Assembly: GCF_038397775.1 (NCBI RefSeq)
Contig: NZ_CP151650.1
Span: 3,844,001-3,908,000, forward strand
Direction of reading: 5' to 3'
DNA: 64,000 nt
Origin: Pseudomonas sp. RC10
Lineage (GTDB): Bacteria; Pseudomonadota; Gammaproteobacteria; Pseudomonadales; Pseudomonadaceae
The translations under genes and the position numbers were made by a program. The notes beneath the pieces were generated by a model that worked only from the letters and a program-made list of their open reading frames with translations, was not told where the DNA came from and searched no databases. Positions 1 through 64,000 of the stretch are shown here, one piece after another. Numbering within the stretch: the first letter of the stretch is position 1; every line of letters begins with the position of its first letter.

Positions 1-1103
1 ATCACTTCAGCGTCGAGTATTTCGGCGACATTGACGTCGCCCGCCAAGTGCTGCGCGGCGGCGGCTACGACTACAACCGCGAATATTCGGCCACTGGCTA
101 TTCCATCCTGTATGACAGCCCGGCACTGACCGAGGGTCGTCTGCAACGCGCGCACCTGGCCAGAGGCGCCGTTCAAAGTTCGCAAGGCTTCGTGTTCAAC
201 CTGGACCGGCCGAAATTCCAGGATCGCCGTGTGCGCCAGGCGCTGGCGATGCTGTGGGACTTCGAATGGACTAACAAGCAGATGATGCGCAACGTCTACG
301 TGCGCCAGAACAGCTACTTCTCCAACAGCGACCTGGCGGCCACCCAGCTTCCCACCGAGTCTGAACTGAAAATTCTCGAACCGCTGCGTGGCCAGGTTCC
401 TCCGGAAGTCTTTACCACGGTGTTCCAGACACCCAAGACCGACGGCACCGGTTTCATCCGAGACAAACAGTTGCAGGCGTTGGCGTTGCTGGAAGAAGCC
501 GGCTGGATGCCGAAAGGCGACAAGCTGGTCAATGCCGAAAGCGAGCCGCTGAGTTTCACCTTCCTCAACGGCCAGAGCGGGTTCGAGAAGATTCTGCTGC
601 CTTATAAGCGCAATCTGGCGCAGATTGGCGTCGATTTCGAGATCCGTCGCATCGATTCCGCGCAATACCTGAACCGGGTCATGGCGCGGGACTACGACAT
701 GATCGTGACCGGCTACGGCGTCTCGACCTCCCCCGGCATGGAGCTGTACAACAATTTCGGTTCCAGTGTGGCGCGCGATTCCGGCTCCAGCAATTACATG
801 GTGTTGCGTGACCCGGCGGTCGACACCCTGATCAACGGCCTCGCCAAAGCCGACACCAAACCGGCGATGGTCGATTACGCCCATGCGCTGGATCGGGTGC
901 TGCAATGGGGCTTTTACTGGATTCCCAACTATTATCCGCCGGGCTCCTCAACCGTCTGGTGGAACCGCTTCGGCATCCCCAAAGTGCAGGCCAGCAACAG
1001 TGAAGCCATCGAGACTTGGTGGGAAATCAGCCCGCAGGCGCTGACCACCGAACAGTTCGCCCAGCAACGGGGCGCCTCGGCCATTCCTTCGGAGGTGAAG
1101 TAA
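1..1103 (+). CDS. yejA: Peptide ABC transporter substrate-binding protein, YejA-like (5' end outside window)
   Basis: The frame is open from the first base of the window, so the start codon and signal peptide lie upstream; about 366 C-terminal residues are visible. The visible part looks like the second half of a family 5 (OppA/DppA/YejA) periplasmic solute-binding protein, with the typical stretches [19 protein letters not shown] and [12 protein letters not shown] and a final [10 protein letters not shown] region. The stop codon TAA shares one base with the next start (TAATG), so it is the first gene of a yejABEF operon. The family role is to bind oligopeptides in the periplasm and hand them to the inner-membrane permeases; E. 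coli Yej also imports microcin C. The exact peptide substrate cannot be read from the sequence. Confidence 0.9.
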
Positions 1104-2167
1104 TGCTTGGCTACCTGACGCGACGCCTGCTGCTGATCATCCCGACGCTGCTGTGCATTTTGCTGGTGAACTTCTTCATCGTGCAGGCTGCGCCCGGCGG
1201 TCCGGTAGAACAGGCCATCGCCAAGCTCCAAGGCGTGGCGGGCGGCACCATCGGCGCGGGCCACACCGAAACCATGAACGTCGGTCAATCCCGCGCCAGC
1301 CGGGGTCTGGACCCCAAGCTGATCAAGGAAATCGAGCACCAATACGGCTTCGACAAGCCTTTGCATGAGCGTCTGTGGCTGATGCTGTCGAATTACGCAC
1401 GACTGGACTTCGGCAACAGCTTCTTTCGCGGCGCCAAGGTCACCGACCTGATCCTGCAAAAGATGCCGGTGTCGATTTCTCTCGGCCTGTGGGCGACGCT
1501 GATCACCTATCTTGTGTCGATCCCGCTGGGCATTCGCAAGGCGGTGAAACACGGCAGCCATTTCGACATCTGGAGCAGCACCGCGATCATCATCGGCTAC
1601 GCGATGCCCGCATTCCTGTTCGCCATGTTGCTGGTGGTGTTGTTCGCGGGAGGCACGTACCTGAACTGGTTCCCGATCCGGGGGCTGGTGTCGGAAAACT
1701 TCGATCAGATGACCACCTTGGGCAAGATCGCCGATTATTTCTGGCATTTGGTGCTGCCCGTCGCGTCGCTGGTGATCGGTGGTTTCGCGACGCTGACCAT
1801 TCTCACCAAGAACTCGTTTCTCAACGAAGTCACCCGCCAATACGTGGTCACGGCTCGGGCCAAGGGTCTGAGTGAACGCCGCGTGCTGTACGGACATGTG
1901 TTCCGCAACGCCATGCTGCTGGTGGTCGCGGGCATTCCACAGGCGTTTATCAGCGTGTTCTTTGCGGGTTCACTGATGATCGAGGTGATTTTCTCCCTTG
2001 ATGGTCTCGGCCGCATGAGTTACGAGGCGGCTGTGTCGCGGGATTACCCAGTGGTGTTTGGTTCGCTCTTCATCTTTACCCTGTTCGGGCTGCTGATCAA
2101 ACTGGTCGGGGACATCTGCTACACCCTCGTGGACCCCCGAATCGACTTCAGCGCGAGGAATGCCTGA
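1103..2167 (+). CDS. yejB: Peptide ABC transporter permease YejB
   Basis: This 354-residue inner-membrane permease has an N-terminal membrane segment ([17 protein letters not shown]), a periplasmic stretch at about residues 35-100 and a binding-protein-dependent transport domain after about residue 120. The EAA loop ([20 protein letters not shown], about residues 245-270) contacts the ATPase. The ATG at 1103 overlaps the upstream stop and follows GGAGGTGAAG, which fixes this start over longer in-frame extensions. The stop overlaps the yejE start as TGATG, so the genes are translationally coupled. The long insert after the first membrane segment, rich in Gly and Ala, is usual for YejB rather than DppB. 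Together with YejE it forms the peptide channel. Confidence 0.93.
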
Positions 2168-3189
2168 TGCGCAGACTGTCTCCGGTGGCTCGCCGACGCT
2201 TCGAGCGTTTTCGCAACAACCGCCGTGGCTGGTGGTCGCTGTGGCTGTTTTGCGGCCTGTTCGTCATCAGCCTCTGTGGCGAACTGGTCGCCAACGACAA
2301 ACCCTTGGTGCTCAGTTATCAACACAGCTTGTACTTCCCTGCTTTCAAACGGTACACCGAGCAGGCGTTCGGCGGTCAACTGCCCTTCCAGCCGGACTAC
2401 CGCAGCGATTACGTGCGCCAGCTCATCAGCAAGGGCGACGGCTGGATGCTGTTCCCGCCCATCCCGTTCAGCGACGACACGCCGAACTATGACCTGAACA
2501 AACCTGCCCCCAGCCCGCCCTCGGCGATCAACTGGCTGGGCACCGACGATCAGGCGCGGGACGTGCTGGCGCGGGTGATTTTCGGCGCGCGGGTGTCGAT
2601 TCTGTTCGCCCTGGCGCTGACCGTCATTAGCGCATTGATCGGTATCGCCGCAGGCGCGCTGCAGGGCTATTACGGCGGCTGGGTGGATTTGATCGGCCAG
2701 CGTCTACTGGAGGTCTGGTCGGGCCTGCCGGTGCTGTACCTGCTGATCATTCTGTCGGGGTTCGTCGAGCCCAATTTCTGGTGGCTGCTGGGCATCATGG
2801 CGCTGTTTTCATGGCTCGCACTGGTAGATGTGGTGCGCGCCGAGTTCCTGCGCGGGCGCAATCTGGAATACGTCAAGGCGGCCCGCGCATTGGGGCTGGA
2901 CGACCGCAAGGTGATCCTGCGCCACATTCTGCCTAACGCCATGAACGCGACCCTGAGTTACCTGCCGTTCATCCTCACCGGAGCGATTTCGACGCTCACC
3001 GCCCTCGACTTCCTCGGCTTCGGCATGCCCGCAGGCAGCGCCTCGTTGGGGGAGTTGATCGGTCAGGGCAAACAGAACCTGCAAGCCCCTTGGCTCGGCT
3101 TCACAGCCTTTTTCACGCTGGCACTCATTCTCTCGTTGCTGGTGTTCATTGGCGAGGCGTTGCGCGACGCCTTCGACCCGAGGTCCTGA
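2167..3189 (+). CDS. yejE: Peptide ABC transporter permease YejE
   Basis: This 340-residue second permease of the Yej importer starts with a basic cytoplasmic segment and one membrane helix. A hydrophilic region of about 100 residues follows, which is usual in YejE and longer than in DppC, and contains the INWLGTDDQARDVLARVIFGARVS motif common to DppC/OppC/YejE proteins. The EAA loop (KAARALGLDDRKVILRHILPNA) sits at about residues 235-258. The ATG overlaps the yejB stop by one base. It pairs with YejB in the inner membrane and docks on YejF. The next gene begins with a GTG two bases after the stop. Confidence 0.93.
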   Translation: MRRLSPVARRRFERFRNNRRGWWSLWLFCGLFVISLCGELVANDKPLVLSYQHSLYFPAFKRYTEQAFGGQLPFQPDYRSDYVRQLISKGDGWMLFPPIPFSDDTPNYDLNKPAPSPPSAINWLGTDDQARDVLARVIFGARVSILFALALTVISALIGIAAGALQGYYGGWVDLIGQRLLEVWSGLPVLYLLIILSGFVEPNFWWLLGIMALFSWLALVDVVRAEFLRGRNLEYVKAARALGLDDRKVILRHILPNAMNATLSYLPFILTGAISTLTALDFLGFGMPAGSASLGELIGQGKQNLQAPWLGFTAFFTLALILSLLVFIGEALRDAFDPRS

Positions 3190-3190
3190 C

Positions 3191-4774
3191 GTGGCTGAAA
3201 ATCTCATTGAAATCCGCGACCTGTCGGTGTCATTCAGCGGCAATAACGTGGTCAAGCACCTGAGCCTCGACATCCCGGCCGGAGAATGCCTCGCGCTGGT
3301 TGGCGAGTCCGGTTCGGGCAAATCGGTGACGGCGCATTCGATCCTGCAACTGTTACCCCAGGCGGGCACGGTCAGCACCGGCAGCATCCGTTATCGCGGG
3401 CAAGAATTGCTGGGCGCTGATGGCAAAACCATGCGGCAGATTCGCGGCAACCAGATCGCGATGATTTTCCAGGAGCCGATGACTTCGCTGAACCCGTTGC
3501 ACACGGTTTCCAAGCAGATCGGTGAAACGCTGCTGGTGCACAAGGGCATGACGGGCAAGGCGGCGCAGGCACGCATTCTCGAATTGCTGGAACTGGTGGG
3601 CATTCAGCACCCGAAGAAGCGCCTGAAGGCCTACCCCCACGAATTGTCCGGCGGCCAGCGGCAGCGGGTGATGATCGCCATGGCGCTGGCCTGCGAGCCG
3701 GAACTGTTGATTGCCGACGAGCCCACCACCGCCCTCGACGTCACGGTTCAGCGCAAGATTCTGTTGCTGCTGAAAGAGCTGCAACAGCGCCTGAACATGT
3801 CGCTGCTGCTGATCAGTCACGATTTGAACCTGGTGCACAGCATCGCCCAAAAGGTCTGCGTGATGCGGGCCGGGGAAATCGTCGAGCAGTCCAACTGCCA
3901 CACCCTGTTCAAACACCCGCAGCACCCGTACAGCCAGCTGTTGCTCGACGCGGAGCCTGCGGGCGAGCCGCTGCCTCGGGACACCCGCGAGAAGGTCCTT
4001 GAGGTCGAAAACCTGCGGGTCTGGTTCTCGCTGGGCGGCGGCATCTTCAACCGCCACCACGAATACCTGAAGGCGGTCGATGACATCAGCCTGAGCATCG
4101 AGCGTGGCAAGACGCTGGGGATCGTCGGCGAATCGGGGTCGGGAAAATCGACACTTGGTCAGGCAATCCTGCGCTTGCTGGAATCCCGTGGCAGTATCCG
4201 CTTCAAGGGTCACGCGCTTGACTGCCTGAACCAGAAGCAGATGCGTCCATGGCGCAAGCAGATGCAAGTGGTGTTTCAGGACCCTTACGGCAGCCTCAGC
4301 CCGCGCATGTCGGTGGCACAGATCATCAGCGAGGGGCTGGAAGTGCACAGCGAACTGGACAAGGTCCGCTGCGATGCCGAAGTGATTCGCGCCCTGGAGG
4401 AAGTCGGCATCGATCCGCTGAGTCGGCATCGCTATCCCCATGAGTTTTCCGGCGGGCAACGGCAACGTATTGCCATCGCCCGTGCCCTTGTGCTCAAACC
4501 TGCCTTGATTTTGCTCGATGAACCGACGTCTGCACTGGACCGTACCGTGCAGAAACAGGTAGTGGCGTTGTTGCGTCAACTCCAGGAGAAACATGGGCTG
4601 ACGTACCTGTTCATCAGTCACGATCTGGCGGTGGTCAAGGCCCTCGCCCACGACCTGATCGTGGTCAAGGACGGCAAGGTGGTCGAGCGCGGCGCGAGTC
4701 ATGATGTCTTCGATGCCCCGCAACACCCCTACACCCGGGAGCTGCTGGCGGCGGCGCACCCTGGTTACAACTGA
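3191..4774 (+). CDS. yejF: Peptide ABC transporter ATPase YejF (double ATP-binding cassette)
   Basis: This 527-residue protein carries two complete ATP-binding cassettes in one chain, as YejF does. The first has Walker A GESGSGKS (residues 38-45), signature LSGGQRQRV and Walker [13 protein letters not shown]. The second has Walker [10 protein letters not shown] (about 313), signature FSGGQRQRI (about 419) and [13 protein letters not shown] chose the GTG at 3191, one base after the yejE stop, because an upstream in-frame ATG at 3149 would lie deep inside yejE. The following residues [15 protein letters not shown] match the usual family N-terminus. It powers peptide import through YejBE. No terminator is evident before the next gene, which starts about 70 bases downstream. 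Confidence 0.93.
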
Positions 4775-4844
4775 GGGGTTACAACTGATTGGCAACAGCA
4801 GTCTGAGCGGCCAGATGCCCGGGACGGAAACGACGGAACAGTGC

Positions 4845-6263
4845 ATGAAAGACAGTGACAGCCTCAAGGATTACCGACGCGTTCGGCGCTTAGCGATCCG
4901 TTCGTTGTTCGAAATCATCGAGCAGTCCAGTGAAGGTACTGTGATCGTGGACAAGGACGCACGGATCGTCTGGATCAACGAGCGTTATGCGCGCCGCTTC
5001 GGTCTCGAAGACCCCAGCCGCGCCGTGGGTCAGCCCTGCGAAAAGGTGATTCCGGGTAGCCTGCTGCGTCAGGTGGCGAGCAACGGCCAGCCGATCTTGC
5101 TGGACATGATGGACACCGCCAAGGACCCGCTGGTAGTGATGCGTCTGCCGATCCACGACGACGTGGGCGGCGTGATCGGCGCCATCGGTTTTGCCCTGTT
5201 CGACGAGCTGCACGCCCTCTCCCCCTTGCTCAAGCGCTACCTGAGCATGCAGCAGGAACTGGCCTCGACCCGTTCACTGTTGCGGGCGCGACAGGCCAAA
5301 TACAGTTTTGCGCAGTTCATTGGCACCAGCGCCGCGAGCCTGGAGGTCAAACGCCGTGCGCGTCGCAGCGCCAGCACTGACTCTCCCGTTCTGCTGATGG
5401 GCGAAACGGGCACCGGCAAAGAGCTGCTCGCTCACGCGATTCACAACACCTCGCCCCGGGCGCACAAACCTTTCGTCAGCATCAACAGCGCGGCCATTCC
5501 CGAAACGTTGCTGGAAGCCGAATTCTTCGGCACGGCGCCGGGGGCGTTCACGGGCGCAGACCGGCGCGGGCGTCAAGGCAAGCTGCGTCTGGCCGAGGGC
5601 GGCACGCTGTTTCTCGATGAGATCGGCGACATGCCGCTGCCCCTGCAAAGCAAATTGCTGCGGGTGTTGCAGGAAAAGGAGTACGAACCGGTCGGCTCCA
5701 ACGAGATGATCAAGACCGACATCCGGCTGATTGCGGCAACGTCCATCGATCTTGAGGCGGCGATCAAGCGCGGGGAATTTCGCGCCGACCTGTATTACCG
5801 CCTGAGCGTGCTGCCGATTGAAGTTCCGCCCTTGCGCGACCGGCTGGATGACATGCCCGCGCTGACCGAAGCGATTCTCGAAGAGTTACACAGCCAGCAC
5901 GAGCTGGAGCCCGGAGCGATGACAATGCTCGGCCATCATGCATGGCCAGGAAACATCCGCGAATTGCGCAACGTGCTGGAACGCGCGGCGCTGCTCAGTG
6001 ATGACACGCAATTGACTGCCGACGACATTCGCGTGGCCATTGGCACGGTTGTTCCTCATACCCCTGCCGCCTCGCAGCGGCGGACGGAGCCGGTCCTCAA
6101 CGAAACCTACAACGACGCACGGCAGCGGTTCGACCGGGAATTGATCCAGGCGAAACTGGCGCAATGCAGGGGGAATGTAATCCTAGCCGCCCGGCAATTG
6201 GGGTTGGGGCGCTCGACGTTGTACAAGAAGATGGCGGCGTTGGGGATTGCCGAGTCTCAGTAA
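4845..6263 (+). CDS. hbcR: Sigma-54-dependent activator of 3-hydroxybutyrate use, HbcR-like
   Basis: This 472-residue enhancer-binding protein has an N-terminal PAS-like sensor (about residues 20-125), a AAA+ domain with Walker A GETGTGKE (186-193), the sigma-54 contact loop GAFTGA (233-238) and Walker B GGTLFLDEIGD (252-262), and a C-terminal Fis-type helix-turn-helix (about 430-472). It lies directly upstream of a GntP-type permease and bdhA, the same order as P. aeruginosa PA2005-PA2004-PA2003, where PA2005 (HbcR) activates the other two with RpoN. A matching -24/-12 promoter is seen at 6587-6602. The start is uncertain: ATG 4845 gives a normal N-terminus, while ATG 4815 is an in-frame alternative. 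Assignment rests on context and domain order. Confidence 0.88.
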   Translation: MKDSDSLKDYRRVRRLAIRSLFEIIEQSSEGTVIVDKDARIVWINERYARRFGLEDPSRAVGQPCEKVIPGSLLRQVASNGQPILLDMMDTAKDPLVVMRLPIHDDVGGVIGAIGFALFDELHALSPLLKRYLSMQQELASTRSLLRARQAKYSFAQFIGTSAASLEVKRRARRSASTDSPVLLMGETGTGKELLAHAIHNTSPRAHKPFVSINSAAIPETLLEAEFFGTAPGAFTGADRRGRQGKLRLAEGGTLFLDEIGDMPLPLQSKLLRVLQEKEYEPVGSNEMIKTDIRLIAATSIDLEAAIKRGEFRADLYYRLSVLPIEVPPLRDRLDDMPALTEAILEELHSQHELEPGAMTMLGHHAWPGNIRELRNVLERAALLSDDTQLTADDIRVAIGTVVPHTPAASQRRTEPVLNETYNDARQRFDRELIQAKLAQCRGNVILAARQLGLGRSTLYKKMAALGIAESQ

Positions 6264-6330
6264 GGAGACAGGCTGTCTCTGAACAGAGATGCGATGACTG
6301 CTCCTCTTGCGCCTGCGCCCACGTCCTATC

Positions 6331-6422
6331 CTGTAGGAGCGAATTCATTCGCGAGACGTCGGTTCGGTCGATAGAAATTCGCCGGATTGACTGGCCTCTC
6401 GCGAATGAATTCGCTCCTACAG
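6331..6422. repeat. REPIN (REP doublet), GAATTCATTCGCGA type
   Basis: Two inverted 24-base arms at 6331-6354 and 6399-6422 (left arm begins CTGTAGGAGCGAATTC) are nearly perfect reverse complements around a 44-base spacer. It is a Pseudomonas REP doublet, probably spread by a RAYT transposase encoded elsewhere. It lies between hbcR and the sigma-54 promoter. Confidence 0.9.
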
Positions 6423-6586
6423 AAATGTGCGGCATTCCCGAATATGCGATTGCCTTGGCGTTCCCGAACACTGCTTGCCGGTGGAGTGGCCCGTACGGTT
6501 GCCCGATGTCTCAATAACGAGACAAAAACACATCTGGCAACTTCCTTAAAATCATAAAGCCCATTAAATTCAATGTCTTACGCACA

Positions 6587-6602
6587 TGGCACGCTTATCG
6601 CT
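6587..6602 (+). promoter_or_regulatory. Sigma-54 (-24/-12) promoter of the permease-bdhA operon
   Basis: TGGCACG at 6587-6593, four bases, then TCGCT at 6598-6602. The invariant GG (6588-6589) and GC (6600-6601) are exactly ten bases apart, and only one core base differs from the consensus TGGCACG-N4-TTGCT. The predicted transcript starts near 6613, upstream of the permease start at 6660. An RpoN activator gene lies immediately upstream, which supports function. Binding by HbcR itself is inferred. Confidence 0.85.
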
Positions 6603-6659
6603 ACACCTCCTGCCAAGCGGCTTGACCGCGTCGATAACAAAAACAACAGGAGACACTCG

Positions 6660-8051
6660 ATGAGTGTGATCATCGCCTTGGCAGCCCTCGCGCTGTTGAT
6701 GCTCGCGGCCTACCGTGGTTACAGCGTCATTCTTTTTGCCCCCATCGCCGCCCTCGGTGCGGTGTTGCTCACCGATCCGTCTGCCGTGGCCCCCGCGTTC
6801 ACGGGTGTGTTCATGGACAAGATGGTCGGCTTCGTCAAACTTTACTTTCCCGTGTTCTTGCTCGGCGCCGTGTTCGGCAAGCTGATTGAGCTGTCCGGCT
6901 TTTCCCGTTCTATCGTGGCCACTGCTATCAAGCTGCTCGGCACGCGGCAGGCGATGCTGGTGATCGTGCTGGTCTGCGCACTGCTGACCTACGGCGGCGT
7001 GTCGCTGTTCGTGGTGGTGTTCGCGGTCTACCCGTTCGCCGCCGAAATGTTCCGCCAGAGCAACATCCCGAAACGGCTGATCCCGGCGACCATCGCACTG
7101 GGCGCGTTTTCGTTCACCATGGACGCCCTGCCCGGCACGCCGCAGATCCAGAACATCATCCCCTCGACCTTCTTCAACACCACCGCGTGGGCGGCGCCTT
7201 GGCTGGGATTGATCGGCACGGTGTTCGTCTTCTGCGCAGGCATGCTGTTCCTGCAACGCCAGCGCAACAAGGCGCAACGCGCGGGTGAAGGCTACGGCGC
7301 TGAACTGCGCAACGAACCGGAAACGCCTGCTGACATTCAACTGCCCAACCCATGGATCGCACTCGCGCCTCTGCTGTTGGTCGGGATCATGAACCTGCTG
7401 TTCACCCAGTGGATTCCCCAGTGGTACGGCAAAACTCACACCCTCTCGCTGCCCGGCATGGCGACGCCGGTGCAGACCGAAATCTCCAAGATCACCGCCA
7501 TTTGGGCGGTGGAAGCCGCGTTGTTGGTGGGGATTGTCTTCGTGTTGCTGTTCGCGTTCAGCGCCGTGAAATCCAAACTCGCTGAAGGCAGCAAGGGCGC
7601 GGTCAGCGGCGCGTTGCTGGCGGCGATGAACACCGCGTCGGAATACGGCTTTGGCGCAGTCATCGCGTCACTGCCGGGCTTTCTGGTGTTGGCGGACGGC
7701 CTCAAGTCGATCCCCAACCCGCTGGTCAACGAGGCGATCACCGTTACCCTGCTGGCGGGCATCACCGGCTCGGCTTCGGGCGGCATGAGCATTGCGCTGG
7801 CGGCGATGTCAGACAGTTTCATCGCCGCTGCCCACGCAGCAAACATACCGTTGGAAGTCCTGCACCGGGTGGCGGCGATGGCCAGCGGCGGCATGGACAC
7901 CCTGCCCCACAACGGCGCCGTCATCACCCTGCTGGCCGTTACCGGCCTGACGCACCGCGAGGCGTACAAGGACATTTTCAAGATCACCCTCATCAAGACC
8001 CTGGCGGTTTTCGTGGTGATCGCTACTTTCTATGCAACCGGCATCGTATGA
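6660..8051 (+). CDS. GntP-family permease, probable 3-hydroxybutyrate transporter
   Basis: This 463-residue, very hydrophobic inner-membrane protein has about 12 predicted helices from MSVIIALAALALLMLAAYRGYS to the C-terminal TLAVFVVIATFYATGIV. The family is the gluconate/proton symporter (GntP) group, and relatives next to bdhA are taken as 3-hydroxybutyrate carriers. The ATG at 6660 follows AACAGGAGACACTCG, a good ribosome site. An in-frame ATG at 6573 is rejected because it lies upstream of the sigma-54 promoter. The gene is followed after 10 bases by bdhA, so the pair is one operon for uptake and oxidation of 3-hydroxybutyrate. The substrate is inferred from context. Confidence 0.87.
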   Translation: MSVIIALAALALLMLAAYRGYSVILFAPIAALGAVLLTDPSAVAPAFTGVFMDKMVGFVKLYFPVFLLGAVFGKLIELSGFSRSIVATAIKLLGTRQAMLVIVLVCALLTYGGVSLFVVVFAVYPFAAEMFRQSNIPKRLIPATIALGAFSFTMDALPGTPQIQNIIPSTFFNTTAWAAPWLGLIGTVFVFCAGMLFLQRQRNKAQRAGEGYGAELRNEPETPADIQLPNPWIALAPLLLVGIMNLLFTQWIPQWYGKTHTLSLPGMATPVQTEISKITAIWAVEAALLVGIVFVLLFAFSAVKSKLAEGSKGAVSGALLAAMNTASEYGFGAVIASLPGFLVLADGLKSIPNPLVNEAITVTLLAGITGSASGGMSIALAAMSDSFIAAAHAANIPLEVLHRVAAMASGGMDTLPHNGAVITLLAVTGLTHREAYKDIFKITLIKTLAVFVVIATFYATGIV

Positions 8052-8061
8052 GGAATCCAAC

Positions 8062-8832
8062 ATGAGTCTGCACGGCAAAACCGCACTGGTCACCGGCTCC
8101 ACCAGCGGCATCGGTCTGGGCATCGCCCTGACCTTGGCGAAAGCGGGCGCCAATCTCGTGCTGAACGGCTTTGGTGACGCCTCGGCCGTAATCGAGCAGG
8201 TCAAACAGTTCGGCGGCAAGGTCGGCCATCATCCGGCGGACGTCAGCGACGTGGCGCAGATCGCCGACATGATCGCCTACGCCGAGCGTGAGTTTGGCGG
8301 CGTGGACATTCTGGTGAACAACGCCGGGATTCAGCACGTCGATGCGGTGGAAGATTTCCCGGTCGAGAGCTGGGACAAGATCATTGCGATCAACCTGTCG
8401 TCGGTGTTCCACAGCACCCGTCTGTGCCTGCCCGGCATGCGCGCCAAAAACTGGGGCCGGATCGTCAACATTGCCTCGGTACACGGGCTGGTGGGTTCGA
8501 CCGGCAAGGCGGCGTACGTCGCGGCGAAGCACGGCGTGATCGGGCTGACCAAAGTGGTGGGGTTGGAGACGGCGACCAGTAATGTGACGTGCAATGCCAT
8601 TTGTCCAGGCTGGGTGTTGACCCCGCTGGTGCAGAAGCAGATCGATGATCGCGGCGCGGAAACGGGCGACATCGAACAGGCCAAGCATGACCTGCTGGCG
8701 GAGAAGCAGCCGTCACTGGAGTTCGTCACCCCGTCTCAACTGGGCGAATTGGCACTGTTCCTGTGCAGCGAAGCCGGTGCGCAGGTGCGTGGTGCGGCGT
8801 GGAATATCGATGGGGGCTGGTTGGCGCGCTGA
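8062..8832 (+). CDS. bdhA: D-3-hydroxybutyrate dehydrogenase
   Basis: This 256-residue classical short-chain dehydrogenase oxidises (R)-3-hydroxybutyrate to acetoacetate with NAD+. Seen directly: the TGSTSGIG cofactor motif (residues 11-18), NNAGIQ, the catalytic Ser in NIASVHG, the YxxxK pair in YVAAKHG, and the AICPGWVLTPLV segment that is characteristic of bacterial 3-hydroxybutyrate dehydrogenases. The length matches the family (about 255-260). The ATG at 8062 follows AGGAATCCAAC. It is co-transcribed with the upstream permease under the -24/-12 promoter, and the product acetoacetate would enter central metabolism via acetoacetyl-CoA. Confidence 0.94.
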   Translation: MSLHGKTALVTGSTSGIGLGIALTLAKAGANLVLNGFGDASAVIEQVKQFGGKVGHHPADVSDVAQIADMIAYAEREFGGVDILVNNAGIQHVDAVEDFPVESWDKIIAINLSSVFHSTRLCLPGMRAKNWGRIVNIASVHGLVGSTGKAAYVAAKHGVIGLTKVVGLETATSNVTCNAICPGWVLTPLVQKQIDDRGAETGDIEQAKHDLLAEKQPSLEFVTPSQLGELALFLCSEAGAQVRGAAWNIDGGWLAR

Positions 8833-8851
8833 TCAGACCGGACACCGAACT

Positions 8852-8985
8852 GTAGGAGCGTGGCTTGTCCCGCGATCGGGTGCGCAGCACTCTTGAATTC
8901 ACTGCACGCGGTGCACCAGACTGGACCAAGTCGTCGGACTTTACTGCCGCTTCGCGCCAGATCGCGGGACAAGCCACGCTCCTAC
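8852..8985. repeat. REPIN, GTGGCTTGTCCCGCGAT type with long spacer
   Basis: The 25-base arms at 8852-8876 and 8961-8985 (left arm begins GTAGGAGCGTGGCTTGTCCC) are perfect inverted repeats. The spacer is 84 bases, about twice that of other REPINs here. It lies between the convergent genes bdhA and pilU. Confidence 0.9.
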
Positions 8986-8995
8986 AGTGGCAGCT

Positions 8996-10162
8996 TTAGC
9001 TCCCTGGCTCATCCCGCTCATCCACCAGCCCCCAATCCTTGACGTTTGCTTTCGCGGCGGGCTGTGGAGGCGGCGGAGGCGTCGAGATCGTGTTCGCATC
9101 GCCCTCGGCGTGGAGCTTCAGGCGCAAACGCACGTTGTTTGCGGAATCAGCATTTTTCAGCGCCTCTTCTTCGGTGATCGCCCCCTCCACCGCCAGGTCG
9201 AACAGCGCGTTATCAAAGGTCTGCATCCCCAGGTTCACGGATTTTTCCATGATGCCTTTGAGCTCAGTCAGTTCATTGCGATGGATCAGGTCGCGAATGG
9301 TTGACGTGCCGAGCATCACTTCCACGGCCGCTCGACGCTTGCCATCCGTGGTCTTGACCAGCCGCTGGGAAACGAACGCCTTCAGGTTGTTGCCCAGGTC
9401 ATGCAGCAACTGCGGGCGGCGTTCTTCTGGGAAAAAGTTGATGATGCGGTCCAGCGCCTGGTTGGCGTTGTTGGCGTGCAGGGTCGAAATCGCCAAATGC
9501 CCGGTGTCGGCAAACGCCAGCGCATGCTCCATGGTTTCCCGGTCACGGATTTCCCCGATCAGGATCACGTCCGGCGCCTGACGCAGGGTGTTCTTCAATG
9601 CAGCGTGAAAGCTGCGGGTGTCGACCCCGACTTCCCGCTGATTGATGATCGAGCGCTTGTGTTTGTGGATGAACTCCACCGGGTCTTCAATGGTGATGAT
9701 GTGCCCGCTGGCGTGCCGGTTTCGGTGGTCGATCAACGCGGCCAGCGAGGTGGATTTGCCCGAGCCCGTGGCCCCGACGAACAGCACCAGCCCGTGCTTT
9801 TCCATGACCACGTCGAGCAGGATCGGTGGTAGGTGCAGGTCTTCGAATTTCGGGATGTCGAGCTTGATGTTCCGCGCCACGATGGACACTTCGTTGCGCT
9901 GTTTGAAGATGTTGATCCGGAACCGTCCGACGCCCGACAAGGAGAACGCCAGGTTCATCTCCAGCTCACGCTCGAAGTCCGCCCGCTGCTCGGCGTCCAT
10001 GATCCCGTCGGCAATCAGCGCGACGTCGCCGGGTTTGAACGCCTCAGTGCCCAATGGCTTGAGGACGCCATTGAATTTCGCGCAGGGCGGCGCACCGGTA
10101 GACAGGTAGAGATCCGATCCATCCTGGGTGGCCAAAACCTTCAACAACGCCGGAAAATCCAT
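8996..10162 (-). CDS. pilU: Type IV pilus retraction ATPase PilU
   Basis: This 388-residue cytoplasmic ATPase of the PilT/PilU group helps retract type IV pili. Visible are Walker A GATGSGKST, the Asp-box region IITIEDPVEFIHKHKRS, Walker B-like DVILIGEIRDRETM and the His-box GHLAISTLHANNANQALDRIINFFP. Length and the N-terminus MDFPALLKVLATQDGSDLYL fit PilU (about 380) better than PilT (about 345). The C-terminus ends in a Pro-rich tail (about residues 355-388). In P. aeruginosa pilU follows pilT; here no pilT is adjacent, and the neighbours are bdhA (convergent) and ppiC (divergent). Confidence 0.9.
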   Translation of the reverse strand: MDFPALLKVLATQDGSDLYLSTGAPPCAKFNGVLKPLGTEAFKPGDVALIADGIMDAEQRADFERELEMNLAFSLSGVGRFRINIFKQRNEVSIVARNIKLDIPKFEDLHLPPILLDVVMEKHGLVLFVGATGSGKSTSLAALIDHRNRHASGHIITIEDPVEFIHKHKRSIINQREVGVDTRSFHAALKNTLRQAPDVILIGEIRDRETMEHALAFADTGHLAISTLHANNANQALDRIINFFPEERRPQLLHDLGNNLKAFVSQRLVKTTDGKRRAAVEVMLGTSTIRDLIHRNELTELKGIMEKSVNLGMQTFDNALFDLAVEGAITEEEALKNADSANNVRLRLKLHAEGDANTISTPPPPPQPAAKANVKDWGLVDERDEPGS

Positions 10163-10343
10163 AAATCACACCGCACATAAAGGTTTAAGAAGACTGCAGG
10201 TCGACATTAAGTGCGACCATCGACCCGTACCAACGTTCGCTTGAAGCCCGCGCAACGCTCGTCCGACCAAAGAGAAGGAAATTACCTGAAATTCTGTGAC
10301 AAAGGCATAATGCGCGGCTTTTTTATCGAGGGGTTCATTCCGC

Positions 10344-10619
10344 ATGAAGGCTCAAGCTCGCCATATTCTGGTCAAGACGGCCGAAGAGGCCGAACAGTTG
10401 AAGCAGCGCATCGCCAAGGGTGAAGCCTTCGACGTGCTGGCGAAGAAATATTCCACCTGCCCGTCAGGCAAGCGCGGCGGCGACCTGGGCGAAGTCCGGC
10501 CAGGGCAAATGGTCGGCGCCATCGACCAGGTCATCTTCAAAAAGCCCCTGCGCACGGTGCATGGGCCGGTGAAGAGCAAGTTCGGCTATCACCTGGTGCA
10601 GGTGTTTTATCGGGATTGA
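10344..10619 (+). CDS. ppiC: Parvulin-type peptidyl-prolyl cis-trans isomerase C
   Basis: This 91-residue single-domain parvulin (rotamase) accelerates cis-trans isomerisation of peptide bonds before proline. The full fold is present: MKAQARHILVKTAEEAEQL, then FDVLAKKYSTCPSGKRGGDLG, then the C-terminal FGYHLVQVFYRD. There is no signal peptide or extra domain, so it is cytoplasmic, and the length matches E. coli PpiC (93 residues). The start ATG at 10344 follows GAGGGG with suitable spacing. It is divergent from pilU across about 180 bases and appears to be a single-gene unit followed by a REPIN. Confidence 0.95.
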   Translation: MKAQARHILVKTAEEAEQLKQRIAKGEAFDVLAKKYSTCPSGKRGGDLGEVRPGQMVGAIDQVIFKKPLRTVHGPVKSKFGYHLVQVFYRD

Positions 10620-10642
10620 GGTGACGTTCACGCCATGAGTCT

Positions 10643-10728
10643 GTAGGAGTGAGCTTGCTCGCGATTGCGCCATGGCAGATGCCGCAGATGTGTCGGGTAA
10701 ACGCTATCGCGAGCAAGCTCACTCCTAC
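10643..10728. repeat. REPIN, GAGCTTGCTCGCGAT type
   Basis: The 23-base arms at 10643-10665 and 10706-10728 (GTAGGAGTGAGCTTGCTCGC and its complement) are perfect inverted repeats with a 40-base spacer. It lies between the convergent ends of ppiC and the kinase gene. Confidence 0.9.
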
Positions 10729-10747
10729 AGGGGATCGTGTAGGTGAT

Positions 10748-11689
10748 TCAGACCGGCATCACGCTCCGTGGAATCACCGCACCTGGATGCTGAATCACCA
10801 GCCCCGCCAAGCGATGCCCGGCGTCCGCTGCCTCTTCCGGGCTGCCGCCACGCAGGCGTTTCGCCAGGTACGCTGCGCTGAATGAATCCCCCGCCGCCGT
10901 GGTGTCCACGACCTTCCGCACCGCATGCGCCGGAACCTCATAACGCCGCTCGCCCGCGCGCACCAGGCAGCTTTGCGCACCCCGCTTGATCACCACTTCG
11001 GCCACGCCCAGTCCGCGATAGGCGTCCATGATCTGCTCACTGTCGGTGTAACCGAACAGTGCCTGTTCGTCGTCCTCAGTGAGCAAGGCAACGTCCACTT
11101 CATGCATCACGGCCCGATACGCCTGTCGCGCCTGATCGACGCTGCGCCACAGCCGTGGGCGGTAGTTGTTGTCGAACACCACCCGCGCGCCGCGATCACG
11201 GGCATCGCCGAGGCTCGACAGCAGCCGCGCCCTGCCCACTTCCCCCAGCACCGCCAGGGTGATGCCACTGAAATACAGCACGTCGTATTCCGGCAGCGCT
11301 TCCAGAATCGGGTCGGCCGATGGCGTGGTGAAGCATTCGCGCACCGCCGCTTCGTTGCGCCAGTACAGGAAACGCCGCTCGCCGTTAGCGTCGGTCTGAA
11401 TGCAATACAACCCCGGCAAGCGGCCCGGCAGACGCTGGACCCGGCTCAAGCCGATGCCTTCGTCCGCCCAGATGCCGCACATGGCGTCGCTGAAGCTGTC
11501 ATCGCCCAGTGCCGTGACGTAATCCACCTGCGCCGCCGAACCCAACAGGCGCGACAGATAGACCGCCGTGTTCAAGGTGTCGCCGCCGAAGCTCTGCTTG
11601 AGCGCACCGTCGGCGTGCTGTTGCAGCTCGATCATGCATTCGCCAATCAAGGCGACGCGGGGATGACTGTGGCTGACCAGTTCGCTCAT
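10748..11689 (-). CDS. kdgK: PfkB-family sugar kinase, probable 2-keto-3-deoxygluconate kinase
   Basis: This 313-residue ribokinase-fold kinase has the N-terminal substrate region ALIGECMIELQ...FGGDTLNTAVYLSRLLG typical of 2-keto-3-deoxygluconate (KDG) kinases, and the C-terminal PfkB signature DTTAAGDSFSAAYLA carrying the catalytic Asp. KDG kinase makes KDPG, the substrate of the Entner-Doudoroff aldolase. I took ATG 11689 (preceded by GGGAG six bases upstream) over a GTG codon just before it. It is the last gene of the minus-strand cluster that starts with the ABC transporter at 17322. A KDG product from the upstream PLP lyase would explain its presence; that link is inferred. Confidence 0.87.
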   Translation of the reverse strand: MSELVSHSHPRVALIGECMIELQQHADGALKQSFGGDTLNTAVYLSRLLGSAAQVDYVTALGDDSFSDAMCGIWADEGIGLSRVQRLPGRLPGLYCIQTDANGERRFLYWRNEAAVRECFTTPSADPILEALPEYDVLYFSGITLAVLGEVGRARLLSSLGDARDRGARVVFDNNYRPRLWRSVDQARQAYRAVMHEVDVALLTEDDEQALFGYTDSEQIMDAYRGLGVAEVVIKRGAQSCLVRAGERRYEVPAHAVRKVVDTTAAGDSFSAAYLAKRLRGGSPEEAADAGHRLAGLVIQHPGAVIPRSVMPV

Positions 11690-11701
11690 CACAGGCTCCC
11701 G

Positions 11702-12925
11702 TCAGAAAAAGGTTTCGAAGGTTTCGATGACACTCAAGTCGTCGCCCACCAGACAGCCCGTGCGCCACTTGTCGAAGGTCAGGCAAGGGTGCGAGGTGCC
11801 GAAGGAAATGATGTCGCCGATCTTCAGCTCGACGCCCGGCGCGACGGTCATGAACGCGTGCTGGTCCATCACGGCAGTGACCTTGCAGGCACTGACGTCA
11901 TCGCCTTGCGCGGGCACCACGCCCGGTGTGTAGCGTTTGATCGGGTTGGGCATGCCAGCGTCGAACGCCACGTCACGCTTGCCCAGTGCAATCACGGCAA
12001 ACCCCGCCTCCGGCATCGATTGCACGTGGGCCCAGACTTCCATGGCCGGTTGCAGGCCTTCGTTCAGGTCGTGGCGACGGTCCAGCACGCAGCATTGGGC
12101 TTCTTTGTAAATGCCGTGATCGTGCACCACGTAGCTGCCGGGGCGCAAAACAGCGAGGAAGCGGTCGCGCACCTGCTGTTTGTCGAACTCTTCGGCGATC
12201 AGGTCGTACCAGGCCGAACCCGAAGCGGTGACGATTGGGCGATCCAGCGCGAACGCACCTTTGTCTTGCAGGGTCACGGCCAGACGCACCAGCGACGCGG
12301 CAAAAGCGCGAATACCGGCGATGGCCTTGTCGCCATGAATCACGCCCTCATAGCCTTCAATGCCAGTGAGCTTGAGTGCCGGTTGCGCGGCAATCGCGTC
12401 GGCCAGGGCCATGACTTCTTCTTCACTGCGGCACCCGCAACGGCCGCCGACCACGCCGTATTCGATCATCACGTTGAGGTGCAGGCCTCTGGCAGCGAAG
12501 AACTCGCCGAGGGCTTTGACGTTGTCCGGATGATCGACCATGCAATGGAAGTCGAACATCGAGTCGCTGAGCATCTCTGCGATGATCGCCATGTTCGGCG
12601 CGCCCACCAGTTGGTTGGCCATCAGCACCCGGCGCACGCCGTGGGCGTAGGCAGCGCGGGTCTGGGTGGCGGTGGCCAGGGTCATGCCCCAAGCGCCGTG
12701 CTGCAGCTGACGCTGAAACAGCGCGGGAACCATGCTGGTCTTGCCGTGGGGGGCCAGCTCGGCGCCGCTGTCACTGACGAATCTCTGCATCCAGCGCAGG
12801 TTGTGTTCCAGCGCTTTATCGTGGATGACCAGCGCGGGCAGGCTGACGTCGCGAACCAGTTGGTCGCCTGGGTTAGCGGCGCCTTTCTCGACGACGGCGT
12901 CCTTGTTTACGGTGGCAGTGGTCAT
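11702..12925 (-). CDS. Fold-type III PLP lyase (D-serine/D-threonine lyase family), candidate D-glucosaminate dehydratase
   Basis: This 407-residue protein has an alanine-racemase-like N-terminal barrel and a C-terminal metal-binding domain. The PLP lysine is K62 in LAPHGKTS. The C-terminal SHPCLTFDKW contains the H-x-C pair that binds a divalent metal in D-serine dehydratases and D-threonine aldolases. Family members remove ammonia from, or cleave, D-amino acids carrying a 3-hydroxyl. Neighbours are a KDG-type kinase downstream and RidA plus an amino-acid ABC importer upstream. I recall a PLP- and Mn-dependent D-glucosaminate dehydratase from P. fluorescens that yields 2-keto-3-deoxygluconate; that reaction would link all these genes. 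D-threonine or hydroxyaspartate are alternatives. Confidence 0.75.
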   Translation of the reverse strand: MTTATVNKDAVVEKGAANPGDQLVRDVSLPALVIHDKALEHNLRWMQRFVSDSGAELAPHGKTSMVPALFQRQLQHGAWGMTLATATQTRAAYAHGVRRVLMANQLVGAPNMAIIAEMLSDSMFDFHCMVDHPDNVKALGEFFAARGLHLNVMIEYGVVGGRCGCRSEEEVMALADAIAAQPALKLTGIEGYEGVIHGDKAIAGIRAFAASLVRLAVTLQDKGAFALDRPIVTASGSAWYDLIAEEFDKQQVRDRFLAVLRPGSYVVHDHGIYKEAQCCVLDRRHDLNEGLQPAMEVWAHVQSMPEAGFAVIALGKRDVAFDAGMPNPIKRYTPGVVPAQGDDVSACKVTAVMDQHAFMTVAPGVELKIGDIISFGTSHPCLTFDKWRTGCLVGDDLSVIETFETFF

Positions 12926-12967
12926 GTCTGTTCTCCGGAATTCTTGTTGGTGTGAAAAGACGAACCG

Positions 12968-13732
12968 TCAGTCGTTGACCCGGCGGGCCAAGCCGTTTGC
13001 GCTGTCGATCAGCACGCGTCGGTAGTCGTCGTAATGCGCGGTCGCGTCGGCCCGTGGCGCGACGATGCACAGGGTGGCAATGCAAATGCCCTGCTTGTCC
13101 TTGACCGGCGCGGCGAAGCAATGGGTAAACGTGTCGGCGATGCTGTTGAAGGAAAAGAAGCCTTCGGCATGAGCCTTGCGGATCTCCGCGAGGAAGGTCT
13201 CCAGCGGCAGGCGAGTGCCGTCCGGCAGGATGAAATCCTCGGGGTCGATCAGGTCGGTGATCGCCTGATCGCTCAGGTGGCCCAGCAGCAGACGGCCCGA
13301 GGCGGTCCACGGGATGGGCGCGTCTTCGCCGATGTCCGATGAAATGCGGAAATGCCGGGCGCCCTCTTTCATCAGCGCGACGGTGTATTTACGGCCGTTG
13401 AGCAGGCACATCTGCGCGGTTTCACGGGTCTGGTCGACGATCTCGCCCAGGCTGATTTCGGCCTCACGGGTGAAGTCGAAATGCCGTAAATGCGCCTGCC
13501 CGAGAAAGTACAGCTGACGCCCCAGGTAGACGTGGCCGTCCTTGCCCACGTTTTCCAGAATCCGCCGCTCCAGCAGGGACGCGACCAACTCGTAGACCGT
13601 CGATTTCGGGCTGCCGATGCCGCTGGCAATTTCGTTCGGACGCAGGGGCGTGCCCGTTTCCTTGAGGAAATCGAGAATATCGAACGCCCGGTCCAGACCA
13701 CGGGCCCGGCGTTTGATGGTGTCTTCGGTCAT
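12968..13732 (-). CDS. IclR-family regulator of the ABC transporter-RidA-lyase-kinase cluster
   Basis: This 254-residue regulator has a winged helix-turn-helix at about residues 10-75 (RAFDILDFLKETGTPLRPNEIA...GSPKSTVYELVASLLE) and an IclR effector-binding domain to the C-terminus (GRKYTVALMKEGARHF, FSFNSIADTFTHCFAAPV). I chose ATG 13732 (MTEDTIKRRARGLDRAFDIL) over an upstream extension that does not match the family. The gene lies inside the catabolic cluster, between ridA and the lyase, so it probably senses a pathway intermediate and controls the whole unit. A possible operator is at 17351-17366 upstream of the first gene. Confidence 0.88.
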   Translation of the reverse strand: MTEDTIKRRARGLDRAFDILDFLKETGTPLRPNEIASGIGSPKSTVYELVASLLERRILENVGKDGHVYLGRQLYFLGQAHLRHFDFTREAEISLGEIVDQTRETAQMCLLNGRKYTVALMKEGARHFRISSDIGEDAPIPWTASGRLLLGHLSDQAITDLIDPEDFILPDGTRLPLETFLAEIRKAHAEGFFSFNSIADTFTHCFAAPVKDKQGICIATLCIVAPRADATAHYDDYRRVLIDSANGLARRVND

Positions 13733-13800
13733 AAGAGCAGTTCCGAGCTGAGCGGCGGGGGTGCACAGCACACCGCACGCCTGTAAAAAGAGGCGCCAGT

Positions 13801-13860
13801 TTCAAGCTGCAAGCTCCGAGCTGCAAGTGGCGCAACGACGCGCTCAGCTTGCCGCTTGAA
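13801..13860. repeat. Inverted repeat downstream of ridA
   Basis: TTCAAGCTGCAAGCT (13801-13815) pairs with AGCTTGCCGCTTGAA (13846-13860) with one mismatch in 15. It lies between ridA and the IclR gene on the transcribed strand. It resembles a dispersed Pseudomonas repeat and could slow or end transcription, but there is no T-run. Confidence 0.6.
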
Positions 13861-13869
13861 GCTCACCGC

Positions 13870-14262
13870 TTATAGCTGTTTCTTCTTGTACGCAATGCAG
13901 TCGATCTCGACCTTGCAGTCGACCATCATGTTGGCCTGTACGCAGGCGCGGGCCGGGGCGTGTTCGGGTTTGAAGTATTCGCCGAACACCTTGTTGAAGC
14001 TCCAAAAATCCCGTGGGTCTTCCAGCCACACGCCGACGCGCACGACATCTTCCAGGCCGTAACCGGCCTCTTCCAGAATCGCCACCAGGTTCTGCATCGT
14101 CTTGTGGGTCTGCTCGACGATACCGCCATTGATGATTTCGCCATTCTCGGCGGGCACCTGACCGGACACGTGCAGCCAGCCATCAGCCTCTACAGCGCGG
14201 GCGAAAGGACGTGGCTGGCCGCCACCTGCGGTGCTGCCTGCGCCGTAACGAGTAATGCTCAT
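13870..14262 (-). CDS. RidA-family enamine/imine deaminase
   Basis: This 130-residue RidA (YjgF/YER057c/UK114) protein has the family segments FARAVEADGWLHVSGQVP, EQTHKTMQNLVAILEEAG and the C-terminal ARACVQANMMVDCKVEIDCIA with the conserved Arg that contacts the substrate. RidA proteins hydrolyse reactive enamine/imine intermediates that PLP dehydratases release. Its place between the ABC transporter ATPase and the PLP lyase fits exactly that job: it would speed release of ammonia and the 2-keto product from the lyase. It is preceded by a good ribosome site (GAAGGAGAAATTTC). The length is normal for the family. Confidence 0.92.
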   Translation of the reverse strand: MSITRYGAGSTAGGGQPRPFARAVEADGWLHVSGQVPAENGEIINGGIVEQTHKTMQNLVAILEEAGYGLEDVVRVGVWLEDPRDFWSFNKVFGEYFKPEHAPARACVQANMMVDCKVEIDCIAYKKKQL

Positions 14263-14286
14263 GAAATTTCTCCTTCGGTTGAGCGT

Positions 14287-15078
14287 TTAAAAACGGATGT
14301 TCTTGAGGAATTCTGCCAGACGCGCCGATTTCGGCTGCTCGAACAGGGCTTTGGGAGGGCCTTGTTCCTCGATGCGGCCCTGATTCATGAAAACGATCTG
14401 GTCGGACACTTCATAGGCGAAGCGCATTTCGTGGGTCACGAGCAGCATGGTCATGCCCTCTTCGGCTAGGCCCTTGATCACGCTGAGCACTTCGCCGACC
14501 AGTTCAGGGTCCAGCGCCGAGGTCACTTCGTCGAACAGCATCAGGCTCGGGTTCATGGCGATGGCGCGGGCGATGGCCACACGCTGTTGCTGACCGCCGG
14601 ACAACTGGCCCGGATAGTGATTGCGACGCTCCAGCAGGCCCACCCGCTCCAGCCATTTCTCGGCCAGCGCAACGGCCTGATCCTTGGGCAGCTTTTTCAC
14701 TTTCAGCAGGCCCAGGGTGACGTTCTGCAACGCCGTGAGGTGCGGAAAAAGGTTGAATTGCTGGAACGCCATGCCAGTCATGGCACGGTGCTGGGCGATG
14801 ACTTTTTCAGGGTGGCGCACGCGCTTGCCGTTCACGTCGCTGTAGCCGATGTCCTGGCCTTCAAGGCGAATGTGCCCGCCCTGAAACTCTTCCAGCAGGT
14901 TGACGCAGCGCAACAGCGTGGTCTTGCCCGATCCGCTGGAGCCGATCAGGGTCACCACGTTGCCCTTGTTCATTTTCAGGTCCACGCCCTTGAGCACTTC
15001 AACGGGGCCGTAGGATTTGTGCAGCCCTTCGATGCTCAGCAGAGCCGGGGCGGCGGTCGCGGTTTGAGTCTGTGTCAT
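14287..15078 (-). CDS. Amino-acid-type ABC transporter ATPase
   Basis: This 263-residue ATPase belongs to the GlnQ/HisP class. Walker [11 protein letters not shown]-loop [11 protein letters not shown], signature [14 protein letters not shown] and [20 protein letters not shown] are all present, with the D-loop and His switch (LVTHEMRF). The start overlaps the end of the upstream permease by four bases (ATGA), so the two are coupled. With the two permeases and the binding protein upstream it forms a complete polar-amino-acid-type importer. The transported compound is proposed to be D-glucosaminate or another amino acid from the downstream enzymes, not from the ATPase sequence. Confidence 0.92.
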
Positions 15079-15737
15079 GGCAAGGCCACCCGTTTTTCGA
15101 TTTGCCGCCCGAGAAGCTCGATGGCGTAGTTGATGACGAAGAAAAGGAATCCGGCGAACAGGTAAAACTCAAGGGTCATGAAGTTGCGGGCGATCACTTG
15201 TTGCGTGCTGAGCAGCAGCTCCGCCACGCCAATCACCGACAGCAACGTCGAGGCCTTGACGATTTCGGTGGACGAGTTGACCCAGGTCGGCAGGATCTGG
15301 CGCAGGGCCTGAGGCAGCAGCACGTAGCTCAGGGACTGGCTGAACGTCAGGCCAATGGCCTTGCCTGCTTCCAGTTGCCCGCGAGGAATCGCCTGCAGCG
15401 CGCCGCGCACGATTTCCGCGACGTGGGAGCCGCAGAACAGCGTCAGGCCCAGTGCCCCGGCGTTGAAGGCGGTGATCTGCCAGCCCATGGCCGGTGCCAT
15501 ATAAAAGCAGGCCAGCACCAGCACGAAGACCGGCGTGCCGCGAATCAGGTCGACGTAGGCGCGAAACGGCAAGCGTGCCCACCATTTGCCGTAGGTCAGG
15601 ATCAGACCGGCAAACACGCCAATCACGGTGCCGCAGATGATGGCAAGGCCCGCGCACTGCACGCTGGTCAGAAAGCCGTTCCACAGGGCTTCGCGGGCGA
15701 TCCACAGTTCATGCAGCCAGGTCGGTTGTTCGTACAT
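15075..15737 (-). CDS. Amino-acid-type ABC transporter permease (second)
   Basis: This 220-residue inner-membrane permease of the HisM/GlnP class has about five membrane helices and the EAA-type loop [23 protein letters not shown] at about residues 130-152, followed by [31 protein letters not shown]. The ATG at 15737 follows TAGGAGGCCGAC, an excellent ribosome site, nine bases after the preceding permease stop. It forms a heterodimer with the other permease and docks on the following ATPase, whose start it overlaps. Confidence 0.92.
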
Positions 15738-15746
15738 GTCGGCCTC

Positions 15747-16409
15747 CTAGCGGCGAATCGCCAAGCGCTGTTCGAGGTAGCGCAAGAGCATGGCGATGAG
15801 GTAACAGGCCGCGACATACAACGCCGTGGTCACCATCCAGGTTTCGATCACCCGGTAGCTCTCGACGTTGATCTTGCGCGCGTAATAGGTCAGTTCCGGC
15901 ACAGCGATGGCGGCTGCCAGCGAGGTGTCCTTGAACAGCGAAATGAAGTTGTTCGACAGCGCCGGCAGCACGTTGCGCAGCATCACCGGCACGATGATGT
16001 ACGCCCTCACCTGCCATTCGCCCAAGCCAATCGCCAATCCCGCTTCGCGCTGGCCTTTATGAATGCTCAACAACCCGGCGCGAAACACTTCGGTCAGGTA
16101 CGCCCCGGCGTACAGCGACAGGGTGACGATGAACGAAGGGATCTTGTCCAGGCGAATCCCCAGGCTTGGCAACGCGAAGTAGATCAGCAGGATCAACACC
16201 AGAATCGGCGTGTTGCGGATCACCGTGACGTACACCGACGACACCACCCGCAGCGCGCGGTATTTCGACAACATCGCAAACGCCGCCATCAGGCCAATCA
16301 CACAGCCGATGGCGATGGAGATCAGGGCCAGCTCAAGGCCCAGACCCAATCCCGCCAGCAGGCTGGGGAAATCCCGCCAGACTGCCGCAAAATTCAACTG
16401 ATAATTCAT
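15747..16409 (-). CDS. Amino-acid-type ABC transporter permease (first)
   Basis: This 220-residue HisQ/GlnP-class permease has several membrane helices and the conserved LLSIHKGQREAGLAIGLGEWQVRAYIIVPVMLRNVLPALSNNFISLFKDTSLAAAIAVPEL region. I chose ATG 16409 (MNYQLNFAAVW); a TTG two codons upstream (16415) has slightly better spacing to AGG and cannot be excluded. It follows the binding-protein gene after about 64 bases and is part of the same minus-strand operon. Homology to the second permease is visible in the same loop region, as expected for a heterodimeric importer. Confidence 0.9.
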   Translation of the reverse strand: MNYQLNFAAVWRDFPSLLAGLGLGLELALISIAIGCVIGLMAAFAMLSKYRALRVVSSVYVTVIRNTPILVLILLIYFALPSLGIRLDKIPSFIVTLSLYAGAYLTEVFRAGLLSIHKGQREAGLAIGLGEWQVRAYIIVPVMLRNVLPALSNNFISLFKDTSLAAAIAVPELTYYARKINVESYRVIETWMVTTALYVAACYLIAMLLRYLEQRLAIRR

Positions 16410-16473
16410 GGTCAAGAGTACCTGGGACGGGAAGGCGCCACGGCCTTCCCTGCCCCGTCAATTACGGGTCGCG

Positions 16474-17322
16474 TTACTTGTACTCAACCGGGAAACCGAT
16501 CGCTGGGCTCGGCAACTCGACGCCAAACCACTTCTTGAAGGATTCCGCGTAGGCCGGGAATTCCACGCCGGTCATGGCTTCATGCAGCGCGGTGTTGACG
16601 AAGTTCAGCCAGTCCTGATCGCCGCGTTTGACGGCACAGGCGTAGGTCTGCGGGCTCCAGGCGAAGGCTGGCGAGCGATACCGGCCAGGGTTCTGCACCA
16701 TCAGGTATTTGACCGAGGACTGGTCGGTGGCCGCGGTGTCGGCACGACCGGAGTTGATGGCCTGGTACATCAGGTCAACGCTGTCGTATTGGTCGACCTT
16801 CGCTTTGGGCAGCGCCTGGTGCACCAGTTCCTCGGCGTACACGTTCTGCAGCACGGCAACGGTCACGCCATCGCCAGCGGCTTTCAGGTCGTCGATTTCC
16901 TTGTACTTGCTGTTGGCCGGCAGCAGCAGCGCCACGCCTTCGCGGTAGTACGGCAGGGTAAACGCCACCTGTTGGGCACGGCTCGCGGTGACGGTAATGA
17001 ACTGGCAGCTCATGTCCACTTTGTCGGTGAGGAGGTTGGGAATCCGCGCATCGGAAGACTGCACCACGAACTCGACTTTGCTCGGGTCGTTGAACAGGCC
17101 CTTGGCGACGATGCGCGCAATGTCGATGTCAAACCCCTGCAATTTGCCGTCTGCGCCCTGGAAGTGCCACGGGGCATTGGTGCTGCCGGTGCCGACGACC
17201 AGATGGCCACGTTGCAGCACGCTGTCGAGCTTACTGTCCGCCGCTTGCGCGGTGGTTGCCAGTGTCGCCGTCGCTGCCAGAACGAATGCACAAGCTTTCA
17301 GAAAAGAAGGTCCGCGATGCAT
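16474..17322 (-). CDS. Periplasmic substrate-binding protein of the amino-acid-type importer
   Basis: This 282-residue family 3 solute-binding protein has a signal peptide (basic start, hydrophobic CAFVLAATATLATTA, cleavage after AQA near residue 27). The mature part shows the family pattern: LQRGHLVVGTGSTNAPWHFQ, GADGKLQGFDIDIARIVA, LLTDKVDMSCQFITVTASRAQQVAFTLPYY. It is the first gene of the cluster running to 10748, so its upstream region (17323 onward) should carry the main promoter. The ligand is unknown from sequence; an amino acid or amino sugar acid is likely from the binding-protein class and the downstream lyase. Confidence 0.92.
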   Translation of the reverse strand: MHRGPSFLKACAFVLAATATLATTAQAADSKLDSVLQRGHLVVGTGSTNAPWHFQGADGKLQGFDIDIARIVAKGLFNDPSKVEFVVQSSDARIPNLLTDKVDMSCQFITVTASRAQQVAFTLPYYREGVALLLPANSKYKEIDDLKAAGDGVTVAVLQNVYAEELVHQALPKAKVDQYDSVDLMYQAINSGRADTAATDQSSVKYLMVQNPGRYRSPAFAWSPQTYACAVKRGDQDWLNFVNTALHEAMTGVEFPAYAESFKKWFGVELPSPAIGFPVEYK

Positions 17323-17829
17323 GTGATGAACTCCGCCGAGAAGGTGTTTATTCCGCTATACCGGAACTATGTATGTAACAACGGAATGAACAGCAGAAAG
17401 TGTGCCACAGAACGGGCAGCAAATCCCAGCGCAAGAAAAACGCGGAATATCAAAGGGCTAGCCATACAGGCCGTTATGGGGAGTGAACAAACGAGGTGTC
17501 CGACGCGCTACTGTTCGCCACATCGCTGTGTACCCGGGCCCCACCGTTGTGCACGGCGCGCCACAACCGCGCACTTAGCGCGCAGCACCGCGTCCCATAT
17601 CCGAAACAACACGGGGGCAATAAAAACGTAACGGGATTGCAGCCTTAAACCCACGGCGTTTAGCTACGCTCAACAGCATCCAGGACGGACCCGCCCCTAC
17701 TTGCCTGACAGATCAGGGGAACATTGGCACCGTAAGTGCTTCGAAGCTGTATATGAAGCTTTTATGACAACCACGTGACCAAGCGTCCATGAGACGCATC
17801 TCACCGGTTGTGCGGTGGAGGAACAGCCA
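17323..17829. other. Intergenic region between divergent transporter operon and Nudix gene
   Basis: No convincing gene is seen in these 507 bases. The part near 17340-17390 should hold the promoter of the minus-strand transporter operon, including the palindrome listed separately. The rest, including a GC-poor stretch around 17590-17770, shows no clear repeat, terminator or RNA that I can name. Confidence 0.5.
17351..17366. promoter_or_regulatory. Candidate IclR-type operator upstream of the transporter operon
   Basis: TTCCG (17351-17355), six bases, then CGGAA (17362-17366) form an inverted repeat 29 bases upstream of the binding-protein start. A further CGGAA is at 17382-17386. Size and position fit an operator for the IclR protein encoded within the operon. 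This is based on symmetry only. Confidence 0.4.
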
Positions 17830-18198
17830 ATGAAAGAACGCGCCACAGTCATTTGCCGACGGGAAGATCAGATCCTGTACGTGCGCAAACCCAACGCCCG
17901 CTGGACGCTGCCCGGTGGCAAGGTCGAAGCCAATGAATCCCCGGCTCAGGCTGCCGAGCGTGAGTTGCGCGAAGAAACCGGGCTCATTCTCAATGAACTC
18001 TCCTACGTCAGCCGTTTCGAAGGTGGAAGCGTGTTGCATCACGTGTTCGAGGTCTCGGTGACCTTTATGGCCACCCCGACACCCAAAAACGAAATTGCCG
18101 ATTGCAAGTGGTTCACCGTCAAGCAGCTCAACGCTTTGAAGGTCAATCCCTCGGTGAAATCCATCGTCAAAGCTTTCCTGAGCGATGCGATTCTCTAG
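17830..18198 (+). CDS. Nudix hydrolase
   Basis: This 122-residue single-domain Nudix protein hydrolyses a nucleoside-diphosphate-linked compound. The Nudix box GGKVEANESPAQAAERELREETGLI matches the consensus with its metal-binding REExTG glutamates at about residues 34-58. The N-terminus (MKERATVICRREDQILYVRKPNARWTLPGG) is typical of short MutT-like housekeeping members. The ATG at 17830 follows GGAGGAACAGCC, a clear ribosome site, so a GTG five codons earlier is not used. The substrate cannot be predicted. It stands alone, followed by an oxidoreductase gene 52 bases away. Confidence 0.9.
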   Translation: MKERATVICRREDQILYVRKPNARWTLPGGKVEANESPAQAAERELREETGLILNELSYVSRFEGGSVLHHVFEVSVTFMATPTPKNEIADCKWFTVKQLNALKVNPSVKSIVKAFLSDAIL

Positions 18199-18250
18199 TC
18201 TCCGCTGGCAATCGTGCCCCTGACCGAGCCGCAAGGCTTCGGAAGGAGTC

Positions 18251-19273
18251 ATGACCATGTCACTCGATCCCATTCTTCTCGTCGGCGGTTCCGGCGTCGT
18301 CGGCCGCCAGACTGCTCGCTGGTTGCGCGAACGACGTCCTGAGCTCCCGCTGTTGATCGGCGGCCGCAACCCCGTAACCGCTGCCGAAGTCGCGACGCTT
18401 GTGGGCGGCGCGCAACCTGTGGTGGTCGATTCAGCGACATCGGGCCTTGGCTTGGCGCACGGGCAACGTGTCAGCGCGGTAGTGATGCTGGCGCCAGATG
18501 ACGGGCTTCATTGCCTGAAACTCGCGCAAGAACAGGGCGTTCCGTACCTCACAATCGTCAATGGTGTGGTGGAAATCGGCCCCGAGCTGGCTTTTTTCGC
18601 CAACCACCCGAGCCAGGCGCCGATCATCTTCGCCAGCCACTGGCTGGGCGGCGCGGCCGTATTTCTGGCGATAGACGCCGCGCGGCACTTCGACACCGTA
18701 AAGTCGATCCGACTCGGCTCGATCATCGATGATCAGGATCTGGCAGGCCCCACCGCACTGGAAGACATGGAGCGCGTTCACGACACCGCCCCCGCCGCAC
18801 TGGCCTTTGCCAACGGGCGCCGCACCTGGCTGATCAATGAGGCCACCGACGGGACGTTTCGGACCATTGATGGGCGAACACTGGACGCCAAAGCGTTCTC
18901 GACCTTTGACACCGCCAGCCTTTACGCCCTCACCAGCGCGCCGGACATTCGCTTCGACCTGGCGACAGGCGCCTCGTCGAGCCGGCTTGGCGGCGGCCGC
19001 CCCGGGGCTGAAATCGTGGTCGAGGTGGAAGGCGAAAAAGCGGGCCAAGCGCTGCATGCCCGCTCGACCCTATCATTCGAGGAAGGCTTGGCATCGCTGA
19101 CCGGGCTGTGTGTCGCGTTGCTGCTTTCCCCCGCGTCGGGTCAGAGTGGGCGCCCGCTTCCGACGACGGGCGTCCTGCTGCCGGAGTTGCTGTGGGAGGC
19201 CGACGCCTTTCTGGATCAACTGTCTCGATCGGGCGTGGTATTGACCCGACAGGATCCCCGTCCTGCCGGCTGA
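18251..19273 (+). CDS. Saccharopine-dehydrogenase-like NAD(P)-binding protein
   Basis: This 340-residue protein starts with a Rossmann motif (PILLVGGSGVVGRQTARWLRERRP, residues about 7-30) followed by LLIGGRNP, as in saccharopine dehydrogenase-like reductases. The middle holds VVMLAPDDGLHCLKLAQEQGVPYLTIVNG and ASHWLGGAAVFLAIDAARHF, also common in that group. It lacks clear lysine-pathway context, so the true substrate is unknown. The ATG at 18251 follows CGGAAGGAGTC. It may be co-transcribed with the Nudix gene. I assign the fold with good confidence but not a reaction. Confidence 0.75.
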   Translation: MTMSLDPILLVGGSGVVGRQTARWLRERRPELPLLIGGRNPVTAAEVATLVGGAQPVVVDSATSGLGLAHGQRVSAVVMLAPDDGLHCLKLAQEQGVPYLTIVNGVVEIGPELAFFANHPSQAPIIFASHWLGGAAVFLAIDAARHFDTVKSIRLGSIIDDQDLAGPTALEDMERVHDTAPAALAFANGRRTWLINEATDGTFRTIDGRTLDAKAFSTFDTASLYALTSAPDIRFDLATGASSSRLGGGRPGAEIVVEVEGEKAGQALHARSTLSFEEGLASLTGLCVALLLSPASGQSGRPLPTTGVLLPELLWEADAFLDQLSRSGVVLTRQDPRPAG

Positions 19274-19309
19274 TACTTGTCACGCTCGCCGTTCACTGAG
19301 GTAACGGCT

Positions 19310-19600
19310 TCAGGCATTCAGCATCTGGGTTTGCAGGCGCAACTCATGCCGACGCTCTTCTCGCATCGCCTCCAATTCCGCCGGCGACCGGGCCAGGAAT
19401 CGAAGCGCAAAGTCATAAGGGTTGGTGCCGTGGTCCTCGACTGCGTTCAGATACGCGGTCTGCGCGTGCTGCTGGCGGCGCTCTTCCACATACAGCCCGC
19501 CCGGATGCTGACTCAGGCTCGCCAGCTCTCGCTGCAGTTTCTCGTTGCGATGGATAAAGATTTCAAGCGCCTTGGCGACGCGTTGATCGTTGAAGGGCAT
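19310..19600 (-). CDS. Conserved hypothetical protein, 96 residues
   Basis: This small soluble protein (MPFNDQRVAKALEIFIHRN...) is rich in charged residues and looks mainly alpha-helical, with a likely coiled segment NEKLQRELASLSQ at about residues 20-32. A central NPYDFALRFLARSPAELEAMREERRHELRLQTQ stretch follows. The start at 19600 follows CAAGGAGAGAAACCC, a strong ribosome site, which supports it as a real gene over the longer open frame. I do not recognise a family. It is convergent with the saccharopine-dehydrogenase-like gene and lies downstream of the tRNA-Asn terminator. Confidence 0.65.
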   Translation of the reverse strand: MPFNDQRVAKALEIFIHRNEKLQRELASLSQHPGGLYVEERRQQHAQTAYLNAVEDHGTNPYDFALRFLARSPAELEAMREERRHELRLQTQMLNA

Positions 19601-19706
19601 GGGTTTCTCTCCTTGATTTGCCTGTGACCGTATCGGCCGCCTTCCTGAAATATTGCGCGCAGTTCGTCGCTTTTCCGTTTTCGCGACACAAAACCCGCAC
19701 ACACAA

Positions 19707-19733
19707 AAAAGGCCAGCGATGCGCTGGCCTTTT
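19707..19733 (-). terminator. Rho-independent terminator after tRNA-Asn
   Basis: GGCCAGCG (19711-19718), three-base loop, CGCTGGCC (19722-19729), flanked by A/T runs. Read on the minus strand the stem ends in TTTTTT, correct for termination of tRNA-Asn; the other strand also has a T run, so it may work both ways. Confidence 0.88.
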
Positions 19734-19745
19734 CGGTGTTTCGTA

Positions 19746-19821
<76 letters not shown>

Positions 19822-19830
19822 ATGCGAGCT

Positions 19831-19858
19831 ATCTTACTGATTGAAAAAGAGAAGTCAA
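19831..19858 (-). promoter_or_regulatory. Sigma-70 promoter of tRNA-Asn
   Basis: On the minus strand TTGACT (19858-19853) and TAAGAT (19836-19831) are separated by 16 bases, and the predicted start is a few bases before the tRNA 5' end at 19821. Confidence 0.7.
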
Positions 19859-19936
19859 GCGAGCGGATAAAAAAATCTTCTATTCCACCGCCGTCCAGTG
19901 CAACTCCCTTTTCCTACACTTCCTGGCGGAATGGAC

Positions 19937-20641
19937 CTACGACGACTCCGCGAGCAACACCGTGATCCACGTCACCTGACGCTCAAGCTCCTGCACCTTT
20001 CCAGCGGGTAAGGTCTCTCTCGCGCGGGCAAGGTTGAGTAATGTCCGCTGTTTGAGATTAAGAAGGCGCTCCCATTTAGCCAGAAACGCGGCGCTACGGG
20101 CCTGCATCAGCAAGGGACCGAAGAACAGTTCTTCCTCGCGATACGCCACCGGGCCACTCCGTTCCGCCACGATGATTTCGTAGTCGAATCGGTTCTCGCG
20201 CAACACCTCTTCGCTGAGAATCCGGTAGTCGTGCTCCATCAACCATCGACGCAAGGGTTGCTCGCCGCCGTTGGGTTGCAGGATCAGACGCTCTTCACCG
20301 GTCAATCGCGACTGGCCACTCGCCAGAATGTCGCGAATCGTCTCTCCGCCCATGCCGCACAGGCTGACAGCGTTGATCCGGTCGCGGGCTTCGATAGCCT
20401 GCAGGCCATCGGCTCGGCGCACAATGATTCGTTCGCTGAAATCGTTTTCACGCACCGTACGCGTCGCGGCCTGAAACGGGGTCAACGCCACCTCACCCGC
20501 TACGGCGGATTCGATCAGGCCACGACGCATCAGCGCCACCGGCAGATAAGCATGGTCCGAGCCGATATCAGCCAGCCGCGCGCCTGTCGACACATGCGCC
20601 GCCACGCGCTCAAGGCGCTCGGACAATGTCTGTTCGTTCAA
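19937..20641 (-). CDS. trmK: tRNA (adenine(22)-N(1))-methyltransferase, TrmK family
   Basis: This 234-residue class I SAM methyltransferase has the TrmK hallmarks: RVAAHVSTGARLADIGSDHAYLPVAL (SAM-binding motif I, about residues 12-37), INAVSLCGMGGETIRDIL and LILQPNGGEQPLRRWL. Family members methylate N1 of A22 in tRNA. The C-terminal part (LLMQARSAAFLAKWERLLNLKQRTLLNLARARETLPAG) forms the helical tail seen in TrmK. The start at 20641 is the first ATG; no strong ribosome site is visible. It lies next to tRNA-Asn on the same strand, but I see no reason to link the two functionally. Confidence 0.87.
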   Translation of the reverse strand: MNEQTLSERLERVAAHVSTGARLADIGSDHAYLPVALMRRGLIESAVAGEVALTPFQAATRTVRENDFSERIIVRRADGLQAIEARDRINAVSLCGMGGETIRDILASGQSRLTGEERLILQPNGGEQPLRRWLMEHDYRILSEEVLRENRFDYEIIVAERSGPVAYREEELFFGPLLMQARSAAFLAKWERLLNLKQRTLLNLARARETLPAGKVQELERQVTWITVLLAESS

Positions 20642-20748
20642 CGTCGGCCTGCTCCGTCCGCACTTCCGGCCCCCATGAGCCGGATTGGGGCGCGATTGTG
20701 TCGGGTGTGACGTTACATTTCAAATGCAAACGCGGGTGACGCCGTGAA

Positions 20749-20985
20749 TCAGTCCGCCCCGTCAACGACGTGGATGTCCCTCAACCCTACGCGTGCAGCC
20801 TGCCCGACAATCTCGTCAGGCGACGCCTCGCCGTTGGGCATGATCAGGCTGTTCTCAGCGTCGCCGAAATGCAGTTGAAGCAGATGCATCGCGGCTTCAT
20901 GGACCGGCAGACGGGCCTGTTTGAGCTCGAACCGATGGGTCCGGGCCTCGTCGTTGAAAACATATTGAACCGTGTAAGTACGCAT
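20749..20985 (-). CDS. Conserved hypothetical protein, 78 residues
   Basis: This is a small protein (MRTYTVQYVFNDEARTHRFELKQARLPVHEAAMHLLQLHFGDAEN...). The pattern of strand-strand-helix-strand suggests a compact alpha/beta fold. Its start at 20985 follows AGGACTCATCC, a usable ribosome site, and codon use resembles its neighbours. I do not recognise a characterised family. It lies downstream of umuC on the same strand, about 40 bases away, so it could be in the SOS transcript, but no evidence shows a role in repair. Confidence 0.65.
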   Translation of the reverse strand: MRTYTVQYVFNDEARTHRFELKQARLPVHEAAMHLLQLHFGDAENSLIMPNGEASPDEIVGQAARVGLRDIHVVDGAD

Positions 20986-21026
20986 GGATGAGTCCTCGTA
21001 AAGAAAGAATCGGCGAACATCCTGAC

Positions 21027-22328
21027 TTAACAGTCAGTTTTTAGTTCAGCCTTATTCCCGACTTTCCACAACTCATCGAGCTTGGTCGTGTAGCTCTGAC
21101 TCATCATTTCCCGCCGCATGGCCCACCCCGGGTCCTGCGGAACACTGGCGCAGCGCAACGTGCCCCTGCCCCATCGCCCGTTGATGGCATCCAGCACTTC
21201 CATCACCTTGGTCGCGGTTGCCGGTTGCGAGGCGGCGAACAGGTCGTCGGTAAACTCCCCCGGCTGCCGCAGGTCCATCAGCAATACCTCGGCCTTGCTG
21301 TAGCGATACCCCGGCCGAAACAGGCGATTGACCGCTTCGGTCGCCGCCTTGCTCATCAGGCGCACGTCGTTGGTGGGATAGGGCAATTCCACCAGTGCGG
21401 CATTGGCGTAGCGAACCTCTTCGGGGTTGAACATGCCCGTGCGGATGCTGACCCGAATCTTCTTGCACAAGGAGTTCTGGGCACGCAGCTTTTCCGCCGC
21501 TCGCTGGGTGTAAGCGGCCACGGCCTGCTGGATCGACTCGATGTCGGTGACCCGGTCACCGAACATGCGGCTGCAGCAGATTTCCTGCCGGGGCGCTTCG
21601 GTTTCTTCCAGCGCCAGGCATGACGTTCCAGCCAGCTCCCGGGCGGTCTTTTCGATCACCACGCTGAACTTCTGTCGCAGCATCCAGTAATCGGCCCGCG
21701 CCAGATCCATGGCCGTATTGATGCCCATCGCGTTCAAATGTGCCTTCATTCGCTTGCCGATGCCCCAGACCTCGCCGACATCGCTATTGCGCAGCACCTT
21801 GTCCCTCAACGACGGGTCGCACATGTCGAACACACCTTCGTTACGCCCTACACGCTTCTTGGCAACATGATTCGCCAGCTTGGCCAAGGTCTTAGTGCGC
21901 GCGATTCCGATCCCCACTGGCAGGCTGGTGTGCATGAGGATCGTCTGGCGAATCTCACGGCCAAATGCCGTCAGGTCGCCGGGGATGCCGGTCAGGTCGG
22001 CGAACGCCTCGTCGATGCTATACACCTCAAGGGCGGGCACCTTCGACTCGATGATGGTCATCACCCGCTCGCTCATGTCGCCGTACAGCGCGTAATTGCT
22101 GCTGAATGCCACCACCCCGTGACGCCGCAGTTCGTCCCTTATCTTGAAATACGGCGCGGCCATCTGCACGAACGGCTTGGCGTCATAACTGCGCGCGATC
22201 ACACAGCCGTCGTTGTTCGACAGCACCACAATCGGCGTCTTGACCAGATCGGTGCGAAACACCCGCTCGCAGCTGGCGTAGAAGCTGTTGCAGTCGATCA
22301 GCGCGAAAACCGGCTCAGGCTTTGCCAT
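21027..22328 (-). CDS. umuC: DNA polymerase V catalytic subunit UmuC
   Basis: This 433-residue Y-family translesion polymerase has the palm motif [17 protein letters not shown] at the N-terminus, the catalytic [10 protein letters not shown] motif, and the helix-hairpin-helix region [17 protein letters not shown]. The C-terminal UmuC-specific domain ([35 protein letters not shown]) is intact, so the protein should be able to bind UmuD' and RecA. The ATG at 22328 overlaps umuD by 14 bases. It acts in SOS-induced error-prone bypass. Some Pseudomonas homologues (rulB) are disrupted by integron-like elements; this one is intact. Confidence 0.95.
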
Positions 22329-22746
22329 GGGCGCGAATGCTGTGCTTGACGACACCCCAGATCATCAGGTCATCGCTTTCCAGCACGCGGCGAGGCGGAT
22401 AACTCGGGTTTTCCGACTTCAGCATGACGTCCGCCCCGCGCATGTGCAGGCGCTTGCACACGGCTTCGGTATTGAGCGACGCCACCACGATGTCACCGTG
22501 TTCGGCGTAAAGGCTTCGGTCGACGATCACCAGGTCGCCGCAGAAAATCCCGGCGCCCTGCATGCTGTCGCCTTCGATCCTGACCAGATAGACGTGGGGC
22601 GCACGGATGTCGAACAGCTCGTCCAGCGACAGGTGTTTTTCAATGTGATCGGCCGCAGGCGACGGGAATCCCGCAGCGGCATGGGAAGAAAAATAGGGCA
22701 AGCGTTCGCCGCCAGCCTTCAACGGACCCAGTACGGTAAGACTCAT
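22315..22746 (-). CDS. umuD: DNA polymerase V accessory subunit UmuD
   Basis: This 143-residue S24-family protein is processed to UmuD' by RecA-stimulated self-cleavage. The likely cleavage site is the Ala-Gly bond in HAAAGFPSP (near residue 25), the catalytic Ser is in EGDSMQGAG and the catalytic Lys in [10 protein letters not shown]. Length matches the family (about 140). The ATG at 22746 gives the usual N-terminal arm [19 protein letters not shown]; longer in-frame starts run through the LexA box and are rejected. It forms an operon with umuC under a LexA box 20 bases upstream. Confidence 0.95.
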
Positions 22747-22765
22747 GATGTGTGCCTTGTTTGAA

Positions 22766-22787
22766 TAACTGTATGCATATACAGTTA
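22766..22787. promoter_or_regulatory. LexA (SOS) box between umuDC and the SRAP gene
   Basis: Arms TAACTGTAT (22766-22774) and ATACAGTTA (22779-22787) are perfect inverted repeats around GCAT, matching the CTGT-N8-ACAG LexA consensus. It sits 20 bases from the umuD start and 57 bases from the SRAP start, so it may control both directions. Confidence 0.93.
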
Positions 22788-22843
22788 ACGCCGTGACCGG
22801 GCTTTTGGTCAATCTCACGACACAACATTTCGACGGGTGACAC

Positions 22844-23725
22844 ATGTGCGGGCGATATTCGATTTACGAGTCGATGGATCACTACCTCAAGGAGCTGGCG
22901 CCCACGCAGTTGGTGATCAATGGCTACGACCTCTGGCCCATCGAACGCTACAACGTTGCGCCGACCAGCCGGGTCGAAATCATTCGGGCCACCCATGACG
23001 GGCTGAGGGTGGACAAGGTGCGCTGGGGCTGGTCGCCGTCGTGGGCCAAAGGCAAACGGCCCGATCCGTTCAATGCCCGGATCGAAACGGTGTTGGAGGG
23101 TACATTCTTCAATACACTGTGGCCGAAACGGCGCGTGCTGGTGCCCGCCAATGGCTGGTTCGAATGGGCGAAAGATGCACAAGACCCGAAAACCAAACAG
23201 CCCTTTTTCATCCGGCTGAAAAACTCGGCGCCGCTGTTCTTTGCCGGTCTGGCGGACGTCGAAAAAGGCCCGAACGCCGATGAACACAACGGTTTCGTGA
23301 TCCTTACCACCGCCAGCGATCCAGGCATGATGGCCTTGCACGACAGACGCCCTGTCGTACTGACACCGGAGCATGCACGGGAATGGATCGACCCGGCGAC
23401 CTCCAGCGAACGGGCCGAACAGCTCGCCCGAGAAGGCTGCCGCTCGACCGACGACCTGACATGGGACGCCGTCAGCAAGGACGTCGGTCGTGCAGACGCT
23501 CAAGGCCCACACCTGATCCAACCCCTCGATAAATGGCCGCCTGCCTCAAACGACGTCTACAGCCACAGGCGCTACGCCGACCAACTCGACCTTGTGTTCG
23601 ATGACGGTGCCCGTGTCATTGGTCGCGAAAATCACACTGCCGTGGCTCAAGCCCTCACGGACGTCACCCTTGAACAGGATTTCGAAGCTGCGCCCCTGCG
23701 CATCAACGTCCAACGAGCGAAGTGA
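22844..23725 (+). CDS. SOS response-associated peptidase (SRAP/YedK family) with unusual C-terminal tail
   Basis: This 293-residue protein has the full SRAP domain in residues 1-228: catalytic Cys2 (MCGRYS), NARIET, the GWFEW motif and HDRRPVVL. The family forms a thiazolidine crosslink with abasic sites in single-stranded DNA and shields them. YedK ends at LIQPV at about 222 residues; here the frame continues past LIQPL for 65 more residues of unrecognised sequence. A TAA stop lies one base out of frame at 23530-23532, so the tail may result from a frameshift. The tail is antisense to the last 180 bases of the calcium-binding protein gene. It is divergent from umuDC across the LexA box. Confidence 0.88.
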   Translation: MCGRYSIYESMDHYLKELAPTQLVINGYDLWPIERYNVAPTSRVEIIRATHDGLRVDKVRWGWSPSWAKGKRPDPFNARIETVLEGTFFNTLWPKRRVLVPANGWFEWAKDAQDPKTKQPFFIRLKNSAPLFFAGLADVEKGPNADEHNGFVILTTASDPGMMALHDRRPVVLTPEHAREWIDPATSSERAEQLAREGCRSTDDLTWDAVSKDVGRADAQGPHLIQPLDKWPPASNDVYSHRRYADQLDLVFDDGARVIGRENHTAVAQALTDVTLEQDFEAAPLRINVQRAK

Positions 23726-24568
23726 GGTCTGATTTCCTGCCGCATTGACGCTGAGCTTCAAGGTGCCGTGATGGCCGTCGCCCAGACCGCTAAACCCCAG
23801 CAGCGACAAGTCGACCAGATCACCGTCGGCGGCGTTGAAGTCAGTGACGACATCGCGGTTGCGCACATCGGTGCCATCGACGCGGTAGCTGTCCTCTGCG
23901 TGGGCAAAAAAGAAGATGTCCGCGCCGCTGCCGCCGGTCAGCGTGTCGCCGTCTTCCCCGCCGTCGATGCGGTCATCGCCGCCCGCACCATTGAGGGTGT
24001 CGCGCCCGATATCACCGAACAGGGTCTCCTGCCCCGCGTCAGTGCCGGTCAACGTGTCGTCAAAACGATCGCGGGCTTCCAGGTTCCAGAAATTGGCGTT
24101 GGTCAGGCTCGTGCGGTAGTCGCCTTGCAGCGCCACCTGAAAATACTTGAGGTCCTGGCCGGGGATGAACGGGTGCTCGTAGCTTCTCAGGTAAGTGCGG
24201 TCGAGTGTCTCGTTGTAAACCACGTCGACTTTTCCGCCGTACCCCTGCCCGATGCCGTCCAGCCTCAACGTCGTCAGATCGAGCATGTCATGCGCGGGAT
24301 CGAAGCCCACGATCAGGTCACTGTGGCCACCCGTGCTGTCGACGTAGCTGTCGCTTTCGGTGACGTACCGAAAGGTGTCGCTTTGGCTGCCGGCCACCAA
24401 TCGGTCCTGCCCCTCGCCGCCGACCAGCACGCTGACACCCTCACCCTCGCCCGCCGTCAACACGTCGTTGCCCGCATTGCCAAACAGCAGGTTGTTACCG
24501 CTGCCGCCCGTGATCGAATCACTCTTGGCAGTACCGTACCAATCGGTTCGTTGGACTGATGAAGTCAT
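23546..24568 (-). CDS. RTX-type calcium-binding protein built of two alginate-epimerase-like R-modules
   Basis: This 340-residue protein has no signal peptide and consists of two similar units, each a set of Gly-Asp-rich nonapeptide repeats followed by a C-terminal cap. Unit 1 (about residues 15-160) has GGSGNNLLFGNAGNDVL and a cap ending LKYFQVALQGDY; unit 2 (about 170-320) has GGEDGDTLTGGSGADIFFF and a cap with DVVTDFNAADGDLVDLSLLGF. The pattern, especially DSYR...TDF...DLSLLGF, matches R-modules of secreted mannuronan C5-epimerases and serralysin-type C-termini. No catalytic domain is present. Such caps usually direct type I secretion, but no type I genes are nearby. Its 3' end overlaps the SRAP gene. 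Confidence 0.8.
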   Translation of the reverse strand: MTSSVQRTDWYGTAKSDSITGGSGNNLLFGNAGNDVLTAGEGEGVSVLVGGEGQDRLVAGSQSDTFRYVTESDSYVDSTGGHSDLIVGFDPAHDMLDLTTLRLDGIGQGYGGKVDVVYNETLDRTYLRSYEHPFIPGQDLKYFQVALQGDYRTSLTNANFWNLEARDRFDDTLTGTDAGQETLFGDIGRDTLNGAGGDDRIDGGEDGDTLTGGSGADIFFFAHAEDSYRVDGTDVRNRDVVTDFNAADGDLVDLSLLGFSGLGDGHHGTLKLSVNAAGNQTSLRSLDVDAQGRSFEILFKGDVREGLSHGSVIFATNDTGTVIEHKVELVGVAPVAVDVV

Positions 24569-24929
24569 CCCGGCTTCCCCTCGATCGATGTGATTGAGGG
24601 GGCAAGGGTAGAAAATGACAGGGATATCGCCAGAAGGAATGGACGAATGGTCCAGGCTCTCCCGGAAAACTGCGCCAACACGCCGCAGCTTCGGGGCAGA
24701 CCGCCATACAACTGTCGTCCGACTTATGCGACAATGCGCGCCAATTCCGGTCTGAATCCCGCGTTCAATTCCCCAGCAGCTCTGCCCACCCGGGCAGACG
24801 TTGCTGTTTACGTATGCGTGTTGAGTCGACTCCCTCCGTGATCAGCGCGTGACGGGAGCGACCGGCATGGGTCGAACTCTGGTCCAAGACCCAAACCAGT
24901 AACCTGTAACTCCTTGATAGGTAAACGCT
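24569..24929. other. Intergenic region between the RTX protein gene and ybiT
   Basis: These 361 bases separate two divergent genes and should hold both promoters. I see no repeat, terminator or RNA gene in them. The best ribosome-site-like sequence near ybiT is CTCCTTGATAGG, which is weak. Confidence 0.45.
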
Positions 24930-26516
24930 TTGATTTCCACAGCTAACATCACGATGCAGTTCGGCGCCAAGCCGCTGTTCGAGAACGTTTCGGTCAAATT
25001 CAACAACGGCAATCGCTATGGCCTCATCGGCGCCAACGGCTGTGGCAAATCCACGTTCATGAAGATCCTCGGTGGCGATCTGGAGCCATCGGGCGGTCAG
25101 GTAATGCTTGAGCCGAACGTGCGCTTGGGTAAATTGCGTCAGGATCAGTTCGCCTATGAGGAATTCACGGTCATCGACACCGTGATCATGGGTCACGAGG
25201 AGCTGTGGAAGGTCAAGGCCGAGCGCGACCGTATTTATTCGCTGCCGGAAATGAGCGAAGACGACGGCATGGCCGTGGCCGAGCTGGAAACCGAGTTCGC
25301 CGAGATGGATGGCTACACCGCCGAGTCCCGTGCCGGTGAGCTGTTGCTGGGTCTGGGCATTCCACTGGAGCAGCACTTCGGCCCGATGACCGAAGTCGCG
25401 CCGGGTTGGAAGCTGCGGGTGTTGCTGGCGCAGGCGCTGTTCTCTGATCCGGAAGTGCTGCTGCTCGACGAACCGACCAACCACCTGGACATCAACACGA
25501 TCCGCTGGCTGGAAACGATTCTGACGGCGCGTAACAGCACCATGATCATCATTTCCCACGACCGTCACTTCCTGAACAGCGTGTGCACCCACATGGCTGA
25601 CCTGGATTACGGTGAGCTGCGTCTGTTCCCGGGCAACTACGACGAGTACATGACCGCGGCGACCCAGTCCCGCGAGCAGTTGCTGTCGGACAACGCCAAG
25701 AAGAAAGCCCAGATCGCCGAACTGCAAACGTTCGTCAGCCGCTTCTCTGCCAACGCCTCGAAAGCCAAGCAGGCCACCTCCCGCGCCAAGCAGATCGACA
25801 AGATCCAGTTGGCCGAGGTCAAGCCGTCGAGCCGTGTCAGCCCGTTCATCCGTTTCGAGCAGACCAAGAAGCTGCACCGTCAGGCTGTGACCATCGAGCA
25901 CATGTCCAAGGGCTTCGACGGCAAAACGCTGTTCAAGAACTTCAGCTTCACCGTCGAAGCCGGCGAGCGCGTCGCGATCATCGGCCCGAACGGTATCGGC
26001 AAGACCACCCTGCTGCGCACGCTGATGGGCGAGCTGACCCCGGACGCCGGTTCGGTGAAGTGGACCGAAAGCGCCGAGCTGGGCTACTACGCGCAGGATC
26101 ACGCCCATGACTTCGAAGACGATATCAGCCTGTTCGACTGGATGGGTCAGTGGACGTCGGGCGAGCAGATCATCCGTGGCACCCTGGGCCGGATGCTGTT
26201 CTCCAACGACGAGATCCTCAAGTCGGTCAAGGTCATCTCCGGTGGTGAACAAGGGCGCATGCTGTTCGGCAAGCTGATTTTGCAAAAGCCGAACGTGCTG
26301 GTGATGGACGAACCGACCAACCACCTGGACATGGAATCCATCGAAGCGCTCAACCTGGCGCTGGAGAACTATCCGGGCACGTTGGTGTTCGTCAGCCACG
26401 ACCGCGAGTTCGTGTCCTCCCTGGCCACGCGCATCATCGAGCTGAGCCCGAACGGCGTGACCGACTTCAGCGGCACGTACGACGATTACCTGCGCAGTCA
26501 GGGCGTCGTGTTCTAA
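24930..26516 (+). CDS. ybiT: ABC-F family ATPase YbiT
   Basis: This 528-residue soluble protein has two ATP-binding cassettes and no membrane part, the ABC-F layout. Cassette 1 has Walker [10 protein letters not shown] and [20 protein letters not shown]; cassette 2 has Walker [10 protein letters not shown], signature [15 protein letters not shown] and [19 protein letters not shown]. The linker [35 protein letters not shown] is nearly the same as in E. coli YbiT, which fixes the family. ABC-F proteins act on ribosomes during translation. The start appears to be TTG 24930 ([11 protein letters not shown] follows), the position where E. coli YbiT begins. A terminator follows directly. Confidence 0.92.
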
Positions 26517-26532
26517 ATCGCCTGGCGTGATC

Positions 26533-26562
26533 AAAAGCCCTGTCCACGTGACAGGGCTTTTT
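26533..26562 (+). terminator. Rho-independent terminator after ybiT
   Basis: AAAGCCCTGTC (26534-26544), five-base loop, GACAGGGCTTT (26550-26560) followed by more T. It is a perfect 11-base stem 17 bases after the ybiT stop. Confidence 0.92.
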
Positions 26563-26650
26563 CGTGGGCGGTAAAAACCCCGAGGATGACGCTGTCATCT
26601 CTGACGTCTCCTACAGGGTTGATGGGGAAAACAGACAGGGGTGCCGAACG

Positions 26651-28069
26651 TTATTTCTGCGCCACCTGATGACTTTCGGTGGCATCCCAACCGCCGCCCA
26701 GTGCCTTGTAGATCCCCACGATTCCTCGGTACTGATCGGTTTCGCCCTGGGCCTGTGCGTCTTCGGCTGTCAGCCGTTCGCGTTGCGCGTCGAGCAGCAC
26801 CAGGTAATCGGCGGTGCCTTCACGGTACTGGATCGCGGCGAGGTCAGCGGCCTTGCGGCTGGACTCGCTTTGACGGACCAGTGACAGCAAACGTTGTTGG
26901 CGCTTGCTGTAATCGCTGAAGGCGTCGTCCGACTCTTCCAGCGCGAGCAATACGGTCTGCTCATAGGTCGCCATCGCGCCTTCCGCGTTGGCCTTGGCCC
27001 CGCGCAAGCGCGCCCGAACGCTGCCAAGGTCGAACGCCGCCCAACTGATCTGCGGTCCCAGTCCCCACGCTTGTGCCGCCGATGAGCCGATCTGCGAACC
27101 ACGGGCCGCCGTGAACCCGAGGAAGCCGCTCAGGCTCACCCGGGGAAACAGATCCGCCGTGGCTACACCGACGTTGGCCGTGGCCGCCGCCAGTTGCCGC
27201 TCGGCGCTGCGCACATCACTGCGCCGTTGCAGCAACTGGGCAGGGTCGCCAATGGGCAGATTCTTCGAGATGGCGGGCAGGTCTTTCGGCTGCAAGTCGA
27301 CGCTCAACTGATCAGGCCGTTCGCCCAGCAAGGTCGCGATGCGATTGCGCTGATGCACCTGTTCGGCCTGCAACGCGGGAATCGTCGCTTCCACCGCCGC
27401 CAGTCGCGCGTCGGCGCGGACCACGTCGATTTCGTTGCCCAGGCCTTCGTCTCGCAGTTGCGCGGTCACGCCTCGGGAATCCTGCTGATTTTTCAGGTTG
27501 TCCCGGGCGATGCGCTCACGCAGTTGCGCGCCTCGCAATTGCCCGTAGGCGTCGGCCAGTTCGGCGATCATGCTGACTTTCAGCTGTTCGAGGTCGGCCA
27601 GCGCCGCGTCCTGTTGCGCCGTGCTGGCTTCCAGTTCGCGCTGGATACGCCCGAACAAGTCGATTTCCCAGGCCATGTCCAGGCCCAGATCGTACCGCTC
27701 GATGTTGACGCGGTGCTCGGTCTGGCCCGGCACTTGGGCCCGGCCGAGGTCGCTGCTGGCATGGCTGGTGACCACCGGCAGCGCGTCATTGCTGATGTCG
27801 TCGCGAATCGCCCGGGCCGATTTCCAACGGGCAAAGGCCACGCGCAAATCCCGGTTACCTTGCAGCGAACGACTGACCAGTTGATTAAGGGTCGGGTCGT
27901 CGAATTGCTGCCACCAGACGCTTTCGAAATGGCTACGGTCGTACTGGCCGACTTGCGCCGACGTGACGTTGGCCGCCGCCGTCTCCGGTGTCTTGTAATC
28001 CGGGCCGACCGCACAGGCTGCCAAAGCCAGCACCAACAGGCTCGGCATGAACAGTTTCAAGGTTTTCAT
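26651..28069 (-). CDS. oprN: RND efflux outer-membrane lipoprotein OprN
   Basis: This 472-residue outer-membrane factor of the NodT/OprM class has a lipoprotein signal (LLVLALAACAVGPDYK, lipid-attached Cys at about residue 19). Two duplicated outer-membrane-efflux repeats follow, visible as LQGNRDLRVAFARWKSA near residue 75 and the related AKANAEGAMATYEQTVLLALEESDDAF near residue 365. The ATG at 28069 shares one base with the mexF stop (TGATG). With MexE and MexF it forms a tripartite pump. Orthologues in P. aeruginosa export chloramphenicol, quinolones and HHQ-type signals; the substrate here is not known. Confidence 0.92.
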   Translation of the reverse strand: MKTLKLFMPSLLVLALAACAVGPDYKTPETAAANVTSAQVGQYDRSHFESVWWQQFDDPTLNQLVSRSLQGNRDLRVAFARWKSARAIRDDISNDALPVVTSHASSDLGRAQVPGQTEHRVNIERYDLGLDMAWEIDLFGRIQRELEASTAQQDAALADLEQLKVSMIAELADAYGQLRGAQLRERIARDNLKNQQDSRGVTAQLRDEGLGNEIDVVRADARLAAVEATIPALQAEQVHQRNRIATLLGERPDQLSVDLQPKDLPAISKNLPIGDPAQLLQRRSDVRSAERQLAAATANVGVATADLFPRVSLSGFLGFTAARGSQIGSSAAQAWGLGPQISWAAFDLGSVRARLRGAKANAEGAMATYEQTVLLALEESDDAFSDYSKRQQRLLSLVRQSESSRKAADLAAIQYREGTADYLVLLDAQRERLTAEDAQAQGETDQYRGIVGIYKALGGGWDATESHQVAQK

Positions 28070-31000
28070 CAATGAGCCTCCGGTTTCAGCGAGCGCACGG
28101 CATGAGACCGGGCCGCGTTGCGCGCTTTGCCGCGCTCGACGAAGTTACGAATCAGGACGAAGAACACCGGGGTCAGCAACAGCCCGAAGAAGGTCACGCC
28201 GAGCATGCCGGAGAACACCGCAACGCCCATGGCATGGCGCATTTCCGAACCCGCGCCCGTGGAGGTCACCAGCGGAATAACGCCCATGATGAACGCGAAC
28301 GAGGTCATCAGAATCGGCCGCAGACGCATGCGGCAGGCTTCCAGCACCGCGTCCAGCGGCGACAGCCCTTCGTCCTGTTTGTCCTTGGCGAACTCGACGA
28401 TGAGGATCGCGTTCTTACACGCCAGGCCGACGAGGACGATCAGGCCGATCTGGGTAAAGATGTTGTTGTCACTGCCGGCGATGATCACCCCGGCAATGGC
28501 CGACAGCAGCGTCATGGGCACGATCAGGATCACCGCCAGCGGCAGGCTCCAGCTTTCGTATTGAGCGGCCAGCACAAGGAACGCCAGCAGCACGCAGAGC
28601 GGGAAGACGAACAGCGCGGTGTTGCCCGAGAGGATTTGCTGATAAGTCAGGTCGGTCCACTCGTAGGTCATGCCGTGGGGCAGTTCCTCGGCCAACAGTT
28701 TTTCCATCGCCGCCTGGGCCTGGCCCGAGCTGTAACCCGGTGCGGGGCCGCCGTTGATTTCGGCGGTGATAAAGCCGTTGTAGTGCATCACGCGGTCCGG
28801 GCCGGAAACGTCGCTGACCTTGACGAAGGTCGCCAGCGGGATCATCTCGCCCTTGTCATTGCGCACCTTCAGCTGGCCGATCTGCTCAGGGTCCTGACGA
28901 AACTGCTGCTCGCCTTGAACGTTGACTTGATAGGTGCGGCCAAAGCGGTTGAAGTCGTTGGCGTACAGCGAACCGAGGTAAACCTGCAGCGTGTCGAAAA
29001 TGTCGCTGATCGCCACGCCGTGGGTCTTGGCTTTTTCCCGGTCAATGGCGGCGTCCACTTGGGGCACGTTCACGGTGTAGCTGGTGAACAGGTTGGCCAG
29101 CTCAGGGATGCTGCGGCTCTTGCCGATGATGTTCATCGTCTCTTTGTAGAGCTCTTCGTAGCCCAGATTGCCCCGGTCTTCGATTTGCAGGCGGAACCCG
29201 CCAATCGTGCCGAGGCCCATGACTGGCGGCGGTGGGAACACGGCCGTGTAGGCTTCCTGAATCCCGGCGAATTTGTGGTTCAGGGAACCGGCGATGGCGC
29301 CCGCGGACATGCTTGCGTCTTTACGCTCGTCGAACGCGCTCAGGCCGATGAACACCACGCCGTTGTTGGGGCTGTTGGTGAAACCATTGATCGACAGGCC
29401 GGGGAACGCCACCGCGCTGTCGAAGCCCGGTTCCTTCATGGCGATGTCGCCCATGCGCTTGATCACGTCTTCAGTTCGGTCGAGGCTCGCGGCGTCCGGC
29501 AGCTGAGCGAAGGTCACCAGGTATTTCTTGTCCTGGGTCGGGACGAAGCCGGTCGGCGTTGTGGAAAAACCGAGGTAGGTCAGCGCGATCAGCCCGGCAT
29601 ACACCACCAGCGCGACGCCACTCAGGCGCACCACCCGTTTGACGGTGCCGACGTAGCCGTGGCTGGCCTTTTCGAAGACCCGGTTGAACGGTCGGAACAG
29701 CCAGCCGAACAGCGAATCCAGCACCCGCGAGAAGCGGTCTTTCGGCGCGTCGTGGCTTTTGAGCAACACGGCGGCCAACGCAGGCGACAGGGTCAGAGAG
29801 TTGAAAGCCGAGATCACCGTCGAGATGGCGATGGTCAACGCGAATTGCTTGTAGAACTGCCCCGTCAGGCCGGAAATAAACGCTGCCGGGACGAACACGG
29901 CGCACAGCACCAGCGCCGTGGCGATGATCGGGCCGGTCACTTCGCCCATGGCCTTTTTGGTCGCGGACACGGGGTCCAGACCGAGTTCGATGTTTCGCTC
30001 GACGTTCTCCACCACCACGATGGCGTCGTCCACCACGATGCCAATGGCGAGGACCAGCCCGAACAGCGACAGCGCATTGAGCGAGAAGCCGAACGTGTGC
30101 ATCACGGCGAAGGTGCCGATCAGCGACACCGGCACGGCCACCAGCGGAATGATCGAGGCGCGCCAGGTTTGCAGAAACAGGATCACCACCAGCACGACCA
30201 GAATCAGCGCTTCGAACAGCGTGTGCACCACCGCTTCGATGGAGCTGCGCACGAAGATCGTCGGGTCATAGACGATGCTGTAGTCCATGCCTTCGGGGAA
30301 GCTTTTCTTCAGCTCGGCCATCTTCGCGCGAACCTGATTCGACACGTCGATGGCGTTGGAACCGGGGCGCTGGAAGATTGGCATTGCCACTGCCTGTTCG
30401 TTATTCAAGCGGGAACGCAGCGCGTAGGCACTGGAGCCCAGCTCGACCCGGGCGAGGTCTTTCAGGCGTGTGATCTCGCCATTGGCACCGGCACGGATCA
30501 CCACGTTCTCGAACTCTTCCTCGGTGACCAGACGGCCTTGGGTGTTGATCGACATCTGAAAGCTGGTGGCGCTCGGCGACGGCGGCGCGCCCAGTTGTCC
30601 GGCCGCGACCTGACGGTTCTGCTCACGAATCGCGTTGACCACGTCGGTGGCGGTCAGGTTGCGCGAGGCGGTCTTGTTCGGGTCCAGCCAGACCCGCAGC
30701 GAATACTCGCCCAGACCCCAGACCTGCGCGTCCCCTACCCCGTTCAGCCGCGCCAGTTCGTCCTTGACGTTCAGCGTTGCGTAGTTGGACAGGTACAGCA
30801 TGTCGTAGCGTTTGTCCGGCGAGGTCAAGTGCACCAGCAGCGTCAGTTCCGGGGACGCCTTGTCCACCGTGATGCCGATACGGGTCACCTCCTCCGGGAG
30901 TTTCGGCTCGGTGCGGGTCACGCGGTTCTGCACCTGCACCTGCGCGTTGTCCAGGTCGGTGCCCAGCGCAAAGGTGATGGTCAGGGTCAGCTTGCCGTCC

Positions 31001-31257
31001 GCCGTGGATTGCGAGGACATGTACAGCATGTTCTCGACGCCGGTGATCGCCTGCTCCAGCGGCGCGGCAACAGTTTCACCGATGACCTTGGGGTTGGCGC
31101 CGGGGAAGTTGGCCTTGACCACCACCGTGGGCGGCACGACTTCGGGGTATTCGCTGATCGGCAACTGGAACAGCGAGATGGCGCCTGCGATGAGGATCAA
31201 CAGCGAGAGCACCGCCGCGAAAATCGGTCGCTGGATGAAGAATTGGGAGAATTTCAT
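28069..31257 (-). CDS. mexF: RND efflux transporter MexF
   Basis: This 1062-residue inner-membrane drug/proton antiporter of the HAE-1 family has 12 membrane helices and two large periplasmic loops. The start MKFSQFFIQRPIFAAVLSLLILIAGAISLFQLPISEYP and the helix-4 motif GIVVDDAIVVVENVERN, with the two proton-relay Asp residues, are directly visible. The sequence matches MexF closely throughout, including FVPAAFISGLTGQFYKQFALTIAISTVISAFNSLTLSPALAA. It lies 12 bases after mexE and overlaps oprN by one base. The gene looks intact from end to end, with no frameshift. Confidence 0.95.
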   Translation of the reverse strand: MKFSQFFIQRPIFAAVLSLLILIAGAISLFQLPISEYPEVVPPTVVVKANFPGANPKVIGETVAAPLEQAITGVENMLYMSSQSTADGKLTLTITFALGTDLDNAQVQVQNRVTRTEPKLPEEVTRIGITVDKASPELTLLVHLTSPDKRYDMLYLSNYATLNVKDELARLNGVGDAQVWGLGEYSLRVWLDPNKTASRNLTATDVVNAIREQNRQVAAGQLGAPPSPSATSFQMSINTQGRLVTEEEFENVVIRAGANGEITRLKDLARVELGSSAYALRSRLNNEQAVAMPIFQRPGSNAIDVSNQVRAKMAELKKSFPEGMDYSIVYDPTIFVRSSIEAVVHTLFEALILVVLVVILFLQTWRASIIPLVAVPVSLIGTFAVMHTFGFSLNALSLFGLVLAIGIVVDDAIVVVENVERNIELGLDPVSATKKAMGEVTGPIIATALVLCAVFVPAAFISGLTGQFYKQFALTIAISTVISAFNSLTLSPALAAVLLKSHDAPKDRFSRVLDSLFGWLFRPFNRVFEKASHGYVGTVKRVVRLSGVALVVYAGLIALTYLGFSTTPTGFVPTQDKKYLVTFAQLPDAASLDRTEDVIKRMGDIAMKEPGFDSAVAFPGLSINGFTNSPNNGVVFIGLSAFDERKDASMSAGAIAGSLNHKFAGIQEAYTAVFPPPPVMGLGTIGGFRLQIEDRGNLGYEELYKETMNIIGKSRSIPELANLFTSYTVNVPQVDAAIDREKAKTHGVAISDIFDTLQVYLGSLYANDFNRFGRTYQVNVQGEQQFRQDPEQIGQLKVRNDKGEMIPLATFVKVSDVSGPDRVMHYNGFITAEINGGPAPGYSSGQAQAAMEKLLAEELPHGMTYEWTDLTYQQILSGNTALFVFPLCVLLAFLVLAAQYESWSLPLAVILIVPMTLLSAIAGVIIAGSDNNIFTQIGLIVLVGLACKNAILIVEFAKDKQDEGLSPLDAVLEACRMRLRPILMTSFAFIMGVIPLVTSTGAGSEMRHAMGVAVFSGMLGVTFFGLLLTPVFFVLIRNFVERGKARNAARSHAVRSLKPEAH

Positions 31258-31269
31258 CGTCGTCGGCCT

Positions 31270-32514
31270 TTATCCGCGTGGGCCGGAAGCGCTGGCGATT
31301 TTCGCCGACGCTGCGGATTTGGCCGAGGGCTGATTGCTCGCCTCCAGGGCCTGGCGTTGTTGCGCAAGGGCGGCGAGGGTTTCGTCGCTGGCCATCGGGC
31401 GGTCTTGCGGATCGACGGGCGAACCCGGACGCACGCGCTGCAAGCCGTTGATGACGATGCGATCGTCTTTCTCCAGACCGCTGCGCACGATGCGCAACCC
31501 TTCCAGCTTCGGCCCCAGCTCGACGCTGCGGTAGGTAGCCTTGTTGTCCTTGTCGACCACAAGCACGAATTTCTTGCCAAGGTCAGTACCGACCGCCTCG
31601 TCCTTGATCAGCGTCGCGGCGTAGGTGCCGCTGCCAACCAGCTTCAGACGTGCATACAGGCCTGGGGTGTAGCGCCCGTCGGCGTTGTCGAACACGGCGC
31701 GACCGCGAATGGTGCCGGTGCGCGGGTTGACTTGGTTGTCGACGAAATTCATCTGTCCGAGGTGTTTGTTGTCCGCTTCGTTGGACAGGCCCATGTACAC
31801 CGGCGTCGCGGCGCCGCGCTTGCCGTCGCGGGAGAGCTGGTTGTATTTGAGGAACACGCGCTCGTCGGCGTCGAAATAGGCGTAGACCTTGTCGGTAGAG
31901 ACCAGGCGGGTGAGGATGCTTTGGTCGGCCGTCACCAGGTTACCGGCGGTGATCTCGGCGCGGCTGACACGGCCGGTGATCGGCGCAGCGACATGGGTGA
32001 AACTAAGATTGAGACGCGCCAGGTCCAGCTGCGCCTGGGTTGCCGCCACAGCGGCCCGGGCCTCTTGCGCGGTGGTGGTGCGCGACTCGGCGATCTCGGC
32101 GGAAATCGCGTTGTTGGTGCGCAACCGCTCGCCGCGCTGGGCTTCGGCGTCCGTACGCACGACGGTGGCTTTCACCTGTTGCAACTGCGCTTCGAGGCGA
32201 TGCACTTCGGCTTCGAATGGACGCGGGTCGATCTGGAACAGCAGGTCGCCCTTCTTCACCAATGCCCCATCGACGAACGCCACGGAATCGATCTGCCCGG
32301 AGACCCTCGGCCGCACTTCGACGGTTTCGGGGGCTTCGAGACGGGCGGTCACTTCGTCCCATTCGATCACCGGTTGCTGCAGCACTTTGGCGACATCCAC
32401 CTTGGGCGCACTCGGCGCCTGGGCTGTGGCTGCGGGGCCTTTGTCGCAGGCGCTGAGTAATACGAGCGCCAGTCCGGCAAGGGGATAACTAAAACGGGTC
32501 AATGGCTGTTGCAT
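31270..32514 (-). CDS. mexE: RND efflux periplasmic adaptor MexE
   Basis: This 414-residue membrane-fusion protein has a lipoprotein-type signal (LALVLLSACDKG, lipid Cys at about residue 24). The mature order is a beta-barrel/lipoyl half RLEAPETVEVRPRVSGQIDSVAFVDGALVKKGDLLFQIDPRPFEAEV, a coiled-coil hairpin (about residues 105-170), then LNLSFTHVAAPITGRVSRAEITAGNLV and the membrane-proximal domain. The tail after residue 380 is rich in Ala, Ser and Lys. It is the first gene of mexEF-oprN. The likely MexT site lies about 90 bases upstream, at 32602-32616. Confidence 0.94.
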   Translation of the reverse strand: MQQPLTRFSYPLAGLALVLLSACDKGPAATAQAPSAPKVDVAKVLQQPVIEWDEVTARLEAPETVEVRPRVSGQIDSVAFVDGALVKKGDLLFQIDPRPFEAEVHRLEAQLQQVKATVVRTDAEAQRGERLRTNNAISAEIAESRTTTAQEARAAVAATQAQLDLARLNLSFTHVAAPITGRVSRAEITAGNLVTADQSILTRLVSTDKVYAYFDADERVFLKYNQLSRDGKRGAATPVYMGLSNEADNKHLGQMNFVDNQVNPRTGTIRGRAVFDNADGRYTPGLYARLKLVGSGTYAATLIKDEAVGTDLGKKFVLVVDKDNKATYRSVELGPKLEGLRIVRSGLEKDDRIVINGLQRVRPGSPVDPQDRPMASDETLAALAQQRQALEASNQPSAKSAASAKIASASGPRG

Positions 32515-32601
32515 GGGAAAATCCGCCGAAGGTTATAAGAATTGCCGCGGAGTGTGTGGGACGCCACACCGGTCCACGAATTGAATGGATTCAATGTTGA
32601 T

Positions 32602-32616
32602 ATCAACTCAAATGAT
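32602..32616. promoter_or_regulatory. Nod-box-like site upstream of mexE (candidate MexT site)
   Basis: ATC (32602-32604), nine bases, GAT (32614-32616) fits the ATC-N9-GAT half of a nod box, the kind of sequence MexT uses in P. aeruginosa. It also lies within a larger AACT...AGTT symmetry and is between mexT and mexE. Confidence 0.55.
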
Positions 32617-32676
32617 AGTTGTAATATTAATTGACGAAACGGGATGAGACGCTCTGCCACGGGGCTTACAGACGAT

Positions 32677-33612
32677 TCAAGAACATGGGTCTGACACGCG
32701 GGTGGACGACCCGTCGCTGAGAAACAGGCCGATTCGCGAACGCAGCCACCGTTCGGATTCGTCGTTGTCCTTGGCCGTGGTCCAGACCATGTGCAGCGGG
32801 AAATCAGCCAGTTGCACCGGCAACGGCTGGCTGCGTAACCGACCACTCGCGGTCAGCACATCGGCTGCGTATTCCGGCACGGCCGCCACCAGATCAGTGT
32901 CTTCCAGCAGCGCGCCAAGGCTGTTGAAATGCGGCACCGCGAGGACCACTCTGCGCTGACGCCCGATCAGACGCAGCGCCTCATCAACAAACCCCACCGT
33001 GCCGCCACCAAACGACACGAGGGCGTGTGGCCGTTGGCAAAAATCATCCAGGCTCAAGTCGCCAGGCACGTCATCACCGCGCAATAGCACGATGCGGGTG
33101 CTGAGCAAGGTCCGACGTTTGGCGTTGGCCGGCAGCTCAGTCGTAAAGCCCACGCCCACGGTCACCTCGCCGCTGGCCAGCAGCCTCGGCATTTGCAGAT
33201 AACTGGCACGGCGAACCACCAGCGACACCCCCGGTGCTTCCGCCCGGATACGCTTAAGCATCGACGGCAGCAAGGCAAATTCAACGTCGTCGTTCAAACC
33301 GATGCGAAACACCCGGTCGCTGGTCGCTGCATCAAACGCCTCGGGCCGCTTGACCGCCATGGCGATGGATTCGAGCGCAGGGCCGAGCAGCAACGCAATT
33401 TCCTGCGCCCTGGGCGTCGGCTCCATGAAACGACCTGAACGCTGGAACAGCGGGTCGTTGAACAGCAGCCTCAATCGGCCGAGCGCAGAACTCACGGCGG
33501 GCTGGCCGAGGTACATGCGTTCAGCGGCCAGACTCACGCTCCGGGCTTTCATTAACGCTTCAAAGATCAACAACAGATTGAGGTTGATATGGCGCAGGTC
33601 GCTGCGATTCAT
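32677..33612 (-). CDS. mexT: LysR-family activator MexT
   Basis: This 311-residue LysR regulator has its helix-turn-helix in residues about 10-70 (LNLLLIFEALMKARSVSLAAERMYLGQPAVSSALGRLRLLFNDPLFQRSGR). It resembles P. aeruginosa MexT across the whole length, including RIGLNDDVEFALLP, VVRRASYL, TELPANAKRRT and the C-terminal NDESERWLRSRIGLF. It lies immediately upstream of mexEF-oprN on the same strand, its conserved location. MexT senses disulfide/electrophile stress and activates the pump. The gene looks intact, so the pump should be inducible; P. aeruginosa laboratory strains often carry mexT mutations. Confidence 0.93.
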   Translation of the reverse strand: MNRSDLRHINLNLLLIFEALMKARSVSLAAERMYLGQPAVSSALGRLRLLFNDPLFQRSGRFMEPTPRAQEIALLLGPALESIAMAVKRPEAFDAATSDRVFRIGLNDDVEFALLPSMLKRIRAEAPGVSLVVRRASYLQMPRLLASGEVTVGVGFTTELPANAKRRTLLSTRIVLLRGDDVPGDLSLDDFCQRPHALVSFGGGTVGFVDEALRLIGRQRRVVLAVPHFNSLGALLEDTDLVAAVPEYAADVLTASGRLRSQPLPVQLADFPLHMVWTTAKDNDESERWLRSRIGLFLSDGSSTRVSDPCS

Positions 33613-33769
33613 GGGGAGAAACCTGCTTTAGATTATATGTGTAATACTGGCAAATTCCAGGTCGTTAAGTCAAAGGTTAAAAGCGTCGAGGGGTTGGCGT
33701 TGGAGGGTGACTCTGTTGCCCTGGCGGGCCTAATCGCGGGCAACAGAGTAGCCATCCAGAGCCAACCAA

Positions 33770-33806
33770 AAAAAACGCGCCAGGGATCACCCATGGCGCG
33801 TTTTTT
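33770..33806 (-). terminator. Rho-independent terminator after cstA-ybdD
   Basis: AAAAAACGCGCCA (33770-33782) pairs perfectly with TGGCGCGTTTTTT (33794-33806) around an 11-base loop. It lies 26 bases past the ybdD stop. T runs exist on both strands. Confidence 0.9.
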
Positions 33807-33831
33807 CGATCAAAAGTTCTGACTCAGTAGC

Positions 33832-34029
33832 TCAACAACACTTCGGCCCGGCCTTCCCGCCATAACGCGCATCCTGGCGTTCCCGAAAGAACACTTCGTA
33901 CGACATCACCGGCTGGTCTGGGTGGGTCTTCTGCATGTGCTCGACGTAATTGTCGTAGTCAGGCATGCCCACCATCAGGCGGGCGGCCTGCCCGAGATAT
34001 TTGCCGAGGCGACTCAGGTCATTGAACAT
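33832..34029 (-). CDS. ybdD: YbdD/YjiX-family small protein
   Basis: This 65-residue protein ([58 protein letters not shown]...) is a clear member of the YbdD/YjiX family that accompanies CstA and BtsT carriers. The start at 34029 overlaps the cstA stop as TGATG, so translation is coupled. The protein ends in a Cys-Cys pair. Partner genes of this family are needed for full transport activity of CstA-type pyruvate carriers in E. coli; the mechanism is unknown. An upstream in-frame start inside cstA was rejected. Confidence 0.93.
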
Positions 34030-36089
34030 CAGTGCGCTTCCGGCATCGCCTGGAACGGCGCTTCCTTGTCGCTGCGCTCTTTCTTGACCCACGCCGCACG
34101 GCCCACTTTCACGGCGTAGAACAGAATGCTCAGCACCACGAACAGGAACAATGTGGTCAGCGCTGCGTTAGTGTACGCGTTGAAGATCACGTGCTGCATC
34201 TGATCAACGGTCTTCGCCGGAGCGATGACCTGGCCAGCCTCCGCCGCTGCACTGTATTTCTTGGCCAGGGCCAGGAAGCCAACGGCCGGGCTCGGGTCGA
34301 ACAGCTTGATGAAGCCTGCGGTCACGGTGCAGATCAGCAGCCATGACGCTGGCAGCATGGTCACCCACACGTACTGTTGACGCTTCATTTTGATCAGCAC
34401 GACGGTCGCCAGCATCAGCGCGATACCCGCCAGCATCTGGTTGGAGATGCCGAACAGCGGCCACAGGGTGTTGATGCCGCCCAGTGGATCGATCACGCCT
34501 TGATACAGCAGGTAACCCCACAACGCCACGCAGCCGCCGGTGCCAATCACGTTGGCGGTCCACGACTCGGTGCGTTTCAGGGCAGGCACGAAACTGCCCA
34601 GCAGGTCTTGCAGCATGAAGCGACCGGCACGGGTGCCCGCATCAACCGCCGTCAGAATGAACAGCGCTTCGAACAGGATCGCGAAGTGGTACCAGAACGC
34701 CATGGTGTTCTGGCCTGGCAGCACTTGGTGCAAAATCTGCGCGATACCCACGGCCAACGTTGGCGCACCACCGGCGCGAGCCAGTACGGTGTTTTCGCCG
34801 ATGTCCTTGGCCACAGCGGTCAACGCTTCAGGCGTGATGGCAAAGCCCCAACCGGTGATGGTCTGAGCGACTGCAACGACGTCGCCGCCGACCACTGCCG
34901 CCGGGCTGTTCATGGCGAAGTAGACGCCTGGGTCGATGACCGAGGCCGCGACCATCGCCATGATGGCGACGAAGGATTCCATCAGCATGCCGCCGTAACC
35001 GATGTAACGGGCGTTCTTCTCGTTATCCAGCAGTTTCGGCGTGGTGCCCGAGGAGATCAGCGCGTGGAAACCCGACACCGCACCACAGGCGATGGTGATG
35101 AACAGGAATGGGAAGAGCGCGCCTTTCCAGACCGGACCGGTGCCGTCGGTGAACTGAGTCAGGGCCGGCATTTTCAGCTCAGGCGCAAGGATCAGGATGC
35201 CGATCGCCAGGGCGACGATGGTGCCGATTTTCAGGAAGGTCGACAGGTAGTCACGTGGCGCGAGCAGCAGCCAGACCGGCAGCATCGCGGCAACGAAGCC
35301 GTAGCCGACGAGCATCCAGGTGATCTGCACACCGGTGAAGGTGAAGACGTGCGCCCACTCAGGGCTCGCAGCCACTTGGCCACCGGCCCAGATCGACAGC
35401 AGCAACAGCACGACGCCGATGATGGAAATCTCACCGATGCGGCCCGGACGGACATAGCGCATGTACACGCCCATGAACATCGCAATCGGGATGGTCGCCA
35501 GCACGGTGAACATGCCCCACGGGCTTTCAGCCAGGGCCTTCACCACGATCAGCGCCAGCACCGCAAGGATGATGATCATGATCAGGAAGCAGCCGAACAA
35601 GGCGATGGTGCCGGGAACGCGGCCCATTTCCTCGCGGACCATGTCGCCCAGCGATCGGCCGTTACGGCGAGTGGACAGGAACAGGATCATGAAATCCTGC
35701 ACCGCACCGGCCAGGACCACACCGGCGATCAGCCAGAGCGTGCCCGGCAGATAGCCCATTTGCGCGGCGAGCACCGGGCCGACCAGCGGACCTGCGCCGG
35801 CGATGGCGGCAAAGTGGTGACCGAAGAGAATGTGTTTGTTGGTCGGCACGTAGTCCAGACCGTCATTGTTGATCACCGCCGGGGTGGCCCGGGTCGGATC
35901 GAGCTGCATGACGTGATTGGCGATGAACAGGCTGTAGTAGCGGTACGCAACCAGATAAATGGCGACGGCGGCGACGACGATCCAGAGTGCGTTGATGGCT
36001 TCGCCGCGACGCAGCGCGACGACACCCAAGGCGCAGGCCCCAAGGGCTGCAACGGCGAACCAACCCAGATGTTTGGTCAGTCGGGTCAT
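34029..36089 (-). CDS. cstA: CstA-family carbon starvation protein (pyruvate/peptide transporter)
   Basis: This 686-residue inner-membrane protein has about 16-18 hydrophobic helices. The family block [41 protein letters not shown] lies at about residues 75-115, and [20 protein letters not shown] at about 140-160. Length matches E. coli CstA (701). CstA and BtsT take up pyruvate, and CstA was first linked to peptide use under carbon starvation. The ATG at 36089 follows GGCAGGAGACCCACA. It forms an operon with ybdD. The promoter region holds two inverted repeats at 36195-36206 and 36212-36233. Confidence 0.93.
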
Positions 36090-36194
36090 TGTGGGTCTCC
36101 TGCCGAAGCTCATGGCTTGCGGCGTAATTGTTATTGTGTGATCCGGGGTAACGGAGCGTTGCCACTATCCGCGCAGTTGTCAGCAAGAGAAATT

Positions 36195-36206
36195 CGTACT
36201 ACTACG
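36195..36206. promoter_or_regulatory. CTAC-rich inverted repeat upstream of cstA
   Basis: CGTACTACTACG at 36195-36206 has matching CGTA and TACG ends. It lies six bases from a stronger palindrome and repeats the same CTAC/GTAG words, so the two may form one operator for a NarL/LuxR-type response regulator. Confidence 0.45.
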
Positions 36207-36211
36207 GTTTC

Positions 36212-36233
36212 GTCTGCGTAGTTCTACGCAGAC
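36212..36233. promoter_or_regulatory. 22-base palindrome upstream of cstA (candidate operator)
   Basis: GTCTGCGTAG (36212-36221) and CTACGCAGAC (36224-36233) are perfect inverted repeats separated by TT, about 123 bases upstream of the cstA start. Size and GTAG/CTAC ends resemble LuxR/NarL-class operators; a regulator of that class is encoded at 39057-39689. Confidence 0.6.
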
Positions 36234-36254
36234 ACACTTAGCGAGGCAATTTCC

Positions 36255-36339
36255 CTGTGTGGAGCCGGCTTGCTGGCGAATGCGGTCTGCCTGTACCTCA
36301 TCAGGCGACTGACACGCCGCCTTCGCCAGCAAGCCGGCT
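36255..36339. repeat. REPIN of GCCGGCTTGCTGGCGAA type, right end cut by the IS110 element
   Basis: Left arm 36255-36280 and right arm 36322-36339 are inverted repeats. The right arm stops at CCGGCT and its expected end CCCACAG reappears at 37512-37518, after the insertion element. Joining the two flanks restores a normal REPIN arm. Confidence 0.85.
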
Positions 36340-36354
36340 TGTATGTTTAGACTT

Positions 36355-36510
36355 GATGGGGTGGGAGGGACGGAAAGCCGAATCTGACTCTAGCCAGTAC
36401 AGACCGTTGGGAGACTTCCAGCCCCACCCTGTCACCTACAAGCGCCGATATGGAATGCATCGGCCTGGACCGACGATAGAAGCAAGCCAGCGCTTACGGT
36501 GAACCCCCAG
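36355..36510 (+). ncRNA. Candidate bridge RNA of the IS110 element
   Basis: The left non-coding end folds by eye into two stem-loops. Loop 1: stem GGGTGGG (36359-36365)/CCCACCC (36423-36429) plus GGAA (36372-36375)/TTCC (36416-36419); inside are AAGCCG (36375-36380), identical to the left target, and TGGGAG (36408-36413), complementary to CTCCCA at the right target. Loop 2: stem TCACC (36432-36436)/GGTGA (36498-36502) and AGCGC (36441-36445)/GCGCT (36490-36494); inside are ATGGAAT (36450-36456), like the right end ATAGAAT, and GATAGAAG (36475-36482), pairing 6 of 8 with CTTGTATG at the left end. Exact ends are not known. Confidence 0.65.
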
Positions 36511-36543
36511 CAAGCTCTTCAACCCTAACTCGGAGGGTGTGAC

Positions 36544-37506
36544 ATGGCAATCCTTGATGCAGCGGCGATTGTGGGTGTCGATGTGGCGATGGCGGAACTT
36601 GTCACCGCTCAGCGTGGTGTGGATAAAACTCATTGTTTGGTCAATGAGCGAACTTCGATTCACCACTGGCTCAAGACATTGCCTCAAGGCAGTGCCATCG
36701 CCCTCGAGGCGACCAATACCTACCATCTGGACCTAGTGGAAATGGCCCATGACATGGGGCACCTGGTGTTTGTCGTCGATGCGGCACGCGTAAGCAAATA
36801 TCGAGAAAGTCTGGGCAAGCGCGCCAAAACAGATGCGTGCGATGCACATCTGCTGGCTCGCTATCTGGAAAAGGAAGGTGACGAGCTGCGTCAGTGGAGC
36901 CCGCCACCCCAGTTGCACACCCAGCTCAAGCATCTGCTGCATCGCAGGGCCTCGCTGGTCAATAGCCAGACGTCACTGCGCCAAGGCTGGAAGGATGAAA
37001 AAGACCTCAGGAAGGGGTTCGAGAAGTTGATGCGTCGCTTCAGCCATCTGATCAAAGATATCGAGAAACAGCTCAAGCAAGTGCTGATCAAGTCCGGTGA
37101 AATGGATCAGGTCAAACGTTGCCAGGGCATCGAAGGCGTCGGGTTCCTGACCGCCACAGCGCTGTTTGCGGCATTCCTTCGAGGCGAATTCAAAAACGTA
37201 GATGCGTACATCGCCTATCTGGGGCTGGATTTGCGGGTGTCGGATTCCGGGAACAAATCCGGTCGCCGCCGGCTAAGCAAGAAAGGCGACCCCGAGGTAC
37301 GCCGGCTAGGCTACAACGCTTCAATGGCCGCCTGCCGATCGGCGACATGGAAACCGTATTACGAGAAGAAAATAGGCGAGGGGAAAGCCAGAACTGAAGC
37401 GTTGACGATATTGAGCAGGAAGCTCGCAGGGGTGGCCTTCTCGCTGATGAAGAAACGGGAAGAGTACGACTCTACGAAACGTTTGGGGGTTGCCCCCCAA
37501 ACATAG
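36544..37506 (+). CDS. IS110-family transposase (DEDD recombinase)
   Basis: This 320-residue recombinase has an N-terminal RuvC-like DEDD domain: VGVDVAMAEL with the first Asp, IALEATNTYHLDL with the Glu, and KTDACDAHLLARYL with the last Asp pair. A coiled middle region follows, then the C-terminal transposase_20 domain (CQGIEGVGFLTATALFAAF, AYIAYLGLDLRVSDSGNKSGRRRLSKKGDPEVRRLGYNASMAA) containing the catalytic Ser region. Length matches the family (300-400) and no frameshift is seen, so it may be active. The ATG at 36544 follows CGGAGGGTGTGAC. The stop codon TAG is part of the right-end donor sequence. Confidence 0.94.
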   Translation: MAILDAAAIVGVDVAMAELVTAQRGVDKTHCLVNERTSIHHWLKTLPQGSAIALEATNTYHLDLVEMAHDMGHLVFVVDAARVSKYRESLGKRAKTDACDAHLLARYLEKEGDELRQWSPPPQLHTQLKHLLHRRASLVNSQTSLRQGWKDEKDLRKGFEKLMRRFSHLIKDIEKQLKQVLIKSGEMDQVKRCQGIEGVGFLTATALFAAFLRGEFKNVDAYIAYLGLDLRVSDSGNKSGRRRLSKKGDPEVRRLGYNASMAACRSATWKPYYEKKIGEGKARTEALTILSRKLAGVAFSLMKKREEYDSTKRLGVAPQT

Positions 37507-37563
37507 AATCTCCCACAGTTTGAACCGTGTACACCTCGGTTTATGCGGCCACGCCTTTCTCCT

Positions 37564-37587
37564 GTGGGAGCGAATTCATTCGCGAAA
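37564..37587. repeat. Single REP sequence (GAATTCATTCGCGA type)
   Basis: GTGGGAGCGAATTC followed by ATTCGCGAA is one REP arm with no partner arm nearby. It lies between the insertion element and the histidine kinase gene. Confidence 0.8.
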
Positions 37588-37664
37588 AGATGTTCCAGTC
37601 GCCCCGGATGTTCATGCTGTAATACGCCCACAACAACACCCGCTCCCGCCGGACATCCCACGCC

Positions 37665-39023
37665 ATGCAACTCAAACACAAGATCGTCGCCCTTGGCATC
37701 CTGCCGCTGATCCTTGCCGTGTGCGTGATCTGCGCGCTGGTGATCGTGCAGAACCAGCGTCTGGGCGAGCAGCAGGCGCAGTTGATCGAGGACAGCATTC
37801 TGTCCAGCAAGCGCGCCGAGTTGAAAAACTACGTGGAGATGGCCATGAGCGCCCTCGCCCCGATCTACGACAGCGGCCGCAATGACGAACAGACCAAGCA
37901 GCAGGTATTGGAAGAACTGGCCAAGCTCAGCTTCGGCATCGATGGCTATTTCTTCGTCTACGACCAGAGCGGCCGCAACCTGATGCATCCACGGCAGGCA
38001 GCGCTGGTGGGCAAGGACTTGTGGAACATGACCGACCCGCAAGGGCTGCTGGTGATCCGCGCACTGCTGCAAAGCGCGGAGTCCGGCGACGGTTTCCAGC
38101 ATTACGCCTGGGAAAAACCGTCCACCGGGCAGATCACCGACAAACTCGCCCATGTGGTCATGCTCAAGCGCTGGGGCTGGATGCTCGGCACCGGGATCTA
38201 TCTGGAAGACGTCGAACGGGCCACGCAACAGGCCCGACAGGAAGTCGCGCGGGGCATCTACGCGACCATGCTCGACATCGGCGGCGTCGCCCTGATCGCC
38301 GTGCTGCTGGTGTTCGTCTGCGGTGTGACTCTCAACGCCAGCGAGCACCGTCTGGCCGACCGCAAGCTGCAGATGCTCAACCAGCGCATCATGAACCTGC
38401 AGGAAGAAGAGCGCTCGCGGCTGTCACGGGAATTGCACGACGGGATCAGCCAGGTGCTGGTGTCGATCAAATTTCAGTTCGAGCTGGCCGGTCTGCAACT
38501 CGAGGGCCACGACCCGCTCGGCCTGGAGACCCTGCGTCACGGCACCGAACGGCTCGGCGAGGCCATCGGCGAAATCCGCACCATCTCCCACGACCTGCGC
38601 CCTTCCCTGCTCGACACCCTGGGGCTGGCGGCGGCGGTCACGCAACTGGTGGCGGAGTTCGAGCAACAGACCGGGCTGACCATCCAGTACACCCACAACC
38701 TCAGCAAGTTGAAGCTGGCAGAAGGTGCACCGGTGGCGCTGTTCCGGATTCTGCAAGAGGCGCTGACCAACATCGAGCGTCACGCCCATGCACAGAACGT
38801 CTACATCGACTTGCGCAGCACGAAAAAACAGGTGCAACTCACTGTGCGCGACGACGGCGTGGGCTTCCGGGTCGACGTCGAGCGTTTGCAAGAGATACAG
38901 GGCGGCATCGGTTTGCGTAATATTCGCGAACGCGTCGAGCATTTCCAGGGCCAGCTCAATCTCTACTCGGTCCCCGGCCACAGCGAACTGACCGTGACCA
39001 TGCCCATCAACGTCGCCGCCTGA
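37665..39023 (+). CDS. Cache-domain sensor histidine kinase (NarX/DegS-type core)
   Basis: This 452-residue membrane kinase has a first membrane helix at about residues 10-28 (ALGILPLILAVCVICALVIV) and a periplasmic single Cache domain at about 30-200 with the typical DGYFFVYDQSGRNLMHPRQAALVGKDLWNMTD and KRWGWMLGTGIYLEDV. A second helix (LDIGGVALIAVLLVFVCGV) follows. The HisKA_3 dimerisation motif EEERSRLSRELHDGISQVLVSIK carries the phospho-His, and the ATPase domain has NIERHAHA, DDGVGF and GIGLRNIRERV. Single-Cache sensors of this kind often bind small carboxylates. It is co-transcribed with the response regulator 33 bases downstream. No strong ribosome site is seen. Confidence 0.9.
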   Translation: MQLKHKIVALGILPLILAVCVICALVIVQNQRLGEQQAQLIEDSILSSKRAELKNYVEMAMSALAPIYDSGRNDEQTKQQVLEELAKLSFGIDGYFFVYDQSGRNLMHPRQAALVGKDLWNMTDPQGLLVIRALLQSAESGDGFQHYAWEKPSTGQITDKLAHVVMLKRWGWMLGTGIYLEDVERATQQARQEVARGIYATMLDIGGVALIAVLLVFVCGVTLNASEHRLADRKLQMLNQRIMNLQEEERSRLSRELHDGISQVLVSIKFQFELAGLQLEGHDPLGLETLRHGTERLGEAIGEIRTISHDLRPSLLDTLGLAAAVTQLVAEFEQQTGLTIQYTHNLSKLKLAEGAPVALFRILQEALTNIERHAHAQNVYIDLRSTKKQVQLTVRDDGVGFRVDVERLQEIQGGIGLRNIRERVEHFQGQLNLYSVPGHSELTVTMPINVAA

Positions 39024-39056
39024 CCCTTCATTTCAGACAGGAACCCGCACCCCATC

Positions 39057-39689
39057 ATGACCGCCAGCCAGACCATCCGCATTGCCCTGGTCGACGACCA
39101 TTCGCTGGTCCGTGACGGCGTGCGCGCCCTGCTTGCCACCCGGCCTTTGTTCGAGGTGGTAGGCGAAGCCGAGAACGCGGCGCAGGGACTAAAGATGTGT
39201 GAAGAGGTCAAGCCGGACATCCTGCTGGTGGACATCGGCCTGCAAGACATGAACGGCCTGGAACTGACGCAACTGATCCGCCAGCGCTGCCCGACGATCA
39301 AGATTCTGATCCTGAGCATGTACGACAATCAGGAATACGTCGCCACGTCGATCCGCGCCGGGGCCAGCGGTTACGTGCTGAAAAACGCACCGTCCCGGGA
39401 AATCGTCGCGGCCATCGAGGCGATTGCCACCGGCGGCACGTTCTACAGCGCTGAGGTGACCCTCAAGCTGGTGTCGAAAAAGACCGACGAAAACGAACTC
39501 ACGCCCCGTGAAGTGCAGGTGCTGGTGGGTCTGGCCAAGGGGCTGGACAACAAAACCCTCGCCCGCGACCTGGCCATCAGCGTCCGCACCGTCGAAACCC
39601 ACCGCCTGAGCATCCGCCGCAAACTGAAAGTCGACAAACCGGCGGGGCTGGTGAAATATGCCATGGAGCATGGGTTGTTGTTGCCGTGA
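39057..39689 (+). CDS. NarL/LuxR-family response regulator
   Basis: This 210-residue response regulator has a receiver domain in residues 1-125 (acidic DD at IALVDDHSLVRDG, phospho-Asp in DILLVDIGLQDMNG, conserved Lys in GYVLKNAPS) and a C-terminal LuxR-type helix-turn-helix (ELTPREVQVLVGLAKGLDNKTLARDLAISVRTVETHRLSIRRKL). It is the partner of the Cache-domain kinase immediately upstream. Its target is unknown. The palindromes upstream of cstA, on the far side of the IS110 element, are candidates because of their LuxR-class look and because the element seems to have split this neighbourhood. Confidence 0.92.
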   Translation: MTASQTIRIALVDDHSLVRDGVRALLATRPLFEVVGEAENAAQGLKMCEEVKPDILLVDIGLQDMNGLELTQLIRQRCPTIKILILSMYDNQEYVATSIRAGASGYVLKNAPSREIVAAIEAIATGGTFYSAEVTLKLVSKKTDENELTPREVQVLVGLAKGLDNKTLARDLAISVRTVETHRLSIRRKLKVDKPAGLVKYAMEHGLLLP

Positions 39690-39743
39690 CCCTGTGTCGC
39701 CGCCGCTGAACCTGTGGAGAGGTCCTTCATGTCGCCGCCGAAC

Positions 39744-39833
39744 CTGTGGGAGCGAATTCATTCGCGAAGGTGGGTCAGGCAACACAGCTCCATCGACCGG
39801 ACGGGCCTCTCGCGAATAAATTCGCTCCCACAG
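39744..39833. repeat. REPIN, GAATTCATTCGCGA type
   Basis: Arms 39744-39767 and 39810-39833 are inverted repeats with one mismatch (CATTCGCGA against AATAAATTC strand). Spacer 42 bases. It lies between two convergent two-component gene pairs. Confidence 0.9.
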
Positions 39834-39859
39834 TGGGTCGACGTTGACCGCGAAGCCGT

Positions 39860-41353
39860 TCACTCCCTCGGCAACACCCGCTCCGCCGTTTCCTGATCCA
39901 CCGGCAGTGCAAATCGGAATGTCGCACCCTGCCCCGGCACGTCGATCAGCTCGATCCGGTGCCCATGCAGTTGCAGAATCTGGTGCACGATTCGCAACCC
40001 CAGCCCGCCATCTCGCCGTGCACCGCCAATATTAAACGGACGCAGAAACAGCCCTTCACGCAACTCGGCGGCAATCCCCGGCCCGGTGTCGCTGATCGTC
40101 ACCTCGACAAAACGCGCCTTCGGCAATAACGCCACCTTGATCTCGCCGCCCTGGGGCGTGTGCCGCAGGGCGTTGTCCAGCAGGTTGGTCATCACCCGCT
40201 CGATCAGCCCCAAGTCGGCATGCACGCCGGGCACCGACGGCGCAAAGCTCGGGGTCAGGGTCACGGCCTTGGACTCGGCGCCGAGTTCGAACTTCTGGAA
40301 AATGTCCTGCACCAGATCGGTCAGCGAAAACCGCTCCACCACCGGCACCACGAAACCATGCTCCAGCCGCACCAGTTCCAGCAGCGACTGCGCCAACCCG
40401 CCCACCTTGCGGCTCTGGTCCAGCGCGATGCCCAGATAACGCCGCCGCTCCTCGGGCGTGAGGCTGGCGTCCTTGACCGACAGCACCTCCAGATAGCCGT
40501 GCAGCGATGCAAGCGGGGTGCGCAGGTCATGGGAAATGTTCGCCACCAGCTCGCGGCGGTCCTGGCTTTGGCGGGTCAGGGTTTGCCATTGCTCGCTCAA
40601 GCGGTTCTGCATTTGTTTGAACGTTGCGTCGAGCACGGCGATTTCATCGTGGCCCTGCCGAGCCGATTCGGTCGAAGACGCGGGCAACGGCACCGGCGCA
40701 GCATTGATGTCGAAATGGCTCACCGCGTAGGTCAGTCGCCGCAGTGGCCGGGTGATCCAACCGAACGCTGTTAGACCCGCCAACAGGCACAGCAAGGCAA
40801 TCAAACCAATCGACCACAACGCCGTGTTCAGGGCCTCACTGGTGGCGCCGCGCTCGGCAAAGCGGTCATGGGCCTCGCCCAGCAGCACCACGTACAGAAA
40901 ACCCGCCGGTTTGCCCATGACCATCAACGGCGCGGCGCTGAACACCTTGCGCGTGTCCATGCTGCGCGGGTCATCCCCCAGAATCGGCAGCGGCTCTCCG
41001 GCCAGCAGCTTGCGCACGGGCGCCAGATCGACTCGGTCCCGCAGCATGTGATCCTTGGGCGCGGCGTCGCCGACGATCTTGCCTTCGCCGTCGAGCAGGT
41101 ACACCTCGACGCTGGGGTTCACCAGCATCAACTGGCTGAACAGCTCGCGCACGGCATCGGGTTTCAGGCCGTTGGCGTCCATCAATTGGGTGTCGCGGGC
41201 GATGTGCTGGGCGAGGTCGCGGGACAGGCCCTGCACCACCTCCAGCTCATGCATTTTGTTGGAGCGCACCTGCAACAGCACCGACGTGCCGCAGCAGATC
41301 AGCAACAGAAACGCGAAGACCAAGGACAGCCGCTGGGTCAGGGTCATGTTCAC
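39860..41353 (-). CDS. Sensor histidine kinase linked to the msrB-dipZ-msrA locus
   Basis: This 497-residue kinase has a first membrane helix (LSLVFAFLLLICCGTSVLL), a periplasmic sensor of about 140 residues, a second helix (ALWSIGLIALLCLLAGLTAFGW), HAMP, HisKA (NISHDLRTPLASLHGYLE, phospho-His) and HATPase (MTNLLDNALRHTPQGG, SDTGPGI). The sensor has about seven methionines and no cysteine. I use GTG 41353, which overlaps the regulator stop as GTGA and has GGAG seven bases upstream; ATG 41347 is the alternative. It is coupled to the response regulator and divergent from periplasmic MsrB, so it may sense oxidative damage in the envelope; that is an inference. Confidence 0.87.
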   Translation of the reverse strand: MNMTLTQRLSLVFAFLLLICCGTSVLLQVRSNKMHELEVVQGLSRDLAQHIARDTQLMDANGLKPDAVRELFSQLMLVNPSVEVYLLDGEGKIVGDAAPKDHMLRDRVDLAPVRKLLAGEPLPILGDDPRSMDTRKVFSAAPLMVMGKPAGFLYVVLLGEAHDRFAERGATSEALNTALWSIGLIALLCLLAGLTAFGWITRPLRRLTYAVSHFDINAAPVPLPASSTESARQGHDEIAVLDATFKQMQNRLSEQWQTLTRQSQDRRELVANISHDLRTPLASLHGYLEVLSVKDASLTPEERRRYLGIALDQSRKVGGLAQSLLELVRLEHGFVVPVVERFSLTDLVQDIFQKFELGAESKAVTLTPSFAPSVPGVHADLGLIERVMTNLLDNALRHTPQGGEIKVALLPKARFVEVTISDTGPGIAAELREGLFLRPFNIGGARRDGGLGLRIVHQILQLHGHRIELIDVPGQGATFRFALPVDQETAERVLPRE

Positions 41354-42066
41354 GACGCCTCTCCCGCATCGGCGAATTTATAGCCGCGCCCCCACACCGT
41401 CAGGATGCGCAACGGCTGGGCCGGGTCGTTCTCGATCTTGGCGCGCAGCCGGTTGATGTGGGTGTTGACGGTGTGCTCGTAGCCTTCGTGGTTATAGCCC
41501 CAGACCGAGTTCAGCAGGTCCAGCCGCGAGAAGACCTTGCCCGGCTGGCGGGCAAAAAAATACAGCAGGTCGAATTCCCTCGGCGTGAGGTCCAGCAAGC
41601 GGCCTTCCAGCGAGGCTTCGCGGGTCAACGGGTCGATGAACAATCCGGCGCTGTCGAGGCTGCCGGTGTCCATCTTCAGGTTGCGCGCCATGGCATCGAC
41701 CCGCCGCAGCAGCGCCTTGACCCGCGCCACCAATTCCATCATCGAGAACGGTTTGGCCAGGTAATCGTCCGCCCCCAGCTCAAGGCCGAGAATCCGGTGC
41801 ATCTCACTGGAGCGCGCGCTGGTAATGATGATCGGCGTGTAGCGGGTCATGGCCCGGGCACGGCGGCAGATCTCCAGGCCGTCGACGCCGGGCAGCATCA
41901 GGTCGAGGATCAACGCGTCCCAGCCGCCCTGCTCCAAAAGGCGCAAGCCTTTTTCCCCGTCGGCGCTGTGCACCACGTCGAAATGTTCGTCCCGCAGGTG
42001 CAGGCAAATCAGGTCGGCGATATGGCTATCGTCCTCGACCACCAGAATGCGTTTGGGCTGATCCAT
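41350..42066 (-). CDS. OmpR-family response regulator next to msrB
   Basis: This 238-residue response regulator has a receiver domain (ILVVEDDSHIADL, phospho-Asp in ALILDLMLPGVDGLE, Lys in DYLAKPFSMMEL) and an OmpR/PhoB winged helix at about residues 135-238 (LDLTPREFDLLYFFARQPGKVFSR, GYEHTVNTHINRLRAKIE). I chose ATG 42066 (MDQPKRILVVEDD) because the receiver begins there. It overlaps the kinase by four bases. It is divergent from msrB with 177 bases between the starts, a normal spacing for a regulator that controls the adjacent operon. No binding repeat is obvious by eye. Confidence 0.92.
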   Translation of the reverse strand: MDQPKRILVVEDDSHIADLICLHLRDEHFDVVHSADGEKGLRLLEQGGWDALILDLMLPGVDGLEICRRARAMTRYTPIIITSARSSEMHRILGLELGADDYLAKPFSMMELVARVKALLRRVDAMARNLKMDTGSLDSAGLFIDPLTREASLEGRLLDLTPREFDLLYFFARQPGKVFSRLDLLNSVWGYNHEGYEHTVNTHINRLRAKIENDPAQPLRILTVWGRGYKFADAGEAS

Positions 42067-42243
42067 GGAAAGCAAACCTTGCCAGTGCTGAATGCGCGAT
42101 GCCGCCATTGTGCCGATTTTGCGGTCGATCAGTTATCACGAATTGTTTAACTCTCGGTGAGGATTCCGGGAACAGCCCGGCCCTACTCTGGCGTCATCAC
42201 ATGACAAGCCTGCCCCGTGCAGGCGGCGCCAAGGAGACACCTC

Positions 42244-42762
42244 ATGCTTTCGAGAAGACAGTTCATGGTCCTGAGCAGCAGCGCTGGCGTCGCGGCCATC
42301 GCTCTGGGCGTGCTGCCGAAGTTCGCGGACGGCGAAACCCTCGTACCGGCGGATTCGGCCGTGGGCACGTTCGAAGTCAGCCACAGCGACGCCGAATGGC
42401 ACGCGTTGCTCAGCGACGACCAGTTTCAGGTGTTGCGTCGCGAAGCCACCGAGCGCCCTTACAGCAGCCCGCTGAACGACGAGCACCGCACCGGCACGTT
42501 CGCCTGCGCCGGTTGCCAGTTGCAGCTGTTCTCGTCGACGACCAAATTCGACAGCCACACCGGCTGGCCGAGCTTCTGGCAGCCGCTGGACAACGCCACC
42601 GCCATCCGCACCGACACCTCGTTCGGCGTGCTGCGCAAAGAAGTCCATTGCCGCCGCTGTGGCGGGCATTTGGGGCACGTCTTCACCGACGGACCGAAGC
42701 CGACCGGGTTGCGCTATTGCATGAATGGTCTGGCGATGACATTCGCCGAGTCGGCGACATGA
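42244..42762 (+). CDS. msrB: Tat-exported methionine-R-sulfoxide reductase MsrB
   Basis: This 172-residue protein has a twin-arginine signal (LSRRQFMVLSSSAGVAAIALG, Arg-Arg at residues 4-5) followed by a complete MsrB domain. Zinc-site cysteines C88/C91 (CAGC) and C136/C139 (CRRC) and the catalytic C159 in GLRYCMN are all present. It reduces the R-sulfoxide of methionine in proteins, here in the periplasm. The ATG at 42244 follows CAAGGAGACACCTC. Most MsrB enzymes are cytoplasmic; export with a Tat signal is unusual and suggests folding with zinc before export. DipZ, two genes on, could supply the electrons. Confidence 0.93.
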   Translation: MLSRRQFMVLSSSAGVAAIALGVLPKFADGETLVPADSAVGTFEVSHSDAEWHALLSDDQFQVLRREATERPYSSPLNDEHRTGTFACAGCQLQLFSSTTKFDSHTGWPSFWQPLDNATAIRTDTSFGVLRKEVHCRRCGGHLGHVFTDGPKPTGLRYCMNGLAMTFAESAT

Positions 42763-42789
42763 ACAACCAATCACAGGACTAGGCCCGGT

Positions 42790-42876
42790 GTAGGAGTGAG
42801 CTTGCTCGCGATGGCGGGATATCAGTCACCTCTCAATTGACTGAACACATGCATTCGCGAGCAAGCTCACTCCTAC
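42790..42876. repeat. REPIN, GAGCTTGCTCGCGAT type
   Basis: Arms 42790-42812 and 42855-42876 are inverted repeats (GTAGGAGTGAGCTTGCTCGC and complement). It lies inside the msrB-dipZ gap, 59 bases upstream of dipZ. Confidence 0.9.
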
Positions 42877-42935
42877 AGGTACGTCGTCCGCCACACTGCA
42901 CGTAACTCTTTGATCCACCAGAAGGGAATTGACCC

Positions 42936-44756
42936 ATGCTCCTGATCATCCTTGCCTACCTCGGCGGCGTTCTGACCATCGTCAGCCCGTGCATTCTGCC
43001 GGTGCTGCCGTTTGTCTTCGCCCGCACCGGCCAACCCTTCGTCCGCAGCGGCCTGCCGTTGCTGGTGGGCATGGCCGTGACCTTCGCGCTGGTCGCCACC
43101 CTCGCGGCAGTCGGCGGGGGCTGGGTCGTGCAGCTCAACCAATATGGCCGTGGCCTGGCGCTGATCTTCGTTGCGCTGTTCGGCCTCACCTTGCTGCTGC
43201 CGAAACTGGCCGAGCGCCTGACCCGTCCGTTGGTGGCCGCGGGCAGCCGACTGTCTGAAAACGCAGGCGTGCAGGCCAAACCCAGCCCGTGGGCCTCGTT
43301 CATGATCGGTGTTGCAACGGGCCTGCTCTGGGCGCCGTGCGCAGGCCCGATCCTCGGTCTGGTGTTGACGGGCGCGGCATTGCAAGGCGCGAGCGTCGGC
43401 ACCACCTTGCTGCTGCTGGCCTACGCCGCGGGCGCCGCCACGTCACTGGCACTGGCGTTGTTGCTGGGGGGCAAGGTGTTCAGCGCGATGAAGCGTTCGC
43501 TGGGTGCTGGCGAGTGGATTCGCCGGGGGCTGGGCGCCGCGATGCTGGCGGGTGTCGCCGCCATCGCGCTGGGTCTGGACACCGGGATTCTGGCCCGTGT
43601 CTCGACCGCCTCTACCGGTGGCCTTGAACAATCGCTGGTGGGTCAGCTCACCGGCAAGGGCAAAGACAGCAACGTGATGCAAGGCGGTGCGATGATGGCG
43701 CAAAACATCCCCGGCAAGGATGAAGCGGGCGCGAGCATGCAAGCTTCTGGCGCGATGATGATGGCCGCGAAAAACAGCACATCGAGCCTGCCGGTCGAAG
43801 GCCAGCTGCCGTCCCTCGCCGGAGCAGTGCAATGGCTAAACTCCGCCCCACTGACCGCCGAACAGCTGAAAGGCAAGGTGGTGTTGGTGGATTTCTGGAC
43901 CTACTCCTGCATCAACTGCCTGCGCACCCTGCCCTACGTCAAAGCCTGGGCTGACAAATACCGCGATCAAGGCCTGGTGGTGATCGGCGTGCACGCCCCG
44001 GAATTCGCCTTCGAGCGCGACGTGAAAAACGTCACCAAGGCCATGGCCGATCTGGGCATCCATTACCCGGTGGCCATCGACAATGACTACAAAATCTGGC
44101 GCGCCTTCGACAACCAGTACTGGCCTGCCCATTACTTCGCCGACGCCAAGGGTCAGATTCGCTATCACCACTTCGGCGAAGGCGCCTATGACGAATCCGA
44201 GCGCGTGATTCAGGAGCTGTTGCGCGAAGCAGGCAATACTCAGATCACCACCGACCTGATCGACGCCAACGGCAATGGCGTGCAACAGGCCGCCGACATG
44301 GGCGAGGTTAAGTCGCCGGAAACCTACCTGGGCTTCGAGCGCGCCGAAAACTTCGTGTCGCCGGGCGGCGCCAAGGCTGATCGGGTCGCCAGCTACAGCA
44401 CCCCGCAAAGCCTGTCGCTGAACAATTGGGGCTTGGACGGCCAATGGAACATCAGCTCCGAGCGCGCCAGCCTGAACGCGCCCAACGGCAAGATCGTCTA
44501 TCGCTTCCACGCTCGCGACCTGCATCTGGTGCTCGGCCCTGGCAGCGACGGCAAGCCGGTGCGCTTCAAGGTCTCCCTCGACGGCAAGGCGCCGGGGGAT
44601 GCACACGGGACCGACATCGCGCCCGACGGCAATGGCACCGTCACAGAACAACGCCTGTACCAACTGGTGCGTCAGCCCGGCGACGTGGCGGACCACACCT
44701 TCAGCATCGAATTCAGCGATCCGGGCGTGTCCGCATACGCCTTCACCTTCGGTTGA
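42936..44756 (+). CDS. dipZ: DipZ-like CcdA-TlpA thiol-disulfide electron carrier
   Basis: This 606-residue fusion has an N-terminal CcdA-like membrane domain (residues 1-215) with the paired cysteines C19 (IVSPCILP) and C135 (LWAPCAGP). A methionine-rich linker (about 235-275) follows, then a periplasmic TlpA-like thioredoxin domain with C325-I-N-C328 in FWTYSCINCL. A C-terminal jelly-roll-like domain (about 450-606) is also found in DipZ. CcdA takes electrons from cytoplasmic thioredoxin and the TlpA domain passes them to periplasmic thiols. Sandwiched between exported MsrB and MsrA, it is the obvious reductant for both. Spacing to msrA is 27 bases. Confidence 0.92.
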   Translation: MLLIILAYLGGVLTIVSPCILPVLPFVFARTGQPFVRSGLPLLVGMAVTFALVATLAAVGGGWVVQLNQYGRGLALIFVALFGLTLLLPKLAERLTRPLVAAGSRLSENAGVQAKPSPWASFMIGVATGLLWAPCAGPILGLVLTGAALQGASVGTTLLLLAYAAGAATSLALALLLGGKVFSAMKRSLGAGEWIRRGLGAAMLAGVAAIALGLDTGILARVSTASTGGLEQSLVGQLTGKGKDSNVMQGGAMMAQNIPGKDEAGASMQASGAMMMAAKNSTSSLPVEGQLPSLAGAVQWLNSAPLTAEQLKGKVVLVDFWTYSCINCLRTLPYVKAWADKYRDQGLVVIGVHAPEFAFERDVKNVTKAMADLGIHYPVAIDNDYKIWRAFDNQYWPAHYFADAKGQIRYHHFGEGAYDESERVIQELLREAGNTQITTDLIDANGNGVQQAADMGEVKSPETYLGFERAENFVSPGGAKADRVASYSTPQSLSLNNWGLDGQWNISSERASLNAPNGKIVYRFHARDLHLVLGPGSDGKPVRFKVSLDGKAPGDAHGTDIAPDGNGTVTEQRLYQLVRQPGDVADHTFSIEFSDPGVSAYAFTFG

Positions 44757-44783
44757 TTCCACCCCGTTTCAGGAGTGTCAGAC

Positions 44784-45509
44784 ATGAAAAAATTCAACGT
44801 TTCCACCCTTCGCGCCGCGCTGCCTGACGGCCGCCGCATGGGCCTGCGCGTGCTACTGGGCGCTGCCCTGCTGCAAACCGCCGCCTGCTCCTTCGCCGCC
44901 GAAGACGCCGTGAGCATCGCCCCGCCTATAAAGGATGAAGCCGTGAAGACCGCCGGGACCGAGACCGCCGTGTTTGCGGGCGGTTGTTTCTGGGGCGTTC
45001 AAGGCGTGTTCCAGCACGTGCAAGGGGTGAAGAAAGCTGTATCCGGTTACGCCGGGGGCAAGGCCGACACCGCGCAGTATGAGCGCGTAAGCGAAGGCGA
45101 CACCGGGCATGCCGAGTCGGTGGAAGTCACCTTCGACCCGTCGCAAGTCAGCTACGGCACGCTGCTGCAAGTGTTCTTCTCCGTGGCCCACAACCCGACG
45201 GAGCTCAACCGTCAGGGGCCGGACCGTGGCACGCAATACCGCTCGGCGATCTTCCCGGAAAGCCCCGAACAGCAAGCCGTGGCCCAGGCTTATATCGCGC
45301 AACTGGACAGCGCCAAATCGTTCAATGCGCCCATCGTGACCAAGATCGAGACCTATAACGGTTTCTATCCGGCGGAGGACTACCACCAGAATTTCCTGAC
45401 CACCCACCCGACCTACCCGTACATCGTGATCAACGATTTGCCCAAGGTCGGCCAGCTCAAGCAACTGTTCGCCGACCGCTACAGCGAACAGCCGGTGCTG
45501 GTGAAATAA
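44784..45509 (+). CDS. msrA: Exported methionine-S-sulfoxide reductase MsrA
   Basis: This 241-residue protein has a signal peptide (MGLRVLLGAALLQTAACSFA, likely cut after about residue 38) followed by a complete MsrA domain with catalytic C68 in AGGCFWG. GYAGG, VEVTFDPSQVSYGTLL and the Asp/Glu-rich QGPDRGTQYRSAIF segment follow. It reduces the S-sulfoxide of methionine. The ATG at 44784 follows AGGAG at eight bases; a GTG at 44775 overlaps that ribosome site and is rejected. It ends the msrB-dipZ-msrA operon; a terminator lies at 45581. Together the enzymes repair both methionine sulfoxide forms in the periplasm. Confidence 0.93.
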   Translation: MKKFNVSTLRAALPDGRRMGLRVLLGAALLQTAACSFAAEDAVSIAPPIKDEAVKTAGTETAVFAGGCFWGVQGVFQHVQGVKKAVSGYAGGKADTAQYERVSEGDTGHAESVEVTFDPSQVSYGTLLQVFFSVAHNPTELNRQGPDRGTQYRSAIFPESPEQQAVAQAYIAQLDSAKSFNAPIVTKIETYNGFYPAEDYHQNFLTTHPTYPYIVINDLPKVGQLKQLFADRYSEQPVLVK

Positions 45510-45868
45510 CCCGCAGCACTTGTTACAGCGGGCCGCACCGCCCGCGAGCCCTGCGTACACACCCCGAACTCTCCTCGTTTGGCGCCCTTATCGGGCGCCT
45601 TTTTTTGCGCGTGTAAAAATCGTCATCGATTTTTTAGCCCGTGACATCCGTCTGTCGCCAAAGCCGGGCTACGCTGATTCAACCTTCGCCGCCGCACGAT
45701 CCCTTGCCTGCCTGGAATGTATTCGAAAGCGGGCCGGTCGAAGCGCTCTGGATGGCGCGTTACAGCCAGCCGCACTGTCCATTCCCACGTCAAAAGAGGC
45801 GCACGAGCGTCCAATACAGCCGTGACGTATTCAGCAAGACTCACCGTTCAAAAAACCGGAGCCTGATC
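45510..45868. other. Intergenic region between msrA and katA
   Basis: It contains the msrA terminator and a second, AT-rich stem (AAAAATCG 45615-45622 with CGATTTTT 45627-45634). The remainder should hold the katA promoter; no clear OxyR site was found by eye. Confidence 0.5.
45581..45607 (+). terminator. Rho-independent terminator after msrA
   Basis: GGCGCCC (45581-45587), five-base loop, GGGCGCC (45593-45599), followed by TTTTTTT. It ends the msrB-dipZ-msrA transcript. Confidence 0.92.
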
Positions 45869-47305
45869 ATGAATAAACTGACCACCGTGGCGGGTGCACC
45901 CGTCGTCGACAACCAGAACTCGCAGTCCGCCGGCCCTCGCGGCCCGCTGATGCTGCAGGACGTGTGGTTGCTGGAAAAACTGGCGCACTTCGACCGTGAA
46001 GTGATCCCGGAGCGTCGCATGCATGCCAAGGGTTCGGGCGCGTTCGGCACCTTCACCGTGACCCACGACATCACGCGCTACACCAAAGCCAGGCTGTTTT
46101 CGGACATCGGCAAGAAGACCGATATTTTCATCCGTTTCTCGACCGTGGCCGGTGAGCGCGGCGCGGCCGATGCCGAACGTGACATTCGCGGCTTTGCGGT
46201 CAAGTTCTACACCGAACAAGGCAACTGGGACCTCGTCGGCAACAACACCCCGGTGTTCTTCCTGCGCGACCCGCTGAAATTCCCCGACTTGAACCACGCG
46301 ATCAAACGCGACCCGCGCACCAACCTGCGCAGCGCTGACAACAACTGGGATTTCTGGAGTTCGTTGCCCGAGGCACTGCACCAGGTAACGGTGGTCATGA
46401 GTGACCGAGGCTTGCCGAAATCCTATCGCCACATGCACGGTTTTGGCAGCCACACCTTCAGTTTCATCAGCCCGCAGAATGAGCGCTTCTGGGTCAAGTT
46501 CACTCTGAAAACCCAACAGGGCATCGAGAACCTGACCGATCAGGAAGCCGCTGATCTGGTGGCTGGCGACCGCGAAACGCACCAGCGCGACCTGTACGAC
46601 AGCATCGAAAACGGTGACTTCCCGCAGTGGAAGCTGTTCGTGCAGATCATGCCGGAGCAGGACGCCAACACTTACAAAATCCACCCGTTCGACCTGACCA
46701 AAGTCTGGCCGCACGCGGACTATCCGCTGATCGAAGTCGGCACCCTGGAGCTGAACCGCAACCCGGAAAACTATTTCCACGACGTCGAGCAGGCCGCGTT
46801 CAACCCGGCCAACGTGGTGCCGGGCATCAGCTTCTCGCCGGACAAAATGCTGCAGGGCCGTCTGTTCTCTTATGGCGATGCGCAGCGCTACCGTCTGGGC
46901 GTCAACCATCACCAGATCCCGGTCAACGCTCCGCAGTGCCCGGTCAACAGCTACCACCGCGACGGCCAGATGCGGGTCAACGCCAACGCAGGCGGCACCA
47001 TCGGCTACGAGCCCAACAGCAAGGGCGCGTGGGTCGAGCAGCCGGATTTCTCCGAGCCACCGCTGGAACTGCACGGCGCGGCAGCGAACTGGGATTTCCG
47101 CAAAGACGACGATGACTATTACTCTCAGCCTCGCGCCCTGTTCCGCCTGATGACGCCAGCGCAGCAACAGGTGCTGTTCGACAACACCGCACGGGCCATC
47201 AGCGGCGCGTCGGCGCTGGTCAAACAGCGTCACATCGGCAACTGCACCCAGGCCGATCCGGCGTACGGCGCGGGCGTTGCAGCGGCCATCGAGAAGCTTG
47301 GCTAA
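45869..47305 (+). CDS. katA: Monofunctional haem catalase KatA
   Basis: This 478-residue small-subunit (clade 3) catalase breaks hydrogen peroxide into water and oxygen. The catalytic His is in [12 protein letters not shown], the Asn is in the [19 protein letters not shown] region, and the haem-ligand Tyr is in [14 protein letters not shown]. The start [29 protein letters not shown] resembles P. aeruginosa KatA, which is also about 480 residues, so I chose ATG 45869 rather than a 76-codon longer frame. GGAG at six to ten bases upstream is the ribosome site. Placed right after the methionine-sulfoxide operon, it adds to an oxidant-defence cluster, but has its own transcription unit. Confidence 0.95.
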
Positions 47306-47325
47306 CGCAACGTCAGCGTTGACAG

Positions 47326-47364
47326 AAAGGGGTGTTCAGGCCACGGTACTGACACCCCTTTTTT
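47326..47364 (+). terminator. Rho-independent terminator after katA
   Basis: AAAGGGGTGT (47326-47335) pairs with ACACCCCTTT (47352-47361) with a 16-base loop that can partly pair, followed by TTT. It lies 20 bases after the katA stop. Confidence 0.85.
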
Positions 47365-47406
47365 CTTGAGTGCTGCCCGTCAGCGCTCTGTGACCGAGCT
47401 TTCGCC

Positions 47407-48357
47407 ATGAACGAACTCCAGCAATTGAATGAAAGCCACGGCCTGCTGCTGGTGTTCGTCAACGTGCTGCTGGAGCAGATCGGTCTGCCGGTTCCGGCGT
47501 ACCCCACCCTCATCGTCACAGGCGCATTGGCCATGCAGAGCAAACCACTGCTGGGCGCCGGGGTGCTGGTGGCGATGTTCGCCTGCCTGATCGCCGACAC
47601 CCTCTGGTACTTCGCGGGCAAGCGCTATGGCGGCGTGCTGCTGAAGTCCATCTGCAAGATTTCCCTTTCTCAAGACACCTGCATCCGTCAGGGCTTGAAT
47701 GTCTACGACCGGGTCGGACCCCGGGCGATGCTGCTGTCCAAATTCCTGCCCGGCGCGGGCGCGCTGGTGACGACGGTCGCGGGCATGAACGCCACGCCGT
47801 TTGCGCTGTTCATGCGTTATTCGCTGGCAGGGTCGTTCATCTGGGCGGGATCGGCGCTGTTGCTGGGCATGCTGTTTACCGATGCGATCATCCCGTTGCT
47901 GGGGTGGCTGACGGGTTACCTGCCGCTGGCCATCGGCGGTGTGCTGCTGGCACTGGCGCTGTTCATCGGCTGGAAATACTGGAAGCGCCGTCGCCTGATG
48001 AAGCGCACGTCGAAGGTGCCACGCATCACCGTGCCGCAACTGCTGGCCCTGCGTGACACGGTCGACATGCCGCTGATCATCGACGTTCGCCCCACATTTC
48101 ACACCGCCGTGGTCGAAGGCATACCCGGTGCGCTGTCCATCAGCCTCGAAGAACCCCTCGACCCGTGGCTCGATCAGTTGAGCGATGTCGACATGGTGTT
48201 TTATTGCGCCTGCCCCAACGAGCTGTCCGCAGCGTTGTTGGCGGAAAAGCTGCGGGCACGCGGGCTGACGCGGGGCAAGGCGCTGATCGGCGGTCTGGAC
48301 GCCTGGCGCGAGGCGCACCCTGACCAGAACATCCCCGGACAGGCCGCCACCGCCTGA
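47407..48357 (+). CDS. DedA-family membrane protein fused to a rhodanese domain
   Basis: This 316-residue protein has an N-terminal DedA/SNARE-associated (VTT) domain with several membrane helices (residues about 15-195). It includes LEQIGLPVPAYPTLIVTGAL and the conserved KFLPGAGALVTTVAGMNATPFALFMRYSLAGSFIWA loop. A cytoplasmic rhodanese domain (about 210-310) follows, with IIDVRPTFHTAVVEGIPGALSI and an active-site-like FYCACPNELSAA. DedA proteins move lipids or help keep membrane potential; rhodaneses transfer sulfur or sense thiols. The fusion is found in several Pseudomonas but its role is not known to me. The ribosome site is weak, and ATG 47407 is the first start. Confidence 0.87.
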   Translation: MNELQQLNESHGLLLVFVNVLLEQIGLPVPAYPTLIVTGALAMQSKPLLGAGVLVAMFACLIADTLWYFAGKRYGGVLLKSICKISLSQDTCIRQGLNVYDRVGPRAMLLSKFLPGAGALVTTVAGMNATPFALFMRYSLAGSFIWAGSALLLGMLFTDAIIPLLGWLTGYLPLAIGGVLLALALFIGWKYWKRRRLMKRTSKVPRITVPQLLALRDTVDMPLIIDVRPTFHTAVVEGIPGALSISLEEPLDPWLDQLSDVDMVFYCACPNELSAALLAEKLRARGLTRGKALIGGLDAWREAHPDQNIPGQAATA

Positions 48358-48378
48358 TCATTCGGCGACGCCGGACGT

Positions 48379-48470
48379 CTGTAGGAGCGAATTCATTCGC
48401 GAGGCGGCGTTTCGGACGGTGAATATTCATCGTCTGTACTGGCCAATCGCGAATAAATTCGCTCCCGCAG
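48379..48470. repeat. REPIN, GAATTCATTCGCGA type
   Basis: Arms 48379-48402 and 48447-48470 are inverted repeats with two mismatches; spacer 44 bases. Lies between convergent genes. Confidence 0.9.
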
Positions 48471-48549
48471 AGGTATGCGCCGAGCCTTGAGCCCCCGAAA
48501 CGGTGCCAGATACCGTCAAGCCGTCAGGGCTTATTGAATCGCGCCGACG

Positions 48550-49290
48550 TTAATGCAACACACTCTGCAAAAACTGCCGGGTCCGAGGATGCTCCGGTGC
48601 CGAAAAGATCTGCGCCGGAGGGCCCATTTCGACGATTTTGCCGCCGTCGAAGAACACCACGCGGTCGGCCACTTCACGGGCGAAGCCCATTTCATGGGTG
48701 ACGACGATCATGGTCATGCCCTCCGCCGCCAGGCCCTTCATCACGCTCAGCACCTCGCCGACGGTTTCCGGGTCCAGCGCGGAGGTCGGCTCATCGAACA
48801 GCAACAAACGCGGCTTCATCGCCAGCGCGCGGACGATCGCCACCCGCTGTTGCTGCCCACCGGACAACTCGCTGGGGTAACCGTCGGCCTTGTGCTTGAG
48901 GCCCACCCGGTCCAGCAACGCCAGCGCATTGGCCTGAGCATCGGCCTTGCTCACACCCTTGACCTTGACCGGCGCCAGAATCATGTTGGCCATCACCGTC
49001 ATGTGCGGGAACAGGGTGTAATCCTGAAACACCATGCCAATGTCCTCGCGCAGACGGGCCATGGCCTTGCGGTCGTCTGCCCGCACCGACTCGCCACCGC
49101 CGACCACCACACTTCCCGCAGACGGCGCTTCGAGGCTGTTGAGGCAGCGAATGAACGTGGACTTGCCCGAACCGCTGGGGCCGATGATCACCACCACCTC
49201 CCCTTGCGCCACGTCCAGATCGACGCCCTTGACCACTTCCACCGACCCGAAGTGTTTATGCAGTCCACGGACTGTCAGCATGCTCTTCAT
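48550..49290 (-). CDS. Amino-acid-type ABC transporter ATPase
   Basis: This 246-residue GlnQ-class ATPase has Walker [11 protein letters not shown]-loop [11 protein letters not shown], signature [14 protein letters not shown] and [20 protein letters not shown]. It overlaps the end of the argininosuccinate-lyase-like gene by four bases (ATGA). It is the last gene of a five-gene minus-strand operon (binding protein, two permeases, lyase, ATPase). The permeases and binding protein are encoded directly upstream, so the importer is complete. The order, with the enzyme between permease and ATPase, ties the lyase to the imported compound. Confidence 0.92.
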
Positions 49291-50789
49291 AGGCCGGCCT
49301 GCGCACGGGTGGCCGCCTGGAGTTTTTCCTGCGCGGCAAGCAGACGATCACGGCGCGCCTGATTGGCCTGACGCTCGACCTGCAACCGGGCGTCGGCGCG
49401 CAGCAGGCTCGGGCGCAGGGACGACAACGCCGGGCCTCCCGCCGAATCCCGGGACTGCACGTTGGCGGTCGGGTCCAGGCACTCGCGCACCTTGCCGGCG
49501 GGCAGGTTCAGTGCGTGCCCGAGTTGCTCCATCGCGCAGATGTCGACCATGTCGGTGTCGATCCGGTGCGCCGGTAGACCGGCGTCCATGGCCATGCGCA
49601 CCGCCGCGCCAACGATGTGATGGGCCTCGCGGAACGACAGGTCGGCTTCGCGCACGATGAGGTCAGCCAGCCCCGTTGCCGTGGAGAAGTCTTCACCGGC
49701 GCGCTTCACCGCCAACTCGACATTCGGCGTCGCGGTGCGCAGCACCAGATCGAGCAGTTTCAGGCAGCGCAGGCTTTCTTCCGCCGCCTCCCAGAACCCT
49801 CGGGTGCCTTCACGGTTGGCGTCGCCGGTGTGGGAGAAGTTGCTGCCCTTGACCGTGACGCTGGCCGCCATCAGCAACCCGATGATGTGCCCGCTGCGGC
49901 CCTTGAGGTATTCCAGCACCGTGGGGTTTTTCTTTTGCGGCATGATGCTCGACGTCGCCGCGACGCTGTCGGGGAAGTCGATCAGGCTGAATTCGTGGGT
50001 GCTCCAGACGAAATAATCCTGCGCCACCCGACTCCAGAACACCGACAGCAAACTCAGGTGCGACAGGCTTTCGAGGATGAAATCCCGCGACCCCACGGCG
50101 TCCAGCGCATTGTCGAGGTAGCCGTCAAAGCCCAGCAATTCAGCCGTGCGTGCCCGGTCAATGTCGAACGGCGTCCCGGCGAAGGCCGCCGCGCCCAGCG
50201 GGCTCTGGTTCATCGACGCCAAGGTCTGGGTCAGGCGCTGGCAATCACGGGCCAGGGCCTGCTCCACTGCCGACAGGTAATAACCATAGGTGATCGGCTG
50301 CGCCGGTTGTAGGTGGGTGTAACCGGGCATCACCACTTCGGCGAAAACCTCGGCGTTGTTGAGGGCGGTCTGACGGGCTTGAATCAGCGCGTCGATCAAC
50401 GCCATCAACACCTCGCGGCAGCGCAGCCGGTCGAGGGTCGCGAGGATGTCATTGCGGCTGCGACCGGTGTGCAGGCGGCCGCCGACGTCGGTGCCGATCT
50501 GCTCGATCAAATGCGCTTCGTAATTGAAATAGGCGTCTTCGCGGGACGGGTCGAGGGTGACCACGCCAGGCCCCGCCGCCTCCATGTCCAGCACGCCCTT
50601 GGCCAGGGCGGTCGCGTGTTCGTCGCGAATCAGGCCCTGTTCGGCGAGCATCAGGATATGCGCCTTGTTGACGTTGCCCAGGTTGAGGAAGCCATCGGCA
50701 AACCCTTCCAGACGGGGCCGGTAAATGTACTCGTTGACCTCGGGGGCGGTGGCTTCTTTCAAGCGACGACTGACTTTGGATTCTTGCAT
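49287..50789 (-). CDS. Argininosuccinate lyase-like enzyme in an ABC transporter operon
   Basis: This 500-residue protein belongs to the aspartase/fumarase superfamily and is closest to argininosuccinate lyase. It has [29 protein letters not shown] and the signature loop [18 protein letters not shown] with the catalytic Ser. ATG 50789 follows AAGGGA at good spacing. It is longer than housekeeping ArgH (about 460), with an N-terminal extension and a C-terminal tail after residue 470 rich in Arg and Gln. Its place inside an importer operon, away from arginine genes, argues for a catabolic role: releasing fumarate from an N-succinyl amino acid such as argininosuccinate, EDDS or a related opine-like compound. 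The substrate is inferred. Confidence 0.8.
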
Positions 50790-50800
50790 GATCACATCCC

Positions 50801-51478
50801 TTAACGAGTGGTGCGCATCGCCGGGCGACCCAGGCGACGTTCGAGATAACGGCTGAGCCAGCTCAGCAATGAACAGATGACGAAGTACACCAGCAGCACT
50901 GCGCCGTAGACCGCGAAGGCAGGGCTGACGCCGGTCATGACCGTGGAACGCTCGACGATGATCTGCCCGACTTTAAGAAACTCGCTGACGCCCACCAGTG
51001 CACCCAGCGATGTGGCTTGCACCAACATCGTCAGCAGCCCGGTGTACGCCGGCAAAATGGCTTTCATCGACTGCGGCGCAATGACGTGCAGGTAGATCTG
51101 CCAAGGGCGCAGGCCCAGGGTCCAGGCGCTTTTCCACTGGTGCCGGTTCACCGACTCCAGTCCGCCGCGCACGATTTCGATACCATTGGCGCTGCCCCAT
51201 AACGTCAGGCCCGTGACCACCGCTGCGAACGGACTCAGGTCGAGGCCGAACATCGGCGCACCGAAGAAAATGAAGAACACATTCACAATCAGCGGGATCG
51301 AGCGGAACAGCTCGACGTAGCCGTGAATCGTCCACCACAGCAGCCGGTTCTTGAGGGTGGCGAGCACCCCGAACACCGTTGAGATAAGCGTGGTGAACAG
51401 CAGGATCACCAGCGCCAGGCGCACGGTCATCCACAGGCCCTTGAGGACGAAGCCCCAGTTTTCGATCAGAAAGTTCAT
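50801..51478 (-). CDS. Amino-acid-type ABC transporter permease (second)
   Basis: This 225-residue HisM-class permease has membrane helices from FVLKGLWMTVRLALVILLFTTLISTVFGVLATL onward and the EAA-like loop RGGLESVNRHQWKSAWTLGLRPWQIYLHVIAPQSMKAILPAYTGLLTMLVQATSLGALVGVSEFL at about residues 120-180. It follows the first permease after only a few bases and precedes the lyase gene by 11 bases. Its C-terminus is basic. It forms the membrane channel with the other permease. Confidence 0.92.
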   Translation of the reverse strand: MNFLIENWGFVLKGLWMTVRLALVILLFTTLISTVFGVLATLKNRLLWWTIHGYVELFRSIPLIVNVFFIFFGAPMFGLDLSPFAAVVTGLTLWGSANGIEIVRGGLESVNRHQWKSAWTLGLRPWQIYLHVIAPQSMKAILPAYTGLLTMLVQATSLGALVGVSEFLKVGQIIVERSTVMTGVSPAFAVYGAVLLVYFVICSLLSWLSRYLERRLGRPAMRTTR

Positions 51479-51484
51479 GGGGCC

Positions 51485-52147
51485 TCAGTGCCGGAAAGGC
51501 CGTTGCAGGTGGGCAGACAAGCGACCGGTCAGCAAGGACAGGATCGCCACCAGAATCAGGTACATCACGCAGATCGCACTGAACATCTCGATGGCCCGGA
51601 AATCCGTGGCGATGCGGTCCACCGCCACGAACGTCAGCTCCGCGAGACCGATGGCCTGCAAGTACGACGAGTTCTTCAGCAGCGAAATCGACGTATTCAG
51701 CACGGCCGGCAAGCTGGTACGAAACGCGATCGGCAAGGCCACCAGATAAAAATACTGATGAGGCTTGAGGCTCAGCGCCATGCTCGCTTCACGCATCTTG
51801 TGCTCCACCGTGGCCAGCCCGCCGCGCATGTTCTCCACCTGATAGGCCCCTGCCCACAGCGACAGGCAGACCACGCCGGACCAGAACAGCGACAGCTCCA
51901 GGCCAATCGCAGGCAGGCCGTAAAAGATGAAGAACAACTGCACCAGAATCGGCGTGTTGCGGATCAGCTCCACGTACAGCACCACGATCTGCGACAGCAG
52001 CGGGATGCGGAAGGACCGCACCGCGCCGCCGAGAATGCCGATCAGCAGCGACGCCCCGATGGCCAGCAGCGAGACCCGCAGCGTCATCAACACGCCGTCG
52101 AGCAAAGCTGGCCATTGCGCCACCAGGTAATTGAAATCGAAGTCCAT
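51485..52147 (-). CDS. Amino-acid-type ABC transporter permease (first)
   Basis: This 220-residue GlnP/HisQ-class permease has the segments GVLMTLRVSLLAIGASLLIGILGGAVRSF, ELIRNTPILVQLFFIFYGLPAIGLELS and the loop GGLATVEHKMREASMALSLKPHQYFYLVALPIAFRTSLPAVLNTSISLLKNSSYLQAIGLAEL. The ATG at 52147 is 12 bases from the binding-protein stop. Order binding protein, permease, permease is normal for polar amino-acid importers. It resembles the second permease in the shared EAA-loop region. Confidence 0.92.
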   Translation of the reverse strand: MDFDFNYLVAQWPALLDGVLMTLRVSLLAIGASLLIGILGGAVRSFRIPLLSQIVVLYVELIRNTPILVQLFFIFYGLPAIGLELSLFWSGVVCLSLWAGAYQVENMRGGLATVEHKMREASMALSLKPHQYFYLVALPIAFRTSLPAVLNTSISLLKNSSYLQAIGLAELTFVAVDRIATDFRAIEMFSAICVMYLILVAILSLLTGRLSAHLQRPFRH

Positions 52148-52159
52148 GGGGGTGCCCGA

Positions 52160-53005
52160 TCAGAGTTTTTCTTCAGGCTTGGCCTGTTCGAACACGCTCA
52201 GGTAATAGCTCTGGATGTTTTCTGGCACGTATTGCTGAACCCAACCACGGAACAGTTTTTCTTCGTGCATCCGGGCAACCGCGGCGCTGAGGTAATCGCG
52301 AAACGCTTCGTCGTTCTTGCGCACGCCAATGGCCGCGTCGGAGATCTGGAAGGGTTCGTTGATCAGCCGTGCATCGCCGTCGTTGGCCGCAACCACCACC
52401 AGCGTGGCGGCGTCGTGGGTGTAAGCGTCGGCGCGGCCCTGACGAAAGGTCTGCAAGGCATCGGCGGCGCTGTTCATGCGCAGAGTCTTGACCTCGGGCA
52501 TGTGATCCTCGAACCACTTGGCCTGCACCGAGCCCTTGAGGGTGGCGAGGGTCTTGCCGTTGAGGTCCTTGATCGACCTGATCGGGCTGTCTTTCTTCAC
52601 CACCACGTCGCTAGCGCCCCAGCGGTAAGGGGTGGTGAAGTCGATGACCCGCTGACGCTCAGGGGTGACGCCGAGGGTCGCGATGAGGAAGTCGACCTTA
52701 CGCCCCAGCAGCTGCGGCACGCGGTTTTCGGCGGTGACACAGGTGAACGTCACTTTGTCCTTGGAGCCCAGCGCCCACAGGGCAATTTGCCTGGACATCT
52801 CAACTTCGACGCCCGCGAAGTCGCCGTTGTTGTTCTGGAAGCCATACGGGGGCTGGTCGCAACGGACCCCGGCACGCAATTGGCCGGCCGCTTTGATTTC
52901 ATCGGGCACCGGCGGCAATTCAGCGGCATGGACCTGCGCCATCCCTGCCAGGGACACACACGACAGAGCCATGACACGAACGAGGGATTTCAACGAAAAC
53001 GACAT
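52160..53005 (-). CDS. Periplasmic substrate-binding protein of the lyase-linked importer
   Basis: This 281-residue family 3 solute-binding protein has a signal peptide (LVRVMALSCVSLAGMAQVHA, cut after about residue 27). The mature part follows the lysine/arginine/ornithine-type pattern: IKAAGQLRAGVRCDQPPYGFQNNNGDFAGVEVEMSRQIALWALG, RKVDFLIATLGVTPERQRVIDFTTPYR and GKTLATLKGSVQAKW. The start at 53005 follows CCAGGAGGCAAT, an excellent ribosome site. It is the first gene of the operon and lies divergent from the LysR-type regulator. The ligand is not identifiable by sequence; an opine-like amino acid is likely from the context. Confidence 0.92.
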   Translation of the reverse strand: MSFSLKSLVRVMALSCVSLAGMAQVHAAELPPVPDEIKAAGQLRAGVRCDQPPYGFQNNNGDFAGVEVEMSRQIALWALGSKDKVTFTCVTAENRVPQLLGRKVDFLIATLGVTPERQRVIDFTTPYRWGASDVVVKKDSPIRSIKDLNGKTLATLKGSVQAKWFEDHMPEVKTLRMNSAADALQTFRQGRADAYTHDAATLVVVAANDGDARLINEPFQISDAAIGVRKNDEAFRDYLSAAVARMHEEKLFRGWVQQYVPENIQSYYLSVFEQAKPEEKL

Positions 53006-53199
53006 ATTGCCTCCTGGTTAACTACCAGCGCAGCGACGAGCAAAGACGTCACCACGCAACGATTTCAAGGGCAGAGGATTCAGCGAGATTGCGGCGTCTG
53101 AGGACGCCGGGGCATCGTGTCCGTCTGCGCGAACTATCGATGTCGAAAACAGTTATAAAGCCTCTGGCTCATGCCAACAAATGACAATACAGTGGTCGT

Positions 53200-53218
53200 C
53201 CATACCGAATTGATATGG
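53200..53218. promoter_or_regulatory. LysR-type T-N11-A operator upstream of the NocR/OccR-like regulator
   Basis: CCATA (53200-53204), nine bases, TATGG (53214-53218) form an inverted repeat with the LysR T-N11-A pattern, seven bases before the regulator start. It may control the regulator and the divergent transporter operon. Confidence 0.55.
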
Positions 53219-53224
53219 TCAGCC

Positions 53225-54130
53225 ATGAACTTCAAACAAGTCGAAGCCTTCCGCGCCGTGATGTTGAGCGGCTCGATGACCGCTGCCGCCGAGTCGCTGC
53301 ACACCTCACAACCCAACATCAGCCGCTTGATCGCGCAACTGGAGCGGGCCAGTGGTTTCAAATTATTCGAACGCGTGGGAGGCCGCCTGTTGCCTACGGA
53401 TGAAGGCGCGGCGTTGTTTGTCGACGTGGAGCGTGCGTTCGTGGGGCTGCAAAGCCTGGAGCATTCGGCGCAGAACATCCGTCGCGGCGGCACGGGGCAA
53501 TTGCGGATTGCGGCGGTGCCATCGCTGTCGTTGACGCTGTTGCCCAGGGTCATTCAACGCTTTCGCCAAGAAAACCCCGAGGCGGCGATTTCCATTCACA
53601 CCAACGATTCGCCCATGGTCGCGCACTGGGCGGCCTCGCAGTTCTGTCACGTCGGCTTGGCGTCTTACGTCGGCGATGACATGCCGGGGGTGCGCACGCG
53701 CAAGATCTGCGACGTGCCGGGGGTGTGCGTGTTTCCAAAGGGGCATCGGCTGTCGGCGCTGGCGGCGGTCAAGCCTGAAGACCTGTACGGCGAAGAGTTC
53801 ATTTCGCTGTCGTTGAACGATGGTTCGCGCACCCGCGTGGACCGGGCGTTCGCGGGGGACAAGGAGCATCGCAAGCTGAACCTGGAGACGCCGTATGCCG
53901 CGACGGTCTGCTCACTGGTGGCGTTGGGATTGGGGGTGAGCATCGTCAGCCCGATGGTGGCGCAGGAATACCTGCACATGGGCATCGAGACCCGGCCCTT
54001 CGCGCCGCAAATCCGGTTTTCCACCTACCTGCTGCTGCCCGAAGACCGGCCACAGAGCGTGTTGAGCCAGCGATTCAGCGTGCTGATCGAAGAGATGCTC
54101 ACCGAGGCGAGCAAGGCGTGGCAGGTGTGA
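53225..54130 (+). CDS. LysR-family regulator, NocR/OccR-like
   Basis: This 301-residue LysR protein has its helix-turn-helix at residues about 1-60 (MNFKQVEAFRAVMLSGSMTAAAESLHTSQPNISRLIAQLERASGFKLFER). The opening and the segments RVGGRLLPTDEGAALFVDVERAFVGLQSLEH and LRIAAVPSLSLTLLPRVIQRF resemble the opine-catabolism regulators NocR and OccR of Agrobacterium. ATG 53225 is chosen; upstream codons run into the operator. It is divergent from the ABC transporter-lyase operon, the position those regulators also have. It may therefore sense the imported compound, but the ligand is unknown. Confidence 0.87.
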   Translation: MNFKQVEAFRAVMLSGSMTAAAESLHTSQPNISRLIAQLERASGFKLFERVGGRLLPTDEGAALFVDVERAFVGLQSLEHSAQNIRRGGTGQLRIAAVPSLSLTLLPRVIQRFRQENPEAAISIHTNDSPMVAHWAASQFCHVGLASYVGDDMPGVRTRKICDVPGVCVFPKGHRLSALAAVKPEDLYGEEFISLSLNDGSRTRVDRAFAGDKEHRKLNLETPYAATVCSLVALGLGVSIVSPMVAQEYLHMGIETRPFAPQIRFSTYLLLPEDRPQSVLSQRFSVLIEEMLTEASKAWQV

Positions 54131-54191
54131 ATGAAAGGCCCGCACGGCTGAAGCCGTATCAAGACGCCCCCTTCGCGGCACCACCGCGCAC

Positions 54192-54283
54192 CTGTGGGCG
54201 CGAATTCATTCGCGAAAAATAGTCCAGGCGATAGAGATGTATCGCCCGTACCGGACCCTTCGCGAATGAATTCGCTCCCACAG
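54192..54283. repeat. REPIN, GAATTCATTCGCGA type
   Basis: Arms 54192-54215 and 54260-54283 are inverted repeats with one mismatch (CTGTGGGCG against CGCTCCCACAG); spacer 44 bases. Confidence 0.9.
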
Positions 54284-54364
54284 TGTGAACCGTGCCGTAC
54301 CGCACCTCATGCGGCGCTCCCACAAGGTGGTGTACACGTCAGACGTATCTGTGAACCCGCCGGA

Positions 54365-55339
54365 TCAAATCCCCTGCAACGCCAAATCCATCGCGAAATA
54401 CGTGAAGATCAGGTCCGCGCCTGCCCGCTTGATCGCCCCGAGGGTTTCGCGCACGACGCGGCCTTCGTCGATGGCGCCTGCCTGAGCGCCGAACTTGATC
54501 ATCGCGTACTCGCCACTCACCTGATACGCCGTCAGCGGCAGGTTCGAGGCTTCGCGGATGTCACGGATGATGTCGAGGTACGCGCCCGCCGGCTTGACCA
54601 TCAGCGCATCAGCGCCTTCGGCTTCGTCCAGCAGCGACTCGCGCAGGGCTTCGCGGCGGTTCATCGGGTTCATCTGGTAGGTCTTGCGGTCGCCTTTCAG
54701 CGCCGAACCGCCCGCCTCACGGAACGGGCCGTAGAGCGACGACGCGAATTTGGTCGAATAGGCCATGATCGGCGTGTTCGTGAACCCGGCCGCATCCAGC
54801 GCAGCGCGAATCGCCCGGACTTGCCCGTCCATCGCCGCCGACGGCGCAATCACGTCAGCACCGGCGCGAGCGGCCATCACCGCTTGTCGGCCGAGGTTTT
54901 CGATGGTCGCGTCGTTATCGACGTGGCCGTTGTGCATCACGCCGCAATGGCCGTGGTCGGTGTACTCGCAGAAGCAGGTGTCGGACATCACGATCATTTC
55001 CGGCACGGCGTCCTTGATGGTGCGGGAGATGCGCGACACCAGGCCATTTTCCTGCCAAGTGTCGCTGCCGCTGGCGTCCAGATGGTGGGAAACACCAAAG
55101 GTCATCACCGACTTGATCCCGGCGCGGGCATAGCGCTCGACTTCCTGGGCCAGCTTCGACTCCGGGATGCGGCTCACGCCCGGCATGCTGTTGATCGGCA
55201 CGAAGTCATCGACTTCTTCTTCGACGAAGATCGGCAGTACCAGATCGTTCAGCGTGAATTCGGTTTCCTGGAACAGCGCACGGAAGTTTGCGTGGCTGCG
55301 CAGGCGACGTGGACGGGCGGCGGGAAACAGACTGGACAT
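54365..55339 (-). CDS. hemB: Delta-aminolevulinic acid dehydratase (porphobilinogen synthase), zinc type
   Basis: This 324-residue enzyme joins two 5-aminolevulinate molecules into porphobilinogen for haem. Zinc cysteines C122, C124 and C132 in [15 protein letters not shown] match those of E. coli HemB, and the two Schiff-base lysines are in [14 protein letters not shown] and [12 protein letters not shown]. Length equals the E. coli enzyme. The P. aeruginosa HemB I recall lacks these cysteines and uses magnesium, so this gene may be a second hemB in this genome. I chose ATG 55339 ([14 protein letters not shown]). It stands alone between a LysR gene and an MFS gene, away from other haem genes. 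Confidence 0.92.
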
Positions 55340-55571
55340 GGCAGTTCCTGAACAAAAATGGCGAAAAACGGCACACAACGAGGCGTGACCGTCATCAATG
55401 GCGCGAAGCTTATGCCTGCCTCGCTCCGGATTCAAATTTCGGGGCGATAAAGACAATTGTGGTGCGTGTAACAGTCCGGCACCTTGGGTCGAACGAATTC
55501 AGCGCTCGACAGGTCATTAATCGGGAGCAGCGTGCACTTAAGGCTGCGCGACCCACTTGGCGAGGCCAGCC

Positions 55572-56828
55572 TTGAACACCCCTTCCGATCTTCGTAACAA
55601 CCGCTCGCTGGACGGCCTCAATTTCTTTCTGGCCGACGTGCGCGACGGACTGGGTCCATACCTGGCGATCTACCTGCTGGCGGTGCACAAATGGGACCCG
55701 GCCAGCATCGGCCTGGTCATGACGCTCGCCGGTATAGCCGCTTTGGTCACCCAGACGCCAGCGGGTGCGCTGATTGACCGCACCCGCAGCAAGCGCCTGG
55801 TGGTGGTCATCGCCGCGCTGCTGGTGACCGCCAGTTGCGTGATTCTGCCGTTCATCCACAGCTTTACCTGGGTGGCGATCACTCAGGGACTGGGCGCGAT
55901 TGCCGGTTCTGTGTTCGCCCCCGCCATTGCGGCGATCTCTCTGGGCATCACCGGTCCGAAAGCCTTCACTCGCCGAACGGGCCGCAACGAAACCTGGAAC
56001 CACGCGGGCAATGCCTGCGCCGCGCTGCTGGCGGGCGGCCTGTCGTGGGCGTTCGGGCCGATTGCAGTGTTTTACCTGATGGCATTCATGGCGATCGCCA
56101 GCGTGGTCGCCGTCAGCTTCGTCGATGGGTCGGCCATTGACCATGACGTCGCCCGGGGTTTCGACCCTCGACAAGAGAACGGCGCCGAACAGCCCAGCGG
56201 CGTGTCCGTGCTGATCCACAACCGCCCCCTGCTGGTATTCGCCATCTGCTGCGGCCTGTTTCATCTGGCGAACGCCGCGATGCTGCCGCTGGTCAGCCAG
56301 AAGCTCTCACAGATCGACCTCAACCTCGCCACGCCCCTGACCTCGGCCTGCATCGTCGCCGCACAACTGGTGATGGTGCCGGTGGCGTGGCTGGTGGGGA
56401 CGAAGGCTGACAGCTGGGGGCGCAAACCGTTGCTCCTGGCGGGCTTCGTCATCCTGCCGCTGCGGGGCGTGCTTTACGTGCTGTCGGATAACCCTTACTG
56501 GCTGGTGGGCGTGCAACTGCTCGACGGCATCGGCGCAGGGGCGTTCGGGGCGCTGATGCCGTTGGTGGTCAAGGACCTGACCCAAGGCACGGGCCGCTTC
56601 AACGTCAGCCTCGGGGCAATCTCAACGGTATTCGGCCTCGGCGCCGCGCTGAGCAATGGCCTCGCCGGTTGGGTGGTTCGCGAAGCGGGTTACAACGCGG
56701 CGTTCCTGACGTTGGCGGCGATTGCGGCGGTGGCATTCGTGCTGTTGTGGGTGGCGGTCCCAGAGACCTCGGAGATTTCCGACCGCCCGGTCGAAACCCC
56801 GTTACCCGGGGCCAACCCGAGCGTTTGA
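55572..56828 (+). CDS. Major facilitator superfamily transporter
   Basis: This 418-residue protein has about 12 membrane helices. The loop 2-3 motif is visible as GALIDRTRSKRLVVV, and the midpoint cytoplasmic loop (about residues 200-222) carries FDPRQENGAEQPSG. The second half has GTKADSWGRKPLLLAGF, the repeat of the MFS A-motif, which is diagnostic. The start is uncertain because no ATG lies near the 5' end: TTG 55572 has GCGAGG six bases upstream and TTG 55557 is an alternative. The substrate is unknown. It is divergent from hemB with 232 bases between. Confidence 0.82.
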   Translation: MNTPSDLRNNRSLDGLNFFLADVRDGLGPYLAIYLLAVHKWDPASIGLVMTLAGIAALVTQTPAGALIDRTRSKRLVVVIAALLVTASCVILPFIHSFTWVAITQGLGAIAGSVFAPAIAAISLGITGPKAFTRRTGRNETWNHAGNACAALLAGGLSWAFGPIAVFYLMAFMAIASVVAVSFVDGSAIDHDVARGFDPRQENGAEQPSGVSVLIHNRPLLVFAICCGLFHLANAAMLPLVSQKLSQIDLNLATPLTSACIVAAQLVMVPVAWLVGTKADSWGRKPLLLAGFVILPLRGVLYVLSDNPYWLVGVQLLDGIGAGAFGALMPLVVKDLTQGTGRFNVSLGAISTVFGLGAALSNGLAGWVVREAGYNAAFLTLAAIAAVAFVLLWVAVPETSEISDRPVETPLPGANPSV

Positions 56829-56834
56829 AAGAGG

Positions 56835-57368
56835 CTATCGGTGAGGCGTGCTGCTTGCACCCTCTCCCAGCTCGCGCTGCATGATCACGGTGTCGAGCCA
56901 GCGGCCGTGCTTGAAGCCCACCGATTCGAACACCCCGACCTTGCGAAACCCCAGACGCTCATGAAGCCGGATCGAGGCCACGTTTTCACTGTTGCCGATG
57001 ATCGCAACCATCTGCCGTCGACCGTCATCGGTGCACTGCTGAATCACCGTTTCCAGCAACTGCTGGCCAATCCCCAACCCGGCCATGCCTTCGCGCACGT
57101 ATACCGAATCTTCGACGGTGAAGCGATACGCCGGACGTGGCCGGTACAACGTGGCATAGGCGTAACCCACGATTTCGCCTTCGTGCTCGGCGACCCGATA
57201 CGGCAGGTCGTTGGCGCGGATGTCGGCACGCCGCTGGAGCATCTGTTCCAGGGTCGGCGGCTCCAGCTCGAAACTGGCCGTGCCATGCAGCACGTGGTGG
57301 GCGTAAATGGCCTGCACGGCAGGCATGTCGTCGTCGCGGGCGTCGCGCAGGATCAGGGATTGAGACAT
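56835..57368 (-). CDS. GNAT-family N-acetyltransferase, phosphinothricin-acetyltransferase-like
   Basis: This 177-residue GNAT enzyme transfers acetyl from acetyl-CoA to an amine. It has the acetyl-CoA loop YVREGMAGLGIGQQLLETVIQQ (Gly-rich), the N-terminal LRDARDDDMPAVQAIYAHHVLHGTASFELEPPTLEQM typical of the phosphinothricin/methionine sulfone acetyltransferase group, and GRWLDTVIMQREL near the end. The start at 57368 is preceded by AGAAGAG. Relatives in Pseudomonas detoxify methionine sulfoximine and phosphinothricin. It is convergent with the MFS gene (stops about six bases apart). Confidence 0.88.
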   Translation of the reverse strand: MSQSLILRDARDDDMPAVQAIYAHHVLHGTASFELEPPTLEQMLQRRADIRANDLPYRVAEHEGEIVGYAYATLYRPRPAYRFTVEDSVYVREGMAGLGIGQQLLETVIQQCTDDGRRQMVAIIGNSENVASIRLHERLGFRKVGVFESVGFKHGRWLDTVIMQRELGEGASSTPHR

Positions 57369-57463
57369 GGACACTCTTCTTTCAAAAAAACGCAAAGGCC
57401 GTCGGCAAGCCGTGCGGTGATGAGGTCTTGTATTGTTCGCAAATAACGGACACAACACCAGAC

Positions 57464-57574
57464 CTGTAGGAGCAGCCGGAGGTTACGACGGCCGCGAAAG
57501 CGGCGCCCCGTTTGCCACTGAGTCGCCAGACACACCGCTTTCGCTGCCGTCGTAACCTCCGGCGTCTCCCACAG
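57464..57574. repeat. Long inverted repeat (REP-like, GGAGGTTACGACGG type)
   Basis: Arms of about 41 bases at 57464-57504 and 57534-57574 pair with about five mismatches; the inner arm contains GCCGGAGGTTACGACGG and its complement. It is longer than the other REPINs but has the same CTGTAGGAGC/CTCCCACAG ends. It lies between the acetyltransferase and methyltransferase genes. Confidence 0.87.
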
Positions 57575-57688
57575 GGGTGCGAGCGGATTCCAACACAGCG
57601 CCTTGTCTGCAATCGATGGGATCAGGCACTTGTGGTCGAGTTAGGTTTAGAATGCCGCCCCTTTCCACTGCCGACCCGCCGCCACCCG

Positions 57689-58627
57689 ATGAATCCCGAC
57701 GCGCTGAACACCCTCAACGAGCACCTGCTCACCGCCCTCGCCCCTGCGCCCACGGAAACCCGTCGGCTGTTTCATGGCCGTGGCCGCCGCTGGCCGGGCC
57801 TTGAGCAACTGACGGTGGACTGGATGCAGGGCGTGGTGCTGGTGTCGCTGTTCAAGGAACCGGCGGCTGACGAGTTAGTGGGTTTGAAGCGTCTGCTGGC
57901 GGAGCTGATTCAGACGCCCGTCTGGAAAGACAGACTGGCGCATACCCTGCTCTTGCAACACCGCTATCTGCCCGACAGCCACACCGAAACCCTGCACGGC
58001 GAGATGCCGGACGAGTGGACGCTGACCGAAGGCGGCCTGCGCTACCTCGTGGATTTCGGCAAGAAGCAGAACACCGGGCTGTTTCTCGACATGCGCTACG
58101 GCCGTGATTGGGTGCGTGCGAACGCGGACGGGAAGCGAGTGCTGAACCTGTTCGCTTACACCTGCGGCTTTTCGGTCGCAGCCATCGAGGGCGGCGCGGC
58201 GTTCGTCGTCAACCTGGACATGTCACGGGCGGCGCTGAGCCGGGGGCGCGACAACCATCGCTTGAATGGCCACGACTTGAGCAAGGTCAGCTTTCTCGGC
58301 CACGAGCTGTTCAAATCCTGGGGCAAGGTGAAGAGCAGCGGGCCGTATGATCTGGTGATCATCGACCCGCCGTCGTTTCAGAAAGGCAGTTTTTTGCTGA
58401 CCAAGGACTACCAGCGCGTGCTGCGCAAACTCCCCGAGCTGCTGACAACCGACGGCACCGTGCTGGCCTGCATGAACGACCCGGCGCTGGGGGCGGATTT
58501 CCTGATCGAGGGCGTGACGCGAGAAGCGCCGGGGTTGCGCTTTGAACAGCGGCTGGAGAACCCGCCAGAGTTTGCCGACATCGACCCCGATGGCGGCCTC
58601 AAAGCCCTCGTGTTCCGCCAGACCTGA
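57689..58627 (+). CDS. Class I SAM-dependent methyltransferase (RlmI/RlmK-like)
   Basis: This 312-residue protein has an N-terminal RNA-binding/wedge part (LFHGRGRRWPGLEQLTVDWMQGVVLVSLFK) and a Rossmann methyltransferase domain. SAM-binding motif I is VLNLFAYTCGFSVAAIEGGA (about residues 150-170), and motif IV is VIIDPPSFQKGSF with the catalytic DPPSF typical of RlmI/RlmK-type rRNA methyltransferases. The likely role is methylation of rRNA or another RNA; the exact base is not known. ATG 57689 is preceded by a weak ribosome site (CGCC ACCCG), and longer in-frame starts run into the REP-like repeat and are rejected. Confidence 0.85.
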   Translation: MNPDALNTLNEHLLTALAPAPTETRRLFHGRGRRWPGLEQLTVDWMQGVVLVSLFKEPAADELVGLKRLLAELIQTPVWKDRLAHTLLLQHRYLPDSHTETLHGEMPDEWTLTEGGLRYLVDFGKKQNTGLFLDMRYGRDWVRANADGKRVLNLFAYTCGFSVAAIEGGAAFVVNLDMSRAALSRGRDNHRLNGHDLSKVSFLGHELFKSWGKVKSSGPYDLVIIDPPSFQKGSFLLTKDYQRVLRKLPELLTTDGTVLACMNDPALGADFLIEGVTREAPGLRFEQRLENPPEFADIDPDGGLKALVFRQT

Positions 58628-58638
58628 CGCGGTCCCTT

Positions 58639-58723
58639 GTAGGAGCGCGCTTGCCCGCGATGCGTCCGATCAGACACTACGTCTTCGTCTGTCATCCCCT
58701 ATCGCGGGCAAGCGCGCTCCTAC
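58639..58723. repeat. REPIN, CGCTTGCCCGCGAT type
   Basis: Arms 58639-58661 and 58701-58723 (GTAGGAGCGCGCTTGCCCGC and complement) are perfect inverted repeats; spacer 39 bases, between convergent genes. Confidence 0.9.
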
Positions 58724-58799
58724 AAAAAGCGGCGAGTCACGCGGGAGCAAAATCGCCCACGCCCACTTGCAGCTTGACGCTCGACACTCGCCGCTGCTT

Positions 58800-60419
58800 C
58801 TAGGCGCTGAGCCGCGAAATCACGTCGTTCAACCCCACCGACAACTCATGCAGGTCCTGGCTCGCCGTCTGGGTGCGCTGCACGTTGCTCTGGTTGGTGG
58901 TGGCAATCGCGGTGATTTCGGTCAGGTTGCGCGAGATGTCCTCGGCCACGGAGGTCTGCTCTTCGGCGGCCGTGGCGATCTGGCGGTTCATGTCGCGAAT
59001 CGCTTCCACCGCCGTGGTGATGCGAGTCAGCGACGAACTGGCCAGGGCGACCTGATCGACACTCTCCTGACTGCGCGCCTGACCGCTCTCGATGGCCTGC
59101 GCCGCGTCGATGGCGCCGGTCTGCACCGAATTGATGATCTGGTTGATTTCAGCCGTCGACGCGGCTGTGCGTTGGGCCAGCGTGCGCACTTCATCCGCCA
59201 CGACCGCGAACCCACGTCCGGCATCCCCGGCCCGCGCCGCTTCGATGGCCGCGTTCAGGGCCAGCAGGTTGGTCTGCTCGGCGATACCGCGAATCACTTC
59301 CAGCACCTTGCCGATGCGCCCGCTGTCGCTCTCCAGACGACGAATCACGTCGGCGGTGTTGCTGATCTCTGTGCGCATCTGGGTGATCGCGGTAATGGTC
59401 GCGCTCATCACCTTGCCGCCATCCTGAGAGCTGCGATCCGCTTCATCAGCGGCATGAGCCGCTTGTGCCGCATGGCGCGCAACTTCCTGGGCCGTGGCCG
59501 ACATCTCGGTCATCGCCGTGGCCACCTGATCGGTGCGTTCGAACTGCTCGTGAGTGCCTTGAGCCATCAGCGACGCAATGGCTTTCAACTCACCGCCCGC
59601 GCTGTCCAGGTCGGTGGTGCTGCGTTTCAGACGGGTGAAGGTGTCCGCGAGGAAATCGCGCAAGGTGTTCGCCGCCACCGCCAGACGGCCGAGTTCGTCC
59701 TGACGGGTCACGCTGACCCGGTCGCTGAAGCGCCCGTGGCTCAGTTGCGCCACGTATTCGATCAACAGGCTGATCGGACCGACGATGTTGCGGTTGACCA
59801 TCCACAACGCCAAGACACCGACCAGCAACGCCGACGCCAGCATGACGAGGGTGCCTATGAGAATGGTCCGATCGGCCGTGCTGCTGATCACCTTCGATTG
59901 CTCGTCACTGAGGGTGCGCAGGTTGCCCACCAGTTCGCTCATCTGCTCGCTGGCGGCACGGTCCACGCCCTTCACCGCCTGATCACCGGCCACCGGATCG
60001 CCGCCCGCCGCGACGAACGCGTCGCGGCCCTTGCGATAAGCCACGCCCAGCGCACGGTGCTCGTCACGCAGCTTGTCGACCTGGGCCTTGCTCGTCGCAT
60101 CCAGACCGGCCATCCCGCTGAGCTGACCCAGCGTGGTCTGCACCAGACGCTCCTGCTCCTCGAACTGGCCCCAGAACTTGTCCCGGTCCGCAGGCTGTTT
60201 GCCGCGCAGCAGAACGTTTTTCCATTCCTGAACCTGAATCTTGAATTGAAGGTTGGCCTGATCGACCCGTTGCGAGGCCTGCAGCGGACCGTCCAAAAGG
60301 CCGCGGTACGCGTGAACGTTGCTGGAGAGGAACTGGAAACAGGCCAGTGCGATCAGCAGCACCAACGCCAGGCTGCCGCCGAGCAGCGCCAGGATCTGCA
60401 ATCTCAGGGATTTGGACAT
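58800..60419 (-). CDS. Methyl-accepting chemotaxis protein
   Basis: This 539-residue chemoreceptor has an N-terminal membrane helix ([20 protein letters not shown]), a periplasmic four-helix-bundle sensor of about 150 residues, a second helix ([22 protein letters not shown]), a HAMP domain (about 215-265) and a cytoplasmic signalling domain. The CheA/CheW contact hairpin is intact: [51 protein letters not shown]. Potential methylation sites rich in Ala and Gln flank it. ATG 60419 begins [13 protein letters not shown]; a 46-codon longer open frame lacks a helix and was rejected. The ligand is unknown. It lacks the C-terminal NWETF-type pentapeptide. Confidence 0.92.
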
Positions 60420-60844
60420 ACGGAAAATCTCATCAGGGGGGACTGCGGTTTTCGGGATTGCCCGAAAATGCCTGCTTGCCACATCCCTGTGCCGCCGTGT
60501 CAAAAACGGAGGGCTTACACAGCCTGATTCGACCCCGCCGAGCGCTTCTTTAAACACGACGCAAGCAGCCCGACGAACGGTCAGAAAGCGTCAATCCCGT
60601 GGCGAAAAGACGGGTCAATAAACCGACGAATCAGCACCTAACCCCTTGAATATACGTGCTTTTTTGTATACGCATTCAGTTGACCACATGCCTTTATCTG
60701 TAGGAGCCGGCTTGCTGGCGAATGCGGTGGCTCAGACACATGTATGTTCGCTGATACGCCGCGTTCGCCAGCAAGCCGGCTCCTACAAGGAATTGTGCAT
60801 CTATGTCGGCACACCACCTTGTCTGTGGGGGGGCCACGTCCTGA
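60420..60844. other. Intergenic region between the chemoreceptor and IclR genes
   Basis: It holds the chemoreceptor 5' region and one REPIN at 60700-60786. No other gene or RNA is evident. Confidence 0.5.
60700..60786. repeat. REPIN, GCCGGCTTGCTGGCGAA type
   Basis: Arms 60700-60723 and 60764-60786 are inverted repeats (GTAGGAGCCGGCTTGCTGGC and complement). It is the same REP type as the one interrupted by the IS110 element at 36339. Confidence 0.9.
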
Positions 60845-61684
60845 TCATGCCTCCTTCTGCCCAAACACCTGCGAAGGCCGGCGCAACACCGGGTCGAACG
60901 GGTTGATCCTTTGCCCGATGGCAGCCGCTTCGCGCTTGAGCATGTCCACCACGGTGGGCATGCGTTCGGCGTTGAGGCGGTCGCTGATAGTGGCGACGCT
61001 GAGGGCCGCCACAGCCCGGCCTTCGCGGTCGAGGATCGGCACCGCAAGGCCGGCCATGCCTTCAAGTACACCGGTGTTGCGCGCGGCATAGCCCAGCCGC
61101 CGGACGTTGTCGATTTCCGAGCGCAGCATCACTTCGTCGTACAGATGAAAATCTCGCAGGCGCGGCAGGTTGTAGCGGATCACCGTGTCGCGCTCGTCTT
61201 CCGGCAAGAACGCCAGAATCGCCAGACTGCCCTGCCCCACGCCCAACGCCACGCGGCCGCCAATGTCGCCGGTGAACGTGCGGATCGGGTACGGCCCTTC
61301 ACTGCGGTCCAGGCACACCGCGTCAAAACCGCTGCGCGCCAGCAAAAATAGCGAATCCCCCAGCGACGCCGACAGCCGCAGCAAACTCGGTCGTACCACG
61401 TCCCGCAAATTCCCGGTCTGTCCCGCCTTCGCCGCCAACGCGAAGAACTCCAGGCTCAACCGGTAGCGTTTGCTGCGTGCGTCCTGCTCGACCATGCCTT
61501 CGTCCATCAGGCTGCGCAGCAACCGGTGAGTCGTCGGCTGCGACAAGCCCACTTGCTGCGCCAGTTGCGTGACCCGATCACCGCCTTCGGGGCATTCACC
61601 CAGACAGCGCAGCACGGCAAACAGTCGAGACACAGCGCCAACGCCTGTTTCTTTTGTCGATTCATTCCGCTCAGTGGAATCCAC
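60845..61684 (-). CDS. IclR-family regulator of the adjacent ABC importer
   Basis: This 279-residue regulator has a winged helix-turn-helix (about residues 15-75: GAVSRLFAVLRCLGECPEGGDRVTQLAQQVGLSQPTTHRLLRSLMDEGMVEQ) and an IclR effector-binding domain (about 95-265) with SGFDAVCLDRSEGPYPIRTFTGDIGGRVALGVGQGSLAILAFLPEDE. The start is GTG 61684; a ribosome site is not clear. It is divergent from the ABC importer operon, and two similar sequences at 61671-61684 and 61741-61754 in the shared region could be its operators. Effector unknown. Confidence 0.87.
   Translation of the reverse strand: MDSTERNESTKETGVGAVSRLFAVLRCLGECPEGGDRVTQLAQQVGLSQPTTHRLLRSLMDEGMVEQDARSKRYRLSLEFFALAAKAGQTGNLRDVVRPSLLRLSASLGDSLFLLARSGFDAVCLDRSEGPYPIRTFTGDIGGRVALGVGQGSLAILAFLPEDERDTVIRYNLPRLRDFHLYDEVMLRSEIDNVRRLGYAARNTGVLEGMAGLAVPILDREGRAVAALSVATISDRLNAERMPTVVDMLKREAAAIGQRINPFDPVLRRPSQVFGQKEA
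61671..61684. promoter_or_regulatory. Candidate IclR operator, repeat copy 1
   Basis: CTCAGTGGAATCCA is one of two 14-base direct repeats (12 of 14 identical) exactly 70 bases apart; this copy overlaps the start codon of the IclR gene. It contains TGGAAT, part of the IclR-family consensus. Confidence 0.5.
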
Positions 61685-61740
61685 TTTCTATATTTCCCTA
61701 TTTACATTCACTGATTGAATAAATCTGAAAATACTACTCG

Positions 61741-61762
61741 CTCAATGGAATTCATCGTTGAG
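61741..61762. promoter_or_regulatory. Candidate IclR operator, repeat copy 2
   Basis: CTCAATGGAATTCA (61741-61754) is the second repeat copy; it lies in a larger inverted repeat, CTCAA (61741-61745) and TTGAG (61758-61762). Lies between IclR and the importer operon. Confidence 0.55.
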
Positions 61763-61945
61763 CCCATCCTAGTCTTCGGCCTAGGATCAGTCCACCAGGG
61801 CGATTTGAATAACAGCGGCAGCCGACACCGATCGAGCGCCAGCGTCCATTGAGCATGCCGACATGCATCGGCACGCCGTCTCTCTTCGCATCTGCCCATA
61901 AAAAACGCATGCCCCCGGCGTGCACGAAAAAGGTGGAACGAAGCC

Positions 61946-62986
61946 ATGGCATTTCTTCAACTCCAGGCACTCTGCAAACGTTACGGCCCGGTCGATGCGG
62001 TAGTCGCCACTGACCTGTCGGTGGAAAAAGGCGAATTCGTGTCCCTGCTCGGCCCGTCCGGCTGCGGCAAGACCACCACCCTGCAAATGATCGCCGGGTT
62101 CGTTGATGTCACCTCGGGCAAGATTCTGCTTGATGGACGCGACATCACCCACGCCAAACCCGCCAGTCGCGGCCTCGGCGTGGTGTTTCAGTCCTACGCG
62201 CTGTTCCCCCACATGACCGTGCGCGACAACGTGGCCTTCGGCCTGAAGATGCGCAAAGTCGCCGCTGACGACATCCAGCGCCGCGTCGCCCGCGTGCTGG
62301 AGCTGGTGCGCCTGCATCAACACGCCGAGCGCTACCCTCGCGAACTTTCCGGTGGTCAACGCCAGCGTGTGGCGCTGGCCCGAGCGCTGGTGATCGAGCC
62401 GCCGGTGCTGTTGCTCGATGAGCCGCTGTCCAACCTCGACGCCAACTTGCGCGAAGAGATGCAGTTCGAGATCCGACGCATCCAGCGCGAAGTAGGCATC
62501 ACCACGCTGATGGTCACCCACGATCAGGCCGAAGCCCTGTCCATCAGTGATCGCGTGGTGGTCATGCAGGCCGGGCGCATCACGCAGATCGACGAACCGT
62601 ACAAGCTCTACGAACACCCGCGCACCCGTTTCATTTCCGGGTTCGTCGGCAAGGCCAACCTGTTGCGCGGCGACCGTGATTCGAGCGGCGTGGCCCAAGT
62701 ACATCAGAGCCAGAGTCAGGGCAACGGCGACGGCGAACTGACCCTGAGCCTGCGCCCGGAAAAGATTGACCTGGTGACCGCCGGTGAAGGCCGTCTGCAA
62801 GGCCGGATCATCACCCGTTATTTCCTCGGCAGTCAGTGGCTGTACCGCATCGAAACGCCGATTGGCGAGTTGACCGTCGTGCGCCGCAACAACGGCGATG
62901 CGCCGATGAACGAAGGCACAGCGGTGGGTCTGGACTGGCCGTCGGAATTGCTGCGCGTGCTGGCCGCTGACGAGGTGTCGGCATGA
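61946..62986 (+). CDS. ABC transporter ATPase, spermidine/putrescine type (PotA-like)
   Basis: This 346-residue ATPase has Walker A GPSGCGKTT, Q-loop FQSYALFPHMT, signature [14 protein letters not shown] and LLLDEPLSNLDANLREEMQ, and a C-terminal TOBE domain (about residues 260-346) with LSLRPEKIDLV. Layout and length match PotA/FbpC-class importers. The ATG at 61946 follows CGAAGCC, a weak ribosome site. The next gene overlaps its stop (ATGA). With the two PotB/PotC-like permeases it makes a polyamine/organic-anion importer; the binding-protein gene lies beyond the window. The substrate is unknown. Confidence 0.9.
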   Translation: MAFLQLQALCKRYGPVDAVVATDLSVEKGEFVSLLGPSGCGKTTTLQMIAGFVDVTSGKILLDGRDITHAKPASRGLGVVFQSYALFPHMTVRDNVAFGLKMRKVAADDIQRRVARVLELVRLHQHAERYPRELSGGQRQRVALARALVIEPPVLLLDEPLSNLDANLREEMQFEIRRIQREVGITTLMVTHDQAEALSISDRVVVMQAGRITQIDEPYKLYEHPRTRFISGFVGKANLLRGDRDSSGVAQVHQSQSQGNGDGELTLSLRPEKIDLVTAGEGRLQGRIITRYFLGSQWLYRIETPIGELTVVRRNNGDAPMNEGTAVGLDWPSELLRVLAADEVSA

Positions 62987-63846
62987 GTGTGCTGCGCGAC
63001 AGCGGTCGCGGTTATCTGCTCTCGACCCCGGCATTGGTGCTGTTCGTCGGCCTGCTGGTGGTGCCGCTGCTGTTGACGCTGGTGCTGTCGTTCAACGTGT
63101 TCGACTACACCGTGGGCGTCAAAAGCGGCAGCTGGACCTTCGCCCAATACGTGAATCTGGTCACTGATTCGTACTTTTACGAGATCTTCTTTCGCACCTT
63201 CTGGATCAGCGCGCTGGTCACCCTGCTGTGCGTGGTGATTGGCGTGCCCGAGGCCTACATCCTTAGCCGCATGGGCACGCCGTGGCGCTCGATCTTTCTG
63301 ATCCTGATCCTCACGCCGCTGCTGATTTCGGTGGTGGTGCGCGCCTTCGGCTGGAGCCTGCTGCTCGGCGCCGACGGGCTGGTGAATCAGGCGATTCAGG
63401 CCCTCGGTGGCCGGCCGATCAAAATGCTCTACACCCCGTTCGCGGTGGTGCTGGCGCTGGTCCACGTGATGCTGCCGTTCATGATCATCCCGGTGTGGAC
63501 CTCGTTGCAAAAGCTCGACCGCTCCGCTGAACAGGCCGCGCTGTCGCTGGGGGCGAGTCAGACCAAGGTCATGCGTCTGGTGGTGCTGCCGCAAGTCATG
63601 CCCGGCGTGCTGTCCGGCACCTTGATCGTCTTCGGGCTGTCGGCCAGTTCGTTCGCCATCCCCGGCCTGCTCGGCGGACGCCGCCTGAAAATGGTCGCCA
63701 CCACGGTCTACGACCAATACCTCTCGGAACTCAACTGGCCCATGGGCGCCGCCATTGCCGTGGCGCTGTTGCTGATCAACCTGCTGGTGATGCTGTCGTG
63801 GAACCGGCTGGTCGAAGGCCGCTATAAAAAATCCCTGGGGGAATGA
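62983..63846 (+). CDS. ABC transporter permease, PotB-like
   Basis: This 287-residue permease has about six helices (LLSTPALVLFVGLLVVPLLLTLVLSFNVFDY at the N-terminus) and the EAA loop EQAALSLGASQTKVMRLVVLPQVMPGVLSGTLIVFGLSASSFAIPGLLGG (about residues 180-230). The start overlaps the ATPase stop by four bases (ATGA) and a downstream PotC-like gene starts four bases after its stop. It is one half of the membrane channel of the IclR-linked importer. Confidence 0.92.
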   Translation: MSVLRDSGRGYLLSTPALVLFVGLLVVPLLLTLVLSFNVFDYTVGVKSGSWTFAQYVNLVTDSYFYEIFFRTFWISALVTLLCVVIGVPEAYILSRMGTPWRSIFLILILTPLLISVVVRAFGWSLLLGADGLVNQAIQALGGRPIKMLYTPFAVVLALVHVMLPFMIIPVWTSLQKLDRSAEQAALSLGASQTKVMRLVVLPQVMPGVLSGTLIVFGLSASSFAIPGLLGGRRLKMVATTVYDQYLSELNWPMGAAIAVALLLINLLVMLSWNRLVEGRYKKSLGE

Positions 63847-63849
63847 TCG

Positions 63850-64000
63850 ATGTCCAAGAATGGTCCTCTGGCCCTGTCGTTTCACGCCCTGATCGTGGTG
63901 TTCATGCTGGCGCCGCTGGTGGTTGTGTGCCTGGTGGCGTTCACCCCGGAAAACACCCTGAGCCTGCCGTGGCACGGTTTTTCCCTGCGCTGGTTCACGG
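63850..64000 (+). CDS. ABC transporter permease, PotC-like (3' end outside window)
   Basis: The first 50 codons are visible, starting MSKNGPLALSFHALIVVFMLAPLVVVCLVAFTPENTLSLPWHGFSLRWF. The hydrophobic helix at residues 8-32 followed by a Pro-rich periplasmic stretch and FSLRWF is the usual PotC-type N-terminus. The ATG at 63850 overlaps the region just after the PotB-like stop (GGGGGAATGATCG provides a ribosome site). The gene continues past the window end. Confidence 0.85.
   Translation, partial: MSKNGPLALSFHALIVVFMLAPLVVVCLVAFTPENTLSLPWHGFSLRWFT

Follow-up and report, generated by a model that had tools for sequence, protein, structure and literature searches.

Insertion into REPs is known for several IS110-family elements. 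Targeting of these repeats by ISPpu9, ISPpu10 and ISPa11 was reported in 2006 (PMC1525189), and IS621 of E. coli is an established case of RNA-guided REP insertion (PMC11208160). For ISPa11, which inserts into P. aeruginosa REPs, an RNA (seekRNA) co-purifies with the transposase and contains segments matching the REP target (PMC11187229). An extended-data legend of PMC11208160 (Durrant et al. 2024) gives a predicted bridge RNA for ISPpu10, and the covariation of guides with targets over thousands of IS110 elements is already in print (PMC11208160). ISPpu9 of P. putida KT2440, an IS110 element found in REPs, possesses a long, structured regulatory 5'-UTR (PMC8450116) and has been described with two RNAs, Asr9 (antisense) and Ssr9.

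Here, we describe an IS110-family element in a 64,000-nucleotide stretch of Pseudomonas sp. RC10 DNA (the window; contig NZ_CP151650.1, positions 3,844,001 to 3,908,000). An initial annotation, made from the letters of the window, implied that a REP-specific bridge recombinase would be new; with IS621 already studied as an RNA-guided REP inserter and a REP-matching RNA described for ISPa11, that implication does not hold. The window's element appears, from its sequence, to carry a guide RNA and is a fresh example of a known mechanism. The features of the insertion and its site are as follows.

36256..36339, no strand: REP pair (REPIN), comprising the left REP and that portion of the right REP which precedes and includes the target core CT (36338-36339)
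36340..37511, forward strand: IS110-family insertion sequence, 1172 bp, one of six identical copies
36340..36543, forward strand: left non-coding end, 204 nt, with the predicted bridge RNA
36544..37506, forward strand: IS110 recombinase, 320 aa, matching PF01548 and PF02371, both above cut-offs
37507..37511, forward strand: very short right end, following the stop codon and closing in the core CT
37512..37518, no strand: right part of the interrupted REP (CCCACAG)

The placement of an IS110-family element at these coordinates within a broken and resumed REP, as given in the initial annotation, is borne out: the REP ends as TTCGCCAGCAAGCCGG-CT at 36339 and picks up again as CT-CCCACAG at 37510, and the open reading frame has both domain matches. 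The site is not a single REP as had been supposed, since 36256-36339 together with the tail forms an inverted REP pair, of which the right-hand member is interrupted. Pairs of sites in opposite orientation, approximately 74 bp apart, recur in the genome. A sequence search of the home genome (6.71 Mb, one contig) identified six copies of the element, all 100% identical. Each has AGCAAGCCGG immediately before CT at the left junction and CC[C/T]ACA at the right, and every copy lies, as anticipated, at the same CT of a REP-derived site with AAGCCGG. The remaining flanks differ; six identical copies with different flanks and the same junction define the element ends and the CT core exactly, to within the ambiguity of the CT itself. 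A near-identical element is present in Pseudomonas sp. NFACC02, where the left junction is unchanged in all four loci, the right junction reads CC[CT]ACA in three of three, and the left end carries four base differences, none of them within the guides. A scan of genome contigs found seven loci, every one at NFACC02 contig ends. In a plasmid collection, a DNA search gave no match to the element, and the matches of a protein search were all below 60% identity. The element is an intact IS110-group insertion sequence that, because its copies are identical, has been amplified recently.

The layout is that of the IS110 group, with a left end of 204 nt, 5 nt past the stop codon, a CT core and one type of site in all six copies. 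The IS1111 group is defined by a long right end and long subterminal inverted repeats (PMC11208160); here the right end is 5 nt, and the only inverted repeat at the element ends is the 7-bp AAACATA/TATGTTT. These two motifs (37499-37505 and 36342-36348) flank the donor core of the circle, and the relative G217 has AACCATA/TATGGTT. ISPa11 resembles the window's element in having a non-coding-end RNA with segments that match a REP target, but is of the IS1111 type, with its long non-coding end downstream of the gene rather than upstream.

The best PDB sequence matches of the recombinase are the ISCro4 (E 1.2e-25) and IS621 (E 5.2e-25) transposases. Residues D13, E55, D97, D100 and S235 are invariant across four aligned proteins and, placed via the alignment of the relative P0025, line up with the DEDD motif and the serine of IS621 (residue names as in PMC11208158). 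The protein therefore has both domains expected of the IS110 family, a DEDD RuvC-like domain and a Transposase_20 domain with a conserved serine. P0025 is named ISPpu10 by one source; the window's element shares with the ISPpu10 group its Pseudomonas host, its family and its REP target, but is only 55% identical to the protein so named. The last recombinase codons contain a perfect 9-bp hairpin (37481-37502; GTTTGGGGG-TTGC-CCCCCAAAC). Among seven elements folded, most have different, matching arms in this place, and G217 has a weak hairpin only.

The left end contains two predicted loops and four guides, identified by sequence and by comparison.

36355..36433, forward strand: predicted target-binding loop, with outer stem GATGGGGTGGG (36355-36365)/CCCACCCTGTC (36423-36433) and inner hairpin TCTGACT..AGTACAGA (36383-36403)
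36375..36380, forward strand: left target guide (LTG) AAGCCG, identical to the top strand of the left target, 1 nt off the family register
36408..36413, forward strand: right target guide (RTG) TGGGAG, complement of CTCCCA at 37510-37515
36442..36493, forward strand: predicted donor-binding loop, with outer stem GCGC/GCGC and inner hairpin TCGG/CCGA
36450..36456, forward strand: left donor guide (LDG) ATGGAAT, identical at 6 of 7 positions to ATAGAAT at 37503-37509, the last position a possible G-T wobble
36476..36486, forward strand: right donor guide (RDG) AUA (36476-36478) ... CAAG (36483-36486), pairing with CT-TGTAT of the circle

The initial annotation had proposed all four guides, in the IS621 order LTG, RTG, LDG, RDG and with CT as the core. 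LTG, RTG and LDG are present in that order, LTG being one nucleotide out of the family register, and it was the register of RDG that had to be corrected. The candidate GAUAGAAG / GATAGAAG, of which GATAGAAG was the RDG first proposed, was rejected: its AAG (36480-36482) varies among relatives, whereas CAAG, the exact complement of the core CT and the following TG, is the same in all 37 left ends. The AUA part can pair with TAT further in. This split matches the layout of IS621, in whose structure A157-U158 and C162-G165 pair with the corresponding donor positions (PMC11208158) and the 3' part of RDG likewise pairs with the core plus the two donor bases that follow it. The likeness to IS621 extends to an IS110 recombinase, a left-end RNA with the target loop preceding the donor loop, the guide order, the CT core and a REP target; the differences are a distant protein, another REP sequence, an RDG stretch of 11 nt instead of 9, and the LTG shifted by one base. 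In relatives, the 7-nt LTG stops two bases 5' of the TCTGAC hairpin. Read in this family register, the window's LTG matches its target at 4 of 7 positions, and at 6 with a one-base slip; the guide common to G005, G128 and G383 is shifted in the opposite direction. The natural guide of IS621, too, is mismatched at one position of its usual natural target (PMC11208160), so imperfect guides are already known.

A plain minimum free energy (MFE) fold of the whole left end is not more stable than shuffled sequences (z = -0.66; 45 of 200 as good or better), and the two-loop structure proposed in the initial annotation therefore rests on comparison across relatives, where it is upheld. An alignment (A1) of 37 left ends, made up of the window's and 36 more, covers 37 genomes, of which two have a row in common with another genome and two have two rows each; it displays two loops arranged as in IS621. 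When a consensus fold was first computed from the left ends, the expected outer stem was missing, the G-rich arms being misregistered in the alignment. The outer target-loop stem was for this reason examined as a duplex of its two arms, which was strong in 37 of 37 cases, with means of -26.1 kcal/mol for an element's own arms and -23.0 for swapped arms. By our own criteria, the target loop folded alone formed its outer stem in 36 of 37 and its inner hairpin in 31 of 37, and the donor loop its outer stem in 31 of 37 and its inner hairpin in 25 of 37. For the other three helices, one of which is invariant, 91.6% of cells in A1 are paired, with 15 double-change cells compared to 2.5 in shuffles (0/500 as many) and a covariation score equalled by 0 of 500 shuffles; the count of further pair types was not unusual (65/500 shuffles). 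Slid versions of these helices scored lower, with the exception of a pair-type tie at +1. With the outer target stem enforced, 36353-36512 folds at -51.8 compared to an MFE of -52.2, so that a two-loop fold common to the relatives is available to the window's RNA at 0.4 kcal/mol above the minimum. These comparisons support the prediction of a two-loop bridge RNA layout like that of IS621. An Rfam search of 34000-40000 gave no match, and a promoter scan of the integrated element found none. The circle junction contains a weak promoter-like pair, TTGCCC-18-TATGTT (8/12), and 36 related junctions have weak promoter-like pairs as well, with a mean of 7.6/12 versus 4.2 in simple letter shuffles.

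The home genome contains a large set of alternative sites against which the choice of target can be judged. Free GCTCCYACA sites (core plus right half) number 1154, compared to 264 for a reversed-pattern control. Of these, 592 are GAATTCGCTCCYACA, another palindromic REP family that shares the right half, and 118 are AAGCCGGCTCCYACA, the guide-matched REP class. All six insertions are in the 118-site class and none in the 592-site family; if sites are equal and copies independent, the chance of six out of six in the guide-matched class is p ~1.5e-6. This genome has almost no AAGCCCG or AAGCTCG sites (two matches to GCRRGCYCGCTCCYACA), so specificity cannot be judged against them here. To the right of the core, CCC occurs in 5 of 6 insertions and in 43 of the 118 free sites (p = 0.03, one-sided Fisher test). 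This is weak evidence of a preference, since CCC is found in only one of three NFACC02 right junctions; in the relative G139, all 48 listed AAGCTCG sites (of 209) have CCT, and of three copies read the one in an AAGCTCG site has CCC. At one copy (L005; G000 C1 399055-400226) only GCCAGCAAGCCGG is left of the usual left REP arm, so an ordinary REP arm is unneeded, unless the flank was altered after insertion. The L005 site has an 11-bp inverted repeat, CTGTGGGAGCC/GGCTCCCACAG (found by eye), as if a REP pair had collapsed. Just beyond the window's insertion, at 37564-37586, is a REP-like sequence of another family (GTGGGAGCGAATTCATTCGCGAA), whose core pattern is present at 592 places in the genome.

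Guides and targets were compared among relatives of the element. Relatives at E <= 1e-30 occur in 57 of 398 genomes of the genus Pseudomonas, and left ends were read in 37 of the 57, for 93 copies; the rest are G091, whose left end the script missed, and 19 further genomes. Two or three copies were read in 29 of the 37 genomes, one in seven (even where more were listed) and all six in the window's genome. The right flanks begin with CCCAC in 85 copies and with CCTAC in six; the other two, both of G080, are CCCAC as read by eye, their right end lying approximately 200 bp outside the script's range. In G080 (L125 and L126), that right end is about 200 bp past the gene end, with REP-like sequence in between.

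Among the 93 copies there are 21 distinct left guides. Their identity to their own targets averages 5.71 of 7, versus 4.33 for the targets of other elements, and none of 20000 permutations, which treat guides as independent although related elements are not entirely so, was as good; allowing a one-base slip, the means are 6.09 and 4.75 (again 0/20000). An in-register match of 6 or 7 of 7 is found in 66 of 93 copies, and in 78 with the slip. The gain in guide-target identity falls at positions -2 to -6 (at -3, 0.87 versus 0.44), with little of it at -8 to -10. The covariation is mostly that of the left guide, few elements differing in their right guide; in G094, the RTG UAGGAG (TAGGAG) accompanies the site CTCCTACG in both copies. 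The agreement is not uniform: the RTG of G080 (TGAGAG) mismatches its own right flank CTCCCAC, the G066/G213 guide matches its own target weakly (4.5/7), and some guides fit the targets of other elements better than their own. Taken over the relatives, these sequence comparisons support covariation of guides with insertion sites, as expected of a bridge RNA.

With the six copies at one CT, the two-loop fold and the guide-target covariation, the proposal of the initial annotation that this RNA programs REP targeting is strengthened. We consider it very probable that the element is an intact IS110-group element whose left-end bridge RNA selects the REP site and whose DEDD/serine recombinase exchanges strands at CT. 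The 204-nt left end would encode the bridge RNA. In loop 1, AAGCCG would pair with bottom-strand bases to the left of the core and UGGGAG with the top strand at the core and rightward, together selecting the REP site AAGCCGG-CT-CCCACA. Loop 2 would pair with the joined ends of the element, ATAGAAT-CT-TGTAT, and the recombinase would carry out strand exchange at the CT common to target and circle. Expression of the RNA from the circle, its assembly with the protein and the chemistry of the reaction are inferred by analogy with IS621.

The principal alternative is direct recognition of the REP palindrome or hairpin by the recombinase protein, with the left end being only a structured 5' UTR that controls translation, as has been proposed for ISPpu9 (PMC8450116). 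REPs are palindromic, the 2006 work discussed REP targeting in terms of transposase recognition (PMC1525189), and the inverted repeat at L005 leaves hairpin recognition compatible with that site. Against this, no copy of the six lies in the 592 sites of the other palindromic family, in which the right half is the same, and guide and target change jointly over 21 elements; we regard this explanation as very improbable. Still less credible is that the guide matches are a chance resemblance within G+C-rich REP-like sequence, the REP preference having some other cause. Guides and REP types are indeed alike, such that wrong pairings already reach 4.33 of 7, and the relatives are not fully independent, but no permutation attained the observed match, and the rise in identity is concentrated at positions -2 to -6.

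A different question is whether the slipped LTG marks the window's element as partly decayed and now moving poorly. The 4/7 match in the family register would fit this, as would the long end branch (0.8) of its recombinase on the tree described below. Six identical copies, along with NFACC02 copies that retain the same guides amid four other left-end substitutions, imply recent movement, and IS621 functions as a precedent for a guide with a natural mismatch (PMC11208160); decay is accordingly unlikely, if less so than the two preceding alternatives. Site selection by a left-end bridge RNA is retained as the very probable explanation of the REP specificity.

If guides select sites in this manner, their distribution among relatives bears on how they evolve. 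On a maximum-likelihood tree of 36 recombinases (G005, with a short translation, left out), guide classes that we assigned ourselves, without a shuffled-label control, change at least 17 times. CCGG-type guides occupy four separate places (G000, G334, G385 and G070, the placement of G000 being unsure), and the well-supported sister pairs G052/G214, G039/G290 and G128/G301 have differing guides. Recombination that swaps left ends between elements could also give rise to such changes. Guides were also compared with the REPs of their hosts, with five REP types counted in the 37 genomes and G018 and G080, which have no counted sites, skipped. Over 35 genomes, guides match the host REP mix at 5.82 of 7 versus 5.34 for shuffled guides (0/10000), and the 19 distinct guides at 5.66 versus 5.16 (0/10000 shuffles). 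A stronger relationship, in which guides would merely follow the most abundant REP of the host, was rejected: across the 35 genomes the best-matched of the five types makes up anywhere from 3% to 100% of counted sites. Guides are associated with the host REP repertoire. This is an association and not a direction, because the most abundant type is often not the one matched best and elements persist only where their sites exist; for the latter reason, host association and guide evolution are not fully separable.

On balance we lean toward the view that the target loop of this Pseudomonas IS110 lineage is an adaptive "address label", in which the recombinase and donor loop are kept and the 7-nt left guide is repeatedly rewritten to fit host REP families, in some cases with a slipped register. 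If true, this would be a natural reprogramming of an RNA-guided recombinase, traced across hosts. In the open-licence literature, as searched by titles and the opening parts of abstracts, we found no paper on repeated REP-type switching within one IS110 lineage. REPs are extragenic, as their name states, and REP-directed guides may for this reason keep the element in sites where it does little harm.

The Pseudomonas system offers more than 100 countable targets at home and an internal control in the form of a second REP family within the same cell; the relatives add some 20 naturally occurring guides that share a single scaffold. It would permit tests of the tolerance of guide mismatch and register, and of the adaptation of RNA-guided insertion sequences to new hosts. 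In G000 C1, GCTCCCACA sites form clusters at ~90,000-90,650 and 339,370-339,760, with a regular spacing of ~132-135 bp.
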